NCBI GenBank assembly: GCA_018831195.1
Contig: JAHJDP010000074.1
Span: forward strand, 1 to 58,436
DNA length: 58,436 bases
Reading direction: 5' to 3'
Source: Candidatus Eisenbacteria bacterium
GTDB taxonomy: Bacteria > Eisenbacteria > RBG-16-71-46 > CAIMUX01 > JAHJDP01
Shown: piece by piece, positions 1 to 58,436 of the stretch
Layout of the letters: each line of letters begins with the position of its first letter
How positions within the stretch are numbered: the stretch's first letter is position 1
Program-made: the position numbers and the translations under genes
Notes under the pieces: model-generated
Database searches by the model: none
The model's input: only the letters and a program-made list of their open reading frames with translations
What the model was told of the DNA's origin: nothing

Positions 1-128
1 ACGTCGAATCTTGCCATTTGAATACTGTTGCATTTGATCCTCCAAGCTTGAATGGATATAAAATCCAGCATTTTGCTGGGATAGCTATTTTATAATCCAT
101 TGGCTTAGAGGGTGGAAGGCTCCGTGAA

Positions 129-467
129 ATGACCGCTTACAATGCAGATAGATTCGGAAATGTGCTGGGACTGAGTCAAGAAGGTACCGTATTTGAAAAC
201 CTTGCATTCACTCAAGGACACATGGACAGAGGTGGAATAGGAATCTTATTATCGCGTGAAATCTGGTTTAGAGACTGTGAATTCTTTGGCAATACAGCCA
301 ACATTGAGGGCGGTTGTTTTGCCATCCAAAATAACGCAATCGCTCATTTCGAGAATTGCAGTTTCGAAGATAACCTAGCTTGGGGAACTGGGGGAGGGGC
401 CATTCAGGTCGATGAAGGTGGATCAATAGAATTGGAACATTGTGTATTCAGAGGTAATCATGTGGTT
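129..467 (+). pseudogene. Right-handed beta-helix surface protein, internal fragment cut by IS3-family element
   Basis: This fragment of about 113 codons shows the pattern of parallel beta-helix repeats in secreted proteins: a VFENLAFTQG rung, then FRDCEFFGNTA, FENCSFEDNLA and LEHCVFRGNHV rungs about 22-30 residues apart, with glycine-rich GGGAIQV turns. The same style is seen in the genes at 2797 and 8023. The frame is blocked by a stop at 93-95 and there is no signal peptide, so the expected N-terminus is missing. Beta-helix similarity ends after GNHVV, where IS3-like sequence begins. No continuation is found beyond the mobile elements on either strand, so the 3' part was probably deleted. 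The fold assignment is by repeat pattern only; the original function (adhesin or polysaccharide-binding) is unknown. Confidence 0.6.
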
Positions 468-498
468 TGGGCTTGCCCCGAAATAATGGACACACAGT

Positions 499-1347
499 TT
501 AGACATCTCTGGCTGCCTCGAAGGCAGTCGGGCTGACGTACCCGAGGTACGAGTGAAGACGTTTCCGATTGTAGAATTCCTCGATGTAACGGAACACGTC
601 GGCCATGCCCTCTGTGATCGTATTGTACCCGTTTTCCGGCATCCACTCCGTCTTGTACGACGAAAAGAAACTTTCAGCCACGGCATTGTCCCAGCAGTCG
701 CCCTTTCGGCTCATGCTCGCCGTGATGCCGAGCCGCTTGAGTTCGTCGGTGAACGCCGTCGCCGCATACGTGCTTCCTTGATCCGAGTGAAAGACCAGGT
801 CGACCCCAGGACACCGATTCTTGACTGCCATATCGAGCGACCGACGGACCAGCTCCGTGTCGTTCTCCGTGCCCATTCCCCATCCGACGATCTTCCGCGA
901 GTAAAGATCCAGCGTCGTGGCAAGGTAGAGCCAACGCTCCCGGGTGGGAATGAAGGTCACATCCGCGACCCACACCCGGTTCGGCTCCGAAACCGTGAAC
1001 TCGCGAGCGACCAGATTCTCGGCGCAAGGGAGCGAATGGTTCGAGTCGGTGGTCTTGCGGAATCGCTTCTTCCGCCGCGCTCCCAAGCCGTTCTTGCGCA
1101 TCAGACGTGCCACCCGATGGCGACCGCAGATCTTCCCGCGGGTCCGCAGCTCTCTCGTCATTCGCGGACTGCCGTAGGCCTGCCGCGTCGTTTTCTGCAC
1201 CGCCCGGATCTGCTCAAGCAACAGCCGATTCTTCAGCTCCCGGTCGCTGGCCGGCCGGGTCCGATACGAGTAGTAACCGGCTCGCGAGACTTCCAGGGTC
1301 CGGCACATCAAGCCGAGCGGATACTCGTTGGCATGCTGCTCGATCAC
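499..1347 (-). CDS. IS3-family transposase OrfB (DDE integrase core)
   Basis: OrfB of an IS3-family element, 282 residues and full length for the family. The N-terminal HTH_21-like part has the YGSPRMTREL motif. The rve catalytic core has the first Asp in VWVADVTFIPT, the second in VFHSDQGSTY and the Glu in WDNAVAESFFSSYK. The C-terminus carries the usual R-L-H-S-Y-L-G-Y segment. The annotated start is GTG at 1347, overlapping the orfA stop. However, the frame is open upstream to the A8 run at 1388-1395, so it is most likely translated as an OrfAB fusion by -1 frameshifting. It catalyses cut-and-circularise transposition in the family; activity of this truncated copy is doubtful. Confidence 0.93.
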   Translation of the reverse strand: MIEQHANEYPLGLMCRTLEVSRAGYYSYRTRPASDRELKNRLLLEQIRAVQKTTRQAYGSPRMTRELRTRGKICGRHRVARLMRKNGLGARRKKRFRKTTDSNHSLPCAENLVAREFTVSEPNRVWVADVTFIPTRERWLYLATTLDLYSRKIVGWGMGTENDTELVRRSLDMAVKNRCPGVDLVFHSDQGSTYAATAFTDELKRLGITASMSRKGDCWDNAVAESFFSSYKTEWMPENGYNTITEGMADVFRYIEEFYNRKRLHSYLGYVSPTAFEAARDV

Positions 1348-1613
1348 ACGGAACCTCGCGAGCGTTCCTTCGCGAAGTACGCCGCCGTTTTTTTTACAAA
1401 TTCCAGTTCCATGCGGAGTTGCCGGTTCTCTCGCTCCAGGCGACGCAGTTCCTCGTCCGCAACCTTGAGACGACCCTTCCCTGGAAACGCCTCCTCTCGG
1501 TCGGCCAGAACCTGCTGCTTCCAGCGGCCCAACAGACCGGCACCAATCCCGAGTTCTCGGGCCACCTCCGACATCAATCGATTCTGCTCGACAACCTGGC
1601 GCTGCGCCATCAA
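1344..1613 (-). CDS. IS3-family OrfA (HTH protein), N-terminally truncated
   Basis: OrfA of the same element, with helix-turn-helix residues EVARELGIGAGLLGRWKQQ, the AFPGKGRL linker and a C-terminal leucine-zipper-like region (EELRRLERENRQLRMELEFVKK). Family members normally have about 15-20 more N-terminal residues with several basic and aromatic residues. Here the frame is stopped by TAG at 1623-1625 and the only starts are TTG at 1613 or ATG at 1610. The lost 5' end coincides with the start of the transposase gene on the other strand, so this looks like truncation by that neighbour rather than a natural short form. Confidence 0.8.
   Translation of the reverse strand: MMAQRQVVEQNRLMSEVARELGIGAGLLGRWKQQVLADREEAFPGKGRLKVADEELRRLERENRQLRMELEFVKKTAAYFAKERSRGSV
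1388..1395 (-). other. A8 slippery run for programmed -1 frameshift OrfA to OrfAB
   Basis: On the minus strand the orfA codons read GTA AAA AAA ACG. This gives eight consecutive A residues about 40 bases before the orfA stop. Slipping back one base gives AAA AAA AAC GGC, and that frame stays open through 1347 into orfB with no stop. IS3 elements are known to use A-rich heptamers here to make the OrfAB transposase. The frame arithmetic was checked by hand; no downstream stimulatory structure was evaluated. Confidence 0.75.
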
Positions 1614-2540
1614 CTCATTGTCCTACAACGCAAAGCCAGGAAACCACGGCTGAAAGACCGGGACCGGCTCCTCTGGAGCCTTCTGGCCCGCTTCTGGACG
1701 GACTGGAGGAGGCACCTCATCCTCGTCCAGCCGGAGACGGTTATCCGTTGGCATCGCCAGGGATTCCGTCGGTACTGGAGATGGAAGAGCCGGGGGCCGG
1801 GACGGCCGAAGGTGCCGCAAGAGATCCGCGATCTCATCCGTCAGATGTCCCAAGCGAATCTTCTGTGGGGCGCGCCGAGGATTCATGGGGAGTTGTTGAA
1901 ACTCGGCATCGAGATAAGTCAGGCCGTGGTGTCCAAGTACATGGTGCGTCGTCGGAAACCGCCATCGCAGACCTGGCGCACGTTCCTCTCCAATCACGCC
2001 AAGGACATTGTGTCGATCGACTTCTTTACCGTTCCAACAGTGACATTCCGGGTTCTTTATGTGTTCATCGTCTTGAGCAATGATCGCCGGGAGGTTGTTC
2101 ATTTCAATGTTACCGGCTCGCCGACCGCCGCCTGGACCGGACAGCAGATGATCGAGGCGTTTCCTTGGGACACAGCGCCGAGGTTCCTGATTCGGGATCG
2201 GGACAAAATCTACGGCGCAGACTTTATTCGGCGACTCGGATCGATGGGGATCGAGCAGGTTTTCATCGCCCCGAGATCTCCGTGGCAGAGCCCATATGTG
2301 GAGCGCGTGATCGGTTCTATCAGAAGAGAATGTCTGGATCATGTGATCATCTTCAACGAACGGCATCTGCGCCGGGTGCTCAGGTTGTACTTTGATTATT
2401 ATCATAGATGTCGCACGCATCTGGGCTTGGAGAAGGATTGCCCCGTAGCGAGACCGGTGGAACCTCCGGAGCGGGGGTTAGTTGCCTCTGAGCCGATGGT
2501 CGGCGGTCTGCATCACCGCTATTTTCGGCAAGCCGCTTAG
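1590..2540 (+). CDS. DDE (rve-core) transposase/integrase, 5' end abutting the IS3 element
   Basis: The C-terminal ~315 residues of a long plus-strand frame belong to a common family of rve-domain transposases. The conserved N-terminal segment DNLALRHQLIVLQRK leads into LLWSLLARFW and the QPETVIRWHRQGFRRYWRWKS segment, then an HTH (GAPRIHGELLKLGI). The catalytic core has Asp in VSIDFFTVPT, Asp in LIRDRDKIYG and Glu in YVERVIGSIRRECLDH, ending with the family's GGLHHRY tail. No credible ATG precedes the conserved N-terminus, because the frame runs back into sequence antisense to the IS3 orfs. The start is therefore unresolved and probably lost at the junction. The specific IS family is not assigned. 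Confidence 0.8.
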   Translation, partial: DNLALRHQLIVLQRKARKPRLKDRDRLLWSLLARFWTDWRRHLILVQPETVIRWHRQGFRRYWRWKSRGPGRPKVPQEIRDLIRQMSQANLLWGAPRIHGELLKLGIEISQAVVSKYMVRRRKPPSQTWRTFLSNHAKDIVSIDFFTVPTVTFRVLYVFIVLSNDRREVVHFNVTGSPTAAWTGQQMIEAFPWDTAPRFLIRDRDKIYGADFIRRLGSMGIEQVFIAPRSPWQSPYVERVIGSIRRECLDHVIIFNERHLRRVLRLYFDYYHRCRTHLGLEKDCPVARPVEPPERGLVASEPMVGGLHHRYFRQAA

Positions 2541-2796
2541 TTTAGGGATCGGCTGCATGGGCATCGTGTACATGGGATTACTGGCCATAATCCTGACTAA
2601 GATTGCTGACGTCATTCCATTCTGTCCCTCCGCCATCCGATCTGATATCATAGAGCCGGTTCCATGGCGAGGCCGGGCTGGGTAAGAGTCGTGGATCTTG
2701 GGTTGGATGGCATTTGTGGAAGCGACAGGGCCTGAAAGGATCGGGGGCAATACTGGAGGCGCTGCAGACAGGGTGTTGGATCGGGGTGAGGTGTAA
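2541..2796. other. Gap after transposase; possible element end with imperfect palindrome
   Basis: No convincing gene lies here. The stretch includes GGATTACTGGCCATAATCC at about 2575-2593, an imperfect palindrome. It closely resembles the perfect palindrome ATTACTGGCCAGTAAT at 10105-10120. It lies between the 3' end of the plus-strand transposase and the 3' end of the minus-strand beta-helix gene, so it could include the transposon end. No clear terminal inverted repeat partner was found. Confidence 0.3.
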
Positions 2797-4212
2797 TCAT
2801 TTTCTATACAGGAGCTTAAGACTACCCCACGTAGCATTTTTCGTCGGTGTTTGGTCGCAGGCGGGATCAAGACGGCCGATGAGATCGCAGCCTTCCGGGG
2901 AATTTCCGGGAGCACATGGGCTTTGGAATGCAATATGGAAGTCTCCCAATTCAGGATCACAGAACCTGGGGTCAAGTGAAATATTGTCTTCTATAAAGGC
3001 GTTATCAGGATTTGTCAACTCGAGTGAGTCGGGCCAGAAGTTGTTGCAGGTTATGTGCATCCCGACAGATGAAGATGCGACAACAGGCGATTCAAAAAAT
3101 ATATTATTGCTGCAAATTGGATGATTCCCATGATCTGAATTGAAGACCACGAATGTACCCACTATGGTGTTGTGATCGAATTGTATTGCGGAATTAGAAT
3201 AATTCATCCAGAATTGAAAATCAGTTCCCACCGTGTGGCCGACGCTATTCCATACATGATTCTCTGTGAAGATCAGTGAAAAGTGTGGATCTCCCACGGT
3301 TAGGCGGGGAGCAAGCTTAATGCGCGTCGCACATGGTCCGTCCAAATCCAAAAACGAATTACCCTTTATAGTCGCTGAGAGGTTGGCCACGCGTAAACCT
3401 GTACGGCCATCGCAAGATCCAGATCCTTGAAAACGACAATCAATTATTGATATGGGGCCGGTGCCACTGGAATATAATGCCGCCCCGAAAGCTCGCGATC
3501 CTGAGTGGATATAAAAATCACAGTCCTTTACAATGCTCTCTTCAAAATTATAAATGTAAGCAGAGCCACCGACGTCGTCAGCATCATTGTTATCGAATAC
3601 GCACCCGACCATCGTAACCGTGAAGATGTCCGACAAATAGACGGCCCCGCCTCCCATAGATGAATCATCCAGCAGATAATTGTCATGAAAGTGACAATCT
3701 TGAATTGTCGCCGATCCTCCAAGGCCCCGGCTCCACCAAGATATGGCACCACCTGAAATAAGCCCATATTCTTCCGGGGCCCCACCCCCATTCCGGAGCG
3801 TAAAACCCTCTACAATGAGATCTTCGGCATCCCCGCCAACCATGTAGATGATACTTTTCTCTCTTCCTTCGATAATGGCTGAACCATCCAATATGGTATT
3901 CTCTTTGCCTTCAATGCCAATGAAAGCCAGGGATTTGCTTTCAAGCGGGATGTGCTCATAGTAAGTCCCAGGACCGACAAGAATAGTGTCCCCAGAGGCT
4001 GCGATTTCCGCTATGGCGCCGATCTGATTTTCAGGCTGAGCCGGGTTCCACTCCACTGTCCATGTCGTGGCCTTTGAATTGCTGCTGACTAATAACGTTC
4101 CAAACGATATTAAGGCAACCATAGCCCGCGATCGGAAAAGCGATAGCAGGCTAAATGGTGAGTCAAGGGGATTCACATTCACCCCATTTCCTGCCATTCC
4201 AATTCTCTGCAT
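2797..4212 (-). CDS. Secreted right-handed beta-helix protein with C-terminal TWG-K-Y tag
   Basis: A 471-residue exported protein. An N-terminal hydrophobic segment (residues ~31-45) is followed by TTWTVEWNP and the GDTILVGPGTYYEHI motif, which marks the first coil of many bacterial beta-helix (pectate-lyase-like, DUF1565-type) proteins. Rungs such as IVEGFTLRNGGG, IQDCHFHDN and MVGCVFDNND follow. Near the end is a conserved DPRFCDPELGDFHIAFQSPC segment typical of these proteins. It ends in ATWGSLKLLYRK rather than a FlgD-type domain. The paralogous proteins at 40426 and 41683 end in TTWGQIKSTY. The ATG lies 7 bases after the upstream protease stop, suggesting co-transcription; an internal start at 4122 is possible. 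The ligand is unknown. Confidence 0.85.
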   Translation of the reverse strand: MQRIGMAGNGVNVNPLDSPFSLLSLFRSRAMVALISFGTLLVSSNSKATTWTVEWNPAQPENQIGAIAEIAASGDTILVGPGTYYEHIPLESKSLAFIGIEGKENTILDGSAIIEGREKSIIYMVGGDAEDLIVEGFTLRNGGGAPEEYGLISGGAISWWSRGLGGSATIQDCHFHDNYLLDDSSMGGGAVYLSDIFTVTMVGCVFDNNDADDVGGSAYIYNFEESIVKDCDFYIHSGSRAFGAALYSSGTGPISIIDCRFQGSGSCDGRTGLRVANLSATIKGNSFLDLDGPCATRIKLAPRLTVGDPHFSLIFTENHVWNSVGHTVGTDFQFWMNYSNSAIQFDHNTIVGTFVVFNSDHGNHPICSNNIFFESPVVASSSVGMHITCNNFWPDSLELTNPDNAFIEDNISLDPRFCDPELGDFHIAFQSPCAPGNSPEGCDLIGRLDPACDQTPTKNATWGSLKLLYRK

Positions 4213-4219
4213 AGCCCAA

Positions 4220-7156
4220 TTACCGAATTAGGACGAGACGTCGGGATTCGCTTTTGATATCAGTGCTTGCGGTTAACCAATAGACACCCGATGAAAGCAT
4301 ATGGTCGCTATCATCCATCCCATCCCACATAATATCAAAGGCTCCGGGGGCTTTGTGGCCATCAACTAAACGTCTTATTATCCTTCCGGTGACGTCAATA
4401 AGAGAAATCTCTACATGACCAGCTGACTCTATTGAGAATCGGAGATTACTATGCGGACGAATTGGGTTAGAGAATGGAGCGATCGATATGGCGCTTGTTG
4501 CCAAATTCCCTCCGTCTGAAACACCACTCGTCGGTCCCGTCAAATACACCACGTGTATCTCAAGGTCATCGAGTGATGTCCCGACCCAAATAAAATTTTC
4601 GCCTTCATAGTACCCGTATAAATACCCGCTGACAAGAGATTCTCCTGTTTCTTGATTTATCGTTGTCATAGAGCAATCATGTATGCCCTCTTCCACCATT
4701 GCGACCAAAATCTCATCGTCCTCAAACGTTGGAAAAGTATTCGAGCTTACGCGCCTCACCCAAGCAACACGATCGGGCGAATGCTCCGGAGAGGGGTTTT
4801 GAAGAACAGGTACCCAGAAATAAGCTGATGCCAGCCATTGAAGCCATTCCGTATCGCCTATAGTAAAACTCCTGACCGGTAGAATGGAGTACATATCATC
4901 CGCGGTGAAGACTGTCTCATGCCAAATATAGTCCAATGCTGATTCGACCGCGCCTCCAACATTCAGTCTTCCCTTCCCATAATCTTCGGCCTCACAGGTT
5001 TCACAAACTCGACTATAAGTATCTGGGTCCCACGGATCCTCACTGAACGGAAGCGCCGTACCTTCCAGTAATCCGATGACATCCTCGGCCTCGATATAAT
5101 AACCCCTTTCCGCATGATGGATCGCCTGCAATAATCCGATGGCTCCTGACGCTTGCCCGGCAGCCCCTGATGACCCTATCCCAGTTGAAAAGTAGTAGTC
5201 GGCATATCCTTCTTCTGGAAGTTCAACTAATAATGGATGAGTTGTAACCGCTCTTCCGGAGGATGGGGCACAAATTTTTACATTGCCTGGTCCTGCTAAA
5301 TTAAGAGTCGTGTCTGGACACAGGCCTGTACTTTCGGCAGTATAACAGGTGTTATCCTCTTCCCAGAACTGGCCAAGCCAGGTATATCCAGCGACGCCGA
5401 CAACAAAGGGAAATGCACAGGGATACCCTACTGCCGGCGTTGGATATTCGTGGCCGGCACTGGAGGCCGCTGTCACAATGCCTATTTGAAGGGCATTCCA
5501 AAAAGCAAATATCGAATCCTCCAAATGGTCTTCCAATCCGACATCACCGAATGAACAATTCAGTGCAACTGTGCGTCCTGGAATATGTCCATTCAACGTC
5601 TCGGTTACCAGATTATTAACGTATGTACGGTACATATCCGTGACATAGCCACAACCCTCGACCAATAGCCCATCCTGATAATCGACGCAATCCCAATAGC
5701 TGCAGTGGGGGATGGCAATATCCAGGATTGAGCAATCTGGACAGATCCCCGCAACGCCTATCTCATTATTTGTTAAGGCGGCCGCGAGGCCAGCCATTTT
5801 TGTTCCATGATCGCCACAGAAATCAATATCATAGTAATGAAATCGTGAGAAAAGCTCGGGATCCGGCAGCTGGCTGTTGATGGATCTCAAGTCTTCATGT
5901 CCAATAGGGTCATGCCCAACCCAATTGTCAAAAATCCCAACATCGGCGACAGCAATGACAATATCCGGATCACCGACCCCTTCATACCAATATTGAAGAG
6001 CGTCTAAATCGAGATCGTACTCGGAAAGGGCTTGCTGACAGCATACCTCATCGGTCCTAAGACCTTCGTTTTTAAGATTCCATTGAGCGTCGTCTGAAAT
6101 GTAGCGCCAACTGTCAAAATACTCGTCATTTGGAATGCTTTGGAGTTTTAGTCCGCGGTTGCCTACGGACCCAATGCTTCTTATGCCTGGCACACGCTTA
6201 AGTGCCCGCAGCGCCCCGGTTGCCTCCTCTATTCCGGGGAACGTCACCTGAAAATAGCCCGATAGGTCAATGAGCTGAACTCGCTTGCCGTTAATCCCGA
6301 CGCCAGTCGTATCTGAAGGGCTGGATTGGGGGAAAGTTTTCATGAGGGTCAGGGCCCCGTGATTGGCCAAAGCTCTCCGAATGTTGGAATTTCTAAAGTC
6401 TACCTCCTCAATCGGAATTGAGTTCCCCGTATAGAATGTTGGATGTTGGGGCTGGACACTAGTTGAAAAGCGGATGGACAAAACGTCAGAGGTAGCCACC
6501 GGATCCTCGGGCGCGTCTTCTTCGCCTCCATCAGCCCAGGGCTCTTCGTCGTCCCCACCTCCATCTAACCCGCCGGGACAGGGATTATTCCCTGCCACGC
6601 CAAATCCCATCACGCCATAATCCATGATTGCGTCTGTCCCGGCTGTTTGAGTGCAGTCAACGAATGCTCCGCCTTGGACTGAATGAGCCGTGAGCGGAAT
6701 CGTTCCATTCGAATAGGCATAGGTCAGAAACCAATAAACCGGAACCATTTCGCCACCCAGGCAATCAGGCGCCCAACTCACCGCTGTTCCCTCACCGGGA
6801 TCAGGCCAGTTAGCCGTGGCGACTTCTAGGGGAGATCCAATAATGTCACATGGCCCCCAGCTGCCCATCGCCAAATTTTCTGGATCATATTGTCCAAGCC
6901 CGAAGGTGAACGTATTGAGCCGATCAGATACATCATCGGGAAAGGCGGCGATCACAAACCATTTCTGGGGAGTGCCATCGGCGGCTGCGGTTGGATTGAG
7001 TTGGCTGCAATCTCCCGGGAGGGTCAGATCCCCGCAGGAAGCAGAGTAGACCAACTGTGGGTCATGGTGGACGACAAGAACCCCGCCTTCATTAATCCCA
7101 GCAAATGCGCTTGATACAAAAGCACATAGGGCAAACAGAACTGTTACCGGTCTCAT
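4220..7156 (-). CDS. Large secreted subtilisin-like (S8) serine protease with FlgD/T9SS-like C-terminus
   Basis: A 978-residue exported protein. It has a signal peptide (residues 1-19, cleavage near AFA-G) and an N-terminal ~175-residue module with the pattern WFVIAAFPDD, TFTFGLGQYDP and MVPVYWFLTYAY, which I recall in Eisenbacteria exported proteins. An acidic GGGDDEEPWADGGEED linker follows. The peptidase domain spans residues ~395-710: Asp405 in IAVADVG, His450 in GDHGTKMAG and Ser663 in GSSGAAG. The usual oxyanion Asn appears replaced by Ser (AASSAG, residue ~566). The last ~85 residues form a FlgD-Ig/T9SS-type domain (ISLIDVTGRIIRRL, SSGVYWLTAS). An AGGAGGG ribosome site precedes the ATG. 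It is followed closely by the beta-helix gene in the same orientation. Confidence 0.9.
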   Translation of the reverse strand: MRPVTVLFALCAFVSSAFAGINEGGVLVVHHDPQLVYSASCGDLTLPGDCSQLNPTAAADGTPQKWFVIAAFPDDVSDRLNTFTFGLGQYDPENLAMGSWGPCDIIGSPLEVATANWPDPGEGTAVSWAPDCLGGEMVPVYWFLTYAYSNGTIPLTAHSVQGGAFVDCTQTAGTDAIMDYGVMGFGVAGNNPCPGGLDGGGDDEEPWADGGEEDAPEDPVATSDVLSIRFSTSVQPQHPTFYTGNSIPIEEVDFRNSNIRRALANHGALTLMKTFPQSSPSDTTGVGINGKRVQLIDLSGYFQVTFPGIEEATGALRALKRVPGIRSIGSVGNRGLKLQSIPNDEYFDSWRYISDDAQWNLKNEGLRTDEVCCQQALSEYDLDLDALQYWYEGVGDPDIVIAVADVGIFDNWVGHDPIGHEDLRSINSQLPDPELFSRFHYYDIDFCGDHGTKMAGLAAALTNNEIGVAGICPDCSILDIAIPHCSYWDCVDYQDGLLVEGCGYVTDMYRTYVNNLVTETLNGHIPGRTVALNCSFGDVGLEDHLEDSIFAFWNALQIGIVTAASSAGHEYPTPAVGYPCAFPFVVGVAGYTWLGQFWEEDNTCYTAESTGLCPDTTLNLAGPGNVKICAPSSGRAVTTHPLLVELPEEGYADYYFSTGIGSSGAAGQASGAIGLLQAIHHAERGYYIEAEDVIGLLEGTALPFSEDPWDPDTYSRVCETCEAEDYGKGRLNVGGAVESALDYIWHETVFTADDMYSILPVRSFTIGDTEWLQWLASAYFWVPVLQNPSPEHSPDRVAWVRRVSSNTFPTFEDDEILVAMVEEGIHDCSMTTINQETGESLVSGYLYGYYEGENFIWVGTSLDDLEIHVVYLTGPTSGVSDGGNLATSAISIAPFSNPIRPHSNLRFSIESAGHVEISLIDVTGRIIRRLVDGHKAPGAFDIMWDGMDDSDHMLSSGVYWLTASTDIKSESRRLVLIR

Positions 7157-7589
7157 CTCACCCTCCTAAATCACCCCAGTCGTTGAGTCAGCTCACAGTC
7201 CAGATAATGGGATTCAAGCGATGCCGGAAGCCTCACCCTAGAAACACAAAATCCGTCACCCCATCGCTGGAATGAACGGATTCATACTTCCTTCGGCTGC
7301 TTCGATGGCACGGCTCCATCTACGCCTCCGCTTGATTTCCAACTGCCAATTCAGACTAACGGGCAACCCCTGGAATTGTCCCAGTAATGCGATCTGCAGG
7401 AAGGATATGCCAATCCCTACTTGGTGTCAATCCCAATTGTGCGACGGCTGGATTGGGAGGGATTCGCTTGACTGGCGATGGCGAGAGATAGGGAGGGGTG
7501 ATCCAGTGGCCAAGCCGCCGACGATGGAAGCACATTATTGCCCTTCCAGGTTGTCCGCCCGGCTCTCATCTTATACATCCGGCTAATTC
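7157..7589. other. Leader of the protease gene and non-coding stretch
   Basis: The first few bases hold the minus-strand ribosome-binding site of the protease (GGAGGG). The rest contains short frames on both strands with no recognisable domain and no ribosome sites. No tRNA-like fold or clear terminator was seen. Confidence 0.4.
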
Positions 7590-7623
7590 TTAACCCCTGG
7601 TACCGACTCGCACGGATGTGGGT
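7590..7623 (+). repeat. 34-bp direct-repeat copy 1 (GGTACCGACTCGCACGG core)
   Basis: This stretch aligns without gaps to 10164-10197 on the same strand with 27 of 34 bases identical; the shared core is ACCGAC.CGCACGG.TGT. The two copies bracket the beta-helix gene at 8023-9990. This copy lies inside the recombinase relic. It could be part of a dispersed repeat or of related recombinase 3' ends rather than an attachment site. Confidence 0.5.
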
Positions 7624-7962
7624 TCGTGCGACCAAAGTGGGTTTCGGTGGAGGATCGAATTTATAAGTGACATGCACAATGGCTCGCTTCTTCCCGCCTT
7701 CCTCAACTGTCTCCACCCGGATTTGTTCAACCAGGGTCTCGAGGACGGGACCGGGATCACGAAGGAAGGCTTCCAGATCAGCCCAGATCAGGTTCTCGAT
7801 TTCACTGACACGCCCCCGTCTCTTGGCTGCCAAACGGAGAAACCTCGGGCCGCGCCAGTGGGAGATGGCGTGGCCCACATTTTCCCGGCTCAGCCTCAGC
7901 TCCCAATCCTTTGCTGCCCATAGAAATCCAGCCCCGAATCCCGGCCTGGCACTTGGCCCCAA
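7624..7962 (-). pseudogene. Decayed serine-recombinase C-terminal relic
   Basis: The minus-strand frame contains VSEIENLIWADLEAFLRDPGPVLETL. That segment resembles the region after the zinc-ribbon in large serine recombinases (pattern: acidic residue, W-A-D-x-E-x-F-x-x-x-P-G-x-V-L-E). It is followed by a VHVTYKFDPP segment that also fits their C-termini. The zinc-ribbon cysteines, recombinase domain and catalytic resolvase domain are absent, and the upstream residues look random, so only a relic remains. The family call rests on this single conserved segment and is moderately secure. The relic lies immediately upstream of the beta-helix gene, suggesting past site-specific integration nearby. 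Confidence 0.5.
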
Positions 7963-8022
7963 TGAATGTTATTATTCTGGTGCGACGATATGCAGCTCAA
8001 TCCCACTTAAGGGGGGGGTCCC

Positions 8023-9990
8023 ATGTTGATTCGCTTAATACTGTTTGGACTGTTCCTATTCCTTATCCCAGCTATCTGCCCAGCTACTACTTGGAATGTT
8101 TACGAAGATAGTTCGGGTGACGCGCCCACTATCCAGGCCGCTATAAATGCGGCTGAGGAATATGAGACCATATTAGTTAGCCCAGGAATCTATAATGAAT
8201 CAATTGACTTCCACGGCAAGGTGTTACGCATTCTTAGCACAGATGGACCAAGCGTCACAACAATCACGGCGCTGGGCTTAAATAGCAGAGTTGTCACGAT
8301 GCAGGAATCATGCGGATCTTTCACCGAACTGGGTGGATTCACAATCACACAAGGTAACGACCGCGTGGGTGCAGGCATACGATGCGATGCACCTGCCCTT
8401 ATACAAGGCTGCATTATTGAGTGGAACACTGCTACGAGAGATTCGGGTTCTATATACCCAAAGGGTGGGGGTGTTTTTGCGGGTGGAGGCTGCCGTATCA
8501 TTGGGAATGTGATTAGACATAACCGTTCACTCTTTTGGGATCCTGGCCCCGGGCCGGATCCATGTGATATGCCGTACGGTACTGGAGGAGGCGTTGATTG
8601 TCGTGGCTGCATATTGGAGCGCAATGAGGTCACCGAGAATATTTCGAAGATGGGCGGTGGTGTATTGGCGTTGGGGGCCAGTCTAAGGGGCAATCTATTC
8701 CGTGGAAACGTAGGTGTCTCAGGCTCAATAATTGACCCACGATGTCTATATGCTGGCCGGAGTGGTGGCGTATATGCTGAAGATTCGGAGCTTGAGAGAA
8801 ATGCATTTCTTGGGAATACCGCCTATGTAGCCAGTGAGCTGGTTGCAACTACAAGCTGTGAAATTAGAAAAAACATCTTTCATATTGAGTCCTGTAGCTA
8901 CAGAACTTTTTGTCCCGGAGTCAAAATCCATGGCTCGAATATTGTGGTTGAACGCAATACATTTGTCGGACCTGGCGCCCCAGTCGACTTCCCCATTTGG
9001 GGTGTGAATGGAGAAAAATCTTGGGTTGGGAATATCTTCTTTAGAGCACATGTTGGTTATGAACCGCCAGGGGGGTTTTTAAATGCTAATAGTGAAGAGA
9101 GCGAAATGATGACGCCCGGGCATGTTCTCTTTTCAAATGCTATTCCTCCACAGTCAATGATTCCTGAAGATGACTTTTATCTCACATCAGGCCAGTTCGA
9201 TCAAGGGAGCTTTGAGGGAAATATCATCCATGATTCCTTGGTCGCCGAGAATGTTAATATCTATTTCCCTGATTGGCAGACCAATAATCTCATTGGCGAT
9301 CCCCTTTTCTGTGATCAAGAGGAGAGCGATTTTCGCCTACTTCCCGACAGTCCGGCCCTGCCGGGCAACAATCCTTTCGGCTGGCCAGACACGATCGGGG
9401 CGTTCGGAATTGGTTGTGATGCAGTTCCTGTATTGCTATGGGGATTTACAGCTCGTTGGGAAAATAATCAAGCGGTGCTCACATGGTTTCTGGCGAGTGA
9501 TCTCGGAGGCGGAGGGCTGCATATTTATCGGAAGGCCATACCCGAAGGAGAATTCAAAAGACTGACTTCAAGACTGTTGCCGGTGTGCTCATCCTGTTGC
9601 TTCACAGATTCAGATCCTCCTGCCGAAAGCTCTATTCGCTATGTCGTCCGGTTCGTCGGCCATTCGGGTTCCGAAATGTTTCTGGGCGAGACTGATCTTC
9701 CACCACGAAAAGCAGAGATATCGCTCGAAGAGCCATTTCCTAATCCCGCAACCGGACTTGTTGCTTTTAAGTGTCGGGCGCCAATTGGAAGTTGGGCAAC
9801 AATTACGGTTTATGATGCCGCCGGACGTCTTGTGCGAACCCTCTGGGATGGTCCTGTTGCGGAGTATTCCAAAATTGTCACATGGACTGGACGAACGGAA
9901 GAAGGGATTCCGGTAGTATCGGGTATGTATTTCGTCAGGTTTCAAAGTGGTGGTCAGGCGTTTACGCAAAAGGTGCTCATGATCCAATAG
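8023..9990 (+). CDS. Secreted right-handed beta-helix protein with FlgD/T9SS-like C-terminal domain
   Basis: A 655-residue exported protein. It has a signal peptide (MLIRLILFGLFLFLIPAICPA) and a first coil TTWNVYEDSSGDAPTIQAAINAA with TILVSPGIYNESI, which is the DUF1565-like start. Beta-helix rungs follow to about residue 440: LGGFTITQGNDRVGAGI, IQGCIIEWNT, CRIIGNVIRHN, LEGNxFxGN-type repeats. A DPLFCDQEESDFRLLPDSPAL segment closes the helix, as in the 2797 gene. An Ig/fibronectin-like part follows, then a FlgD-Ig domain (ITVYDAAGRLVRTLWDG, SGMYFVRFQSGG, ending KVLMIQ). A GGGGGG ribosome site precedes the ATG. It is flanked by the two 34-bp repeats. The carbohydrate or surface ligand is unknown. 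Confidence 0.88.
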   Translation: MLIRLILFGLFLFLIPAICPATTWNVYEDSSGDAPTIQAAINAAEEYETILVSPGIYNESIDFHGKVLRILSTDGPSVTTITALGLNSRVVTMQESCGSFTELGGFTITQGNDRVGAGIRCDAPALIQGCIIEWNTATRDSGSIYPKGGGVFAGGGCRIIGNVIRHNRSLFWDPGPGPDPCDMPYGTGGGVDCRGCILERNEVTENISKMGGGVLALGASLRGNLFRGNVGVSGSIIDPRCLYAGRSGGVYAEDSELERNAFLGNTAYVASELVATTSCEIRKNIFHIESCSYRTFCPGVKIHGSNIVVERNTFVGPGAPVDFPIWGVNGEKSWVGNIFFRAHVGYEPPGGFLNANSEESEMMTPGHVLFSNAIPPQSMIPEDDFYLTSGQFDQGSFEGNIIHDSLVAENVNIYFPDWQTNNLIGDPLFCDQEESDFRLLPDSPALPGNNPFGWPDTIGAFGIGCDAVPVLLWGFTARWENNQAVLTWFLASDLGGGGLHIYRKAIPEGEFKRLTSRLLPVCSSCCFTDSDPPAESSIRYVVRFVGHSGSEMFLGETDLPPRKAEISLEEPFPNPATGLVAFKCRAPIGSWATITVYDAAGRLVRTLWDGPVAEYSKIVTWTGRTEEGIPVVSGMYFVRFQSGGQAFTQKVLMIQ

Positions 9991-10104
9991 TCTTTTTCGA
10001 TCCAGCCCGCCAGGGCATGGCCAAAATTGGTTCAAATTTTAGCTATACCCTGGTGTGGTTATAAGGCGGATTTTAACGCCCACTGTGCGTTTGCATGCGT
10101 TTAA

Positions 10105-10120
10105 ATTACTGGCCAGTAAT
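10105..10120. repeat. Perfect 16-bp palindrome ATTACTGGCCAGTAAT
   Basis: The sequence is an exact inverted repeat with no loop, located 115 bases after the beta-helix gene stop. A close variant occurs at about 2575-2593 next to the plus-strand transposase. It is not followed by a T-run, so it is not a typical terminator. It could be an operator or a mobile-element-associated site. Confidence 0.4.
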
Positions 10121-10163
10121 CCCCCACATCCACCCACATCCGAACGCAATACGCCGCCCAATT

Positions 10164-10197
10164 TTTACCCCCGGCACCGACGCGCACGGGTGTCCGT
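10164..10197 (+). repeat. 34-bp direct-repeat copy 2 (GGCACCGACGCGCACGG core)
   Basis: This is the second copy of the sequence at 7590-7623, with 27 of 34 identical bases in the same orientation. It lies in the gap between the beta-helix gene and the convergent nucleotidyltransferase gene. The relationship to any integration event is inferred, not shown. Confidence 0.5.
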
Positions 10198-10241
10198 GTG
10201 AGCCGTAGGGATTTTGTAAAGAGAAGGAGAATAGCGCCAAC

Positions 10242-11378
10242 TCAGGCTGAGGCGCACCTCGTGACAAACCGCGCCAGATCACTCCAGCTCTGGGCGCGGG
10301 AGATATCCGTCTTGGCAATGCCGGATAGGCTCAGTACGCCGGCCGAAGGTGATGAAGAGGAGTCCTTGTACAAAACAGGCGCGATTTGCTCAAGAATCAC
10401 GCGGCCCAGGGCGGGGAAATGCCGGGCTCTGGAGGCAAGATATCCGGTGGGGTAGATTTCCGGCTTCAATCTATAGATGGCGGCGTCGCGGGCGAACGCA
10501 CCGGCCGAGCCGCCGCGCATTTCATGAAACCAGAAACCGGATATGGAGCGGGGAACAAGTTGACCTTCCTCAATCGACTGATAGAGACGGGTCAACCCAA
10601 GAGTGGCGGAAAGAATCCGCTTGGTGTCGAGCCAGGTGATCTGTTCATCGCTTGCGGCTCGTCCAGCCCGTTTGAAGGCTCGGCGATAACGCCGCCCTCC
10701 CGGTTTAACAAACAAACGCTCCACCACCCGCCGCCCTTCGCGAAGAATCGCCTCGCTGAATACCGGCGCTCGCAAAAACTCTCCGGGCGGATGACCCAAA
10801 AGACAACATCCGACACGTGTTAAACTGGTTAAATCCATTTCGGAGAGGGGTGAGTTCCACAGAGCGCGGCAGAGCACCCGTCCGTCGGCCCAATGTGTGC
10901 GAATTTGGAAGCCGGTGGGGGATATTTCACGGACAATGGCATTGTCATTATTGATGCCGATTTCGCGATCGCCCTTTTCGTCAATGACTCCGGGAACAGG
11001 TGTGAAATTGATGACAAGCCGGCGGGCCAACCCCGGATAGGCCCGCACCAGGTGGCTCCACAACCGCAGAGACATGGCGGTGTTTTCAGATGTCATCGGC
11101 TCGCTTGAGAAGGCCGTAAGATTGATATCGCTGAATCCACGGGAAAACTCGCCGAGCGCGATGCCGCCGTAGAGCACGAAAGAATATAGATGCGGGACGA
11201 TATGGCGCGCCTCATGGACGAGGATTTCAAGCAGTGACGCCAGATCTCTATCAAGCGTGTTCAATCCCTGCCAGATTCCGCGGGGGGCGACAACAAGGGG
11301 CGTCCATGTCAAAGGCAAGTCTTTCAAAACAAATCTCGCGCGTTTAATGCCGTTGAACAAACATCGGCTCAATCTCAA
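10242..11378 (-). CDS. Nucleotidyltransferase-fold protein
   Basis: A 378-residue cytoplasmic protein with the minimal nucleotidyltransferase signature LYGGIALGEFSRGFSDINLTAF at residues ~68-90. This matches the G-(S/A)-x(n)-G-x-S-D-x-(D/N)-L pattern that binds NTP and metal in antibiotic-modifying and Pol-beta-like enzymes. The second acidic metal ligand is Asn in SDINL instead of Asp, which may weaken activity. The C-terminal 200 residues are rich in Arg and have no motif I recognise. Its start overlaps the 3' end of the cation transporter gene by 35 bases on the same strand, implying co-transcription. The substrate is not predictable from the sequence. Confidence 0.65.
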   Translation of the reverse strand: MRLSRCLFNGIKRARFVLKDLPLTWTPLVVAPRGIWQGLNTLDRDLASLLEILVHEARHIVPHLYSFVLYGGIALGEFSRGFSDINLTAFSSEPMTSENTAMSLRLWSHLVRAYPGLARRLVINFTPVPGVIDEKGDREIGINNDNAIVREISPTGFQIRTHWADGRVLCRALWNSPLSEMDLTSLTRVGCCLLGHPPGEFLRAPVFSEAILREGRRVVERLFVKPGGRRYRRAFKRAGRAASDEQITWLDTKRILSATLGLTRLYQSIEEGQLVPRSISGFWFHEMRGGSAGAFARDAAIYRLKPEIYPTGYLASRARHFPALGRVILEQIAPVLYKDSSSSPSAGVLSLSGIAKTDISRAQSWSDLARFVTRCASA

Positions 11379-12522
11379 TTATAACACCAATCCCCGGAAA
11401 ACGCTTCTCAAGAAGTGACGTTATCTTCGCTTTTAATGAATGTTCCTCTTTCTTTCCCAAATGGGACGGGACGGCTATATCAAATAGAACGTTAAAATGC
11501 TCTGCCGACCCGATAATCCGGAGATCGTGAAATGACTCGCATCGGGAATCCTCGGCGACGGCCGTATCGAGAAGACGCCGTATCGCTTCGTAATGGGGGT
11601 GATCCCGATTGACCGGATCGATATGCGCGACGACCAGACGCGGCTTTCCCTGGGAGATTCGATTCTCCACGATCTCGGATATCGTATGGAGATCCATCGG
11701 ATCCTCATTGCTGTCCACCTCGATATGCAGCGAGATGACTTCGGATTCGCCGTACCGATGCACGATGATGTCATGAACCCCCTCGACCCCGTCAACAGCA
11801 AGGGCTGTGCGGCGAATGTCTTCCACCTCCTCATCGGTTGGAGCCTCGCCAAGGAGATGGCTCACCGAGCGGCGGCCGATGGTGAATCCGGTCCAAACGA
11901 TAATGATCGAGACGCCGATCCCGGCCACGCCGTCGACCCAGAGGACCCCGAATCGGGCCAAGATGAAGCTGACAATGACCAGTCCGGTGGCGATGGAGTC
12001 TGTCCGGTGGTGCCAAAAGTCGGCCTCAAGGGCATCCGATCCGATCTGCCGGCCCAGTTTCCGGGAGAATCGGGCCAGCCATTCCTTAATCACAAGGGTG
12101 ACAAAGAGTATGCCCAGCATGAACCAGGAGATATTCAAAATCCGCGGGTGGATGAGCCGCTCGATGGAGGAACGAAGGAACTCGACGCCGGCTACGATGA
12201 GAAGTACCGCAACAACAAGTGTAGCAATTGTTTCCGCTCGTCCATGCCCGAACGGATGTTCCTCGTCAAACGGCTTTCGGGCGATACGAAATCCGACAAT
12301 AACAACGATAGATGTGGCCATATCGGCAAGGGTATGAATGGCGTCGGCGATGAGGGCGATCGAGCCGCTCATGACCCCCATGGCCCCCTTGATCAGGAAG
12401 AGGATGATATTGACGATCACTCCCACCCAGCCCTCCAGAATGCCGACACGGGTTCGGAATTCAGGATTTTTTACGGGATCCTCTGGTCCAGCGAACCGGT
12501 TGACCAGCCGCTTTGTCAGCAT
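11344..12522 (-). CDS. Cation diffusion facilitator family transporter
   Basis: A CDF (Zn/Fe/Mn efflux) transporter of about 392 residues. The membrane part has the family motif SGSIALIADAIHTLADMATS, HPFGHGRAE, and a second metal site in ADFWHHRTDS. A C-terminal cytoplasmic domain follows (VEGVHDIIVHRYGESEVISLHIEVD), the usual ferredoxin-like dimer domain. A further extension (about residues 310-392) resembles a second copy of that domain. The ATG at 12522 was chosen because GAGGAGG lies about 11 bases upstream; the frame is open much further but without family similarity. The inner-membrane exporter is likely proton-coupled. Divergent from leuS. Confidence 0.9.
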   Translation of the reverse strand: MLTKRLVNRFAGPEDPVKNPEFRTRVGILEGWVGVIVNIILFLIKGAMGVMSGSIALIADAIHTLADMATSIVVIVGFRIARKPFDEEHPFGHGRAETIATLVVAVLLIVAGVEFLRSSIERLIHPRILNISWFMLGILFVTLVIKEWLARFSRKLGRQIGSDALEADFWHHRTDSIATGLVIVSFILARFGVLWVDGVAGIGVSIIIVWTGFTIGRRSVSHLLGEAPTDEEVEDIRRTALAVDGVEGVHDIIVHRYGESEVISLHIEVDSNEDPMDLHTISEIVENRISQGKPRLVVAHIDPVNRDHPHYEAIRRLLDTAVAEDSRCESFHDLRIIGSAEHFNVLFDIAVPSHLGKKEEHSLKAKITSLLEKRFPGIGVIIEIEPMFVQRH

Positions 12523-12663
12523 TTCTGAAAGATCCTCCTCGCTTTCGAGAATTGTGATCAGGGGGGAACGGCTGTATCTTAAGGGATTATATAGGCCCCG
12601 GCAACGCGGTGGCGTTTCGGGGCCTGCCTTATCTGGAAAAGCAGAAGGATGGAATCGAGAACC

Positions 12664-15120
12664 ATGACCGCAAAGTCTGAAAATAAATACGATCCGGCCG
12701 CGATAGAAAAGAAATGGCATAAGATTTGGGATGAACAGCGCCTCTTTGCGCCGGATCATAAAACGGCCAAGAAGCCCTTTTACAATCTCGTGATGTTCCC
12801 TTATCCCTCGGGTGAGGGGCTGCATGTCGGGAACTGCTTCGCCTTTATCGGGGGCGATATCTACGGCCGCTATCAGCTGATGAACGGCTATGATGTTTTT
12901 GAGCCGATGGGATTTGATGCTTTTGGGATTCATTCAGAGAATTTCGCGATTAAAAAGAAAACCCACCCGATGAAGCTCATCCCCTCCAATATTAAAAATT
13001 TCCGGCGGCAGCTCAAACAGCTGGGGTTTATGTTCGATTGGGATCATGAAGTTCAAACAATCGACCCCGATTACTATCGTTGGACGCAGTGGGTTTTTCT
13101 TCAGTTACACAAAGCCGGATTGGCCTATCGCGACAAGGCGCCGGTCAACTGGTGTCCCGAATGTCAAACGGTGCTCTCCAACGAGCAGGTGATCAGCGGG
13201 ATGTGCGAACGGCATCCCGAGACGGCGGTGGAGCGGCGCGACACGGAGCAATGGTTTTTCCGGATTACAGACTATGCGCAAAGGCTTTTGGACAATCTGG
13301 AGTGGATTGATTGGTCGGATATCACAAAAACGGCGCAGCGAAATTGGATCGGTCGGTCAGAAGGCGCTGATATCGAATTCCAGCTTGAGGGATGCGATAA
13401 GCGCATCTGTGTTTTTACAACGCGCCCCGATACGCTCTTCGGCGCCACCTACATGGTGCTCGCGCCGGAGCATCCGATAGTCGACGAGCTGACAGCACCG
13501 GCGCAGCGCGAGGCGGTGAAACGGTACCGTGAGGAGGCCTCGCGCAAGAAAGAGATCGATCGCCTGGCCGCCGGACAGGAGAAGACCGGTGTGTCGCTGG
13601 GGGCGCACGCGATCAATCCCATTACAAATAAGCCGATCCCCATCTGGATTTCTGATTATGTTCTGATGGATTACGGAACAGGCGCGATTATGGCCGTTCC
13701 CGCGCATGATCAGCGGGATTTTGAATTCGCCACGGTCTTTAAGCTTCCTATTGTTCAAGTTATTGACGGACCGGATGTCAAACAGCCGCTGGAGGAAGCC
13801 TATACGGGCGACGGGAAAATGATCAATTCCGCTCCGTACGATGGCATGGATTGCCGCGAGGTGATGAAGAAAATCACCGCCGATCTGGAGGCCAAAGGAC
13901 TGGCGCGGAGCCAGGTGCAATATCGTTTGAGAGATTGGTGTATCAGCCGGCAGCGGTACTGGGGCCCGCCGATTCCGATGATTCACTGCGAGAAGTGCGG
14001 GATTGTTCCGGTGCCGCAGGAGGATCTGCCGGTGCGTCTGCCCGAGGCGGATAACTTCATGCCCGACGCATCGGGGCGGCCGCCGCTGGCCCGTTTTGAG
14101 GAATTTTACAAGACCACCTGTCCCAAGTGCGGCAAAGAGGCGCGCCGCGACACCGACGTCAATGACACCTTCCTCGATTCGGCCTGGTACTTCCTACGCT
14201 ATCCCAATACCGGTAATGATAAGGTTGCCTGGGATCCGGAGATCACTAGGAAGTGGCTGCCGGTCGACATGTATATCGGCGGGAATGAACATGCGGTGCT
14301 GCACCTGATGTACACGCGGTTCATCTATATGGCCTTCAAGGATATGGGACTGGTTGAAGGCCAGGAACCGTTCAAGAAATTCCGGGCACATGGCCTGCTG
14401 ATCAAAGAAGGGAATAAGATGTCGAAGAGCCGGGGGAATATCGTAACCCCGGATGATTATGTCGAACGGTACGGCGCCGACACGCTGCGGATGTACCTCA
14501 TGTTTCTGGGGCCGTTCCAGGAGGGGGGCGATTTCCGGGATACCGGGATCAATGGTGTCCGGCGGTTCCTCGAACGAAGCTACAGGTTCTTTGCTGAACA
14601 TTGTGAAAGAAGCAAAGACAATGGTGTGCGGATGAAGAATGAGGGAGAGTTGGCGAAGCCGCTCCTCACAAAGATCCATCAGACGATACGCAAGGTGACG
14701 CAGGACATCGAAAATCTATCTTATAATACGGCGATTGCAGCGATGATGGAGTTGTTCAATGAGCTGAAAGCCGCAGAAAAGATCAACCGCTGGACGCTGG
14801 AATCGTTCGCCCTGATGCTGACGCCTTTCACGCCGCATCTGGCTGAAGAGTTGTGGGAGTTGCTCGGTCACTCCGAAACGATTCATCGAGCGACATGGCC
14901 AGAATACGATCAGGCGCTGGCCACGACCGATACGGTCGATATCGCCATTCAAATCAACGGCAAACTGCGCGGCACTATTCAGGTGGCGAGGGATACCAAC
15001 AGGGAGGTTGTTGAGTCCGCGTGTATGGAACACGAAAAGGTCAAGCAGCACATCGAAGGGAAGACCATACGCAAGGTTATTTATATACCCAACAAAATCG
15101 TGAACATCGTCGCCACATGA
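12664..15120 (+). CDS. leuS: Leucyl-tRNA synthetase
   Basis: A class I aminoacyl-tRNA synthetase charging tRNA-Leu, about 818 residues. The N-terminus has the leucine-pocket motif MFPYPSG. The HIGH motif reads HVGN (residues ~54-57), with Asn in the last position where most LeuRS have His. Next to it is the clade-specific segment EPMGFDAFGIHSENFAIK. The CP1 editing domain contains TTRPDTLFGATYMVLAPEHP and the VPAHDQRDFEFA segment. A zinc-like CxxC pair (CEKCGIVP) follows, then KMSKS (NKMSKSRGN) and the anticodon-binding domain, ending in the small C-terminal IQINGKLRG domain. An in-frame ATG at 12649 exists, but its AGAAGG sits directly against it, so 12664 is preferred. The stop overlaps the next gene (ATGA). 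Confidence 0.97.
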   Translation: MTAKSENKYDPAAIEKKWHKIWDEQRLFAPDHKTAKKPFYNLVMFPYPSGEGLHVGNCFAFIGGDIYGRYQLMNGYDVFEPMGFDAFGIHSENFAIKKKTHPMKLIPSNIKNFRRQLKQLGFMFDWDHEVQTIDPDYYRWTQWVFLQLHKAGLAYRDKAPVNWCPECQTVLSNEQVISGMCERHPETAVERRDTEQWFFRITDYAQRLLDNLEWIDWSDITKTAQRNWIGRSEGADIEFQLEGCDKRICVFTTRPDTLFGATYMVLAPEHPIVDELTAPAQREAVKRYREEASRKKEIDRLAAGQEKTGVSLGAHAINPITNKPIPIWISDYVLMDYGTGAIMAVPAHDQRDFEFATVFKLPIVQVIDGPDVKQPLEEAYTGDGKMINSAPYDGMDCREVMKKITADLEAKGLARSQVQYRLRDWCISRQRYWGPPIPMIHCEKCGIVPVPQEDLPVRLPEADNFMPDASGRPPLARFEEFYKTTCPKCGKEARRDTDVNDTFLDSAWYFLRYPNTGNDKVAWDPEITRKWLPVDMYIGGNEHAVLHLMYTRFIYMAFKDMGLVEGQEPFKKFRAHGLLIKEGNKMSKSRGNIVTPDDYVERYGADTLRMYLMFLGPFQEGGDFRDTGINGVRRFLERSYRFFAEHCERSKDNGVRMKNEGELAKPLLTKIHQTIRKVTQDIENLSYNTAIAAMMELFNELKAAEKINRWTLESFALMLTPFTPHLAEELWELLGHSETIHRATWPEYDQALATTDTVDIAIQINGKLRGTIQVARDTNREVVESACMEHEKVKQHIEGKTIRKVIYIPNKIVNIVAT

Positions 15121-17414
15121 CGCCAAGGGATCGGTGGGGAATGAATCACCGCGGACGGAGCATCGAAAGGTACGGACCGGCCGGCTTGCCCGGACTCCTC
15201 CTGCTCGCGATATGTTGTGTCGGCATCGGGTTATCCAGCGGCGCTATATCAAACGACGCCGATTTTTATCCCGCGGTCTACTGGCCGTCGGGCGCCACCC
15301 CGGAAGAGGGTGATCCGATCATTCTGGCCGCGGGTGAGATCCGGGAGGACCTTTCTTTCGCCCTAACGCCGAGTGGCGGAGCGATTCAGGGTATGGTGCG
15401 CGATCGATTCGGAGCGCCCTTGAGCGGGGTCATGGTTGTCGCTGAATCCGGGCGCTTCAGATCCCACGACCTGACGGATGATCTCGGCGCCTTTCACATT
15501 GATGGGCTGCCCCCCGGTCAGCACACGGTCAGGGCCTGGACGTTTGAACCCGCTTCCAGTTTCGGGGAGATGATGCCCCTCTATGCGCCCCAGGCTCAAG
15601 ACGAGGCCAACGCGCAGATCTATACCGTCGAGGATGGGGGCGTATTAACAGGGGTTGAATTGACCCTGTCGCCCGGAGCGGTTATTATCGGAGCCGTCTT
15701 TGACGCGATCACGGACGGGCTGTTACCCAATTACCGGGTTGAGGCGCTGCACATTGAATCGGGAATGGTTTTCTGGACAAAGACCGACGCCATGAGTATT
15801 TACCGGCTGGAGGGTTTGCTGCCGGGAGCCTATAAAGTCGTTGTCCGAACGGGAAAGACGACGCATCTGGATGAATATTATGGCGGCGTCCACGATCCTG
15901 ATGATGCGACGCTGATTTCCCTAAGCGATCCAAATGCAGGTTTTCAAGCGGATTTCGAACTGGATCCGGAGGGCCGGCTGTTCGGCTCTGTCCGGGAAGG
16001 AGATGATCCACGGGTTGGCGACGGAATCCCGAATATTGAGGTTATTGCAACAGAGCAAACGCTTGAAGTTGAACGATCCGTCTTCACCGATGAAGACGGG
16101 TTTTTTATGTTTGATAAACTTCAGACCGGATCCTATTACATCTATGTTCCGGCGATATCGCGTTTTTTCCCCAATGCCGTTAACATCGAAGAAGCCAGAA
16201 CTGTCGAGATTACCGAGGGACTCGATAATTACGGCGCGGGGATGGCCGGAAACATCTTGCCGGATTGTCCAGGTATCCCAGAGCTTCTTGGCGGCATCTC
16301 AGGAACAATTGATCCGGAGGGTGACGATCCGCCGGGAGGCTGGCTTGTGCGCGCCGCATCTCAAGCATTCACCCGTGAGATCCTCGCCGAATCCGAGGGG
16401 ATTTATGTGATCGATTGTCTTCCCGACGGCGACTATATCGTCAGTCTCCGGGCCGATTCTTCGCATTCGAGGCAATACTTTGATGAAGTTCCCTTTGAAT
16501 ATGACGCGAGTCTTGTCTCGGTGACCTTGCCCGATACAACCCGGGAGATTGACTTATTCCCTCTCAAATCAGCGGCGATCGGCGGCACGGTCATAGCTAT
16601 GTCTTCATCTCTTCCTGTAAGCAACGCCCCGGTTCAGCTCCACTTGCAGGAGACGGGCGAGATCATCGACACACGTACCGATGCGTCCGGCCATTTCTCG
16701 ATCCGGCGGCTCTCTGACGGAACAGGCCTTCCTCCCGGCACCTACACTGTTTCGATCGATTCATTCACAACGGGACAGATTGCGCCGACACCGGTGCGGT
16801 CCCTCAGGGCGTGGGTCGAAACGGTCCATCGCGGCGGCCGTTGGATTGTACAAGTTTTCGCTGAGCTGCCGCTCGGGGCCGGACCCTATGATGTTCGGCT
16901 CTCGCGCCAACCGGAGAATGGCGATGAAAGCATCGTTGCCATGCAGGAGACGACCGGTGCGGGAGGTGAATCCATCCTTCTTGAAGATGACGAACCGATG
17001 CCGGGTGTGTCTATTTACCAAGTTTCAGCCGCCGCCGGCGAGTATCGTTTTGAGTCGGAGCCGATGGAGGTCCGGCTTTCACGGGAAGATCCTCCCGATA
17101 TTGTCTCATGGTTTTCCTGCCCGAATCCCAGCCGCAAAGAATGGCGGATGATTCTCAATGCCGGCCGGCCGATCAGCGTCGCGCTTCAGATTATTGATGC
17201 AAACGGCCGTCTTATCTGGCGGGACGATCGTGATTTGCGAGAGGGTGAGAATACCTTTATCTGGGATGGCTGCCGAAATGACGGTCAGACCTGTGCGCAG
17301 GGAATGTACTTCTTCGCATTGCGGGAATCAAGATTACTTGATTTGGTCGGCGGCGGGCAGGCAACAGAGGCCGGGACTGTGCTCGCATCCGGCCGTGTTG
17401 TTTGGATTCGGTGA
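15117..17414 (+). CDS. Exported CarboxypepD-reg/SpaA-like repeat protein with FlgD-like C-terminus
   Basis: A protein of about 765 residues. A basic N-terminus and hydrophobic signal segment (GLLLLAICCVGIGLSSGA) are followed by at least five ~70-90-residue beta-sandwich modules of CarboxypepD-reg/prealbumin type. Each starts with a G-x-V/I pattern and has a T-D-x-x-G-x-F/Y-x-I/L-D-x-L-P-x-G-x-Y core, e.g. DDLGAFHIDGLPPGQHTV, EDGFFMFDKLQTGSYYI and DASGHFSIRRL. The end is a FlgD-Ig domain (LQIIDANGRLIWR, CAQGMYFFAL). Its ATG overlaps the leuS stop as ATGA, so translation is probably coupled. An alternative start is ATG 15141. Likely surface-attached; binding partner unknown. Confidence 0.8.
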   Translation: MTPRDRWGMNHRGRSIERYGPAGLPGLLLLAICCVGIGLSSGAISNDADFYPAVYWPSGATPEEGDPIILAAGEIREDLSFALTPSGGAIQGMVRDRFGAPLSGVMVVAESGRFRSHDLTDDLGAFHIDGLPPGQHTVRAWTFEPASSFGEMMPLYAPQAQDEANAQIYTVEDGGVLTGVELTLSPGAVIIGAVFDAITDGLLPNYRVEALHIESGMVFWTKTDAMSIYRLEGLLPGAYKVVVRTGKTTHLDEYYGGVHDPDDATLISLSDPNAGFQADFELDPEGRLFGSVREGDDPRVGDGIPNIEVIATEQTLEVERSVFTDEDGFFMFDKLQTGSYYIYVPAISRFFPNAVNIEEARTVEITEGLDNYGAGMAGNILPDCPGIPELLGGISGTIDPEGDDPPGGWLVRAASQAFTREILAESEGIYVIDCLPDGDYIVSLRADSSHSRQYFDEVPFEYDASLVSVTLPDTTREIDLFPLKSAAIGGTVIAMSSSLPVSNAPVQLHLQETGEIIDTRTDASGHFSIRRLSDGTGLPPGTYTVSIDSFTTGQIAPTPVRSLRAWVETVHRGGRWIVQVFAELPLGAGPYDVRLSRQPENGDESIVAMQETTGAGGESILLEDDEPMPGVSIYQVSAAAGEYRFESEPMEVRLSREDPPDIVSWFSCPNPSRKEWRMILNAGRPISVALQIIDANGRLIWRDDRDLREGENTFIWDGCRNDGQTCAQGMYFFALRESRLLDLVGGGQATEAGTVLASGRVVWIR

Positions 17415-17428
17415 CAGGGAATATCAAT

Positions 17429-18250
17429 ATGCCTTGGAGTTTGGAGGGCCGAGCGGCGGTTTGTCTTGCTGCCAGCAAGGGACTGGGCCTGGGGATTGCG
17501 CGGGAGATGGCGGCGGCCGGGGCGAGAATCCTTCTGGTCAGCCGCCGCCGGGAGCCGCTCGAGTCCGCCGCGGCGCTTATCGTTAAAGATCTTGAATCAG
17601 GGGCGGCCTATCCAGGCGTCACGGTATGGCACCGGCCTGAACTTATCGCGGCCGATTTAATGGAGGAGGAAGCGGCGCCATCGATCGTCGCTCAGGCGAA
17701 GAAACATTTCGGCCGGCTCGATATACTTGTGAACAATATCGGCGGGCCGCCGGCGGGCCTTTTTCATCAACACTCGATGGAGCGGTGGGAAGAGTCATAT
17801 CACCGCCTTTTCGGCTCGGTGGTGCGGCAAATCAAGGCCGCTCATCCGTTGCTGCAGAAGAGCGATGCTCCGCGTGTCCTTACAGTGACGTCCGTCGCGG
17901 CGCGCCAGCCGATCGAGGGCCTCGTCCTCTCCAACACGTTCAGGCCCGGTCTTGTCGGCCTGGTAAAAACGCTGGCGCAGGAGTGGGGTCCCGACGGGAT
18001 CCTCATTAACAATTTAGCACCCGGGATGTTTGCAACAGAACGCATCGCCGAGGTTGAGGAAGCCACGGCCAAGCAGAGGGGCATATCCCGCGAGGCCGTC
18101 CGCCAAGAGAGACTCGCATCGATTCCACTGGGACGTTTCGGGGACCCGCGGGAACTGGGGCGCGTGGCGGTTTTTCTCGCCTCTCCGGCGAACAGCTACA
18201 TTACGGGACAGACGATTCTTGTTGATGGTGGATTTTATAAGGGTCTGTAG
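17429..18250 (+). CDS. Short-chain dehydrogenase/reductase lacking the YxxxK pair
   Basis: An SDR-fold protein of 273 residues. The cofactor loop AASKGLGLG replaces the usual TGxxxGxG, the NNIGG motif is present, the catalytic-region serine is in VTSVAARQP, and the C-terminus has GQTILVDGG. The position of the normal YxxxK reads LSNTFRPGLVG, so the canonical Tyr and Lys are absent. This matches a known BKR-like subgroup with a divergent active site rather than standard FabG. ATG 17429 is preferred because AGGGA lies 8 bases upstream; the longer TTG-start form overlaps the preceding gene. The substrate is unknown, and reductase activity by the standard mechanism is unlikely. Confidence 0.85.
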   Translation: MPWSLEGRAAVCLAASKGLGLGIAREMAAAGARILLVSRRREPLESAAALIVKDLESGAAYPGVTVWHRPELIAADLMEEEAAPSIVAQAKKHFGRLDILVNNIGGPPAGLFHQHSMERWEESYHRLFGSVVRQIKAAHPLLQKSDAPRVLTVTSVAARQPIEGLVLSNTFRPGLVGLVKTLAQEWGPDGILINNLAPGMFATERIAEVEEATAKQRGISREAVRQERLASIPLGRFGDPRELGRVAVFLASPANSYITGQTILVDGGFYKGL

Positions 18251-18267
18251 CGCCGGGAGGTGTGGGG

Positions 18268-18300
18268 CGGGGCTCCCATTTGGGGTAAATGGAAGCCCCG
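18268..18300. terminator. Bidirectional hairpin between convergent genes (no U-tract)
   Basis: CGGGGCTCCCATTT pairs with AAATGGAAGCCCCG across a 5-base loop: 14 pairs with one mismatch. It lies between the SDR gene and the convergent DUF4097 gene. Neither side has a T-run, so a factor-independent terminator is possible but not typical. Confidence 0.5.
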
Positions 18301-18355
18301 TGGGGTCAGCGAGGATTGTTAAGGCTCGATCTTGTTTGGGCGCAAGACGGCCTAC

Positions 18356-19531
18356 TTAGCTTTCGCTGAAAATCCTGATATTTCCCGAACCGGTATCCAG
18401 CTCAATATCCAGATCGCCGTCACCCAGCGTGAGCTCCAGTTCGTCCTTTGATGTCGTGACATCGACAGCCTCGGGCAGCTTGAAATGAATCTTTCCATTA
18501 CCGGTATCGGCCTGCAATTCCGCGCTGGCATCGCGGGGGAGTTCCAGATGGATGCCGCCGGAGCCGGTGTCAACGAGGAGCTTCCCGCGGGGGGTTTCAT
18601 CAAGGATAACCTCGACATCTCCGGAGCCGGTATCGATATTGATATACCCAGCCGAAACCCCATCGAGTGTGACATCTCCGGAGCCGGTATCAACATCGAC
18701 CTTATCCGAGATGAAATTAAAGAGCTGTACGGATCCGGAGCCGGTATCTACGAGGATCTGAGCGCACTGCATCTCTTTGAGAAAAACATCCCCGGATCCT
18801 GTGTCGATGTCAATGGGGCCTTTGATGTCGGTTCCTTCCACATCGCCGCTGCCGGTATCAATGAGTATCTCACCACCGACTTGCTTCACTGAGACGTCCC
18901 CTGATCCGGTATCCGCCGTCAGCTCGCCTCTGCAATTGGTAAAGGATAGATTTCCCGAGGCCGTATCCAGAGTGATGTCGCCGACGGCATCGACCGCATC
19001 CATTTTTCCGACGCCGTTTTCCACTTTCAAGACTTTCCCCTCGGGAATCTGGATATGAAAATCACACCAAACCTCGACTTCACCGGAATTATTGCTGACG
19101 GTGATTTTCTTGTTCGAGGCCCGGAAAACTTTCGAGAGCACCGAAACATCATCATCGAAATTCCAGCCGGAGAAGCTGGTCTTCCCTTTGTGCTCCGGGT
19201 ATTTGTATTTCCGGTATTTATCCAAGGGATAAACGACATTGAGCAGGGTGCTTTTCCCTTCATCGAGCTTGAACTCCAATAGATGTCCGTCGGAATTTTT
19301 GCCTCCGATAACGGCTGTAACAACAAATTCATTTCCCGATGCCGGTTCAACTTTAACGCTCCCGATCATGTTCCGGATCGTCAATGAGCGGGCGTCGATA
19401 TGCCAGCTCCTTTCCCGATCCGCGGCATTTGTCGGGCTATTGAAGGCCCCGAGGATAGCCAGGATTGTGAAAGCGAAGAGAGTCAGACCAACTATCGAGG
19501 CGCGGCCATTGTAACATTTTATCTTTTGCAT
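18356..19531 (-). CDS. Exported DUF4097-type protein with ten DTGSGDV beta-repeats
   Basis: A 391-residue protein. A signal segment (IVGLTLFAFTILAILGAF) is followed by a ~115-residue N-terminal beta region, then a repeat solenoid of about 10 units of 16-22 residues. The unit core is D-T-G-S-G-D-V-x-(V/L), e.g. LIDTGSGDVEG, VDVDTGSGDVTL and NIDTGSGDVEV; the first (LDTASGNLSF) and last (LDTGSGNIRIF) units are more divergent. This is the DUF4097/beta-strand repeat family, seen in membrane-associated or cell-surface proteins. The repeats are very uniform compared with usual family members. ATG 19531 was chosen because a GGGGGG purine run precedes it. The function is unknown, with ligand binding or a structural rod the likely roles. 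Confidence 0.85.
   Translation of the reverse strand: MQKIKCYNGRASIVGLTLFAFTILAILGAFNSPTNAADRERSWHIDARSLTIRNMIGSVKVEPASGNEFVVTAVIGGKNSDGHLLEFKLDEGKSTLLNVVYPLDKYRKYKYPEHKGKTSFSGWNFDDDVSVLSKVFRASNKKITVSNNSGEVEVWCDFHIQIPEGKVLKVENGVGKMDAVDAVGDITLDTASGNLSFTNCRGELTADTGSGDVSVKQVGGEILIDTGSGDVEGTDIKGPIDIDTGSGDVFLKEMQCAQILVDTGSGSVQLFNFISDKVDVDTGSGDVTLDGVSAGYINIDTGSGDVEVILDETPRGKLLVDTGSGGIHLELPRDASAELQADTGNGKIHFKLPEAVDVTTSKDELELTLGDGDLDIELDTGSGNIRIFSES
18370..18950 (-). repeat. DNA-level repeat array encoding the DTGSGDV units
   Basis: On the plus strand the array shows recurrent GGAGCCGGTATC or GGATCCTGTGTC blocks about every 50-65 bases (for example near 18548, 18620, 18680, 18733 and 18850). These are the reverse complement of codons for D-T-G-S-G. 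Unit lengths vary, so the array is not a clean tandem repeat. It is coding. Confidence 0.7.
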
Positions 19532-19730
19532 AATCCCCCCAGGAAAAAAGGCCATCAGCTCAGAGTCTGTAGAGAAATACGCTTTCTGACGCCCAGGGTT
19601 GCATCCGATGACGGGCTCCTTTTCCCGCGAATCCTTACCGGAACTCTTTCTGGAAGGAACGGGCATGGAGCGCTAGAATACCCAATGGTTCCTGACGCGG
19701 GGACATCAGCCAAGGGCGGGAGACTATAAC

Positions 19731-22691
19731 ATGAAGACAGTCAAAAGATTACGTGGTTTGATCGGGTTTGTTCCGGCTTTCCTCCTATGGGGCCTCGGCT
19801 TATCGGCTCAGACCGCGATTGCGGATATCTTCCCCATCAGTGCGTACGCGAATTTTGCGGAGGAAGGGGAGTTTGAGGCGGCGATCCCGTCCCCGAGCCA
19901 AGGGCTCGGTTACCCGGTGGGCTCCCGGCCGGCGACACACCGGGAAATTCTGGACTATTTCGAGTCCTTGGCCGGCGCCAGTCCGCGGGCCGAACTCATC
20001 AAGTATGCAGAAACGCATGAGGGGCGGGAGCTGATAGTCCTCATCGTCTCCTCTGAAAAAAACATCGCCCGTCTAAATGAAATCCAAGCCGCAATGGCCC
20101 GGCTGAGCGATCCCCGGGGGCTTTCCGGCGCAGAACGGGAGCGGCTGCTGGAGTCCACTCCCGCCGTCTGTTGGATGGCTTATACAATACACGGTGATGA
20201 AATGAGCGGAAGTGATGCGGCGCTGGCCCTGGCGTACAAGCTGGTGGCGGGGAAGGATTCCGACGCCGCCATGATACGCGAGCAGGCTGTTGTCATCATC
20301 GATCCCCTTCAAAACCCCGACGGCCGTGACCGCTTCATCGCTCAAATGCGATCGTTTAACGGCAAAGTTCCAAACCCCGACACGCAGAGCCTCGGCCACG
20401 AGAGCGTTTATCCCTGGGGACGCTCGAATCATTATCTTTTCGATCTCAACAGAGATTGGTTTACCATGGTGCATCCGGAAAGCCGGGGCCGCGTCAAGTT
20501 GATGATGAAATGGCACCCGCAGCTTGTCGTGGACGGACATGAGATGGGAGCCTTTGATACCTATCTCTTTTCGCCGCCGCGGGCTCCATTCAATCCGTAT
20601 ATGACGCCGGAATTGTTGAAGTGGTGGGGTCGATTCGCCGGAGACCAGGCAAAGGCCCTGGATCGGTATGGATGGAGTTATTACACCCGTGAGTGGAACG
20701 AGGAATGGTTCCCCGGCTACGGCTCGAGCTGGGCGATTTACTCAGGCGCCGTCGGCATTCTCTATGAGCAAGCCGGAACAGAGGGTACGGTGATTAAGCG
20801 GCCCGACGGCACAGTGCTCGAATACGGCGAGTCGGTCCACCATCAATATGTCAGCTCGATGGCGAATCTCATGACGGCGGCCTTGAACCGGCGCGGGCTG
20901 CTCGAGGATTATGTTAAAGAAAGAGACGGATCGCTGGCGCTGGGCCGTGACGGCAGGATTAAAGAATTCATCTTTCCGCCCGGGCCGGATCCCGATCGAA
21001 CACGGCGTTTGATGGAGGTATTGTCAACGCAGGGGATCGAGATTGAAGTGGCGTCGGCCAGATTCAAGAGCGATGACCTCTTTGATCCCTGGGGAGAGGC
21101 CGGATCGAAGGAGTTTCCCGCGGGAACTTACAGGATCTCGCTATCCCAGCCTTCAGCGCGGCTTGCCCATGTTCTGCTCGATTTTCATCTGCAGATGCCC
21201 GATTCGTTTCTTGTGCAAGAGAGGGACTACCTTGAACGGCGGAAGGGATCGCAACTTTATGAGGTGACAGCCTGGTCGCTGGGGCATGCCTATGGTGTTC
21301 CAATCTACTGGTCGGGGCGAAGATCAAGCGGATCGTTTAAAATGGTCTCTTCTTTTCCACCGGTTGAAGGGAAGTTTGAGAATGGTGCTGCCGATTACGG
21401 CTTTGTTTTTGACGGCGAAAGTGACGCCGCCATCCTTGCCGCGGCCCGTCTCGCGACCGAAGGGTTTGTTGTCCGCGTTTCAATGGAACCCTTTCGTGTG
21501 CAAGGCCACGCCTATCCCCGCGGCAGCTTTCTGCTGCGAAACGACGCCAACCCCGGTGATCTGGCGGAGCGATTGGAGGCGTTGAGCAAAGAGCTGGGGA
21601 TTACCATTCGAGGTGTCTCGACCGCTCTCGCCAACGGCGGTCCCGATTTGGGTGGCGAGCAGTTCCGCGCTCTTGTTGAACCCCGCATCGCCATGTTGAG
21701 CGGAGACGGGGTGAGCGCCGCATCGATGGGAAGCCTATGGTATCTGCTTGATTACGAAATGAATCTCCGTATTTCATTGTTAAAGACATCCTCTTTCCGG
21801 GATAAAGATCTTTCAAAATACAATGTGATCATCCTTCCTTCGGCCTGGCGCGGCGCCGGCACGTACCAGCGCATCTTGGGTAATTCGGGTGTCGCCAAAC
21901 TCCGCGCATGGGTCGAGGCCGGCGGAACCCTCATCGGTATCGGCGCCGGCGCGGCCTTCCTGGCCGATACGTCGGCGGTTTTGAGCCAGGTCCGCCAGAG
22001 GCGGGATGTGTTGAAAGATTATCCGATCCCTGATTGGGGGTTGGGTCTGGCGGCGGCGGAGCGGATGGGTCGTTTTCAGGCCACGGGGATAGAGCCGCAG
22101 AAGCCGGCGGCCCCCGTCGTTGAGGGCGCCGCGCCGGAACCTGAACCTGAACCCGTGATTGAAGGTCTTGGGATACCCGGTCCGGCCAGCCCGGTTCTCG
22201 GCGCGGGGGCCGTTCCCTTCGCCGGTGAAGCCGGTCGCAACGGCGCTTGGACTCCACCCGAGGCTATAGCCCCCACTCTATCCGCGGAGGATTGGCCGCC
22301 GGTCGACGAACGGCTGCGCCTATTCCATCCACAAGGGGCTTTTCTCCGCGTCGATGTCGATACGGATGACTGGATGACGAGCGGGCTTCCTGAAAAAATC
22401 CCGGTACTTCTCGCCACCAGTTACGCCTATGTCGCAAAGGATCCGGTTCGCACGGTCGCGCGCTTTGCCCAGCCGGATCAATTGCATTTGGGCGGCCTCT
22501 TGTGGCCGGAGGCGGTAGCCCGGCATTCATTGACGGCCTGCGTCACACGCGAAGGATTGGGCCGGGGGCAGATTATTCTCATTGCCGTCGATCCCTATTT
22601 CAGGGGATATATGCACAGCACAAAGCGGTTTCTTCTGAATGCAGCGATTCTGGGGCCCGGCTTAGGGACAACTCAAACAGTGCCCTGGTAA
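19731..22691 (+). CDS. Exported M14-family zinc carboxypeptidase-like protein
   Basis: A 986-residue exported protein with a signal peptide (FVPAFLLWGLGLSAQTAIA). The N-terminal part (residues ~60-390) is a peptidase M14 domain: the zinc ligands His154 and Glu157 in IHGDEMSG, the DPLQNPDGRD segment, FDLNRDW, and the third ligand likely His270 in VVDGHEMGAFDTY. The remainder includes a glutamine-amidotransferase-like beta region (VIILPSAWRG, GTLIGIGAGAAFL), found in some M14 relatives, then a Pro-rich linker. It probably trims peptides in the periplasm or outside the cell. Starts are clear; the ATG follows a CGGGAGAC site. Ends in a hairpin terminator. Confidence 0.88.
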   Translation: MKTVKRLRGLIGFVPAFLLWGLGLSAQTAIADIFPISAYANFAEEGEFEAAIPSPSQGLGYPVGSRPATHREILDYFESLAGASPRAELIKYAETHEGRELIVLIVSSEKNIARLNEIQAAMARLSDPRGLSGAERERLLESTPAVCWMAYTIHGDEMSGSDAALALAYKLVAGKDSDAAMIREQAVVIIDPLQNPDGRDRFIAQMRSFNGKVPNPDTQSLGHESVYPWGRSNHYLFDLNRDWFTMVHPESRGRVKLMMKWHPQLVVDGHEMGAFDTYLFSPPRAPFNPYMTPELLKWWGRFAGDQAKALDRYGWSYYTREWNEEWFPGYGSSWAIYSGAVGILYEQAGTEGTVIKRPDGTVLEYGESVHHQYVSSMANLMTAALNRRGLLEDYVKERDGSLALGRDGRIKEFIFPPGPDPDRTRRLMEVLSTQGIEIEVASARFKSDDLFDPWGEAGSKEFPAGTYRISLSQPSARLAHVLLDFHLQMPDSFLVQERDYLERRKGSQLYEVTAWSLGHAYGVPIYWSGRRSSGSFKMVSSFPPVEGKFENGAADYGFVFDGESDAAILAAARLATEGFVVRVSMEPFRVQGHAYPRGSFLLRNDANPGDLAERLEALSKELGITIRGVSTALANGGPDLGGEQFRALVEPRIAMLSGDGVSAASMGSLWYLLDYEMNLRISLLKTSSFRDKDLSKYNVIILPSAWRGAGTYQRILGNSGVAKLRAWVEAGGTLIGIGAGAAFLADTSAVLSQVRQRRDVLKDYPIPDWGLGLAAAERMGRFQATGIEPQKPAAPVVEGAAPEPEPEPVIEGLGIPGPASPVLGAGAVPFAGEAGRNGAWTPPEAIAPTLSAEDWPPVDERLRLFHPQGAFLRVDVDTDDWMTSGLPEKIPVLLATSYAYVAKDPVRTVARFAQPDQLHLGGLLWPEAVARHSLTACVTREGLGRGQIILIAVDPYFRGYMHSTKRFLLNAAILGPGLGTTQTVPW

Positions 22692-22700
22692 GGAGTTTGA

Positions 22701-22731
22701 ATCGCCGGGGAATGGATCCCCGGCGATTTTT
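22701..22731 (+). terminator. Rho-independent terminator after the M14 gene
   Basis: ATCGCCGGGGA pairs perfectly with TCCCCGGCGAT across a 5-base loop (22712-22716), followed by a TTTTT run. It lies 9 bases after the M14 stop. Confidence 0.85.
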
Positions 22732-22752
22732 GCGGCCGCTGTTTTGCAGCCG

Positions 22753-23046
22753 TTATTTTGTAACCGTCACCGTCCGTGAGTTCACAGTGACAATGCCCGT
22801 GAAGATATTGATTATGATATCCAACGGCTGCTGGGACGTTGTGATTTCATAATCTTTGGCTCCGGCCGCCATGACATTGGAGTCAACCTCATTGAGGGGA
22901 ACCAATCCCCACAGGATATACCATTGGCGCGCTTCAACAATATCATTGCCGGATGGTCCCGCCCCGACCTTATGCACATGCGCCGCGCATCCGGCCAATG
23001 TCATTGCGCCCAAGATAAGAACAATAAATACCAGCCTTCTTAACAT
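22753..23046 (-). CDS. Small lipoprotein
   Basis: A 97-residue lipoprotein with a signal sequence and lipobox LAGC (Cys20). The mature part has the motif QWYILWGLVPLNEVD and a Val/Thr-rich C-terminal beta region. I recall similar small Bor/TRL-like lipoproteins with a W-Y-x-L-W-G-L-V-P segment, but the family is not secure. An AAAGGAG site overlaps the stop of the preceding gene, so it is the last member of a three-gene operon. The role is unknown. Confidence 0.7.
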   Translation of the reverse strand: MLRRLVFIVLILGAMTLAGCAAHVHKVGAGPSGNDIVEARQWYILWGLVPLNEVDSNVMAAGAKDYEITTSQQPLDIIINIFTGIVTVNSRTVTVTK

Positions 23047-23049
23047 AAA

Positions 23050-23685
23050 CTATCTCCTTTCTTTGGTATCCAGATGGTTCAAGGAACCGATTGAAGATTC
23101 CAGCGCCCCAAGTTCATCTTTATATATGCTTAATGGAAGAAAGTAATCCATTTGATAAAGGATGGTTTCGGGGCGGTCGGCAAAAAGCTTGATCAATACC
23201 ATTTCGGATGTAATGACCATAAACTGGTTAATAATGAATCCCTTGTACTTGAATGTAGTAGGATGAATTTCTTCTTCCGCATAGGATGTTCGGATGAGCC
23301 GCTCTTGGTTTGTGATGATTGAGTCGGAAGACACCTCGGTTTTTGGGTATTTAGAGACGGAGAGATAAGCCCCGGTTTTTTCGTTGCGGAAAACAGCGCG
23401 TAGAACCGGGGTGACAGGGGGATCATATGCCTCCGCCCGGCGGACGTGTTCCATTACCGCCCAAACGATTGAATCGGGAAGCGCCTTCCAGCCCGACGGC
23501 GCGTACAGAGAAAATCCGGAGGATAAATCCAATAATGAATCCCCCAGCAGGGCCGGATTGACATTGAAGTTCATATCACTGGATTTGTCGGGAGCGTCGG
23601 ACGAGCACCCGCACAAATAGAGATATATGATCACGAGACATGGGATCCAGCGATAAGCAGGTCTCGATACACACGGTGATTTCAT
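23050..23685 (-). CDS. Predicted lipoprotein of unknown function
   Basis: A 211-residue protein. The N-terminal hydrophobic segment CLVIIYLYLCGCSS contains a lipobox-like L-C-G-C with Cys27 as the candidate lipidation site. The mature part is soluble, with FSLYAPSGWKALPD (a pattern seen in secreted PsbP/DUF1795-like proteins) and a C-terminal LPLSIYKDEL segment. No family is confidently recognised. It begins with an ATGA overlap with the glycosyltransferase gene upstream and ends 4 bases before the next lipoprotein, so these three are one operon. Confidence 0.65.
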   Translation of the reverse strand: MKSPCVSRPAYRWIPCLVIIYLYLCGCSSDAPDKSSDMNFNVNPALLGDSLLDLSSGFSLYAPSGWKALPDSIVWAVMEHVRRAEAYDPPVTPVLRAVFRNEKTGAYLSVSKYPKTEVSSDSIITNQERLIRTSYAEEEIHPTTFKYKGFIINQFMVITSEMVLIKLFADRPETILYQMDYFLPLSIYKDELGALESSIGSLNHLDTKERR

Positions 23686-24752
23686 GGCAAACGAATTTCC
23701 TCGATTTTCCGGTCAAGCGCTTTAAACAATCGGGTATTGCCTTGGCGGCGGGAATGGTCGTTCCTCATATTTTTACGGTAATAGGGAAGACCTTCAAGAA
23801 ACATTAAAAATCGTTTTCGGATGGGGACAAGATCATAAAGCCCGAAACCCAATTTCTCGAGATAGTACCCATTCACCATCTGCTCGAACTGCCGGCGAAT
23901 GGGGATAGAATACACCGGCTTGCCCAGACAGATCGCCTCACTCATGAGGGTGTAGCCGCCGTTTGTGACGACCGCGGCGGCCGAAGCCAAATCATCGAGA
24001 AATTCCCCTGTGCCCGTCTTTTTAAATGTAATATTGCCCTTTGTGCCGCTGCCTTCGTCGAATCCGTATCCGATGTATTGATATTTCGTTTTCTGAACGA
24101 CATCCAGCACCATTCTGGCGTCCGTTGTTGTCGCGTAGATCAATATGGGTCCGTTGTCCGCCAATTTGCGATCTTGAACTTCATTCCTCAGGATCGGAGG
24201 GATCAATGTAGATTTCTTGCGAAACATTTCTCTCGCTCTGGGATAATAGAAACTCGTCACATAGTAGTGGTCGGCGAACCAGTACATATTGTCTACTATT
24301 GTTTTTGCCCGCAGATAGTCGGCTCTCCATTTATAAGGGTACTCAAGATGATATTGGGAAATGATATGTTGATGATTGATGCTGAGGAAAGGAATATTTC
24401 CGAGTCCTTTTAAATAGGGCACAAAAGGTTCGAAATCCGTAATAGCGAGGTGGGGTTGGAATTCCTTGAATGTTTTGTATAATAAGTACATCGTCTTGCC
24501 GGCATCGATAGTCCCATCCTGAAGATTCTGCTGCAATGTCTTGGAAATATCGAGTTTGCCGCCATCAAAAACAAAGCCCAGCCCGAGGATATTGGTCACG
24601 TCGTCGAAGATTGTGCTCAGGTAATCGTAACCCTTGTGCGAAGTGAAGATCTTGACGTCATGCCCCTGTTGGAGAAGGTGCTCAATAATGATTTTGCTGC
24701 GCGAGCTATGCCCCCGTCCCTCGCCCTGCACGCCGTAGATGATCCGCGCCAT
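23682..24752 (-). CDS. Glycosyltransferase, MJ1255/VC2487-like family
   Basis: A cytoplasmic GT-B-type enzyme of about 356 residues. The N-terminal GVQGEGRGHSSRSKIIIEHL is the hallmark of the MJ1255/VC2487 group. The C-terminal half has the nucleotide-sugar site pattern VVTNGGYTLMSEAICLGKPVYSIPIRRQFEQMVNGYYLEKLG. ATG 24752 was chosen over the longer frame because GGGGGAACT precedes it and similarity begins there. It heads an operon with two lipoproteins, suggesting glycosylation of a surface molecule; donor and acceptor are unknown. Confidence 0.85.
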   Translation of the reverse strand: MARIIYGVQGEGRGHSSRSKIIIEHLLQQGHDVKIFTSHKGYDYLSTIFDDVTNILGLGFVFDGGKLDISKTLQQNLQDGTIDAGKTMYLLYKTFKEFQPHLAITDFEPFVPYLKGLGNIPFLSINHQHIISQYHLEYPYKWRADYLRAKTIVDNMYWFADHYYVTSFYYPRAREMFRKKSTLIPPILRNEVQDRKLADNGPILIYATTTDARMVLDVVQKTKYQYIGYGFDEGSGTKGNITFKKTGTGEFLDDLASAAAVVTNGGYTLMSEAICLGKPVYSIPIRRQFEQMVNGYYLEKLGFGLYDLVPIRKRFLMFLEGLPYYRKNMRNDHSRRQGNTRLFKALDRKIEEIRLP

Positions 24753-24942
24753 TAGTTCCCCCGAAATGAGCGGACGATATGTAGGTGGTGTGAACGCTTC
24801 GCCCTTGTACCCTAACCAGTTTAAATACATAACCTTCTCCGGGCAAAGAAGATTCGAGCCCGGTCATCCCCGAGACTGGCAACGCGGGGTGATGAAATGG
24901 TAGAATGAGGCATCGACTTCCCGTCTTCATATGGAGGCCTTC

Positions 24943-26007
24943 GTGATCCGCCCGCAGAAGGGAAAGATCATCTCTCATCCCGCCAGATGGTGGTCGCTGG
25001 AAGAGGATGGAAAGATTCGGTGCGAGCTCTGTCCCAGATTGTGCCGGATCGGCGAGGGGCAAGCCGGGTTTTGCACCATCCGCCAAAACCATGGCGGGAA
25101 ACTCGTGTCGCTCGGCTATGGGCGGCCCACCGGGTTCGGTGTCGATCCCATCGAAAAAAAGCCTCTTTTCCATTTTTATCCCGGAACTCAAATTCTCAGT
25201 TTCGGGACCGTGGGCTGCAATTTGGGTTGCCAGTTTTGCCAGAACTGGGATATGAGCAAGGCCAAGACCGAGAACCATCGAGCCATTGAGGTCACGCCGG
25301 AAAAGGTTGTCGGTTTGGCGCTGCAGGAGCTGTGCCCCGGCATTGCCTATACATATAATGATCCGGTGATCTTCGGCGAGTTCGTCGTCGATGTTTCAAA
25401 ATGTGCTCATGAAAAAAATATAAAGAATGTCATGGTCACGGCCGGCTATATTGAACCCAAGGCGCGGGAAGAGGTATTTCATTATATTGATGCGGCGAAT
25501 GTCGATCTAAAATCATTCTCCGAGGAATTTTACTTTAAGTTGACCTTATCGCACCTGAAACCGGTGTTGGACACCCTCGAATGGCTTCATCGTGAAACCG
25601 AGGTCTGGATTGAAATCACGACACTTCTCATCCCGGGGCGGAACGATTCCGATGATGAGATCCGTCGGGAAGCGGAATGGATTCTGAAGCATGTCGGCGA
25701 CGCGGTGCCTCTGCATCTCACCGCGTTTCATCCAGCATACAGAATGACCGACATCCCCCGTACGCCCGCGGATACCTTATTGCGGGCCCGCGCCTTGGCC
25801 AGGAAGGCGGGGCTTAAATTTGTATACGTGGGGAATATTCTTGATACCGAGGGGTCAACGACCTATTGCCCATCCTGCCAGGAAGTTCTTATCGAGAGAA
25901 ATTGGCACACTATTTCAGAATTCCGTCTCATAGAGGATCGGTGTCCTGCTTGTGGTCTGAAGGTTCCTGGCCGGTTCGATGCCGCCGGAATTCCGCGAAA
26001 AGGATAA
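24943..26007 (+). CDS. amrS: AmmeMemoRadiSam-system radical SAM enzyme
   Basis: A radical SAM protein of 354 residues. The N-terminal zinc-like pair CELCPRLCRIGEGQAGFC is followed by the cluster-binding CNLGCQFCQNW (C-x3-C-x2-C) and YTYNDP. A VGNILDTEGSTTYCPSC region near the C-terminus matches AmrS. The family belongs to the AMMECR1-MEMO-radical SAM group, whose reaction is not established from what I can see. Neither AMMECR1 nor MEMO genes are adjacent. GTG 24943 is preferred because GGAGG (24934-24938) precedes it; the in-frame ATG 24931 would lie upstream of that site. The 3' end overlaps the antisense 3' end of lspA by about 80 bases. Confidence 0.9.
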   Translation: MIRPQKGKIISHPARWWSLEEDGKIRCELCPRLCRIGEGQAGFCTIRQNHGGKLVSLGYGRPTGFGVDPIEKKPLFHFYPGTQILSFGTVGCNLGCQFCQNWDMSKAKTENHRAIEVTPEKVVGLALQELCPGIAYTYNDPVIFGEFVVDVSKCAHEKNIKNVMVTAGYIEPKAREEVFHYIDAANVDLKSFSEEFYFKLTLSHLKPVLDTLEWLHRETEVWIEITTLLIPGRNDSDDEIRREAEWILKHVGDAVPLHLTAFHPAYRMTDIPRTPADTLLRARALARKAGLKFVYVGNILDTEGSTTYCPSCQEVLIERNWHTISEFRLIEDRCPACGLKVPGRFDAAGIPRKG

Positions 26008-26482
26008 GGGCCAGGCCGGATAAGATCAGCATATCCGCAACATTAAAGATCCCGGTTCGCACCACTCCAATACCGACATTCATGAAATCTCTGACAACGC
26101 CGTGAAACATCAAACGGTCGATGAGATTGCTAAGGCCGCCACCGAGAATCAGGGAAACGGCGATTATATATTCTGTTCGAAGTCTGCGATTCCAAAGGGT
26201 GTAGAAAAACAACGCCGACAGCGCCAGAGAAACCAAAATGACAAAGACAAGAAATCTGGCGCCTTCAGATAACCCGGATCCCATTCCCAGCATGGCGCCG
26301 GCATTTTTGACATGTTGCAGCCGGATCGTTCCCCAGAGCCAAACAATGGGAGTTCTTGAGGGAATGTACCGTTCCGATATGATTTTGGTGGTTTGATCAA
26401 TGAGGATCGAAGTTCCAAGGATGGAGAGGATCAAACTCAGGCGATATTTAAGATTTCTTCCCGGCATTTCCATACTCTGCAT
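25928..26482 (-). CDS. lspA: Lipoprotein signal peptidase
   Basis: Signal peptidase II, 184 residues with four membrane helices. The catalytic aspartates are in GGGLSNLIDRL and GIFNVADMLIL; the conserved KNAGAMLGMG segment corresponds to the family's N-x-G-x-A/F-x-x motif. It cleaves prolipoproteins such as those at 22753, 23050 and 39574. The start ATG at 26482 has GAGG 8 bases upstream. Its gene follows fetB with a 4-base gap, so it seems to be transcribed as fetA-fetB-lspA. Confidence 0.93.
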   Translation of the reverse strand: MQSMEMPGRNLKYRLSLILSILGTSILIDQTTKIISERYIPSRTPIVWLWGTIRLQHVKNAGAMLGMGSGLSEGARFLVFVILVSLALSALFFYTLWNRRLRTEYIIAVSLILGGGLSNLIDRLMFHGVVRDFMNVGIGVVRTGIFNVADMLILSGLALILFAEFRRHRTGQEPSDHKQDTDPL

Positions 26483-26486
26483 ACCT

Positions 26487-27326
26487 TCAACCTCGGTTCA
26501 TACTTGAACTGGCTTGGGCGGCGCGGGGAAGATCCCCCTTGAGGCGGTCCAAACGCAGGCGATGTCGGGCATCGAACAATCTGTGCGACGCCAGCCAAAT
26601 AGTCAGTATTGTTCCGAATCCTGTGCCCGCCGTGATGAGAAACATAATAAGGATTTGGTATTTCACCGCTTCCACAGGCGGGCTTCCAGCCAGAATTTGA
26701 CCGGTCATCATCCCCGGAAGACTGACAAGTCCCGCGGCCGACATGGCATTGATCATTGGGATCATACCGGTTCGCAAGCATTCACGACGGATGTCGGAAA
26801 TAGCCTGACTCCTCGTATGACCCAGCATCAACCGTTGCTCGATGACCATGCGCTGCTGCCAGGCGCTCTGCGTCAGGCGGTCCGTCGCCAGCGCGATCCC
26901 GTTCATAGTATTGCCCAGCATCATACCGAGAAGGGGGATCGCATATTGCGGCGTATACCACGGATCGGGCTTGATGATGAGATTCAGGGCGAGGATGGTA
27001 ATGGCGAAGGAGGAGATGAACATTGAAGAGGATCCGACACCGTAACCCCGCCATCCGGCCAGCGGCCGCTTTTGCCGTGAAACCACCTCGCGGCCGGCCG
27101 CCGCGAGCATGATCAAGGCCATGAGGGCGACCCATCCCAGGTGGATATGGGCAAAGAGCGCCTTGAGCACCCATCCGATCAGAAGCAATTGTACCGTGGT
27201 GCGCAGCGCCGCGATGAGAATTTGCCGGCCGACACCGAGACGGATCCAGGCGCTGAGACCAGCCAATCCCAAAATGAGGAGCGCGGCAACGCTCAGGTCG
27301 ACGGCCGATAGGGAGATGACATTCAT
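26487..27326 (-). CDS. fetB: FetB-type ABC transporter permease (UPF0014)
   Basis: A 279-residue inner-membrane permease with several hydrophobic helices. The family signature is visible in LRTTVQLLLIGWVL, PLLGMMLGNTMNGIALATDRL, and the coupling region RSQAISDIRRECLRTGMIPMINAMSAAGLVSLPGMMTGQILAG. The group includes E. coli FetB (YbbM), implicated in iron homeostasis/export. Its start overlaps fetA by 4 bases (ATGA), a standard coupling arrangement. Confidence 0.9.
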   Translation of the reverse strand: MNVISLSAVDLSVAALLILGLAGLSAWIRLGVGRQILIAALRTTVQLLLIGWVLKALFAHIHLGWVALMALIMLAAAGREVVSRQKRPLAGWRGYGVGSSSMFISSFAITILALNLIIKPDPWYTPQYAIPLLGMMLGNTMNGIALATDRLTQSAWQQRMVIEQRLMLGHTRSQAISDIRRECLRTGMIPMINAMSAAGLVSLPGMMTGQILAGSPPVEAVKYQILIMFLITAGTGFGTILTIWLASHRLFDARHRLRLDRLKGDLPRAAQASSSMNRG

Positions 27327-28072
27327 CGTTTCGACGACTCCGTGAGCTGTTTCCCTGAAAATGTAAAAGCTCTATCTGCGATTCGGTGAATCTGATCCGG
27401 ATCGTGGCTGACCCAGATGACCGGCGCCTCCATCTTGTGTTTGTATTCTGCGACCATGAGTTCCACTTCCTTTGCATTGGCGGCGTCGAGGCCGGAGGTC
27501 GGCTCATCGAGGAGCAGTACCATCGGCTCATTCTCGAGAAGCCTGAGAAAGGAGAGGCGCTGGCGCTCCCCAGTGGAGAGCCGGCGGATCGCCCAGTTCA
27601 TTACATCCACATCGAAACCAAGACGGTTCAAGCAATCACCTTGAACATTCGGCATGTGCGGGCCGACATGATCAAACCACCAGCCGCTCTCGGCCGGGAG
27701 GAGGCTGACACGGCGCCGCCAATCCGGCGCGTCGAAACTTTCACAAGCCTTGTCATTCAGAAAAATCCGCCCTTCGTGGAGGTCGAGATCGGCGATCGAC
27801 CGCAGCATCATCGTCTTCCCGGAACCAGAGGGTCCGGAGAGGGCGATACATTCACCCGGTTCAATACTGAGATTGATAGGTTCGAGGTCGAGGAATCGAA
27901 GCGCCTCGATCCGAAAGCAGCTCAATGGAAAGGTCTCCTTATGACGGATAAATCGGCGCGAATCCCCCATCAGTCGATTCCAGGGATCCTCGGGCGCTGT
28001 AGGGCCCCGGTCCTTTGCGGCTCCGGCACCCTGTTTTTCCGGATCGAAATGATCACTCCGGTACTCTACCAT
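27323..28072 (-). CDS. fetA: FetA-type ABC transporter ATP-binding protein
   Basis: An ABC ATPase of up to 249 residues. It has Walker A GPSGSGKT, a Q-loop region, the signature LSTGERQRLSFLRLL, Walker B VLLLDEPTSGLD and the H-loop WVSHDPDQ. Paired with the FetB permease downstream, it should form an exporter implicated in iron handling. The start is uncertain: the ATG at 28072 precedes ~40 residues with no family similarity, and ATG 27970 is an alternative. Divergent from the glycosyltransferase at 28359. Confidence 0.88.
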   Translation of the reverse strand: MVEYRSDHFDPEKQGAGAAKDRGPTAPEDPWNRLMGDSRRFIRHKETFPLSCFRIEALRFLDLEPINLSIEPGECIALSGPSGSGKTMMLRSIADLDLHEGRIFLNDKACESFDAPDWRRRVSLLPAESGWWFDHVGPHMPNVQGDCLNRLGFDVDVMNWAIRRLSTGERQRLSFLRLLENEPMVLLLDEPTSGLDAANAKEVELMVAEYKHKMEAPVIWVSHDPDQIHRIADRAFTFSGKQLTESSKR

Positions 28073-28358
28073 TCCCGAATGAGATCTCCCAGGGTGCTGT
28101 TGTCCCGCCGGCCCGCCAATACTTCATCTCCTGAAAGCTCATCTTGTCCTGCGGCTCATCCTCAGGGAGAATCGAGACCAACCTGAAAGAAGTGATTTTC
28201 GGGTCTCACCTCCAGCATCCGGCAACTTCCGGTGCGGGAGGGATTTTATGGCGATTCAGGCCTTGGAACGATAGGCCCCATATCAAGTTACCTTGATTTT
28301 GAACCGATCAGAAGTGAAGAGCCTGGCGAGCCTGTCAGGCAAGTCAACTGAGGAACCG

Positions 28359-29651
28359 ATGCATATTTTGTATCTCGCCCAATTCTACAATGAGCCCACC
28401 GATCCTGGGGGCGGGCGGCATTATGCGTTTACGCGGGCATTGATTGGACGCGGGCATCAGGTGACCCTCGTGACGGGGCAGGAAAACTATAGAACGGGAA
28501 CGATTTCCGAACGGTATACGGGGCGCCTGGTTCATCGCGAGGAGAAGGAGGGCGTGACCCTTCTGCGCACCTGGGTGCTCACCGGTCACCGCCGCCGGTT
28601 CGCCCTACGGTATATCAATCAACTTTCATTTTTGCTGACCGGTCTATGGGCCGGCGCGCGGGTCAAACCCAAGCCGGATCTTATCGTCGCTTCATCACCC
28701 CCCCTCTTCGTCGGCATTGCCGGAGCCCTGTTGTCAAAATTCCACCGGTCGCCCTTGATTACAGATATTAGAGATCTGTGGCCGGAATCTGTGGTGGCGA
28801 TGGGCCTTCCCGTACACCCCCTCATGGTGAAGAGCGGATATAAAATGGCCCGATGGATCTACCGCAGCAGCCGGCGGATGATTGCTGTGACCGAAGGAAT
28901 ATGCTCCGGTCTTCAGAAGCAGGGCAAGCGCCTGGACGAGATTACTCTGATTCCGAATGGTGTTGATCTTGGAATTTATGAAAACATTCCTGATGCCGCC
29001 GAAGCCGTCCGTGATCAGGAGACAGCCGGGAAATTCGTCTGCATTTATGTGGGGGGGATGGGGCCGGTTCACAATGTGGGGACTTTGGTGGAGACGGCGG
29101 CGCGGTTGCGGGATAATCCAAAGATACACTTTTTATTGATTGGGGATGGGCCGGAAAAGAATTTGCTTGTACAAAAATCGAAAGAGATGGGTTTGAACAA
29201 TGTAACTTTTCGCCCGGCAGTGCCGAAACAGGAAGTGCCCGCGACACTTGCATCCGCCGATCTCTGTATTTACTCCCTGCGCAATGATCCATTCTTCCGC
29301 GGGACCTTCCCGAACAAGAATTTTGATTATATGGCAAGCGGCCGCCCGCTGGTGCTTGCTGTTGAAGGGGAATCGCGGCGGCTTGTGGAAGAGGCCGGCG
29401 CGGGGTTCGTCGTGACACCTGAGTCGGCCGATGAAATGGCCGATGCGATTTTGCGGATGGTGTCACTACCGCCGGAGGAGCGGGAAGCGATGGGTCGGCG
29501 GGGTCGTGAGCATGTCTTAAGGCATTATCATCGCCGTATGCTGAGCGACCGTTTTGTTGATCTGGTAGAGTCGGTCGGAGCGGGTTCCCGGGGCGGGAAT
29601 CGTGAAGCTTCCGCGTCTGGAGATCGGTCCGCTTTCTCTGGGAGAGATTGA
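28359..29651 (+). CDS. Glycosyltransferase family 4 (WbuB-like)
   Basis: A GT-B glycosyltransferase of 430 residues. The N-terminal domain starts MHILYLAQFYNEP and has DIRDLWPESVVAMG, a WbuB/FnlC-type segment. The C-terminal domain carries FVCIYVGGMGPVHNV and NKNFDYMASGRPLVLAVEGESRRLVEEAGAG, with the E-x7-E donor-binding region. ATG 28359 is preferred over 28293 because similarity begins there and TGAGGA precedes it. The 3' end overlaps the next gene by 50 bases, so it heads a three-gene operon with two methyltransferases; likely acts in surface polysaccharide synthesis. Confidence 0.88.
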   Translation: MHILYLAQFYNEPTDPGGGRHYAFTRALIGRGHQVTLVTGQENYRTGTISERYTGRLVHREEKEGVTLLRTWVLTGHRRRFALRYINQLSFLLTGLWAGARVKPKPDLIVASSPPLFVGIAGALLSKFHRSPLITDIRDLWPESVVAMGLPVHPLMVKSGYKMARWIYRSSRRMIAVTEGICSGLQKQGKRLDEITLIPNGVDLGIYENIPDAAEAVRDQETAGKFVCIYVGGMGPVHNVGTLVETAARLRDNPKIHFLLIGDGPEKNLLVQKSKEMGLNNVTFRPAVPKQEVPATLASADLCIYSLRNDPFFRGTFPNKNFDYMASGRPLVLAVEGESRRLVEEAGAGFVVTPESADEMADAILRMVSLPPEEREAMGRRGREHVLRHYHRRMLSDRFVDLVESVGAGSRGGNREASASGDRSAFSGRD

Positions 29652-30315
29652 GCCGGTGAAGGACCTGGATGATGCGGCCGAAAGAAACCGGGAAATGTGG
29701 AAACGCCGGGTCGAAGAGGGGATGTTGTACACCCGTCCCTGGTTGGATCTTGATCCCGCGGTTCTGCATGCGTTCATCCGCAAGGAAATCGATGAACTGC
29801 CTGACCCCTGCTCCTATATCTATCCTTCCGAGGTTCTAGAGAACGTTGAAGGCAAAGAAGTGCTGTGTCTCGCTTCGGGCGGGGGACAACAGTCCGCCGT
29901 CTTCGGCCTCCTCGGCGCCCATGTGCATGTTGTCGATTTGTCACCGGAGCAACTGGAGGGCGACCGCAAGGCGGCGAAGCATTACGGATATCCCATTGTC
30001 ACAATCGAAGCCGATATGCGCCGGCTGTCAATTTTGGAGAATGAATCCATTGATTTGATCTACCAGGCGATATCCCTTCCTTTTGTGCCTGATGCCCGCG
30101 ATGTATATCGAGAGGCCGCCCGTCTTTTGAAACCGGAAGGCCGATATCGCGTCGGGCATTGCAATCCAGCGACCTATGGTGTCGACCCCACTTTCTGGAA
30201 TGGTGAGTTTCATAAAATCAAGACGCCCTACCACGGCGGCGGTGAAGGCGCAGGGCAACGGACACGGGCAAGCATGGATCGCCTGGGAGAGAATGACCGG
30301 GATATGATTCTATGA
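29602..30315 (+). CDS. Class I SAM-dependent methyltransferase
   Basis: A 237-residue protein with motif I LCLASGGGQQSAVFGLLG (G-x-G-x-Q form), the acidic end of beta-2 in VVDLSPEQL, motif II ADMRRL and YREAARLLKPEGRYRVG as a post-motif. It overlaps the glycosyltransferase gene by 50 bases and the next methyltransferase by 4. The start is GTG at 29602. The position suggests methylation of a sugar or of the glycosylated product, but the substrate is not visible. Confidence 0.82.
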   Translation: MKLPRLEIGPLSLGEIEPVKDLDDAAERNREMWKRRVEEGMLYTRPWLDLDPAVLHAFIRKEIDELPDPCSYIYPSEVLENVEGKEVLCLASGGGQQSAVFGLLGAHVHVVDLSPEQLEGDRKAAKHYGYPIVTIEADMRRLSILENESIDLIYQAISLPFVPDARDVYREAARLLKPEGRYRVGHCNPATYGVDPTFWNGEFHKIKTPYHGGGEGAGQRTRASMDRLGENDRDMIL

Positions 30316-31142
30316 AAAGAGATGACTACACGGCCTTCAACAGAAAAGCTTGGAATCAGGCCGAGCCGATTCATCGCAAACAGAACTTTGAAAGGCTGCT
30401 TCAGGATTTTAAGAAGGCGGGCTATAACCAGCTTGACAAGACAGCCACAGAACTTTTGCAGGCCATCGGCCTGGCCGGCAAGAGTGTGGCCCAGGTTTGC
30501 TGCAACAACGGAAGAGAGCTTCTCTCCGTCAAGAATTTGGGCGCGAAAAGATGTACGGGGTTTGATATTTCAGAACGTTTTATCGCCCAAGCCCGGGAGC
30601 TGGCCGATGCCGGGGGAATCGATTGTGAATTTGTTTCCTGTGATGCCTATCATGTCCCTTCCCAATACAATGAATCATTCGATCTTGTGTTTTGCACCGT
30701 CGGGACGCTTGGCTGGATGCCCGAGCTGGACAAGTTTTTTGACGTGGTGAAGCGGCTGCTGGTTTCCAACGGCCGGCTTTTCCTTTACGAGATGCATCCG
30801 ATTTTAGATATGTTCGATCCAGAAGAATCAAAAGATCCTCTCCAGATCCGCCATTCCTATTTCCGGAAAGAGCCCTTTGCCGATACCACGGGATTGGATT
30901 ACTACGGCCATGAGCGATACGAATCCGTGCCGCAATATTGGTTTCCTCATACAATGGCGGAAATCTTGTCTCTTTGCTTGCGCGGGGGCTTTCGCCTGGA
31001 GGCCTTCCGGGAATATGACCATGACATTTCTAATGCCTATGCTCATTTCGAAAAATTCGATGCCAGGCCGCCATTGTCCTATTCATTGACGGCGGTGTTG
31101 GAAAAGGAAAACTCTGATTCCCGGAATAGCGGCCGTAAATAG
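30312..31142 (+). CDS. Class I SAM-dependent methyltransferase, second copy in operon
   Basis: A 276-residue methyltransferase. Motif I is variant (VAQVCCNNGRELLSVKNLG, with C-N-N-G in place of the usual E-x-G-x-G), followed by GFDISERFI, CDAYHVPSQ and FDLVFCTVGTLGWM. It starts at an ATGA overlap with the preceding methyltransferase. The two are only distantly alike, so this is not a simple duplication. Substrate unknown. Confidence 0.8.
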   Translation: MKRDDYTAFNRKAWNQAEPIHRKQNFERLLQDFKKAGYNQLDKTATELLQAIGLAGKSVAQVCCNNGRELLSVKNLGAKRCTGFDISERFIAQARELADAGGIDCEFVSCDAYHVPSQYNESFDLVFCTVGTLGWMPELDKFFDVVKRLLVSNGRLFLYEMHPILDMFDPEESKDPLQIRHSYFRKEPFADTTGLDYYGHERYESVPQYWFPHTMAEILSLCLRGGFRLEAFREYDHDISNAYAHFEKFDARPPLSYSLTAVLEKENSDSRNSGRK

Positions 31143-31162
31143 CAAATCCTGAATGGGATTTA

Positions 31163-32296
31163 TCAGGCAATCCGGCGGCGGGCCGGCAGCTTCAAACTCT
31201 TTCGCAAATGATCAGATGATGGGTCGATCACAAAATTCTTTGATCCCTCTTCGCTCAGCCTGACAACCAGCGTCTTGAGGAGATCGGGGCTGAAGTAATG
31301 CTGCATCTGATCCTGCATCAATCGAATCGCCGCAAAGGAGTTGAGGGCTTTGCGGTAAGATTTGTTGGTTGTCAAATTGTCAAAGGTATCGACAAGGCTC
31401 GTGATTTTTGCGTAGGGATGGATTCTTTCGGCCTTTAATCCGTGGGGGTACCCCGTTCCCGCGCAATTTTCATGATGCTGATGGATAATATCAATCGTCG
31501 ATGGCTTCGGATCCGGGAAACGCTTCAGGATATCAACACCGAGCCTGGGGTGTGTTTGGAGGATTTTCCACTCCTCTTCCGTCAAGCGGTCGCCTTTCCG
31601 GAGAATGTTCGGATCAATTTCCGATTTCCCCAAATCATGCATGAGAAGACCGGCTCCCAACTCCCTTAATTCCCAGGTGTCAAGCCCAACCGATTGCCCT
31701 AATGCGATGCCGTAAACGCAGACATTCACAGAGTGCGAATAGACGCGGTAATCAGCCGACATCAAATTGATTAAACTTGTGAGATGAGCGGGGTTCTTCA
31801 GCAAATGCGTGACCGTATTATTGACGATACCGTGAGCTCGTTTCAGGCTTTTCTTGATCCATGGTTTCTCAAATATTTCTTGCGCTAAATGGGTGGCGCA
31901 ATCGTAGACGATCTTTGATCTTTCTAGATTTGAAAGGCGGTCATCATCAATGATTTCACCAAGATTGTTTTCCAGGTAGCGAAGATACCGGAACCGATCT
32001 GCGGCATCGATATGAATGGCCTTGACCCTGCTCTGGTTAAGCTTGGTCCTGTGCTCTTCATTAAAGGGAAGATCGCCCCGTCGATAGAGAACATATTTGC
32101 CGCTTTGTTGGTTCTGCAGATAAATATCAAATTCGGTTACCGTGTCAATGCGGAGACTATCGATAGGGATGGCTATGTAATCCTTATCTTTATCAATAGC
32201 CAATTTCTTGAGAGGGTTGTCGTCCGCGGAGTGATTATTAAAGTCGGTATTGTTAGGGACCTTTCCGCTGATGTCATTTCGTTGCTGTTCGGGCAT
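31163..32296 (-). CDS. HD-GYP domain protein (putative cyclic-di-GMP phosphodiesterase)
   Basis: A 377-residue protein. The N-terminal ~100 residues (YIAIPIDSLRIDTVTEFDIYL, KYVLYRRGDLPFNEEHRTKL) resemble a DUF3391-like extension seen in some HD-GYP proteins. The catalytic half has MSADYRVYSHSVNVCVYGIALGQ, the HD pair in LLMHDLGKSEI, and HQHHENCAGTGYPHGL (H-H-E and GYP). These are the metal ligands and signature of c-di-GMP phosphodiesterases. No membrane segment. ATG 32296 was chosen because GGGAG lies 6 bases before it. Confidence 0.88.
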   Translation of the reverse strand: MPEQQRNDISGKVPNNTDFNNHSADDNPLKKLAIDKDKDYIAIPIDSLRIDTVTEFDIYLQNQQSGKYVLYRRGDLPFNEEHRTKLNQSRVKAIHIDAADRFRYLRYLENNLGEIIDDDRLSNLERSKIVYDCATHLAQEIFEKPWIKKSLKRAHGIVNNTVTHLLKNPAHLTSLINLMSADYRVYSHSVNVCVYGIALGQSVGLDTWELRELGAGLLMHDLGKSEIDPNILRKGDRLTEEEWKILQTHPRLGVDILKRFPDPKPSTIDIIHQHHENCAGTGYPHGLKAERIHPYAKITSLVDTFDNLTTNKSYRKALNSFAAIRLMQDQMQHYFSPDLLKTLVVRLSEEGSKNFVIDPSSDHLRKSLKLPARRRIA

Positions 32297-32723
32297 TGAA
32301 CACTCCCAAAGAAGCGAACCTCTCTGATCCTTGAGAGATCGCACATCCAATCAGAAGGTGGAAACATTCGATTCCGGTTGAATCCGGCCGGCCTCAAGCC
32401 GGCGGGTTTAACCAGGCAAGATCAAGCCCGTGCCGGACTTAAAGCTCTTTCTCTAGAGTTCGGCGGATCTCGGAGGAACATGAGGATTCACAAGGAAAAG
32501 ATCTAAAGTTTTTATGGGGGCGCCCCCATCCTGATAGGAGAAAAGGCGTTACGGATAGCGCTCGATCGGGGTGCCGGCCCCGCGCTCCCCCCCCCCGAGG
32601 GGGGTAAGGAGAAGAGCCGAAATGGAAACGACCCTTCAAGGGGCCGTTCTTTAGGCCCTGCCTGTTTTTCTGGATCTGGACCGGAGCCTGAAACGCCGGC
32701 GACAGGGCCCGGCCGGAAATCTA
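32297..32723. other. 427-base intergenic stretch with hairpins
   Basis: No gene is supported here. It contains the perfect palindrome ATGGGGGCGCCCCCAT at 32514-32529, a C10/GAG6 run near 32587-32604, a GCCGGC-loop-GCCGGC hairpin near 32390, and the minus-strand terminator candidate at 32627-32648. Confidence 0.5.
32627..32648 (-). terminator. Likely terminator after the zincin gene
   Basis: On the minus strand AACGGCCC pairs with GGGTCGTT (one G-U pair) across a 6-base loop, followed by TTTCCATTT. It lies about 75 bases after the stop of the minus-strand metalloprotease-like gene. The U-tract is imperfect. Confidence 0.5.
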
Positions 32724-33554
32724 TTATTCCAATCCTTGTTCTCTGAAATCTTCTTCTTCAATCCCCAGGGCGTGTCCCATCTCATGGGTGAGAGTGACAC
32801 TGATCTCACAGATCAGATCCTCTTTGGTGGGGCAGAAGAGTTCGAGATTTCTTTGATAGATCAACAAGGCTTCCTGCGGCGATGGAGGAGAGAATGAACT
32901 ACGTTCCCTCATATCCCGGCCGACAAAAATCCCGAGGATATCAGGGCGAAGCGGCGGGCGTTCCACGCGCAGTAGTTTTGAATCGGGCAGCTCCTCGACA
33001 ATGACAGGGATTTGAACCAGGGCATCGCGCAGTTCTTTCGGAACGAGATCGATCGCTTCTTTAACGATCGCTTCAAAGAAAGAGCGCTGCATACGAACAG
33101 GAAGTGGGCAGGAGAAGGGATCGAGATGATAGGCGTGTGTGTAATACCGATCCGCCAAATCGTAACGCTTTGCAAAATCGGCGCAACGGCCCAGGCCGTA
33201 ATAGGCATATCCAAAATCGGTTTCTTTCTCGACGGCGGCTTGGAAACAGCGCCGGGCTCGAATGAATTGGGCTCGTTCGAAATAAGCTATACCTTCATAA
33301 CATTGACTGAGCGGGAGATCTTCAACATTATCGCCGGCTTCGCGCAAGAGCCCCAATCCGGCACGTATAAAACCGAGTTCGACAAGCGCCGCTCCTAAAA
33401 GCTGCAGCGCATCGGGGTGGCGACCCGTTTCATCGACGAGGACTTCTGCCGTTTCTGCTGCGGATTCAAAATCACCGGTTTCAAGGGCACGCCAGGCGCC
33501 GTCTAAACGACCTTTTTCCTTTTGGGCAAGGGGAGATCGTTTTTGTTGATCCAT
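32724..33554 (-). CDS. TPR protein with C-terminal zincin (HExxH) domain
   Basis: A 276-residue protein. The N-terminal ~130 residues form TPR-like helix pairs (ESAAETAEVLVDETGRHPDAL, FIRARRCFQAAVEKETDFGYAYYGLGRC). The C-terminal region (residues ~165-276) is of the zincin_1/DUF1025 group: DILGIFVGRDMRERS, ALLIYQRNLELF, and HEMGHALGIEEEDF with the zinc ligands in HEMGH (His ~257). Proteins of this group are predicted metallopeptidases of unknown substrate. Start ATG 33554. Confidence 0.8.
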   Translation of the reverse strand: MDQQKRSPLAQKEKGRLDGAWRALETGDFESAAETAEVLVDETGRHPDALQLLGAALVELGFIRAGLGLLREAGDNVEDLPLSQCYEGIAYFERAQFIRARRCFQAAVEKETDFGYAYYGLGRCADFAKRYDLADRYYTHAYHLDPFSCPLPVRMQRSFFEAIVKEAIDLVPKELRDALVQIPVIVEELPDSKLLRVERPPLRPDILGIFVGRDMRERSSFSPPSPQEALLIYQRNLELFCPTKEDLICEISVTLTHEMGHALGIEEEDFREQGLE

Positions 33555-34016
33555 GTTGCTCCTCCACCTGACCTCGATACCGAATAGATGCAGGTTCCAC
33601 TCTCCCTAAGTGGTGATTAGGCAATGTCCGATGGGGAGTTGTCAAGACGTCAATTCTCATCTCCCAAGAGAAGGGAAAAGGTGCTGACGACCCCCCATCG
33701 GATCAGGATAATAGTAGAGCCTGATCCTCGAAAATTCCAGATGAATAGAATTAAAAAGTATGAATCTTGTCCTGTAATCACGGCGCCTTCGGACAATTTT
33801 CTGCTGTTGTTTCATCCATTGGATGGTCTTGGTAGAAGTGAAGGTATAGCCTTGGGCGCAGCCGCGGTTTACGATGAATGACGGATTGTCGACAGCGGTT
33901 GAATCGTCAACACGAGAGGATCTGCCATCTTGGATCTATCGGCCTCGTTTAGGGGTTGAGCCTAGGGTTGTGGATCAGAAAGAGATGCGGAGCAGATCGA
34001 GTTTCTGGAGGTAAAA
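33555..34016. other. 462-base intergenic stretch without recognised features
   Basis: Short frames on both strands show no domain, no ribosome site in the right place and no conserved segment. No tRNA-like cloverleaf or strong hairpin was found. It separates the divergent zincin and hydrolase genes and presumably holds their promoters. Confidence 0.4.
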
Positions 34017-35600
34017 ATGAGATTCATAGGCCGGATGTCAGTCACAGGGCGTGAATCTTCGACGCACACCGGACGCCTTCTGCTACCCATGATCTATCTC
34101 ATTTCCTTGTCCCTCGGTCTGCTCCTTGCGTATCTTGGGCCGGCCCCGGCCGGGCTTCCCCTCATGGAAGGAAGCCGCCTGGAAGCCCGGTACGCCTTTA
34201 TGCACCTTGGCCGGCAGATGGGGCATGAAATCGCGGTCTGGGAGGCTGATCGCGCCGGGGGTTGGAAGCTGGAGAGCCGGGGAGAGGTCCATTTGGGCGG
34301 AACGCCTTTTCCTTTTGAGCAGGAAACCATCTACAACAGGGCCGGCGCGCCTGTTTCCTACAATTATAGGGCGATCGTTCAGGGTGACACACAACGTGTT
34401 ACGGCGCGGTTTGACTCCGACTCCCTTCATATCTGGGCTTCGGCAATGGGCGAGAGTCGTGGGCGGGACCTGATCCGGCCCGAACATTCCGTCCTTCTGG
34501 ATAATTTCCTCACGAGCCAGATGCAGACCTATCTCTGGAGTCTGCCTGCGGGTCAACCACCCTTGGCGCACGCCGCCATCCCTCAATCCCTCGTCTTCTA
34601 TCCGGTTGTCATAACGCTCGGCGGCGATTTTATCCCCCCCGAATCGTTCGAGGATGATCGCGGGCAGTTGATGCCCGTCGATATCCCCGCCGAAACACTG
34701 ACGCTTCGAATGGGGCAGACTGAGATTTCTGTTCTCCTCTCAAAGGTGGGGCATTGGGTGCTCCAGGCCTCAATCTTCACGCAGGCTTTTCGTTTTGAAC
34801 TGCGCGAATTGAGTCGTGATGGGGAGATTCTCTACCGCTCCCGGGCTCGAGAGGCGGAGCCGATCGGTTACCGGGAGATGGAAAGCTATTTCCATAGTGA
34901 GGATCTGATTCTTACCGGGACACTCTGTCTGCCGGATGGGGAGGGCCCGTTTCCGACGGCCTTGCTGTTGCAGGATGCCGGCCCGCTGGATCGGGATGGC
35001 TTGATCGATGCGCACGCTCCAATGAGGGAACTGGCCAGGGGCTTGGCCGGCCGCGGCATTGCCTCCTACCGTTTTGACAAGCGGACTTATCTCTTTCCCC
35101 ACCGGTTTGAGTCTGCTGGGATGCCCCTTGAGGAGGAGATTCTGAAAGATGCGGTGGCTGCCATGGAACTGATTGCCGGACATTGGCTTGTGGATAGCGA
35201 TCAGCTCTTTATTGTCGGACACGGAGAGGGTGGGGATGCCGCCCTGCAAATGCCGGAGATCCAGGGGATCCAGGGGGTTCGAGGGATTGTCTTGATGGCG
35301 GCCTCGAACCATGACGCTACGCCATCCGCCCTGGCGCGAAATGTCCCTATTCTCATTCTCCAGGGATGGAAGGACGACCAGGTAACGGTCGCTGACGCCT
35401 CGGCGTTGGAAGATCACCTCCGGCGGAATGGGGCAAATGATGTTATAATTGACCTGTTTCCGGAACTGGGGCATTTCTTCATTCCCGAAAATGGCAGGAT
35501 TCACGAGGAGGCCGATCTCGAACTGGAGCGAGAGCGCATACCGGATGGTCTTCTTGACACAATTTCCTTTTGGATGATGGATCGGTTGCCGCCGAACTGA
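34017..35600 (+). CDS. Exported alpha/beta-hydrolase-fold protein lacking the nucleophile serine
   Basis: A 527-residue protein. An N-terminal membrane/signal segment (LPMIYLISLSLGLLLAYL) is followed by a ~240-residue beta-rich region. The C-terminal hydrolase domain (residues ~290-525) has the elbow-like motif IVGHGEGGDAAL (G-H-G-E-G, Gly403, DNA 35223-35225) where active members have G-H-S-x-G. An acid candidate is in LQGWKDDQVTVAD and the histidine in FPELGHFF. The fold matches BAAT/EstD-like esterases, but with Gly instead of Ser it should not form the acyl enzyme, so a non-catalytic role is likely. The ATG follows a GGAGG site. Confidence 0.8.
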   Translation: MRFIGRMSVTGRESSTHTGRLLLPMIYLISLSLGLLLAYLGPAPAGLPLMEGSRLEARYAFMHLGRQMGHEIAVWEADRAGGWKLESRGEVHLGGTPFPFEQETIYNRAGAPVSYNYRAIVQGDTQRVTARFDSDSLHIWASAMGESRGRDLIRPEHSVLLDNFLTSQMQTYLWSLPAGQPPLAHAAIPQSLVFYPVVITLGGDFIPPESFEDDRGQLMPVDIPAETLTLRMGQTEISVLLSKVGHWVLQASIFTQAFRFELRELSRDGEILYRSRAREAEPIGYREMESYFHSEDLILTGTLCLPDGEGPFPTALLLQDAGPLDRDGLIDAHAPMRELARGLAGRGIASYRFDKRTYLFPHRFESAGMPLEEEILKDAVAAMELIAGHWLVDSDQLFIVGHGEGGDAALQMPEIQGIQGVRGIVLMAASNHDATPSALARNVPILILQGWKDDQVTVADASALEDHLRRNGANDVIIDLFPELGHFFIPENGRIHEEADLELERERIPDGLLDTISFWMMDRLPPN

Positions 35601-35663
35601 TGGCCGGTGCGGAACGAGGAGCGCCCGCCGAACGGATGGCCGGTCTTGACGGGGGGCATACAG

Positions 35664-38255
35664 ATGAAAAAAACCGGGACCCTGGTGGGGCTCATATTCC
35701 TCTTTGCCATCGCCATCCTCACCCTTCCCCAAAGTGAACCGTCCAAGGAGAAGGGCAAGATACCCAACGAATATTTCTTTCTTCAGCGGTCCTACCCGAT
35801 CGGCGAGATCCCCCATGACGCCTATCAGAAAGCCTTGGCCGAAGCCCGGGCGCTGCGATCGGGCGGTGTCCCCGCCGGTGATTCGCGAACCCCTCATCGC
35901 GACCAATCCTCAACTCCGTCGCGCTGGGGCGGCGCTTGGATTCCATCCGGCCCCACCAATATCGGCGGACGGATCACCGCGGTTGATATTCATCCCGACA
36001 GACCCAACGTGATCTATGCCGGAGCGGCGGCCGGGGGTGTCCTTCGCTCGACAGACACCGGCGCGACCTGGACCTTTCTGATGGATGATGGTCCAAGCTT
36101 ATCCATTGGTGACTTGGACATTGATCCCAACGACGACCAACATATTGTCGTTGGAACCGGGGAGGCGAATGCCAGCGGCGATTCGTATCCCGGAACCGGT
36201 GTTTATATTTCCCATGACGGCGGTGATTCCTGGAGCTTCAGCGGTCTCGCCGAAACCCGTCATATCGGCCGGGTCGTGATCAGTCCCGCAAACTCCGACC
36301 ATATATATGTAGCGGCGATGGGAACCCTCTTCGGCACCAACCCCGAGCGCGGCGTCTACCGCTCGCGCGACGGAGGCGACAGCTGGGAGCTGGTCCTCTT
36401 TGTCAGCGACTCGACCGGCTGTATTGATTTGGCTCTCAATCCTGATAATCCGTCGATCCTCTACGCGGCGATGTGGGAGCGTATCCGCCGCCCGACGGCC
36501 CGCCGTGTCGGCGGCGTGACATCGGGTGTCTACAGATCCACGAACGGCGGCGATACCTGGACGCTTCTTGGCAACGGGCTTCCGGCGCCGGGAGCGACCG
36601 TGGGACGGATCGGGCTGGATATCAGCGAGTCAAATCCCGCGGTGGTCTATGCGATCTATGCTGATGATCCCGGTTATTTTATGGGATTGTACAAGACCTC
36701 GAACGGCGGCGACAGCTGGAGCCGGGTGAACGACGGCGCTCTCAGTGATCTCTACTCCTCCTACGGTTGGTATTTTGGTAATGTGCGGGTCGATCCCAAT
36801 CTCCCCGACCGGATTTACGCAATGGGACTCTATGGATACAAATCGACCAACAGCGGTGGTTCGTGGAGCGGCGTTACTTTTTCGGTGCACGCCGACCAGC
36901 ACGATTGGTGGATTTCCCCCAATAATTCAAATTGGATCATCTCCGCCCATGACGGCGGCTTGGATATATCGACAAACGGCGGCGGCACCTGGTCGAAAGT
37001 GTACAACCTTCCCGTGACCCAGTTTTACGCCGGGACGATTGATTATACTTATCCTGAACGTCTTTACGGCGGAACCCAGGACAATGGAACACTGCGAACC
37101 CTCACCGGCGGCCTGGATGATTGGGATGAGATACTTGGGGGTGACGGGTTTTATGTCATCGTCGATCCGACAAATCCCAATACGATTTATGCGGAATGGC
37201 AGTGGGGCAATCTGAATAAATCAGTTGATGGAGGATTTTACTTTTCTGATGCGCTGAATGGGATCTCCTCATCGAACCGACGTAACTGGTCGACACCGGT
37301 CGTCATGGATCCGTCGGATCCGCAGACACTCTATTATGGAACATACAAAATCTATAAAACGACGAATGGCGCCTCCTACTGGAGTCCCATCAGTCCTGAT
37401 CTAAGCAACGGCCCTGGTTCAGGTAATTTAACATTCGGGACGATTACAACGATCGCCGTGGCTCCGAGTGATCCCGCCGTGATCTATGCCGGCCTCGATG
37501 ACGGCAATGTTTGGCGCACCCTCAACGGCGGATCGGAATGGCTGAAGGTGTCCGGTGATTTGCCGGTACGATGGGTCACGCGGGTCGCCGTCGATCCACT
37601 CGATCCCCTGACGGCCTATGTTACCCTGTCGGGTTACCGGCAGGATGAATCCCTCCCGCACATTTTCCGGACCACCGATGCCGGCGCCCTGTGGGAGGAT
37701 ATCAGCGGCAATCTTCCCGAGGTGCCGATCAACGCCGTCGTCATCGATCCGGAGCATTCCACCTGGCTATATGTCGCCACGGATGCGGGGGTTTACTTCA
37801 CCGGCGATCTCGGTGCGACATGGGCCGCCCTTGGCGAGGGTTTACCGCTGGTCACCGTCCACGATTTGACACTGCATGCGCCGACACGAACATTGGTCGC
37901 CGCCACCCACGGGCGTTCCCTGTTCCGATTAAATTTGGGCACCGTTTCCGCGCCGGAACACGAAAACACGGCATGGCGTCTCTTGCGCATCGAGCCCCCC
38001 TCACCGACTCCGTTTTCGCTGCTGACGACGCTGCGATTCCATCTGGAGACGGCGCACACGGTCACGGCATCGGTTTATGATGTTCGGGGCCGGCGGGTGA
38101 AGAGTTGGGAATACGTTTCTTACCCGGCCGGCAGCCATTCCCTGGTCTGGGACGGATGTGATGAATCGGGCCGCCGGTTATCATCGGGGACCTATTGGAT
38201 CCGCCTGCGGGCCGGCGACGAAAATCGCTCGGTTCGCGCATTGCTGGTCGATTGA
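35664..38255 (+). CDS. Exported BNR/Asp-box beta-propeller protein with FlgD/T9SS-like C-terminus
   Basis: An 863-residue exported protein. A signal segment (LVGLIFLFAIAILTLP) is followed by a sortilin/xyloglucanase-style propeller region containing many Asp-box motifs S-x-D/N-x-G-x-T/S-W: STDTGATWTF, SHDGGDSWSF, SRDGGDSWEL, STNGGDTWTL, TSNGGDSWSR and STNGGGTWSK. Strands like PNVIYAGAAAGGVLRS and PAVIYAGLDDGNVWR link the blades. The C-terminal ~85 residues form a FlgD-Ig domain (ASVYDVRGRRVKSW, SSGTYWIRL, ALLVD). ATG 35664 is preferred over 35607 because GGGGGG lies 7 bases before it and the signal begins there. Related proteins are glycoside hydrolases or sugar binders; no catalytic Asp is assigned. 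Confidence 0.85.
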   Translation: MKKTGTLVGLIFLFAIAILTLPQSEPSKEKGKIPNEYFFLQRSYPIGEIPHDAYQKALAEARALRSGGVPAGDSRTPHRDQSSTPSRWGGAWIPSGPTNIGGRITAVDIHPDRPNVIYAGAAAGGVLRSTDTGATWTFLMDDGPSLSIGDLDIDPNDDQHIVVGTGEANASGDSYPGTGVYISHDGGDSWSFSGLAETRHIGRVVISPANSDHIYVAAMGTLFGTNPERGVYRSRDGGDSWELVLFVSDSTGCIDLALNPDNPSILYAAMWERIRRPTARRVGGVTSGVYRSTNGGDTWTLLGNGLPAPGATVGRIGLDISESNPAVVYAIYADDPGYFMGLYKTSNGGDSWSRVNDGALSDLYSSYGWYFGNVRVDPNLPDRIYAMGLYGYKSTNSGGSWSGVTFSVHADQHDWWISPNNSNWIISAHDGGLDISTNGGGTWSKVYNLPVTQFYAGTIDYTYPERLYGGTQDNGTLRTLTGGLDDWDEILGGDGFYVIVDPTNPNTIYAEWQWGNLNKSVDGGFYFSDALNGISSSNRRNWSTPVVMDPSDPQTLYYGTYKIYKTTNGASYWSPISPDLSNGPGSGNLTFGTITTIAVAPSDPAVIYAGLDDGNVWRTLNGGSEWLKVSGDLPVRWVTRVAVDPLDPLTAYVTLSGYRQDESLPHIFRTTDAGALWEDISGNLPEVPINAVVIDPEHSTWLYVATDAGVYFTGDLGATWAALGEGLPLVTVHDLTLHAPTRTLVAATHGRSLFRLNLGTVSAPEHENTAWRLLRIEPPSPTPFSLLTTLRFHLETAHTVTASVYDVRGRRVKSWEYVSYPAGSHSLVWDGCDESGRRLSSGTYWIRLRAGDENRSVRALLVD

Positions 38256-39574
38256 GTTTCTGGAGCGTTGGATTTCAGTTTTATCCCGCGGCAGGCACTC
38301 CCCTGAGCAGTGGGTCCCGATAGCAGCCTGAGCAGATCCAGATCATTCGGATGCATTGGCTCGGGCGGAAACGAGATCCATTCCCAGATCCGCCAAGCGC
38401 CCTGCTCCTCCCGCAAAAATATCCGGCCGCGATTATCATGCGATGCGATGTCAAAAGTTCCATCATGAATGTGACGGGTCCGGCTGACATCCAGGTCTTC
38501 CAGTTCAACCTTGGCGAATGAAACCCCATCGATCTCAAACAGTTCAAGCGGACCCCATCGCCATGACCAGGAGACCCGGCTCAGTAAGGTATCCTCCAGA
38601 AAATACTCAAAAGCTTCCAGCGCCGCCCCCTGTCCCCATACCACCGGGATGGAGTTGTCATCGCATCGGCAGGTTGCCGCGCCCCATTCACCTGTACAAA
38701 AGGTCCAGAGCAGATTCGGACTCAGCACCCGGCCGATCATTGCGGTGTCCCGCGCCCGAACGGCGAGACGGAACGTTGCGAGGGCATCCTCAGGTTGGTT
38801 TTGTAAAGGATAGCGAAAAATCGTGACGTGGCGATGATCGCGGGCGAACCGGCCCCATCGGTCGCAAACCTCTACCCGGATGGTTCGAGGCCCTAAATCA
38901 AGCATTGGCGCCCGCAGGATCCGACCGTTGCCCAAGGGGCCTGTGCCGTCTTCCGACCAGGTGATCCATGCGTCCGGGACAGAATCGACATCAGGATCGA
39001 CGGCCTGGCAAAGCCAATCCCGTGGAGAGACGGAATCCACGGCCATAAAGTGATCCTGATAAGGGAAGAGAATCTGGGTCATGGGGGCATGATTGGGGAC
39101 AAGAAGGATATAGACCTGTGGCGAGACGCCGACACCGCCTTTAATGTCATAGGCATGAACCTCCACCGTGACCCATGTGCTATCCTCCACCGCGATGTCA
39201 TTCTGGAAAAAATGCCAGGGCGGCATGTAAAGTGTCGCTATCTCAACACCATCGATGAGAAGGGTGAGGTGATCCAGGTCGTAGGTGGAGACGATATGGG
39301 ATTGAACACTCAACGTGTCGGCCGTGACAAACCCATCCGTCGGATGGAGAAGATCGACCCAGGGGCCGGTGCCGGTATTGTCGGTCGGATCGGTTTCCTT
39401 CTGGGAGCATCCGGCAAGAGGCAGGCTGAATAGAACCAGCAACAGAGTGGCCAGGATGAGATGGAAGCAGCAAGGAATCGCATGACATTCGGCAAAGATG
39501 ATCCGGGCGCCGGCGCCGGCAGGCTGGTTGATGCGCCGGCCCCGCCATTGGATTCGATGACGATATTGTGACAT
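38192..39574 (-). CDS. Predicted lipoprotein with Ig-like beta region
   Basis: A 460-residue protein with a long N-terminal segment before the hydrophobic LILATLLLVLFSLPLAGC lipobox. The mature part starts with a PWVDLLHPTDGFVTADTL Ig-like region (recurrent strands, e.g. TWVTVEVHAYDIKGG). A later domain contains FRLAVRARDTAMIGRVLSPNLLWTF and WRIWEWISF, resembling NTF2/DUF-like exported domains. The C-terminal ~60 bases overlap the antisense 3' end of the BNR gene. The ATG has GGAGG 7 bases upstream. Function unknown. Confidence 0.72.
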   Translation of the reverse strand: MSQYRHRIQWRGRRINQPAGAGARIIFAECHAIPCCFHLILATLLLVLFSLPLAGCSQKETDPTDNTGTGPWVDLLHPTDGFVTADTLSVQSHIVSTYDLDHLTLLIDGVEIATLYMPPWHFFQNDIAVEDSTWVTVEVHAYDIKGGVGVSPQVYILLVPNHAPMTQILFPYQDHFMAVDSVSPRDWLCQAVDPDVDSVPDAWITWSEDGTGPLGNGRILRAPMLDLGPRTIRVEVCDRWGRFARDHRHVTIFRYPLQNQPEDALATFRLAVRARDTAMIGRVLSPNLLWTFCTGEWGAATCRCDDNSIPVVWGQGAALEAFEYFLEDTLLSRVSWSWRWGPLELFEIDGVSFAKVELEDLDVSRTRHIHDGTFDIASHDNRGRIFLREEQGAWRIWEWISFPPEPMHPNDLDLLRLLSGPTAQGSACRGIKLKSNAPETQSTSNARTERFSSPARRRIQ

Positions 39575-39688
39575 TCTTTACCTCCCGGCCCGATCTAACG
39601 CAAGAAGCGGGCCGGGAGCGCGGGGGTGTGTTGCACAGAGAGAGCCCCCGGGATGGATAGGGCACAGACAGGAAAGAAGGGAGGACGG

Positions 39689-40297
39689 ATGCCGGACACA
39701 AGGCAACTGGTCCTGGCTTCATCATCGCTTTATCGCCGCCGATTGCTGAAGCGCCTGGAGATCCCCTTCCGCTGGGCGGCGCCGAAATTTGAAGAACGAG
39801 CGCCACGCGCCCATGAAAAACCCTCCGCCTACACCATCGAGATGTCGCTTGGGAAGGCGCAAAGTCTTATCCGGCGATATCCAGATGCCTTGATTCTAGG
39901 ATCGGATCAGGTCGCCGTCTGTGCAGATGAGATTCTGCGCAAGCCACGGACCGTCAAAAGGGCGGTGGACCAATTGTTGAAGCTTTCCGGCCGGGAACAC
40001 CGGCTGGTCGGCGCGGTCGTCCTGATCGATGCAAGGAGCGGGCGGAAGTGGTCTTCCGCCGTGACGAGCCGGTTGCGGATCCGGCCGCTGACCCGGCGAC
40101 AGGCGCGGAACTATATCGAGAGAGAACGACCCCTCGATTGCGCCGGGTCGTATAAAACCGAAGGGCTGGGTATCACAATCTTCGACTCTATGCGCGGTGA
40201 TGACCCCACGGCATTGGAAGGGATGTCGCTGATCAGCGTGTGCCGGTTCCTGCGCGAAGCGGGGGTGGATCTGCTGGGGAAAAACCACGACGGATAA
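39689..40297 (+). CDS. Maf-family nucleoside triphosphate pyrophosphatase
   Basis: A Maf/HAM1-fold protein of 202 residues with the substrate-loop motif LASSSLYRRRLL, the catalytic ILGSDQVAV region and SYKTEGLGITIFDSMRGDDPTALEGMSL. Maf proteins hydrolyse modified or canonical NTPs to NMPs. The GSDQVA and AGSYKTEGLG wording is closer to the YceF-type than to the classical E-x-R-D-K type, so m7GTP activity is possible but not shown. ATG 39689 was chosen because GGGAGGA precedes it; a longer frame begins at 39626. Confidence 0.88.
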   Translation: MPDTRQLVLASSSLYRRRLLKRLEIPFRWAAPKFEERAPRAHEKPSAYTIEMSLGKAQSLIRRYPDALILGSDQVAVCADEILRKPRTVKRAVDQLLKLSGREHRLVGAVVLIDARSGRKWSSAVTSRLRIRPLTRRQARNYIERERPLDCAGSYKTEGLGITIFDSMRGDDPTALEGMSLISVCRFLREAGVDLLGKNHDG

Positions 40298-40352
40298 CGA
40301 TTCATAACGCGAAGGCACCCGGGTTGGATCTGAGGTGAATCGCGCCCGTATA

Positions 40353-40388
40353 GAAAGAGGCCACCGGTTTTACCCGGCAGCCTCTTTC
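40353..40388 (-). terminator. Hairpin terminator of secreted paralogue 1
   Basis: GAAAGAGGCCACCGG and CCCGGCAGCCTCTTTC pair around a short TTTTA loop. On the minus strand it sits 37 bases after the 40426 stop. It could also serve the maf gene from the other side. The equivalent after paralogue 2 is similar in sequence. Confidence 0.7.
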
Positions 40389-40425
40389 ACGGTATTGTGT
40401 CAAACCGAAGCACGATGGTGTCAGA

Positions 40426-41412
40426 TTAGTATGTGCTCTTAATCTGTCCCCATGTCGTTTTCGACGTCGGCGTCGGTTCCGGACAGGTGATTGTGTAGTT
40501 CAGCGTAAAAGGACCACCCGAAGCAGCGCTGTAGGCATCCAGAATCACATAGTAACGCCCGGCAGTGGTCGCTGTGTAAGCAAGCACCTCGGGGCCACCC
40601 GTGTTGTAGTTGTCATCTGCGCCGGCGACACAGCTGTTCATGTTGCCGCAATCGGTGACGATATAGAAGGAGGCATCCCACTCGAGTTGTGTGTAGGTCA
40701 TGGAGACCTGGTCACCCGCCTCGAGATCCATGTAATACACGACATCTGTCCCGGCGGCGGACCAGCCTGTACAGCTGGGGCCGGGGATAGCTGGATTGTA
40801 AGTATCCATGGCAAATTGGGTGCTGCCTTCAATCAGACCCGCTGTGCACCGTTCGATGAAGTATTGGAATTCTTCCGCTCCGCCACAGTCGTTGTTCTCC
40901 GGCGGGGGCTCAACGCCAATGCAATCAAAGAAAAGTTTGTAGGGGCCCACCGATGTACTGTTGTAGCCACGGACCATCGCCACATAATCCCCTGCTGCGA
41001 GGTTTATATTCAGCAATGAATAAAGTCCGGGGCCGCCATCATCGTCACCCGCAAGATAGGTCAAGCAATCGCCTGACCATAGTTCGATGTAGGTGTCCGT
41101 GCCATCCGGTGCGCCGGGATCGACGTCATCGGTGCCAAGCGTAACTGCCGTGGGACCGGTGAGCGTGAATGGGAAATGATCAAGATCGCCGCCGAAATCC
41201 AGGGCTGCAGGGGTGATGATATCACCGCAAGCGATGACCTGGGTTCCGGGACATGTATCATTAGGTTCGATCTCGGGGTACTCATCCCGCCCATCAAACT
41301 TCCCATCCGGATAGGTCCACGGCCTCTCCTCTACATTAAAAGGATCAGCCGCAACCATCCCGGCACAAAGCGCAAGCGCAGCGATGGCGCAGAGTATTGT
41401 GCCAGTTCTCAT
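40426..41412 (-). CDS. Secreted duplicate-family protein (paralogue 1) with TTWGQIKSTY terminus
   Basis: A 328-residue exported protein with signal peptide MRTGTILCAIAALALCAGMVAA. The mature part has the EPNDTCPGTQVIACGD start of a PPC-like (pre-peptidase C-terminal) beta-sandwich module: TPAALDFGGDLDHFPFTL, TDTYIELWSGDCLTYLAGDDDGGPGLYSLL, GDYVAMVRGYN. A second such module follows (PPENNDCGGAEEFQYFI ... GRYYVILDAYSAASGGPFTL). The end is CPEPTPTSKTTWGQIKSTY. It is closely related to the next gene upstream. GGAGG lies 9-10 bases before ATG 41412. It has its own promoter, leader palindrome and terminator. Likely abundant, small exported binding protein; ligand unknown. Confidence 0.88.
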   Translation of the reverse strand: MRTGTILCAIAALALCAGMVAADPFNVEERPWTYPDGKFDGRDEYPEIEPNDTCPGTQVIACGDIITPAALDFGGDLDHFPFTLTGPTAVTLGTDDVDPGAPDGTDTYIELWSGDCLTYLAGDDDGGPGLYSLLNINLAAGDYVAMVRGYNSTSVGPYKLFFDCIGVEPPPENNDCGGAEEFQYFIERCTAGLIEGSTQFAMDTYNPAIPGPSCTGWSAAGTDVVYYMDLEAGDQVSMTYTQLEWDASFYIVTDCGNMNSCVAGADDNYNTGGPEVLAYTATTAGRYYVILDAYSAASGGPFTLNYTITCPEPTPTSKTTWGQIKSTY

Positions 41413-41446
41413 GTATGCGTACCTCCAGATGTTGTTAACCATCAGC

Positions 41447-41460
41447 TTCTTCTAGAAGAA
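41447..41460. promoter_or_regulatory. Leader palindrome TTCTTCTAGAAGAA upstream of paralogue 1
   Basis: A perfect 14-base palindrome, 35 bases before the ATG and downstream of the predicted -10, so it should be transcribed. The second copy has G-C in place of T-A at one symmetric pair. It may act as an RNA hairpin or an operator. Confidence 0.65.
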
Positions 41461-41507
41461 ACACTTGTTCACACCATAAACATAAAAGGTGCTTTGCAAG
41501 TGGAAGT

Positions 41508-41536
41508 ATAATAGATGGTTTGCGGGCATATGTCAA
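41508..41536 (-). promoter_or_regulatory. Sigma70-type promoter of paralogue 1
   Basis: On the minus strand TTGACA (41531-41536) and TATTAT (41508-41513) are separated by exactly 17 bases. The same layout, followed by CTTGCAAAG, is seen before paralogue 2. Confidence 0.75.
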
Positions 41537-41592
41537 GAAGTTGATTTCAATGGAAAATGGAGCCGGGCGGCGATATACCTCTTTATCCCACA

Positions 41593-41631
41593 CAAAACAA
41601 GAGACCCCCGGTTTGACCCGGCGGCCTCTTG
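41593..41631 (-). terminator. Rho-independent terminator of secreted paralogue 2
   Basis: On the minus strand CAAGAGGCCGCCGGG pairs with CCGGGGGTCTCTTG (one or two mismatches) across a short TCAAA loop, followed by TTTTGTG. It lies about 52 bases after the 41683 stop. Confidence 0.8.
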
Positions 41632-41682
41632 CGAACTTCTGTGCCGCACTTCTGTAGAACACGGAAGCGCGATGGCGTCAGA

Positions 41683-42651
41683 TTAATAGGTGCTCTTAAT
41701 CTGTCCCCATGTTGTGCTGTTGGCTGGTGTCGGCTCAGGGCACGTAATGGTGTAAGCAAGTGTCCAGTCGCCACCGATATCGGTCGGATACGCGTCAAGG
41801 ATAATGTAGTAACGACCCGTCGCTGTGCAGACCCAGTTGATGACTTCAGGATCATCCGCGCCAACAACGCAGCTGGTCATATCACTGCAATCCGTAACGA
41901 CATAGAACGATGCATCATAGCCGGTTCCGGTGTAAACCAAGTGGACCTGGTCACCTGTCTCGAGATCCATATAATAAACGACATCTCTACCGTTGGCGGA
42001 ATAGCCTGTACAGCTAGGGCCGGGAACGCCAGGGTTGTAGTCGTTGAAAGCGGTCGCTGTTGAACCAGCCACTTGACCAGTTGTGCAGCGCTCGATGAAG
42101 TAACCAAATTCCTCGGCACCCGCACAAGTGTCGTTCTCTGGCGGAGGCTGGACGCCGGCGCAATCGAAGAACATCTTGTACGGACCTGTGGCGCTATCAC
42201 CATAGCCACGGACCATCGCTGCGTAATCACCGGCCGGTAGGTCGGTAATCAACAGTGAATAGAGCCCAGGGCCGCCGTCATCGTCACCCGCGAGATAGGT
42301 CAAGCAGTCGCCGGACCACAGCTCGATATAGGTGTCGGTGCCATCGGGAGCGCCCGGATCAATGTCATCCGTGCCCAATGTGACCGTCATCGGACCAGCA
42401 AGGGTGAACGGGAAATGATCATGATCGCCGGAAGGATCCAGGGCCGCCGGAGTGATGACATCACCACAAACGATGGTCTGGGTTCCGGGGCATGTATCAT
42501 TCGGCTCAACTTCTGCGTACTCATCCCGCCCATCAAACATCCCATCAGGATATGACCAGGCCTTCTCCTCCACGTGGAAGGGATCGGCTGAGACCATACC
42601 CGCACAAAGTGCAAGCGCCGCGATGGCGCAGAGTATTGTGCCAATTTTCAT
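41683..42651 (-). CDS. Secreted duplicate-family protein (paralogue 2) with TTWGQIKSTY terminus
   Basis: A 322-residue exported protein, the tandem paralogue of the 40426 gene. The signal peptide is nearly identical (MKIGTILCAIAALALCAGMVSA), and the module order is the same: EVEPNDTCPGTQTIVCGD, TPAALDPSGDHDHFPFTL, TDTYIELWSGDCLTYLAGDDDGG, then a second module with TGRYYIILDAYPTDIGG. The final ten residues are identical (TTWGQIKSTY), while the middle (AGVQPPPENDTCAGAEEFGYFIERC onwards) is more diverged. GGAGG precedes ATG 42651. It is transcribed from its own promoter and ends in its own terminator. Function unknown. Confidence 0.88.
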   Translation of the reverse strand: MKIGTILCAIAALALCAGMVSADPFHVEEKAWSYPDGMFDGRDEYAEVEPNDTCPGTQTIVCGDVITPAALDPSGDHDHFPFTLAGPMTVTLGTDDIDPGAPDGTDTYIELWSGDCLTYLAGDDDGGPGLYSLLITDLPAGDYAAMVRGYGDSATGPYKMFFDCAGVQPPPENDTCAGAEEFGYFIERCTTGQVAGSTATAFNDYNPGVPGPSCTGYSANGRDVVYYMDLETGDQVHLVYTGTGYDASFYVVTDCSDMTSCVVGADDPEVINWVCTATGRYYIILDAYPTDIGGDWTLAYTITCPEPTPANSTTWGQIKSTY

Positions 42652-42681
42652 GTGTGTACCTCCAGATGATGTTTTCTTGGC

Positions 42682-42695
42682 TTCTGCTAGCAGAA
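42682..42695. promoter_or_regulatory. Leader palindrome TTCTGCTAGCAGAA upstream of paralogue 2
   Basis: A perfect 14-base palindrome, 31 bases before the ATG and inside the predicted leader. Both copies are followed on the plus strand by ACACTTG. The symmetric base change relative to copy 1 keeps pairing. Confidence 0.65.
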
Positions 42696-42744
42696 ACACT
42701 TGGTCGGTCTCTCGCCAAGATGAGGGACTTTGCAAGCACTTATG

Positions 42745-42773
42745 ATATTACTAGTTTTTTGACAGATTGTCAA
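42745..42773 (-). promoter_or_regulatory. Sigma70-type promoter of paralogue 2
   Basis: On the minus strand TTGACA (42768-42773), a 17-base spacer and TAATAT (42745-42750), followed by CTTGCAAAG. The predicted leader is about 85-90 bases. Confidence 0.75.
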
Positions 42774-43103
42774 TGGATGTGAAGGGGAAAAATCGCATAA
42801 GTGTCAGGGAATCAATGGGAAATACCCTTGTTGGGCGTAAGCAAAAGTGGGATTTTTTGTCTCTTTATTAGGGTATTTAATATACATATCTATGAATATG
42901 AGTGACGAATCTCATGGCTTTGAATGGCAGGAGAGGCGGGAGAGAGCCCAAAGAATTCACAGTATTCCAGCGCCTAATTCCGGTCGGGATGGTGGAATCG
43001 GGATATTCCTTCTAACCGTTGCTTTGGCAAGGGATTATTATGATGAGTTGGGTTCTCGGGTCGGAACCGGGCAGCCGTAAGAATATTGGGCGGATCAGGA
43101 AGT
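42774..43103. other. Intergenic stretch with one doubtful short frame
   Basis: The 330 bases contain an AT-rich segment near 42840-42895 and a plus-strand frame that could start at ATG 42892 (62 codons, with GIFLLTVALARDYYDELG). No ribosome site precedes that ATG and no homologue is recognised, so I do not call a gene. No hairpin or RNA gene was seen. Confidence 0.35.
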
Positions 43104-43388
43104 CTATGCCTCTGCCGGCGGGGATTCCGGTGGATCAGATGCCGGATCAGCCGGTTCGACGCCGGTTTCGTAATCCGTGAGGAACTGATGGATAAGATGT
43201 TCTGCTGACCCTGCATCCTTCTGAAAGACCAGGATTTCATGGCTCAGCGCGGGATAGGGGCTGATTGAGGTGAGTCCACCCCGAGTTTGCAGGCGTTCGA
43301 CGATCCGGCATGCGATGCCCGGGTCGGATTCCCGGTGAATCACAGAGAGATCGCGATCGGAGGGCGATTGCGGGCCGGGTTTATCCAT
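43104..43388 (-). CDS. Small hypothetical protein, possibly DUF2007-like
   Basis: A 94-residue acidic protein. The central part (IVERLQTRGGLTSISPYPAL, EILVFQKDAGSAEHLIHQFL) resembles putative signal-transducing DUF2007 domains, which have an E-x-L-x-x-x-G start and a late E-D/x-A-E-x-A segment. The C-terminus is Pro/Glu/Ala-rich. The ATG has GAGGAG about 12 bases upstream. The assignment is weak. Confidence 0.45.
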   Translation of the reverse strand: MDKPGPQSPSDRDLSVIHRESDPGIACRIVERLQTRGGLTSISPYPALSHEILVFQKDAGSAEHLIHQFLTDYETGVEPADPASDPPESPPAEA

Positions 43389-43485
43389 GGGATGGAAATC
43401 TCCTCATCCTGATCGCACCCTCCGCTGACGAGCGCCCACTTCCTGGACAGGCCCTCACTTCGCCCCGCATCCGCCGGCGATCCGG

Positions 43486-43938
43486 TCAGGTCATCTTCGG
43501 CTCGGCCCGGAATTGCTCCCACAGACGGCGAAAACGGCTTCCATAGATCATATCAAAGAGATAGACCCTGTCGGGAAAGAGTTCTTCGCATCGGTTGCGG
43601 GCCTTCCGTCGCTCGGCCTCGATATCCACGGCAGGGTAATCGGTGGACATAATGAGGAACGAGACGTGATCGGCCAAGGCTCCCATCTCTTGGATATTAT
43701 GCTCTTCAGTCATTAAGGCATGGCGTGCGACGTCTTTAAGGCGCTCCCTAAGTTCGGGATGGGGATTCTTGGTGGTCTGGACATGGAGGACCACGCCGCC
43801 GCGGCTCTGCGGCTGAGTATTCGCCGTAACGCGATGAGAGGTGTCCACCAGCTCTCCGCAATCACAACGAATGCGAATCCCGAACGTAAAGAGGGAAGGG
43901 TTGAACGACGCACCGCATCTTGGACAGAGTACCGTCAT
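43486..43938 (-). CDS. CpXC-domain protein
   Basis: A 150-residue protein. The start MTVLCPRCGASFNPSLFTFG with RIRCDCGELVD fits the CpXC domain (paired C-x-x-C and C-x-C zinc motifs). The C-terminal part (NPHPELRERLKDVARHAL, ELFPDRVYLFDMIYGSRFRRL) is helical. ATG 43938 was chosen because AGGAGG lies 7 bases upstream. A second CpXC protein lies at 45446. CpXC proteins are mostly uncharacterised and are often linked to small regulatory or nucleic-acid functions. Confidence 0.7.
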   Translation of the reverse strand: MTVLCPRCGASFNPSLFTFGIRIRCDCGELVDTSHRVTANTQPQSRGGVVLHVQTTKNPHPELRERLKDVARHALMTEEHNIQEMGALADHVSFLIMSTDYPAVDIEAERRKARNRCEELFPDRVYLFDMIYGSRFRRLWEQFRAEPKMT

Positions 43939-44097
43939 AACCCACCTCCTGGTTGCTATCCTTGTCATGAATATACACCGGAGCCGGGATCCTTATCCAA
44001 GAATTATATGGAATGCAGATTGTAAACATTGAAGTTGTCGTCTTTACTGATGTTGGCAAGCAATGGCGTTCGATTGCCGGATGAAGGGGGGCTCGCG

Positions 44098-44931
44098 ATG
44101 CATATTAGGGCCTTTGTTTTTGTTGCGATTCTATTATTCGTTCTTTTAACACAGTCCGCCTTAGGCGACGTTGTGGTGCTTCAGGACGGCACCCGCATTC
44201 AGGGAATAATTGTAAAAGAAGACGAAACCCTCGTCGTCATTGAGTCGAAATCTATGGGGCGATTGGAACTGGCGCGCCGGGATGTGAAATCGATCGAGTA
44301 TCTGAAGCCCGGAACATTTTCAGAAGTCGATCCTTGCTATAATTCGATCATGTTTTGCCCGACAACGGCGACTCTGCCAAAGGGGTCTTTTTATTTTCGG
44401 GATTTTGAACTTTTTATCATCAATTTCGGTTATGCCATGACCAACACGACCAACCTGAGTTTTGGAACTCATTTTCCCGTTACCGGGTCTCTCGAATTTT
44501 TTACGGCGGGTGTGAAACAGCAGATTCTGGATCGTGAAACAAATCCCATCGGCCTGGCCGCATCGTTGAGCGGCACCTTTTATGATGATGGAAGCTTCGG
44601 AACAGGAGCGATAATCGTGGGGGTCGGTGATAAAAACCGCTCATTGAATGTTTCGCTAATGGAGGGGTTCAATGAAAATGACGAAAGCGGGATTATTCTG
44701 CTGGTCGGCGCCGACGCCCGGCTTTCACAAAATATCAAATTGATCGGCGAGTATGTTGATGTCAGTTCGTTTACGAGTTTTGACGATGATGACGAATATA
44801 TCGGGCTCATCAATGTCGGGATCCGGTTCTTCGGACGCCAAATGGCCTTTTCATTGACCGGCTTCAGGCCCCTGAGAGACACGGGTGATTTTATCGCTTT
44901 TCCAATGGCGAGCTTTTCTTATCTGTGGTGA
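44098..44931 (+). CDS. Outer-membrane beta-barrel-like protein
   Basis: A 277-residue exported protein. A signal segment (AFVFVAILLFVLLTQSALG) is followed by a short Sm/SH3-like module (VVLQDGTRIQGIIVKEDETLVVIES, RDVKSIEYL). The remaining ~190 residues contain alternating beta strands (FGYAMTNTTNLSFGTHFPV, NIKLIGEYVDVSSF, YIGLINVGIRFFGRQMAFSLTGF) ending in SFSYLW, a terminal aromatic residue typical of proteins assembled by BAM. ATG 44098 was chosen over 44029 because the signal starts there and a G-rich site precedes it. Substrate or pore role unknown. Confidence 0.7.
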   Translation: MHIRAFVFVAILLFVLLTQSALGDVVVLQDGTRIQGIIVKEDETLVVIESKSMGRLELARRDVKSIEYLKPGTFSEVDPCYNSIMFCPTTATLPKGSFYFRDFELFIINFGYAMTNTTNLSFGTHFPVTGSLEFFTAGVKQQILDRETNPIGLAASLSGTFYDDGSFGTGAIIVGVGDKNRSLNVSLMEGFNENDESGIILLVGADARLSQNIKLIGEYVDVSSFTSFDDDDEYIGLINVGIRFFGRQMAFSLTGFRPLRDTGDFIAFPMASFSYLW

Positions 44932-44975
44932 TGACGGCCGTTCGTTTTCCGCCGCTTCGCTTGTTTGTCTATTGG

Positions 44976-45446
44976 CTATAGCTCCGTCCGCAAGGTCAGG
45001 AGAGTATTTCGCATTTCAATGAAACCCAGGGATTTATACAGCTCCTTGGCGTGTTCATCGTCTATGCCAACGCCCAGAAGGACGTTGGAACAACCCACAC
45101 GGGCGGAGAAATCGCAGATCCTTTCCATTAGCATTTTGGCGATACCGTGCCCGCGATAAGCCTTTTTTACATAAAGATCGTCGCACCAGGCAAAAGGAGC
45201 CGCCTTATAGCTGCTTTCGCCGAATGTTACCGAGACGATGCCGACCAATTCGCCATGATCGATGGCGCACATCATGTGATAATTCTTCTCTTCGTCGATG
45301 GCTTTGTCCCATAATCGGCTGGTTTCTTCATCGTCGAGGATGTCATTGCCCGCATAGACAAAGAACTCCATGAGAAGCTGGATCAGTTGTTCATAGTCAT
45401 CCGGTTTGAGTGCTCTAATCTCTATCATGGCGCCGGTCCACTCCAT
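44976..45446 (-). CDS. GNAT-family N-acetyltransferase
   Basis: A 156-residue GNAT protein. It begins with MIEIRALKPDDYEQLIQLL (after an ATGGAGTGG lead-in), and has the acetyl-CoA motif A in DDLYVKKAYRGHGIAKMLMERI (R-G-x-G/H-I-x) and motif B in VLLGVGIDDEHAKELYKSLGF. The ATG at 45446 overlaps the upstream CpXC stop as TGATG; ATG 45428 is an alternative. It acetylates an unknown small molecule or protein. Confidence 0.85.
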   Translation of the reverse strand: MEWTGAMIEIRALKPDDYEQLIQLLMEFFVYAGNDILDDEETSRLWDKAIDEEKNYHMMCAIDHGELVGIVSVTFGESSYKAAPFAWCDDLYVKKAYRGHGIAKMLMERICDFSARVGCSNVLLGVGIDDEHAKELYKSLGFIEMRNTLLTLRTEL

Positions 45447-45871
45447 CAATGCAATTCCGTTTCCTGTGCGTGCAACAATTCCCTGAACATGATGAACCGC
45501 ACCAATTCGTCCATGCCAAAGACAATATGGGGGTTGAGAGTGTAGGCCCCTTTATCCGGCGGCTTGTCGAACCCCTTTGGGATTTTCATATTGCCTTTTC
45601 GATCAAACTGAAGAAGAAATTGTTCTTCCTCGACAGCGCGCCAGGGCTGATACATAACGAGAAGCTCCTGCCTCATGTCATGATAGATAAAATTGGTATC
45701 CACAAAGCTCTTGCCGTCGCATTGCTTGCACTGAAAGATGTTTATTTTCCCCTCCAGCAGTTCAGCCCGGAGCTCGGGATTCTGAGTCGCATTGATGGAT
45801 CCATAGACAGTCATCGTTTGGCTCACCTTGCAGGAGGGGCACTCCAGGGTAATTTCACGAGAGGCTGACAT
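45446..45871 (-). CDS. CpXC-domain protein (second copy)
   Basis: A 141-residue protein with CPSCKVSQTMTVYGSINATQNPELRAELLEGKINIFQCKQC: paired CxxC motifs, the NPELR segment, and the KSFVDTNFIYHDMRQELLV region. The C-terminus FGMDELVRFIMFRELL is conserved in CpXC proteins. It is coupled to the GNAT gene by a TGATG overlap. It shares the NPELR/NPHPELR segment with the 43486 protein. Confidence 0.8.
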   Translation of the reverse strand: MSASREITLECPSCKVSQTMTVYGSINATQNPELRAELLEGKINIFQCKQCDGKSFVDTNFIYHDMRQELLVMYQPWRAVEEEQFLLQFDRKGNMKIPKGFDKPPDKGAYTLNPHIVFGMDELVRFIMFRELLHAQETELH

Positions 45872-46030
45872 TTTCGACTCCTTTGTGCGTCACGGGTGCT
45901 CAACTTCGTTGTTTGCAATTCATCGGCTCCAACCAACCGACGGCATTCAGAGCCAATTTGATTGTGAAGCTTTTTGGAGTTTATGGCTCCATTGAAGGGA
46001 TAACAATAGACGATGTGCCTTTTGACCGGA

Positions 46031-46381
46031 TTAAATGTCTTTATCCGAGAGACTCCTGCCGTAGATATAAGTCTGAATGATGGGGATGAAGAGAATCACC
46101 GGCACGGAAAGCCCCGCCCAAATGAAGATTGACTGCGGCGCAATCAGATTCATTAATATCGCCGCACCCAAAATAACGAAGACAATGGACCAGATGAAGA
46201 GTCTTCTGCCGCCGAAGCGGTTGATAGCAAACCAGTTTGCATCCGACTCCAACGATTGGGGAAACCGGAAACCATAGAACCGATTACGCGGCACCCGCCC
46301 CCGTATCAGGGGTATACAAAGAGCGGCGATCACCAGTCCCAAAATGATCTGCGCCAAACCGAGGGTGTATAGATCCGTCAA
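46031..46381 (-). CDS. SdpI/YhfL-like membrane protein
   Basis: A 116-residue membrane protein with three hydrophobic helices and the SdpI-family segment IPLIRGRVPRNRFYGFRFPQSLESDANWFAINRFGGR. SdpI in Bacillus acts as an immunity protein, while SdpI-like domains elsewhere are of unknown function. No toxin gene is visible nearby, so an immunity role is not assumed. Confidence 0.75.
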   Translation of the reverse strand: MTDLYTLGLAQIILGLVIAALCIPLIRGRVPRNRFYGFRFPQSLESDANWFAINRFGGRRLFIWSIVFVILGAAILMNLIAPQSIFIWAGLSVPVILFIPIIQTYIYGRSLSDKDI

Positions 46382-46417
46382 AGGAATCCGCCCTCCTTTG
46401 CTTCGGTCGCCCGGGGT

Positions 46418-46882
46418 TTATGAAACGGCCGCCGGAGGAACTTCCAAGAGGCGGCACCGTCGCATATGCAAAAGGATAAAGATATTGTAGGCAAGCTGTA
46501 TCAGCAGAAATAGATACATTAACGAAAGCCCTCCGGCAATGCCGGCTCCCGCGCGCCATGCCCTGGCGATCTCATCAATCATGACTTTGTCGCCGTAGAG
46601 CAGTACGAGACAAAGAACGCCAAAGAGTATACCGAAGATGCGCCGGGCGCCTCTGTCGCGGGTTCTGTTGGACTCGGAAGTGAGCCAAAGTATCGATACG
46701 AGATTAAAAACGAAGACCAGAAAGAATCCGAAAATCATGAGGATCTCGGTATTCGAAAGGTGTCCGTGAACTGAAAGCACGAGCTCTTTGTGGATGGGGA
46801 TCGCTGCTATATTGAAGAGGAGACCGGCGATCGAAGCCAGCGCAAACCAGAAGACAAGCCTGTCGTATCTGTCAATATTCAT
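46418..46882 (-). CDS. Hypothetical four-helix membrane protein
   Basis: A 154-residue protein with hydrophobic segments near VFWFALASIAGLLFNIAAI, TEILMIFGFFLVFVFNLVSIL, IFGILFGVLCLVLLYG and GLSLMYLFLLIQLAYNIFIL. Charged residues SESNRTRDRGARR lie between helices 2 and 3. No family is recognised. ATG 46882 has AAGGA upstream. It sits between the SdpI-like and DUF6868-like genes on the same strand, probably one operon of small membrane proteins. Confidence 0.65.
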   Translation of the reverse strand: MNIDRYDRLVFWFALASIAGLLFNIAAIPIHKELVLSVHGHLSNTEILMIFGFFLVFVFNLVSILWLTSESNRTRDRGARRIFGILFGVLCLVLLYGDKVMIDEIARAWRAGAGIAGGLSLMYLFLLIQLAYNIFILLHMRRCRLLEVPPAAVS

Positions 46883-46944
46883 GATCTGTTCCTTGCCTGC
46901 CGCCACCCCGCGAGAGCTGCGCCTTGTGTTTTAATTATTCTCTT

Positions 46945-47187
46945 TCATCCAATAATCCGCAGGGCAAAGTAGGGCACAAGATTAAATAGAAAGAGGGAGA
47001 TCTTTAAAAACATCAGGCCTCCGTAGTGTATCGCATTGAATGATGAATCGGAAAGATTAAACCATTTACCATGGAATCGCTTCAACCAATCCCGTGTAAA
47101 AGTGAACAAAAGAAACCAAAACACAAGCAGCGCCATGTTGATGACGGAACACCAAGCAAAGAAAGACCGAACCACTTCAAGCGTCAT
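46945..47187 (-). CDS. DUF6868-like small membrane protein
   Basis: An 80-residue protein with two membrane helices. The wording LEVVRSFFAWCSVINMALLVFWFL ... RFHGKWFNLSDSSFNAIHYGGLMFLKI ... FNLVPYFALRIIG matches my memory of the DUF6868 family, often written with H-G-x-W-F and N-x-V-P-Y. Function unknown. The ATG follows a GGAGGG site. Confidence 0.7.
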   Translation of the reverse strand: MTLEVVRSFFAWCSVINMALLVFWFLLFTFTRDWLKRFHGKWFNLSDSSFNAIHYGGLMFLKISLFLFNLVPYFALRIIG

Positions 47188-47239
47188 CCGTCCACCCTCC
47201 CTTGTTTCATGATCTTACAAAAGCGATCGGGTACCGATG

Positions 47240-48403
47240 CTACTGGAGATGGTCAGCCTGCCCGGTCCGAATCGCCTTATAAACCATCTTTCCTTGAAGC
47301 TTCAATTTTCCCAAGCGACTCTTCTTTTTGGCCATGATGATGTCGTAGAGATCTTCCCGCGTCGGGGGTGGTTTAACTTCGGTTTGCTTTTTTACCAATG
47401 TGATGGCTTCTGTCGGACAGAGACTGACACAGACGCCGCACCCGAGACAGCGATTCAGATCCACCACGGCGGTTTGGCTGTCTTTGGAGACGGTCACGGC
47501 CTGGACCTGGCAACGTTCCTCACAGACGCCGCATCCTTCGCATTTGCCGCTGTCCGCCTCGGCATAAAAGTTCGAGGCCCAGAAATCCAGGGGATTGGGG
47601 AGTCGCTTGTGCATGAGGAGCATGCCGCAACAGCAGCCGCAGCAGGAACAGATGAATTCGGCCCGCTCCGTGTTTGATGGCTGCAGGATCAACCCCTCTT
47701 GCTGATTCTTCTCAAGAATCGTCATCGCCGCTTCCCTTGAGATTTCCCGCCCGAGCCCGCATTCCCTGGCGGATTGGGCCATGGGACCGATGGCGAGGCA
47801 GGTCTCATGGCGATCTGTTACTTTGCAGGTTCTGCCCTGCAGAGATTTCTTTTTGCGGCAGATGCATTCAAGGATAACAAAGGGCTCCTCGGCCTTTTGC
47901 ATCAGGGTCCTTACCTCATCAAAGGTGCTGACATTGCTCTCCACGCGGAGACTCTCTTCAATGGGGATCGTGCGCATTTGGGGAAGCTCAGTGCTCAGCA
48001 GATCGATTCCGAATTTCTTGTCTGATGTATATTCGTCGAAATTTTTGATAAACTCAGGAGTGAGCCGCCCAAGCTGAAATTCATACATCCCCACGACGAG
48101 GGGAGCGTTGCAGTATTGCCGCTTGCCGTCCTTGATTTTGCACTCGAGGCCGCCTTTTTTTTGCGTCGATTCGAGAATCTTTTCCAGCTCTAAGGGCGTT
48201 TCAACGAGATGCCGGGCTCTATTATAAATTGTTTCAAGCGGTTCGAACTTGTACGTTAAACAGGTGGCGATCTCGGCTTCACTGGGCGTGAAGATATGCT
48301 TCAGAATTTTAATCTCGGCGCCGGACTGTGTTGCGGGAAATCCCACCGCTTGATGATCCAAATGTTTTTGTAGTCTTGTATAGGCTTGTTCGGTTGACTT
48401 CAT
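47240..48403 (-). CDS. Polyferredoxin-like 4Fe-4S protein with N-terminal wHTH-like region
   Basis: A 387-residue protein. The N-terminal ~120 residues (GAEIKILKHIFTPSEAEIATCLTYKFEPLETIYNRA) look like a winged-helix domain found in some 4Fe-4S proteins. A middle Cys-rich region (ECICRKKKSLQGRTCKV, FICSCCGCCCGML) follows. The C-terminal ferredoxin domain has two full clusters: CEGCGVCEERCQV and CLGCGVCVSLCPTEA. ATG 48403 was chosen because GGAGG lies 7 bases upstream. It probably works as an electron carrier or redox sensor; the partner is not visible. Confidence 0.8.
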   Translation of the reverse strand: MKSTEQAYTRLQKHLDHQAVGFPATQSGAEIKILKHIFTPSEAEIATCLTYKFEPLETIYNRARHLVETPLELEKILESTQKKGGLECKIKDGKRQYCNAPLVVGMYEFQLGRLTPEFIKNFDEYTSDKKFGIDLLSTELPQMRTIPIEESLRVESNVSTFDEVRTLMQKAEEPFVILECICRKKKSLQGRTCKVTDRHETCLAIGPMAQSARECGLGREISREAAMTILEKNQQEGLILQPSNTERAEFICSCCGCCCGMLLMHKRLPNPLDFWASNFYAEADSGKCEGCGVCEERCQVQAVTVSKDSQTAVVDLNRCLGCGVCVSLCPTEAITLVKKQTEVKPPPTREDLYDIIMAKKKSRLGKLKLQGKMVYKAIRTGQADHLQ

Positions 48404-48482
48404 AGCGCGCCTCCATTCGCAATCATAATCGATTCTTCTACAAAAACGATCCTCGCCCAAGCTAATTTTCTATAAGGGCCCG

Positions 48483-48735
48483 CTAACCGTCACACCCTGC
48501 GTCCGCGGCTTCCTTATCCCGGCCCAACGCTTTTAGACAACGGCATTTGCCCGCTTGCGCCTTGTCCCGCATGTGGATATCCCCGGAGGCGATAATCTGC
48601 TCATAGGCGGCCAGCGCCTCGCCCGGGAGAGGGTCATCAAGATGATTCCCCGGCCGGGACGGCAAGACAACCGCCAAAGATAATCGACAATAGAATGGAT
48701 ATCAGAATTGATCCTGGGGATTGTCCGGTCTTCAT
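48483..48735 (-). pseudogene. Small TPR-containing lipoprotein with a frameshift
   Basis: ATG 48735 has an AGAGGA site upstream and gives a good lipoprotein signal (ILISILLSIIFGGCLAVPAG, Cys in the lipobox). It reaches TGA after only 32 codons. The adjacent frame continues the expected text: GNHLDDPLPGEALAAYEQIIASGD...KAQAGKCRCLKALGRDKEAA, a TPR helix pair. A single-base change near 48645-48655 (GGGGAATCATC) joins the two. It is either a pseudogene, a sequencing error, or a genuine short lipoprotein followed by an unread segment. Confidence 0.6.
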
Positions 48736-48999
48736 TCTATTTTTCCTCTCCTGATGATGTTTTTGCTACAGGGGATTTCGAAGTGTAGCATGAAAATGAG
48801 CGTTTCATAAAATCATCCAGGAATCCCGGATCACCTTGACGCCGTAAACCCCAAGGGGCCCCGGGTCGCTAAAATGCCTGCAAGCCTTTAAATTTTGTCG
48901 CATAACGTAGAAGTTTATAAATCCTCGTCGATGGGGTAATCTTCCGCTATGCGGGCCGGTGCATTTCATGGAAGACCGCGATCCCGGAAAGGCCGAAAA

Positions 49000-50016
49000 A
49001 TGCATCCCCATGGTGATATTACAGATGTTCCCGGAATTCGTGTCGGGCATGCCCAGGATCCGGAAGCGTTGACCGGCTGCACCGCCATCCTCTTTCCGCC
49101 GGATGGCGCCGTCGCCGGTATGGAGCAGATCGGTGGCGCACCCGGGACACGTGAAACCGATCTGCTGCGAACGCGGCACCTCGTACAAAAAATCCATGGC
49201 CTCGTCTTTGCCGGAGGAAGCGCCTTTGGATTGGATGCCGCATCGGGTGTTGTGACCTATCTGGAGTCGCAGGGCGTCGGATTTCCCACAGGCGCGGCCC
49301 GCGTGCCGATTGTGCCCTCCGCCGTGATCTATGATCTGGGGATCGGCGATGCTTCCATCCGGCCCGATGCTCAAATGGGCCGCTGGGCGGCCGAACGAGC
49401 GCGGGGTGCGGAGGCCGGACCCCTGCAGCAGGGAAATGTCGGCGCGGGGACGGGCGCGTCGGTCGGCAAGGTTTTGGGCAAGGAGTGGGCGATGAAGGGT
49501 GGTGAGGGATCCTCCTCGGCCAGGCTCCCCAATGATGTCTTTGTCGGCGCGCTGGCCGTGGTGAATGCCTTCGGTGACATTATCGACCGGTCGACCGGCG
49601 AGATCGTTGCGGGAGCGAGGAACCCCTCCGGCGATCCTCCCTTTGTGGATACCCTCTCGATCCTCCGCGAGCGGACGGGAATGGGCGAGCTTCAGTTCGG
49701 CCGGCAGGGTCAGAAGGAAACGCCGGGTACGGTGCTGGGTCTTGTTGCCGTGAACGCGCAACTCACGAAAGAGGAAGCAAACATTATTGCCAGGATGGCG
49801 GTTGCCGGATTGGCGCGTGTCATCCGCCCGGCTTTCACATTACTCGATGGCGATACGGTCTTTGCCGTGTCGATGGGGGGGGCGCGGGCCGATACGAGCA
49901 CACTCGGAGCGGTTGCCGCAGAGGTTTTGGCCGATGCGGTGATGCAGGGTGTGCGCCAAGCCAAGTGGGCGGGTGATCTGCCGTCCTGCACCGACATCTC
50001 CAGGGGGGGCTCGTGA
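49000..50016 (+). CDS. P1-family (S58) peptidase, DmpA/BapA-like
   Basis: A 338-residue protein with the DmpA/L-aminopeptidase fold: DITDVPGIRVGHAQDPEALTGCTAILFP at the start, the HGLVFAGGSAFGLDAASGV region, GNVGAGTGASVGK, and LLDGDTVFAVSMG near the end, where family members cleave themselves and place a Ser/Thr nucleophile. They act on N-terminal D- or beta-amino-acid peptides. ATG 49000 follows AAAGG. GTGA overlap with the P-loop kinase gene shows translational coupling. Confidence 0.87.
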   Translation: MHPHGDITDVPGIRVGHAQDPEALTGCTAILFPPDGAVAGMEQIGGAPGTRETDLLRTRHLVQKIHGLVFAGGSAFGLDAASGVVTYLESQGVGFPTGAARVPIVPSAVIYDLGIGDASIRPDAQMGRWAAERARGAEAGPLQQGNVGAGTGASVGKVLGKEWAMKGGEGSSSARLPNDVFVGALAVVNAFGDIIDRSTGEIVAGARNPSGDPPFVDTLSILRERTGMGELQFGRQGQKETPGTVLGLVAVNAQLTKEEANIIARMAVAGLARVIRPAFTLLDGDTVFAVSMGGARADTSTLGAVAAEVLADAVMQGVRQAKWAGDLPSCTDISRGGS

Positions 50017-50573
50017 AAATCGCGTTTATCGGAACTCACGGTATTGGAAAAACGACCCTCTGTTTTGAACTGGCGGCGGAGCTTAAGAAGCGGGATCAAT
50101 CGGTGGACATGGTCAAGGAGGTAGCCCGCAGCTGCCCCCTTCCGATTAATCAGGAAACAACCCTCTCCGCACAGACCTGGATCCTGCATACGCAAATCGC
50201 GAATGAGATTGCCGCGGCGGAAGCTTATGAAATCGTCATCTGCGACCGTAGCGTCATGGATAATTACGCCTATTTGATTCACCGATTGCAGCCGATCGGC
50301 CATCTGGATGAATTGATCCGCGGATGGATCGCCACCTATGACCATTTGTTCAAGGTCCCCATCATCGGCCGCCCGACCTACGACGGCACCCGGGACACGA
50401 ATAAGGAATTCCAATGGGGTATTGATGAGGAGGTCGAGCGGCTTGTCGCGCGATTCGGTCTCGTTCCGCATCGGCTGGATCCCACGCGCCGCGGGCATTG
50501 GATGGCGGATATCCTCAAGATCGTCGTGCCGGGGCTGGTCATCCGCCAGGAAAGCCTCTTCCCGGAGGACTAA
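50013..50573 (+). CDS. P-loop nucleotide kinase-like protein (AAA_28-like)
   Basis: A 186-residue protein with Walker A GTHGIGKTT, a Walker B-like IVICDRSVMDNYAYL and a LID-like region (RPTYDGTRD). This is similar to the AAA_28/NadR-type group of small-molecule kinases or ATPases. It begins with GTG at 50013 overlapping the P1 peptidase stop. Substrate unknown. Confidence 0.78.
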   Translation: MKIAFIGTHGIGKTTLCFELAAELKKRDQSVDMVKEVARSCPLPINQETTLSAQTWILHTQIANEIAAAEAYEIVICDRSVMDNYAYLIHRLQPIGHLDELIRGWIATYDHLFKVPIIGRPTYDGTRDTNKEFQWGIDEEVERLVARFGLVPHRLDPTRRGHWMADILKIVVPGLVIRQESLFPED

Positions 50574-50704
50574 CAACTCTATCGATGCCCTGTCGCTGAT
50601 CCGCGATAATCTTAGCGACACTTTTTGTCCGCACTTTCCGGCCGAAGAGGGAGCCATCGGCGATAATACGGACTCCCGCGGCATGGCATTGTTTGATGAT
50701 CCTT

Positions 50705-51280
50705 TCAACTCGCTTTGTTTTCTATCCCGTAATAAATGACTTGAAGGAGTTGATCGATATGCTCCTCGATGGAGAGATCCGATCCCTCGAGCGCCCAGGG
50801 GAATTCTAAAGAACGGAAAGAAATGACAAGGACATGCGCCGTGAGATCCACCCTTGGGACATTTAATTCATTCGTCTCGATTCCACCTTTTAGTATCGAT
50901 TGGAGGATTTTATTTTCTTCGATAATGCAGGTTACCCGGGCATCGCGGATATGCGGCCAAAATCCATCCTCGGAGAATCGTGTCACCTTATATAGGTTCG
51001 TAAGATCACGGATGAAGAGGGCTTTGGTCAGAAGGTAGGCGCGGAGCTTTTTGAGAGCCGTTGTCTCGAGTTCGACGGCGTTTCTAATTTTCAGGAGGAG
51101 GAACTCCGTTTCGAGTTGAACGACATCCGCCAAAATCTCATCTTTATTCGAGTAATATTTGTAAACTGTTGCCTTAGATACAGATGCCTTCCGCGCAATA
51201 TCATCCGTCGTGACCTTTTTTAGCCCAAAGCGAGCAAAAAGAGATTGGGCCGCCTCTAAGATCTGCTTCTTTTTGTCCAT
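50705..51280 (-). CDS. TetR-family transcriptional regulator
   Basis: A 191-residue regulator. The N-terminal HTH has KKQILEAAQSLFARFGLKKVTTDDIARKASVSKATVYKYYSNKDEILADVV, a textbook TetR N-domain; the C-terminal helical part binds an unknown ligand. ATG 51280 was chosen because AGGAGG precedes it. It is divergent from the V4R gene, so it may control that gene and itself through the 51281-51591 gap. Confidence 0.92.
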   Translation of the reverse strand: MDKKKQILEAAQSLFARFGLKKVTTDDIARKASVSKATVYKYYSNKDEILADVVQLETEFLLLKIRNAVELETTALKKLRAYLLTKALFIRDLTNLYKVTRFSEDGFWPHIRDARVTCIIEENKILQSILKGGIETNELNVPRVDLTAHVLVISFRSLEFPWALEGSDLSIEEHIDQLLQVIYYGIENKAS

Positions 51281-51591
51281 TCGTCCCTCCTTAAAAACTA
51301 AACTTAATATATATAAATCGTTTTTTGGTTCCCAAAATTTTCTGCCGATAGGATAGAGGCGGGGTGGCGTTGGCATATCCTACTGTTTTTTAGTGAATGG
51401 GACGAAAGGGTAGGGATGAGCGCCCTGCCTCCATCTTCTGGGAGGGCTCACCGAGTCACCCCGAGAGGTCTCAGATTGAGATATCGGGGGGGGATACCGA
51501 AGTATGACATGGAACGCCCCGGTTGCCGGCCGCAGATGGAGGGTTCCATTCTTGTGGGGCGAGTCACTTCACCAAGTATAGAGGGAAATTT
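51281..51591. other. Divergent TetR-V4R intergenic region
   Basis: The 311 bases separate the TetR and V4R genes. An AT-rich segment at 51295-51345 (AAACTTAATATATATAAATCG) holds the likely regulator promoter, with loosely symmetric AAAAACTAAAC and GTTTTTTGGTT flanks. No exact operator palindrome was confirmed. Confidence 0.4.
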
Positions 51592-52221
51592 ATGAAGGCG
51601 ACCGATTTTAACCTCGCCAGGAATTTAGAGTTTAATTTTAAAACGGGTATCACAAAATTTGAAGATTCCCGCCTGGTCATCTTCGATACTAATGCCATCG
51701 GCCTCTTGCGGCAGCTTATCGTATTGGAGCTCGGACTTGAGAGGGCCAGAGATCTATTTCTAAAATTCGGCTTTCAGAATGGGTTTTCCGACTTTCTTCA
51801 AATGAAGGTCAACTATGAATTTGAAAATGAAATGGAGCTCCTGGCATCGGGGCCGGTGATACACACCTGGGAGGGCATTGTCCAGGCAACGCCCGCAGAA
51901 ATAAATTTTGATCGAGAAAAAGGGGAGTTCCTCTTTACCGGTATCTGGACGAACTCCTACGAAGCTGAGCAGCATCTCTGTTTCAATCCGCCAGTGAAGG
52001 ATCCGGTCTGTTGGACTTTAATGGGATATGCCTCTGGATGGTGCACTGCTTTCTTTGGTGATCTGCTGATTGCGATAGAGCCCGCTTGCGTCGGGATGGG
52101 TGATGATCATTGTGAGTGGAAGATTCAACCCCCCGGTGTTTGGGGCGATGAAGCAAAACCCTATTTGAAGGCTTATCAACAAATATATCGAGGAATCAGA
52201 GATGGCAGAAAGGCTGCTTAA
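51592..52221 (+). CDS. V4R/XylR-N sensor-domain protein
   Basis: A 209-residue stand-alone protein combining an XylR_N-like part (LEFNFKTGITKFEDSRLVIFDTNAIGLLRQLIVLELGLERARDLFLKFGFQNG) with a V4R (4-vinyl-reductase) domain. The V4R domain has the WTLMGYASGWCTAFFGDLLIAIEPACVGMGDDHCEWKI segment and its conserved Cys/His. These domains sense aromatic or hydrophobic ligands in activators of catabolic operons; here no AAA+ or HTH domain is attached. ATG 51592 follows GAGGG. The 3' end overlaps the small gene at 52202. Confidence 0.82.
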   Translation: MKATDFNLARNLEFNFKTGITKFEDSRLVIFDTNAIGLLRQLIVLELGLERARDLFLKFGFQNGFSDFLQMKVNYEFENEMELLASGPVIHTWEGIVQATPAEINFDREKGEFLFTGIWTNSYEAEQHLCFNPPVKDPVCWTLMGYASGWCTAFFGDLLIAIEPACVGMGDDHCEWKIQPPGVWGDEAKPYLKAYQQIYRGIRDGRKAA

Positions 52222-52393
52222 GTATTACAAGTACATAGCTGAGGAGATGGGTGGTGAATGCAAGGTCAAGCTTGCGATGGAAACCAAAATCCCCTCGACC
52301 ATGGCCGCCACAGAGGATGATTCCTTCGAGAATATTGAGTTATTCAAAGAAGCCGTGCTGAAACTCACTGGGAGGCGCGCGCCGGAGTTTTAA
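52202..52393 (+). CDS. 63-residue partner of the V4R protein
   Basis: A small soluble protein (AERLLKYYKYIAEEMGGECKVKL ... NIELFKEAVLKLTGRRAPEF), helical at both ends with no Cys pair or membrane segment. Its ATG lies inside the 3' end of the V4R gene (20-base overlap), so it is translated with it. No family is recognised. A regulatory partner or adaptor of the V4R sensor is plausible but unproven. Confidence 0.6.
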   Translation: MAERLLKYYKYIAEEMGGECKVKLAMETKIPSTMAATEDDSFENIELFKEAVLKLTGRRAPEF

Positions 52394-52445
52394 TCCGTCA
52401 GAAAACTTCTAACTGGTTCAGCTATCTTCTGGCTTCGGATCCCCA

Positions 52446-54524
52446 ATGCATTTATATTATCCGCTGAATATCCTTGAAACCGAATGGGGGCCGGGCGGAA
52501 TGGATACCAAAGAACACTATTATCAGGATGATCCGAAAATCGGCCCGCCGGATGTGAGAACCGATTTGCCGGGCATTGATTATTATTTTATCGGGAATGG
52601 GCATATCCTGGCGGCGATTCAGGTCTGCACATCAGGAAGCGCGACCCCGCTTGGCCTATTGGTCATGCATCCGGAGAGATTCGGCTCCAAGAGGCAGGCG
52701 CTGACCATGGATTCCAGGGATGGCTTGAGGCCGACAATGATCAGGTTGCGCGAGGGCCGGGAACTCCGCCATCCCCTCGCGGAGCGGGTGAGATCGGCTT
52801 GGATTCAGATCAATGATATTCCCGCCGTCCTGGCGTCATGGTCGCATGGTGATCTTGCCGTAGAGGAACGATTCTATTGCCCGGATCGCTCCTCGCCTGC
52901 ATTGATCCGTGAGATTCGGATAGTTTCATCCACCGGATCACCGCGTGATTTGATCCTTGTCACCGGCCCGGAGAAGGCTCAGCTGGAGGCCGGCCTTCAA
53001 CTTTATGAAAACACTCCGGTAACGCTGACATTGGAATACAGTCTCGAAGAGCTGGATGCACAAACGATGTGCCGGACTCGTTTGAGAAAGACGCCGGTTA
53101 AGAATATACCCGCAGCGGACTATTGGAACACTTTGGGAACATTCCAATCGTCATCAAAGCTGTTGGATCATCTCTTTGCCGTCTCCCGGAACCAGATCGC
53201 TGCTGTTCCCGCGGCATCGGGAGCGATGGATGCCAGCATATGGCAATACAATCGAGAGTGGCTCCGGGATCAAACAATGGTTGTGATGAGCCGGATTATG
53301 CTGGGGGAATTTGAATCATCGCAAGTGGCCCTCCGCCGCCTCATGAACGATTTTGTAAGCGAGGGCGGTGATACCGTTGATTCAGGCTGCCTCCGGCCCG
53401 CATTAGAGACGGAGCTTGATCAAAACGGGGAGATCTTGACCGCATTGAGGACATATGTGGATTGGACGGGTGATTCATCGATTGTGGAAGAGTTCTGGCC
53501 CAAGATAGAAGCGACGGCGGAATTTCCTCTTCGAAAGATGTTCCGCCATGAGCCCTCCGGTCTGTTGCACAATCAGCGCGATTATTGGGAGCGGCATATT
53601 GTCCACGGAATTCAAGACGGATTGGAACTTGCCCACCAGCTCTATGTCTCTGCCGGATTATCCGATGCGGCCCGCCTGGCGCGTTTGATGGGGCGGGAGG
53701 AAAAGGCTCAGCGCTGGGAATCGGAAGGGCGCCGGTTGCAGCGGGCCATAATGATGGATAAGCAGTACTCCCTGATAGATGAAGGCCGCTTTATCAAACG
53801 GAGGGATATTTCCGGATCGGTGCAACGGGAGATTCGTCCCCGAGAGGGGGCCGATCTTCCTTCTGAGATTCCCCTTATGCGCGAGGGCCCCCATTTACTG
53901 GATCCAGATTCTGCATCAGTGATTCCCATTGCGATGGAGTTCATTGATCCCAAATGTGAGCTGGCGCGTTGTACATTAGAGCAGACGGAGGAATTGTGGA
54001 ATCAGCAGTGGGAAGGGGGAGGGTACAGCCGGTACAATATCACTTCTGAGGCCGGATCGCCCGCGCCCTGGCCGATCGCCACGGTTCGCATTGCAGCGGC
54101 CTATTTTGAAAACGGTGATGACGAAAAGGTGTGGCGCGCCCTTGAATGGATCGGCTCGGCGCCGGGTTCACGATCCGGATCCTGGTTTGAATTTTACGGA
54201 CCCAGCCCTGTTCCGCCGTATCCCCAGGTAGGCGTCATCCCTTGGACATGGGCTGAAATCGTACGCTTCCATATCCATCATCTTTTAGGTGTCCGCCCTG
54301 AGTTAGACCACCTCATCCTCAGGCCGAGGTTGCTTCCCGGCATGAAAAGTATGAGCGCCGATTTGAGGTTGCGGAATTTTCGTTTGCGTCTGAAAATATC
54401 GAAGGCCGAGCCCGGCGAACGACCGGGATTCACCATGGAGAATCGGTATTTTCCCTGTTCGGCGGCAGGTGTTAAAATCCCGTGGCCCGAAAAGGATTTG
54501 GCCGTGACAGCTGTGCTCGATTGA
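52446..54524 (+). CDS. Predicted (alpha/alpha)6-barrel glycosidase (GH15/GH65-like)
   Basis: A 692-residue cytoplasmic protein without a signal peptide. The N-terminal ~230 residues are beta-rich. The helical barrel has WQYNREWLRDQTMVVMSRIMLGEFESSQ (catalytic-region R-E-W-L-R-D), LRPALETELDQNGEILTALRTYVDWTGDSSIVEEFWPKIEATAEFPL, YWERHIVHGIQDGLELAHQLY and EELWNQQWEGGGYSRYN. This layout resembles GH15/GH65 and related glucoamylase-type proteins. The general acid/base is not assigned. A GH63-like or amylo-glucosidase role cannot be excluded. ATG 52446 has no strong ribosome site; ATG 52500 is an alternative. Confidence 0.7.
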   Translation: MHLYYPLNILETEWGPGGMDTKEHYYQDDPKIGPPDVRTDLPGIDYYFIGNGHILAAIQVCTSGSATPLGLLVMHPERFGSKRQALTMDSRDGLRPTMIRLREGRELRHPLAERVRSAWIQINDIPAVLASWSHGDLAVEERFYCPDRSSPALIREIRIVSSTGSPRDLILVTGPEKAQLEAGLQLYENTPVTLTLEYSLEELDAQTMCRTRLRKTPVKNIPAADYWNTLGTFQSSSKLLDHLFAVSRNQIAAVPAASGAMDASIWQYNREWLRDQTMVVMSRIMLGEFESSQVALRRLMNDFVSEGGDTVDSGCLRPALETELDQNGEILTALRTYVDWTGDSSIVEEFWPKIEATAEFPLRKMFRHEPSGLLHNQRDYWERHIVHGIQDGLELAHQLYVSAGLSDAARLARLMGREEKAQRWESEGRRLQRAIMMDKQYSLIDEGRFIKRRDISGSVQREIRPREGADLPSEIPLMREGPHLLDPDSASVIPIAMEFIDPKCELARCTLEQTEELWNQQWEGGGYSRYNITSEAGSPAPWPIATVRIAAAYFENGDDEKVWRALEWIGSAPGSRSGSWFEFYGPSPVPPYPQVGVIPWTWAEIVRFHIHHLLGVRPELDHLILRPRLLPGMKSMSADLRLRNFRLRLKISKAEPGERPGFTMENRYFPCSAAGVKIPWPEKDLAVTAVLD

Positions 54525-54565
54525 TGGGCGGCCCATCGGCTCCCGGGCGGCAATGATGCGTTCCG

Positions 54566-56317
54566 TTAAGACCGCCGGGTTGTTAATCCGATTTCCTTCC
54601 AATAAATCCCGGCCCGCCGCCGGATATTCTCTGGATTCACTTTCCCCGTTGTCGTGATGACTTCTGTCAGTCTCTTAGGCAGGTTTATCTCATTCGGATT
54701 CCAGCCACATTTGATTTTAAACTCGTATTTTCGCCGGAGCGTGTCAGAACAGAAGGCGTCCAGCTCGTCCTGCGCGCACGGCCGCCACAACAAATCCAAT
54801 CCCTCTTTGATAATTTCCGGTTTGTAAATATTCCGGGCAAAGAGGCATATCACGAGGGAATTGAGCAGCATCCTGAACTTTGCTTCAGATGCCAGTTTCT
54901 TTGTCTGATCCTCCAGGCTCATGTCCGCTTTGAGAAGGGCCTGGTCAATTGAATAACCGGCGCCATCAAGGTGGGAATGGCGGACACCGACAATCCAATC
55001 GGTAAAAGCGTTTTCTCCGGTGATATAACCGGCTCCCTCGTTTCCTCCGAAGCATATCGCCGCGTCTTCCCCACCGTAGATGCGGCTGCACGCCGCGGCC
55101 CCCTTCTCAAGGTCTTTGTAAAAGGGGGTGGCATGCCGGCTCATCTTTTCCATGGATTCAAGGTAGGTCTCTGCATCCCCAAACCTGAGCACCAAGCCGT
55201 CAGTTTCATCGGTCCCGATCAACCCGCCGAGAAAGGCGTCGGTCGCCCAGGCCAGCGTCACACCGACCGACATGGCGTCCCAACCCTCCTTCTCTGTTTT
55301 GTGAAGCAGCTTGAGGATGCACTTGGGATCATTGATCGATAAATTTGTGCCGAGCGCGTAAATTAACTCGAAGTCGTAGGAAACCTGAAAGGTTTTAAAG
55401 CCGTGTTCTTTGTGGAATTGTTCGCGCAGCGTCGCCAGATGGATACATCCGCATTGGCAATGAGCGCAGGCGATTTGCCGGGAAAGATGGTCATTGCCGA
55501 ATACTTCACCTGAAATTTGCTCCGAGCCTTCAAACCAACCCTGGCTGAAGTTTCTTGTGGGCAGTCCCTGAATCTTGTTTAATGCAAGGATATTTCCGGC
55601 GGTCCCCAGATCGTGGTATTTCTTCATCTCTCCCGATGCAACAACAGTGTCATAGAGGGAATCGTAATACTTCTTGAATTTCTTCTTGTCAGGTACGGTC
55701 AAATAGCGGTTGCCGCCGATAACCATTGCCTTGAGTTTCTTGGAACCCATGACCGCGCCCAAACCGAGCCGGCCGAAATGCCGCTGTGTGTCAACGGTGG
55801 CGCAGGCATAAGTCGACAGGCGTTCCCCGGCGGGGCCGATTCTAAGAATACTTCTTTTGCCGCCCGCGCCGATGTCCCGTCCGCGCAGCACCCGTTCGGT
55901 CGCGGAAGAAGAATAACCCCAAAGACTACCGGCATGAAGAAACTCCACTTGATCATTGTAAATATTGAGAAATACCGGTTCCCGGGCCGCGCCGATGATA
56001 ACAATGGCGCTGAAGCCGGCATTGTACAGCGCCATGGCGAGCCGGCCGCCGGCGTGGGATTCGCCCAATTCTCCTGTGTGCGGCGATTTGAACAGAGCGA
56101 CTGTTTTGGTGGCGACGGGCAGGATATTGCTGAACGGGCCGATGGATAAAATAATCGGGTTGCCTGCGTCGAAGGGATCAATCGAAGGGTCACAGTAGCG
56201 CTCGAGGAGATGTGTCCCGGCTGCCGTCCCACCCATCGTTCTGTGAAAGAGCTCTTCTTCTTCGAGAACCCGGCTTTTCTGAGAGGAGAGATCGATTTCA
56301 AGAATTTGCTTCCACAC
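54566..56317 (-). CDS. Aldehyde:ferredoxin oxidoreductase (tungsten/molybdenum pterin family)
   Basis: A 583-residue AOR-family protein. The N-terminal beta domain (WKQILEIDLSSQ, PIILSIGPFSNILPVATKTVALFKSPHTGELGESHAGGRLAMALYNAGF) binds the bis-pterin cofactor. The middle has ERLSTYACATVDTQRHFGRLGLGAVMGSKKLKA, the 4Fe-4S ligands in CAHCQCGC (Cys), and the C-terminal LRFGDAETYLE and GYITGENAFTDW regions. It oxidises aldehydes to acids with ferredoxin as acceptor. The start is GTG 56317 with AGGAGG 7 bases upstream; the frame extends further. Its start overlaps the ferredoxin gene by 20 bases. Confidence 0.88.
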   Translation of the reverse strand: MWKQILEIDLSSQKSRVLEEEELFHRTMGGTAAGTHLLERYCDPSIDPFDAGNPIILSIGPFSNILPVATKTVALFKSPHTGELGESHAGGRLAMALYNAGFSAIVIIGAAREPVFLNIYNDQVEFLHAGSLWGYSSSATERVLRGRDIGAGGKRSILRIGPAGERLSTYACATVDTQRHFGRLGLGAVMGSKKLKAMVIGGNRYLTVPDKKKFKKYYDSLYDTVVASGEMKKYHDLGTAGNILALNKIQGLPTRNFSQGWFEGSEQISGEVFGNDHLSRQIACAHCQCGCIHLATLREQFHKEHGFKTFQVSYDFELIYALGTNLSINDPKCILKLLHKTEKEGWDAMSVGVTLAWATDAFLGGLIGTDETDGLVLRFGDAETYLESMEKMSRHATPFYKDLEKGAAACSRIYGGEDAAICFGGNEGAGYITGENAFTDWIVGVRHSHLDGAGYSIDQALLKADMSLEDQTKKLASEAKFRMLLNSLVICLFARNIYKPEIIKEGLDLLWRPCAQDELDAFCSDTLRRKYEFKIKCGWNPNEINLPKRLTEVITTTGKVNPENIRRRAGIYWKEIGLTTRRS

Positions 56318-56732
56318 GGCTCTCCTCCTTCCTCTCACCCATCACAAGGACCTCATTGGGGCAATACCGGACACAGACGCCGCAATGTGAACAAGGGAGG
56401 GGAAGCTTTGTTTCGTCATCCCATTGCAATGCCTGAATCAAACAGGCCTTCACGCAATCTCCACAAGATGTGCATTTTTCCGCATCGAGCTTTAGAGCGC
56501 CATTGGAGCGCTGGGTCAGTGCGCCCGTGGGGCAGGCGGCGACACAGCCTGGATTTGTACAAGCCCGGCAGGCTCTGATTGAAAATGCGCCCTCGGTTCC
56601 CATATAGGTTCTGATGCGTATTGCTGATTTTGATGTTGTCAGCGCTTCGTGCCATGTGCGGGAACAGGAATACATGCAAGAGAGACAGCCGATGCATTGA
56701 TCGCGGGCTGCGACTTTAAGAACCTTGCCCAT
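56298..56732 (-). CDS. 4Fe-4S ferredoxin-like electron-transfer subunit
   Basis: A 144-residue protein carrying multiple iron-sulfur clusters: CIGCLSCMYSCSRTW, CRACTNPGCVAACPTGAL, CTSCGDCVKACLIQAL and CSHCGVCVRYCPNEV. This is the DMSO-reductase-type/polyferredoxin subunit pattern. Immediately upstream of and overlapping the AOR gene, it is probably the electron acceptor for the aldehyde oxidoreductase. Confidence 0.87.
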   Translation of the reverse strand: MGKVLKVAARDQCIGCLSCMYSCSRTWHEALTTSKSAIRIRTYMGTEGAFSIRACRACTNPGCVAACPTGALTQRSNGALKLDAEKCTSCGDCVKACLIQALQWDDETKLPLPCSHCGVCVRYCPNEVLVMGERKEESRVEANS

Positions 56733-56809
56733 CCGGCACCTCCGCTGTCCCTGGGCTTGCTTGCCGATATGCTGCCGGCAAATGAAATCCGAATATCCGG
56801 AGATGCGCG

Positions 56810-57178
56810 TTAGGCGGCGAGTAATTCCGTGATCGCCTCGAGAAGCTCATCCCGCAGGATAGGTTTGGGGAATATCCGGGCGGCCCCGATTCCTTTTGCA
56901 ATCCCGAGATACCTCTGCGGAGTATCGCGGCCCCCACCGGAAATCGCAATGATTGGAAGCTTCGACCAGCGGCGGTGAAGATCCATAATAGTTTCGATTC
57001 CTTCCTTCTCCGGCATGATGATATCGGTTATGACCAGATCCACGGGGTTTTCCTCTTGTATCTGAAGCGCGACAACTCCGTTAGGCGCTTCTTCGACATC
57101 ATAACCGGCCTCCTCCAAGGTCATACGAAGCATGATCCGGATACGTTCATCATCATCTACCACTAATAGACGGGCCAT
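56810..57178 (-). CDS. Single-domain response regulator (CheY-like)
   Basis: A 122-residue receiver domain with VDDD (Asp pair), the phosphoacceptor in DLVITDIIMPEKEG, the Ser in IAISGGG and the Lys in FPKPIL. No output domain. It lies 4 bases after the hybrid kinase stop (57182) on the same strand, so it is likely one operon and a phosphotransfer partner of that kinase. Confidence 0.88.
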   Translation of the reverse strand: MARLLVVDDDERIRIMLRMTLEEAGYDVEEAPNGVVALQIQEENPVDLVITDIIMPEKEGIETIMDLHRRWSKLPIIAISGGGRDTPQRYLGIAKGIGAARIFPKPILRDELLEAITELLAA

Positions 57179-57181
57179 GGC

Positions 57182-58318
57182 CTATGCCTCCCTAACGTTT
57201 GTCTTGTGAAGCACCTCTTGAATTTCTTTCAGGAACAGCGATCTTGTAATCGGTTTTTTGAGATACCGGCTTATTCCAATTTCCTTTGCCTGCCCTTCGT
57301 CAAATACTTCGCTATACCCGGTAAAGAGGATGATGGGCATATTCGGGCGGATTTTTAAAACGGCCCGGGCGATCTCGGGGCCGGTCATCTCCGGCATGGT
57401 GACATCACTGATGATGAGATCAAATTGATCCGGGTCCGCCTTGAAATGCTTCAGGGCATTCAGGGGGGATGTAAAGCAGCTGACGGCATACCCGGCCCCC
57501 TCAAGGGAAATCCTTCCCAGCTCGGTAATGACTTCCTCGTCATCCAGAAGAAGTATATGTTCAATTCCCTTCAGTGATTTGGCATCCGTAGGGCTGCCAG
57601 GCCGCTTTACTTCCTTGATGATGGATGGGAAAAGGATTGTAAACGTTGTTCCCTTCCCGGGCGCGGAATCAAGTCTGATTTTGCCGCCCATTGATTCCAC
57701 GATTCCATGAACAGTGGCGAGACCCATGCCGGCGCCGACATTCACTTTCTTGGTTGTGTAAAAGGGATCAAAAACCCTCTCCTGGACGTTGGGATCCATG
57801 CCGACGCCTGTATCTGAGACGGTGAGCTTGACCCACCGGTCCTTTTCTGCGCCACCGACCGGGTTCTCAACAGCGGATCCGCCGAAAATATTTTCCAGCG
57901 AGATGGATAATTGTCCCCCATTCTCGATCATCGCATGAAGGGCGTTGGTGCATAAATTCATGATAACCTGGTGGATTTGAGCCGGATCCCCAAGGATAGG
58001 ATGGCACTGGGGATCAATCTGCTGGTGAATTTGTATCGTTGCCGGGAATGTCGCCCGGAGAAGCTTGAGAACTTCTTTCAAAATCGATTGAATGGACAGC
58101 GCCGACCGCTCGTGCGCTGCCTGCCGGCTGAAGGTGAGGATCTGATCCACAAGCTCTCCGGCCCGCTGACCCGCTTCAAAGATGTGATTAAGACAGATCC
58201 TGGTTCGACTGTCTTCTTCAACATCCTCCATCGCCAGTTCGGCGAAACCGATGATTGAATAGAGGATGTTATTAAAATCGTGGGCGATGCCGCCGGCTAG
58301 CCTGGATTTCCACCGCCC
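57182..58318 (-). pseudogene. Hybrid histidine kinase with C-terminal receiver, 5' end broken
   Basis: The frame encodes the H-box LAGGIAHDFNNILYSIIGFAEL (His codon 58282-58280), N-box LCTNALHAMIENGG, G1 VSDTGVGMD, G2 GAGMGLATVHGIVESMGG, then a receiver with LLLDDEEVITELG, the Asp in LIISDVTMPEMTG and the Lys in YLKKPI. The frame is stopped by TAG at 58319-58321, just 12 codons before the H-box, and no ATG/GTG/TTG lies between them. The next start (ATG 58231) lies after the H-box and cannot give a working kinase. An adjacent frame carries ELGAVEIQ, which resembles the expected pre-H-box text, so a frameshift or assembly join is likely. The sensor part is missing from the window. Confidence 0.7.
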
Positions 58319-58436
58319 CTAATTCACTAAGAATTCTGACCTAAGGCTCCACGATCTTCGCTGCGGAGTATCCTCAAAACCGCCATCACACCATGCTTTC
58401 CGCCTGAAACGACCAGATGAGTGAAATTGTAGCTCT

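Follow-up and report, generated by a model that had tools for sequence, protein, structure and literature searches.

A short C-terminal W-G-x-φ-K tail as a candidate sorting signal on unrelated exported proteins of Candidatus Eisenbacteria

Exported proteins of Candidatus Eisenbacteria with otherwise unrelated folds end in a common tail of about 16 residues, of the [S/T]-W-G-x-I-K-x-L-Y-R type. Judged from sequence, this tail is probably a short C-terminal sorting or surface-docking signal that would serve as an alternative to the T9SS CTD. The window, i.e., the whole stretch of DNA analysed here (58,436 nucleotides), contains three such tails, and a six-frame scan finds these three only. Two belong to a tandem pair of paralogues, DVUA0089/FDP family members that contain a PPC domain, and both of these end in TTWGQIKSTY. 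The first, P0001, occupies positions 40426 to 41442 of the minus strand, although comparison with its paralogue places its start probably at 41412 (MRTGTILC...), and carries the tag PTPTSKTTWGQIKSTY at 40429–40476 (minus strand). The second, P0002, lies at 41683–42651 (minus strand), within an ORF that spans 41683–42735; its signal-peptide start, MKIGTILC, is at 42651 and its tag PTPANSTTWGQIKSTY at 41686–41733 (minus strand). The third protein, P0003 (2797–4212, minus strand), is a right-handed beta-helix protein without similarity to the other two, which ends in ATWGSLKLLYRK and whose tag, PTKNATWGSLKLLYRK, is encoded at 2800–2847 of the same strand. A heuristic caller assigns signal peptides to all three (3/3).

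None of the three carries the FlgD_ig/Por_Secre_tail domain that is present on four further proteins of the window (4220–7156, 8023–9990, 15021–17414 and 35607–38255). Two of these proteins are informative as contrasts. The subtilase with a FlgD-type CTD encoded at 4220–7156 (minus strand) contains a region that is homologous to a family of tagged proteins in the genome containing the window (hereafter G000), with 44 % over 158 aa to the tagged protein C35_16865. The protein encoded at 8023–9990 on the plus strand is a beta-helix homologue of P0003 (E 2e-8) with a Por_Secre/FlgD CTD in place of the tag. The original prediction, which had named the three tails and their signal peptides, set them apart from the four domain-bearing proteins and considered duplication possible for the first two only, is thus borne out in each of these points. 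As a separate observation, the sequence C-x-L-I-G-A-x-x-x-G-C recurs at the end of the beta-helix, just ahead of the linker, in tagged beta-helix proteins including P0003, and a similar stretch is found in the CTD-bearing protein at 8023–9990. Near the P0003 gene, two adjoining ORFs (499–1613, minus strand) appear to resemble orfA and orfB of an IS3-type transposase.

The tag is far more frequent than chance allows. In G000 (5.24 Mb, 123 contigs) a degenerate codon pattern for W-G-x-φ-K-x-φ-Y gives 51 matches while the reversed pattern gives 0 and a frame-shifted version, in effect a negative control, gives 2. The figure of 51 is a lower bound, since P0001 and P0002 end in S-T-Y and are both missed by the strict pattern. 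In all 46 matches that could be read, the Tyr of the pattern lies 0–5 residues before the stop codon. Counts at the level of ORFs, which cover 1.98 of the 5.24 Mb, agree with this placement: the motif occurs within the last 25 residues of 28 ORFs and nowhere else in 546,152 residues (1,370 ORFs), whereas shuffled tails yield 0.1 matches on average and never more than 2. Enrichment in the tails of exported proteins, which the original prediction had put forward as a check, is therefore found, and the reversed, frame-shifted and shuffled controls together with the exclusive placement in tails rule out chance or composition as its source. A DNA repeat or mobile element is likewise ruled out, because the codons of the tag vary freely, with all four Gly, three Ile, both Lys and both Tyr codons in use; this free variation indicates that the tag is conserved at the protein level.

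The 54 tails compared have the consensus P-T-P-x-x-x-[T/S]-[T/S]-W-G-x-[I/V/L]-K-[S/A]-[L/I/V/M]-Y-[R/K/E or end]. Since W, G, K and Y were preset by the search pattern, each position was relaxed in turn. Among the tail matches recovered in this way W is replaced once by F and G in a few cases by S, Y is the loosest position, and K and the aliphatic residue are unchanged throughout. Similarly, in a small beta-sandwich family with a mean identity of 33 %, the W, G, I, K and Y of the tag are invariant while the length of the preceding linker varies. In two AlphaFold2 models, WGGIKALY or WGSLKLLY of the tail is predicted to form a short helix that is detached and lies outside the folded body, with a pLDDT below 50; the mean pLDDT is 83.9 for the small tagged protein and 67.9 for P0003, whose helix is WGSLKLLY. 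The tag is, as modelled, independent of the folded body, and the models and alignments rule out a longer shared domain that would include it. The predicted helix has a modest helical moment. No hydrophobic stretch was found in any of 46 tails from G000 or of 116 tails from other genomes, and the last 16 residues are free of Cys in all 46 tagged G000 proteins. No Pfam or NCBIfam model matches the tails, either as exact translations or as queries with approximate N-terminal flanks. The literature searched, from which most subscription journals and preprints were out of reach, contains neither the motif strings nor a signal of this kind in these phyla.

The proteins that carry the tag are exported and diverse. 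Within the sampled part of G000, signal peptides were called in 27 of 28 tagged ORFs and in 550 of 1342 others (p 9e-10), by a home-made heuristic generous enough to score 41 % of untagged ORFs as positive, so it is the contrast and not the absolute rate that is informative; the 28th tagged ORF has an obvious signal peptide by eye. In other named genomes the same holds for 107 of 116 tagged ORFs. The 50 tagged G000 proteins fall into 21 clusters with no detectable similarity outside signal peptide and tag, which rules out paralogy alone as an explanation. About 30 Pfam families are represented among 71 tagged proteins (beta-helix, MAM, laminin-G, NHL, lamin-tail, thioester and others). Their NCBIfam matches include the choice-of-anchor domains J, E and V as well as families named after PEP-CTERM, MYXO-CTERM or rhombosortase signals. 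The idea that exported proteins of unrelated fold share the tag as a signal for anchoring or sorting is strongly supported by these data (signal peptides in 27/28, 21 clusters), and what might have spoken against it was not observed: the motif is present on other exported proteins of the genome, it is not equally common in cytosolic ones, and it does not belong to a longer common domain. The search for a co-occurring processing protein, on the other hand, gave a negative answer, in that no gene was found to recur beside tagged genes, and a processing enzyme encoded by a conserved neighbour was accordingly rejected. Tagged genes themselves tend to be neighbours, with 8 of 28 in the G000 sample next to another tagged gene versus 0–2 in random sets of signal-peptide ORFs; several of these are tandem paralogues.

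The relationship between the tag and the FlgD/Por_Secre CTD is one of mutual exclusion. No protein carries both, and none of the 28 tagged ORFs has a CTD match, a lack of overlap that has a chance of 0.013. Tagged proteins have 14 homologues without the tag, of which 9 carry a terminal CTD, 3 a degenerate version of the tag (TTWGRLKQAHHGERQR, TTTWGQLKIR and GTWSQVKWAYRK) and 2 neither. The share of CTDs among signal-peptide-positive ORFs is 8/13 for untagged homologues of tagged proteins versus 76/537 (p 1.5e-4). Homologues thus exchange the tag for a T9SS CTD, a swap that is visible within the window itself. The two endings differ in the size of their carriers, the median length being 270 aa for tagged proteins versus 718 aa for CTD proteins.

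The pattern is present in 41 of the 47 genomes of the phylum, with controls near 0. Every genome of the families f1–f10 (38 genomes) has between 1 and 51 matches, and the nine genomes of the family f11 (G038–G046) have 0–3; no variant tag was seen in 400 kb of one of the latter (G044). This family may represent a lineage that lost or never had the tag. With a stricter pattern, at least 117 contigs of the GTDB collection are matched, mostly from Eisenbacteria. Among the named genomes tested, those of Eisenbacteria reach 51 matches; an unplaced bacterium has 66, and the counts per genome are 48 for Latescibacterota, 36 for Effluviviacota, 26 for a MAG with the label Gemmatimonadota, 23 for Krumholzibacteriota and 8 for Coatesbacteria, whereas 1–3 matches, near chance level, are found in Cloacimonadota, Fermentibacteria, Zixibacteria and WOR-3; outside Eisenbacteria these are counts of the pattern, with reading frames read at the fetched loci.

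How might such a tail work? Tagged proteins would be made with a Sec signal peptide, and the intermediates that pass the inner membrane would be soluble or lipidated at the N-terminus. A flexible proline-containing linker ([P]-T-P-x3) would then present the short helix [S/T]-W-G-x-[I/L/V]-K-x-[L/I/M]-Y-[R/K], for which one receptor of the envelope, in the outer membrane or at the cell surface, would offer a specific docking groove. Docking would carry the protein to the surface or hold it there, the job done by the FlgD/Por_Secre domain for larger cargo. We infer that a single receptor reads the tag and that the destination is the surface; a specific docking groove on this receptor would be in keeping with the invariance of W, G and K. 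Between a T9SS shuttle and a separate receptor as the reader the balance is nearly even, with a small share left to tag-specific cleavage and ligation and the remainder to other readings.

A first possibility, and a serious one even if it falls short of probable, is that the tag is a minimal alternative entry signal for the T9SS, recognised either by a specialised shuttle of the PorV/PorP-like type or by the SprA translocon itself. The exchange of tag and CTD between homologues argues for this, as does the presence of the T9SS in nearly all tag-rich genomes. In the phylum, SprA is found in 39/47 genomes and the PorV family, C25 (PorU-type) peptidases and FlgD CTDs in 47/47 each. SprA is encoded in every Eisenbacteria genome with at least 10 matches and a completeness of at least 90 %, and in all tested named genomes with at least 10 matches. 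These observations also limit the original prediction, which had proposed a route distinct from the FlgD/T9SS-like one: the tag is indeed distinct from the domain, but given the swap between homologues and the T9SS of nearly all tag-rich genomes a separate route does not follow from this, as the tag could be a second entry signal to the T9SS. Flavobacterium uses different shuttles for different types of CTD (PMC12618676), which makes it plausible that a minimal tag could have a shuttle as well. However, SprA is near-universal in these groups, so its co-occurrence with the tag is weak evidence, and the CTDs known so far are folded domains rather than stretches of 16 residues. Moreover, f11 keeps SprA, the PorV family, C25 peptidases and FlgD CTDs but is practically without the tag, which suggests that something beyond the T9SS core is needed. 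A Coatesbacteria chromosome (G070, CP070633) has 8 pattern matches, one of them read, and no SprA_N match, although SprA is divergent here and the sensitivity of the search uncertain; if real, this would be a case of tags without T9SS. PorV copy number was rejected as the mark of a tag-specific shuttle, the f11 genomes having at least as many PorV-family matches over the cut-off as G000. In G000 itself a C25 peptidase gene adjoins a PorV-family gene (C61:42936–46355), an arrangement also found in the adjacent porU and porV genes of Bacteroidota, and this supports the presence of a genuine T9SS in the lineage.

Alternatively, the tag may be a docking peptide for an outer-membrane or S-layer receptor unrelated to the T9SS, with non-covalent retention of the protein. 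This reading, which we put forward tentatively, accounts for the shortness of the tail, with its 0–5 residues between Tyr and the C-terminus, for the detached helix of the AlphaFold2 models, and for the absence of the tag as a unit from f11 while the T9SS stays; it is weakened by the lack of a candidate receptor or conserved neighbour gene in our searches. The tag would then possibly define a new class of C-terminal sorting system, a helical tag without membrane helix or domain served by a dedicated outer-membrane or surface receptor in parallel to the T9SS, although on the sequences at hand we would not call this probable. In Eisenbacteria and in several neighbouring phyla, each genome would use such a receptor for dozens of cargo proteins.

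It is unlikely that the tag is merely a weak amphipathic membrane anchor, or a signal for folding, oligomerisation or turnover. The residues W, Y and K/R of the tag are typical of interfaces and the helical moment is modest, and the pairing of a few aromatic and basic residues is common in helices. Yet W, G, the aliphatic residue and K stay nearly invariant even when relaxed, an invariance that a bulk anchor does not need, and the tag occurs on unrelated folds, where it replaces a T9SS domain. Least probable is cleavage by a sortase-like enzyme with joining of the protein to a surface lipid or sugar, as for PEP-CTERM, GlyGly-CTERM and MYXO-CTERM proteins. The many-to-one spread over exported proteins and the families usually ending in PEP-CTERM, MYXO-CTERM or rhombosortase signals would favour it, but signals of this type depend on a transmembrane helix together with a basic cluster (PMC11980579), whereas the tails described above have neither a hydrophobic stretch nor a Cys.

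Like the tag, the T9SS type A CTD (Por_Secre_tail PF18962/FlgD_ig PF13860) is the last element of Sec-exported, mostly extracellular-type proteins, and it occurs on the same host domain families in the same genomes, which encode SprA, PorV and C25 peptidase. It is, however, a folded Ig-like domain of about 70–100 residues, whereas the tag is one short helix without sequence similarity to it or a match to PF18962 or PF13860. PEP-CTERM/exosortase systems likewise came to light through the reading of genomes (PMC1569441), and in them, too, a short signal at the C-terminus marks many unrelated proteins with signal peptides, but the tag has none of the PEP motif, transmembrane helix and terminal basic cluster. 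The MYXO-CTERM/myxosortase and GlyGly-CTERM/rhombosortase tags are likewise phylum-wide on dozens of surface proteins per genome, and the WG tag occurs here on members of families known for such signals; both signals are tripartite with a membrane helix, and MYXO-CTERM has an invariant Cys, in contrast to the WG tag. From LPXTG/sortase substrates, which combine LPXTG, a membrane helix and a basic tail, the tag differs in that motif and helix are absent. A tripartite membrane tail is common to sortase, exosortase, rhombosortase and myxosortase substrates (PMC11980579), a logic that is excluded by the soluble nature of the tail. The BAM beta-signal and C-terminal PDZ ligands lie at a fixed distance from the free C-terminus, and the variable distance between Tyr and the end argues against this type of recognition.

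The choice-of-anchor domains J, E and V (NF038128, NF033208, NF041895) are a different case, as they are found directly ahead of the WG tag and are cargo rather than signal. Their name reflects that they are extracellular domains with interchangeable C-terminal anchors. In one protein of 189 residues (L156), choice_anch_J covers residues 23–168 and only the tag comes after it. Unlike these domains, the WG tag is not itself among the NCBIfam models.

To our knowledge, two kinds of C-terminal sorting signal exist in bacteria, tripartite membrane tails and folded T9SS domains, and the tag belongs to neither. With its signature of about 16 residues, sequence alone suffices to draw up lists of candidate surface or secreted proteins for several uncultured phyla. 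The family f11, being without the tag, provides a natural contrast for finding the reader by phylogenetic profiling. Should the tag prove to be a minimal T9SS signal, this would change the view that the T9SS requires a folded cargo domain.

Some tagged proteins look like lipoproteins, namely both tagged ORFs of L216 and a protein of G000 (C23:243737), with a lipobox-like signal-peptide end as seen by eye. Lipoproteins require no additional anchor, which counts against the main reading; on such proteins the tag would not be simply a substitute for a lipid anchor. Among the small exported proteins a widespread tagged family is represented by L144:2854–3405 and its relatives (A2), and also by L054:16179–17641. 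The predicted fold of the L144 family matches cellulosome cohesin modules (Foldseek E 2e-6, TM 0.55/0.70) at an identity of 10–15 %.
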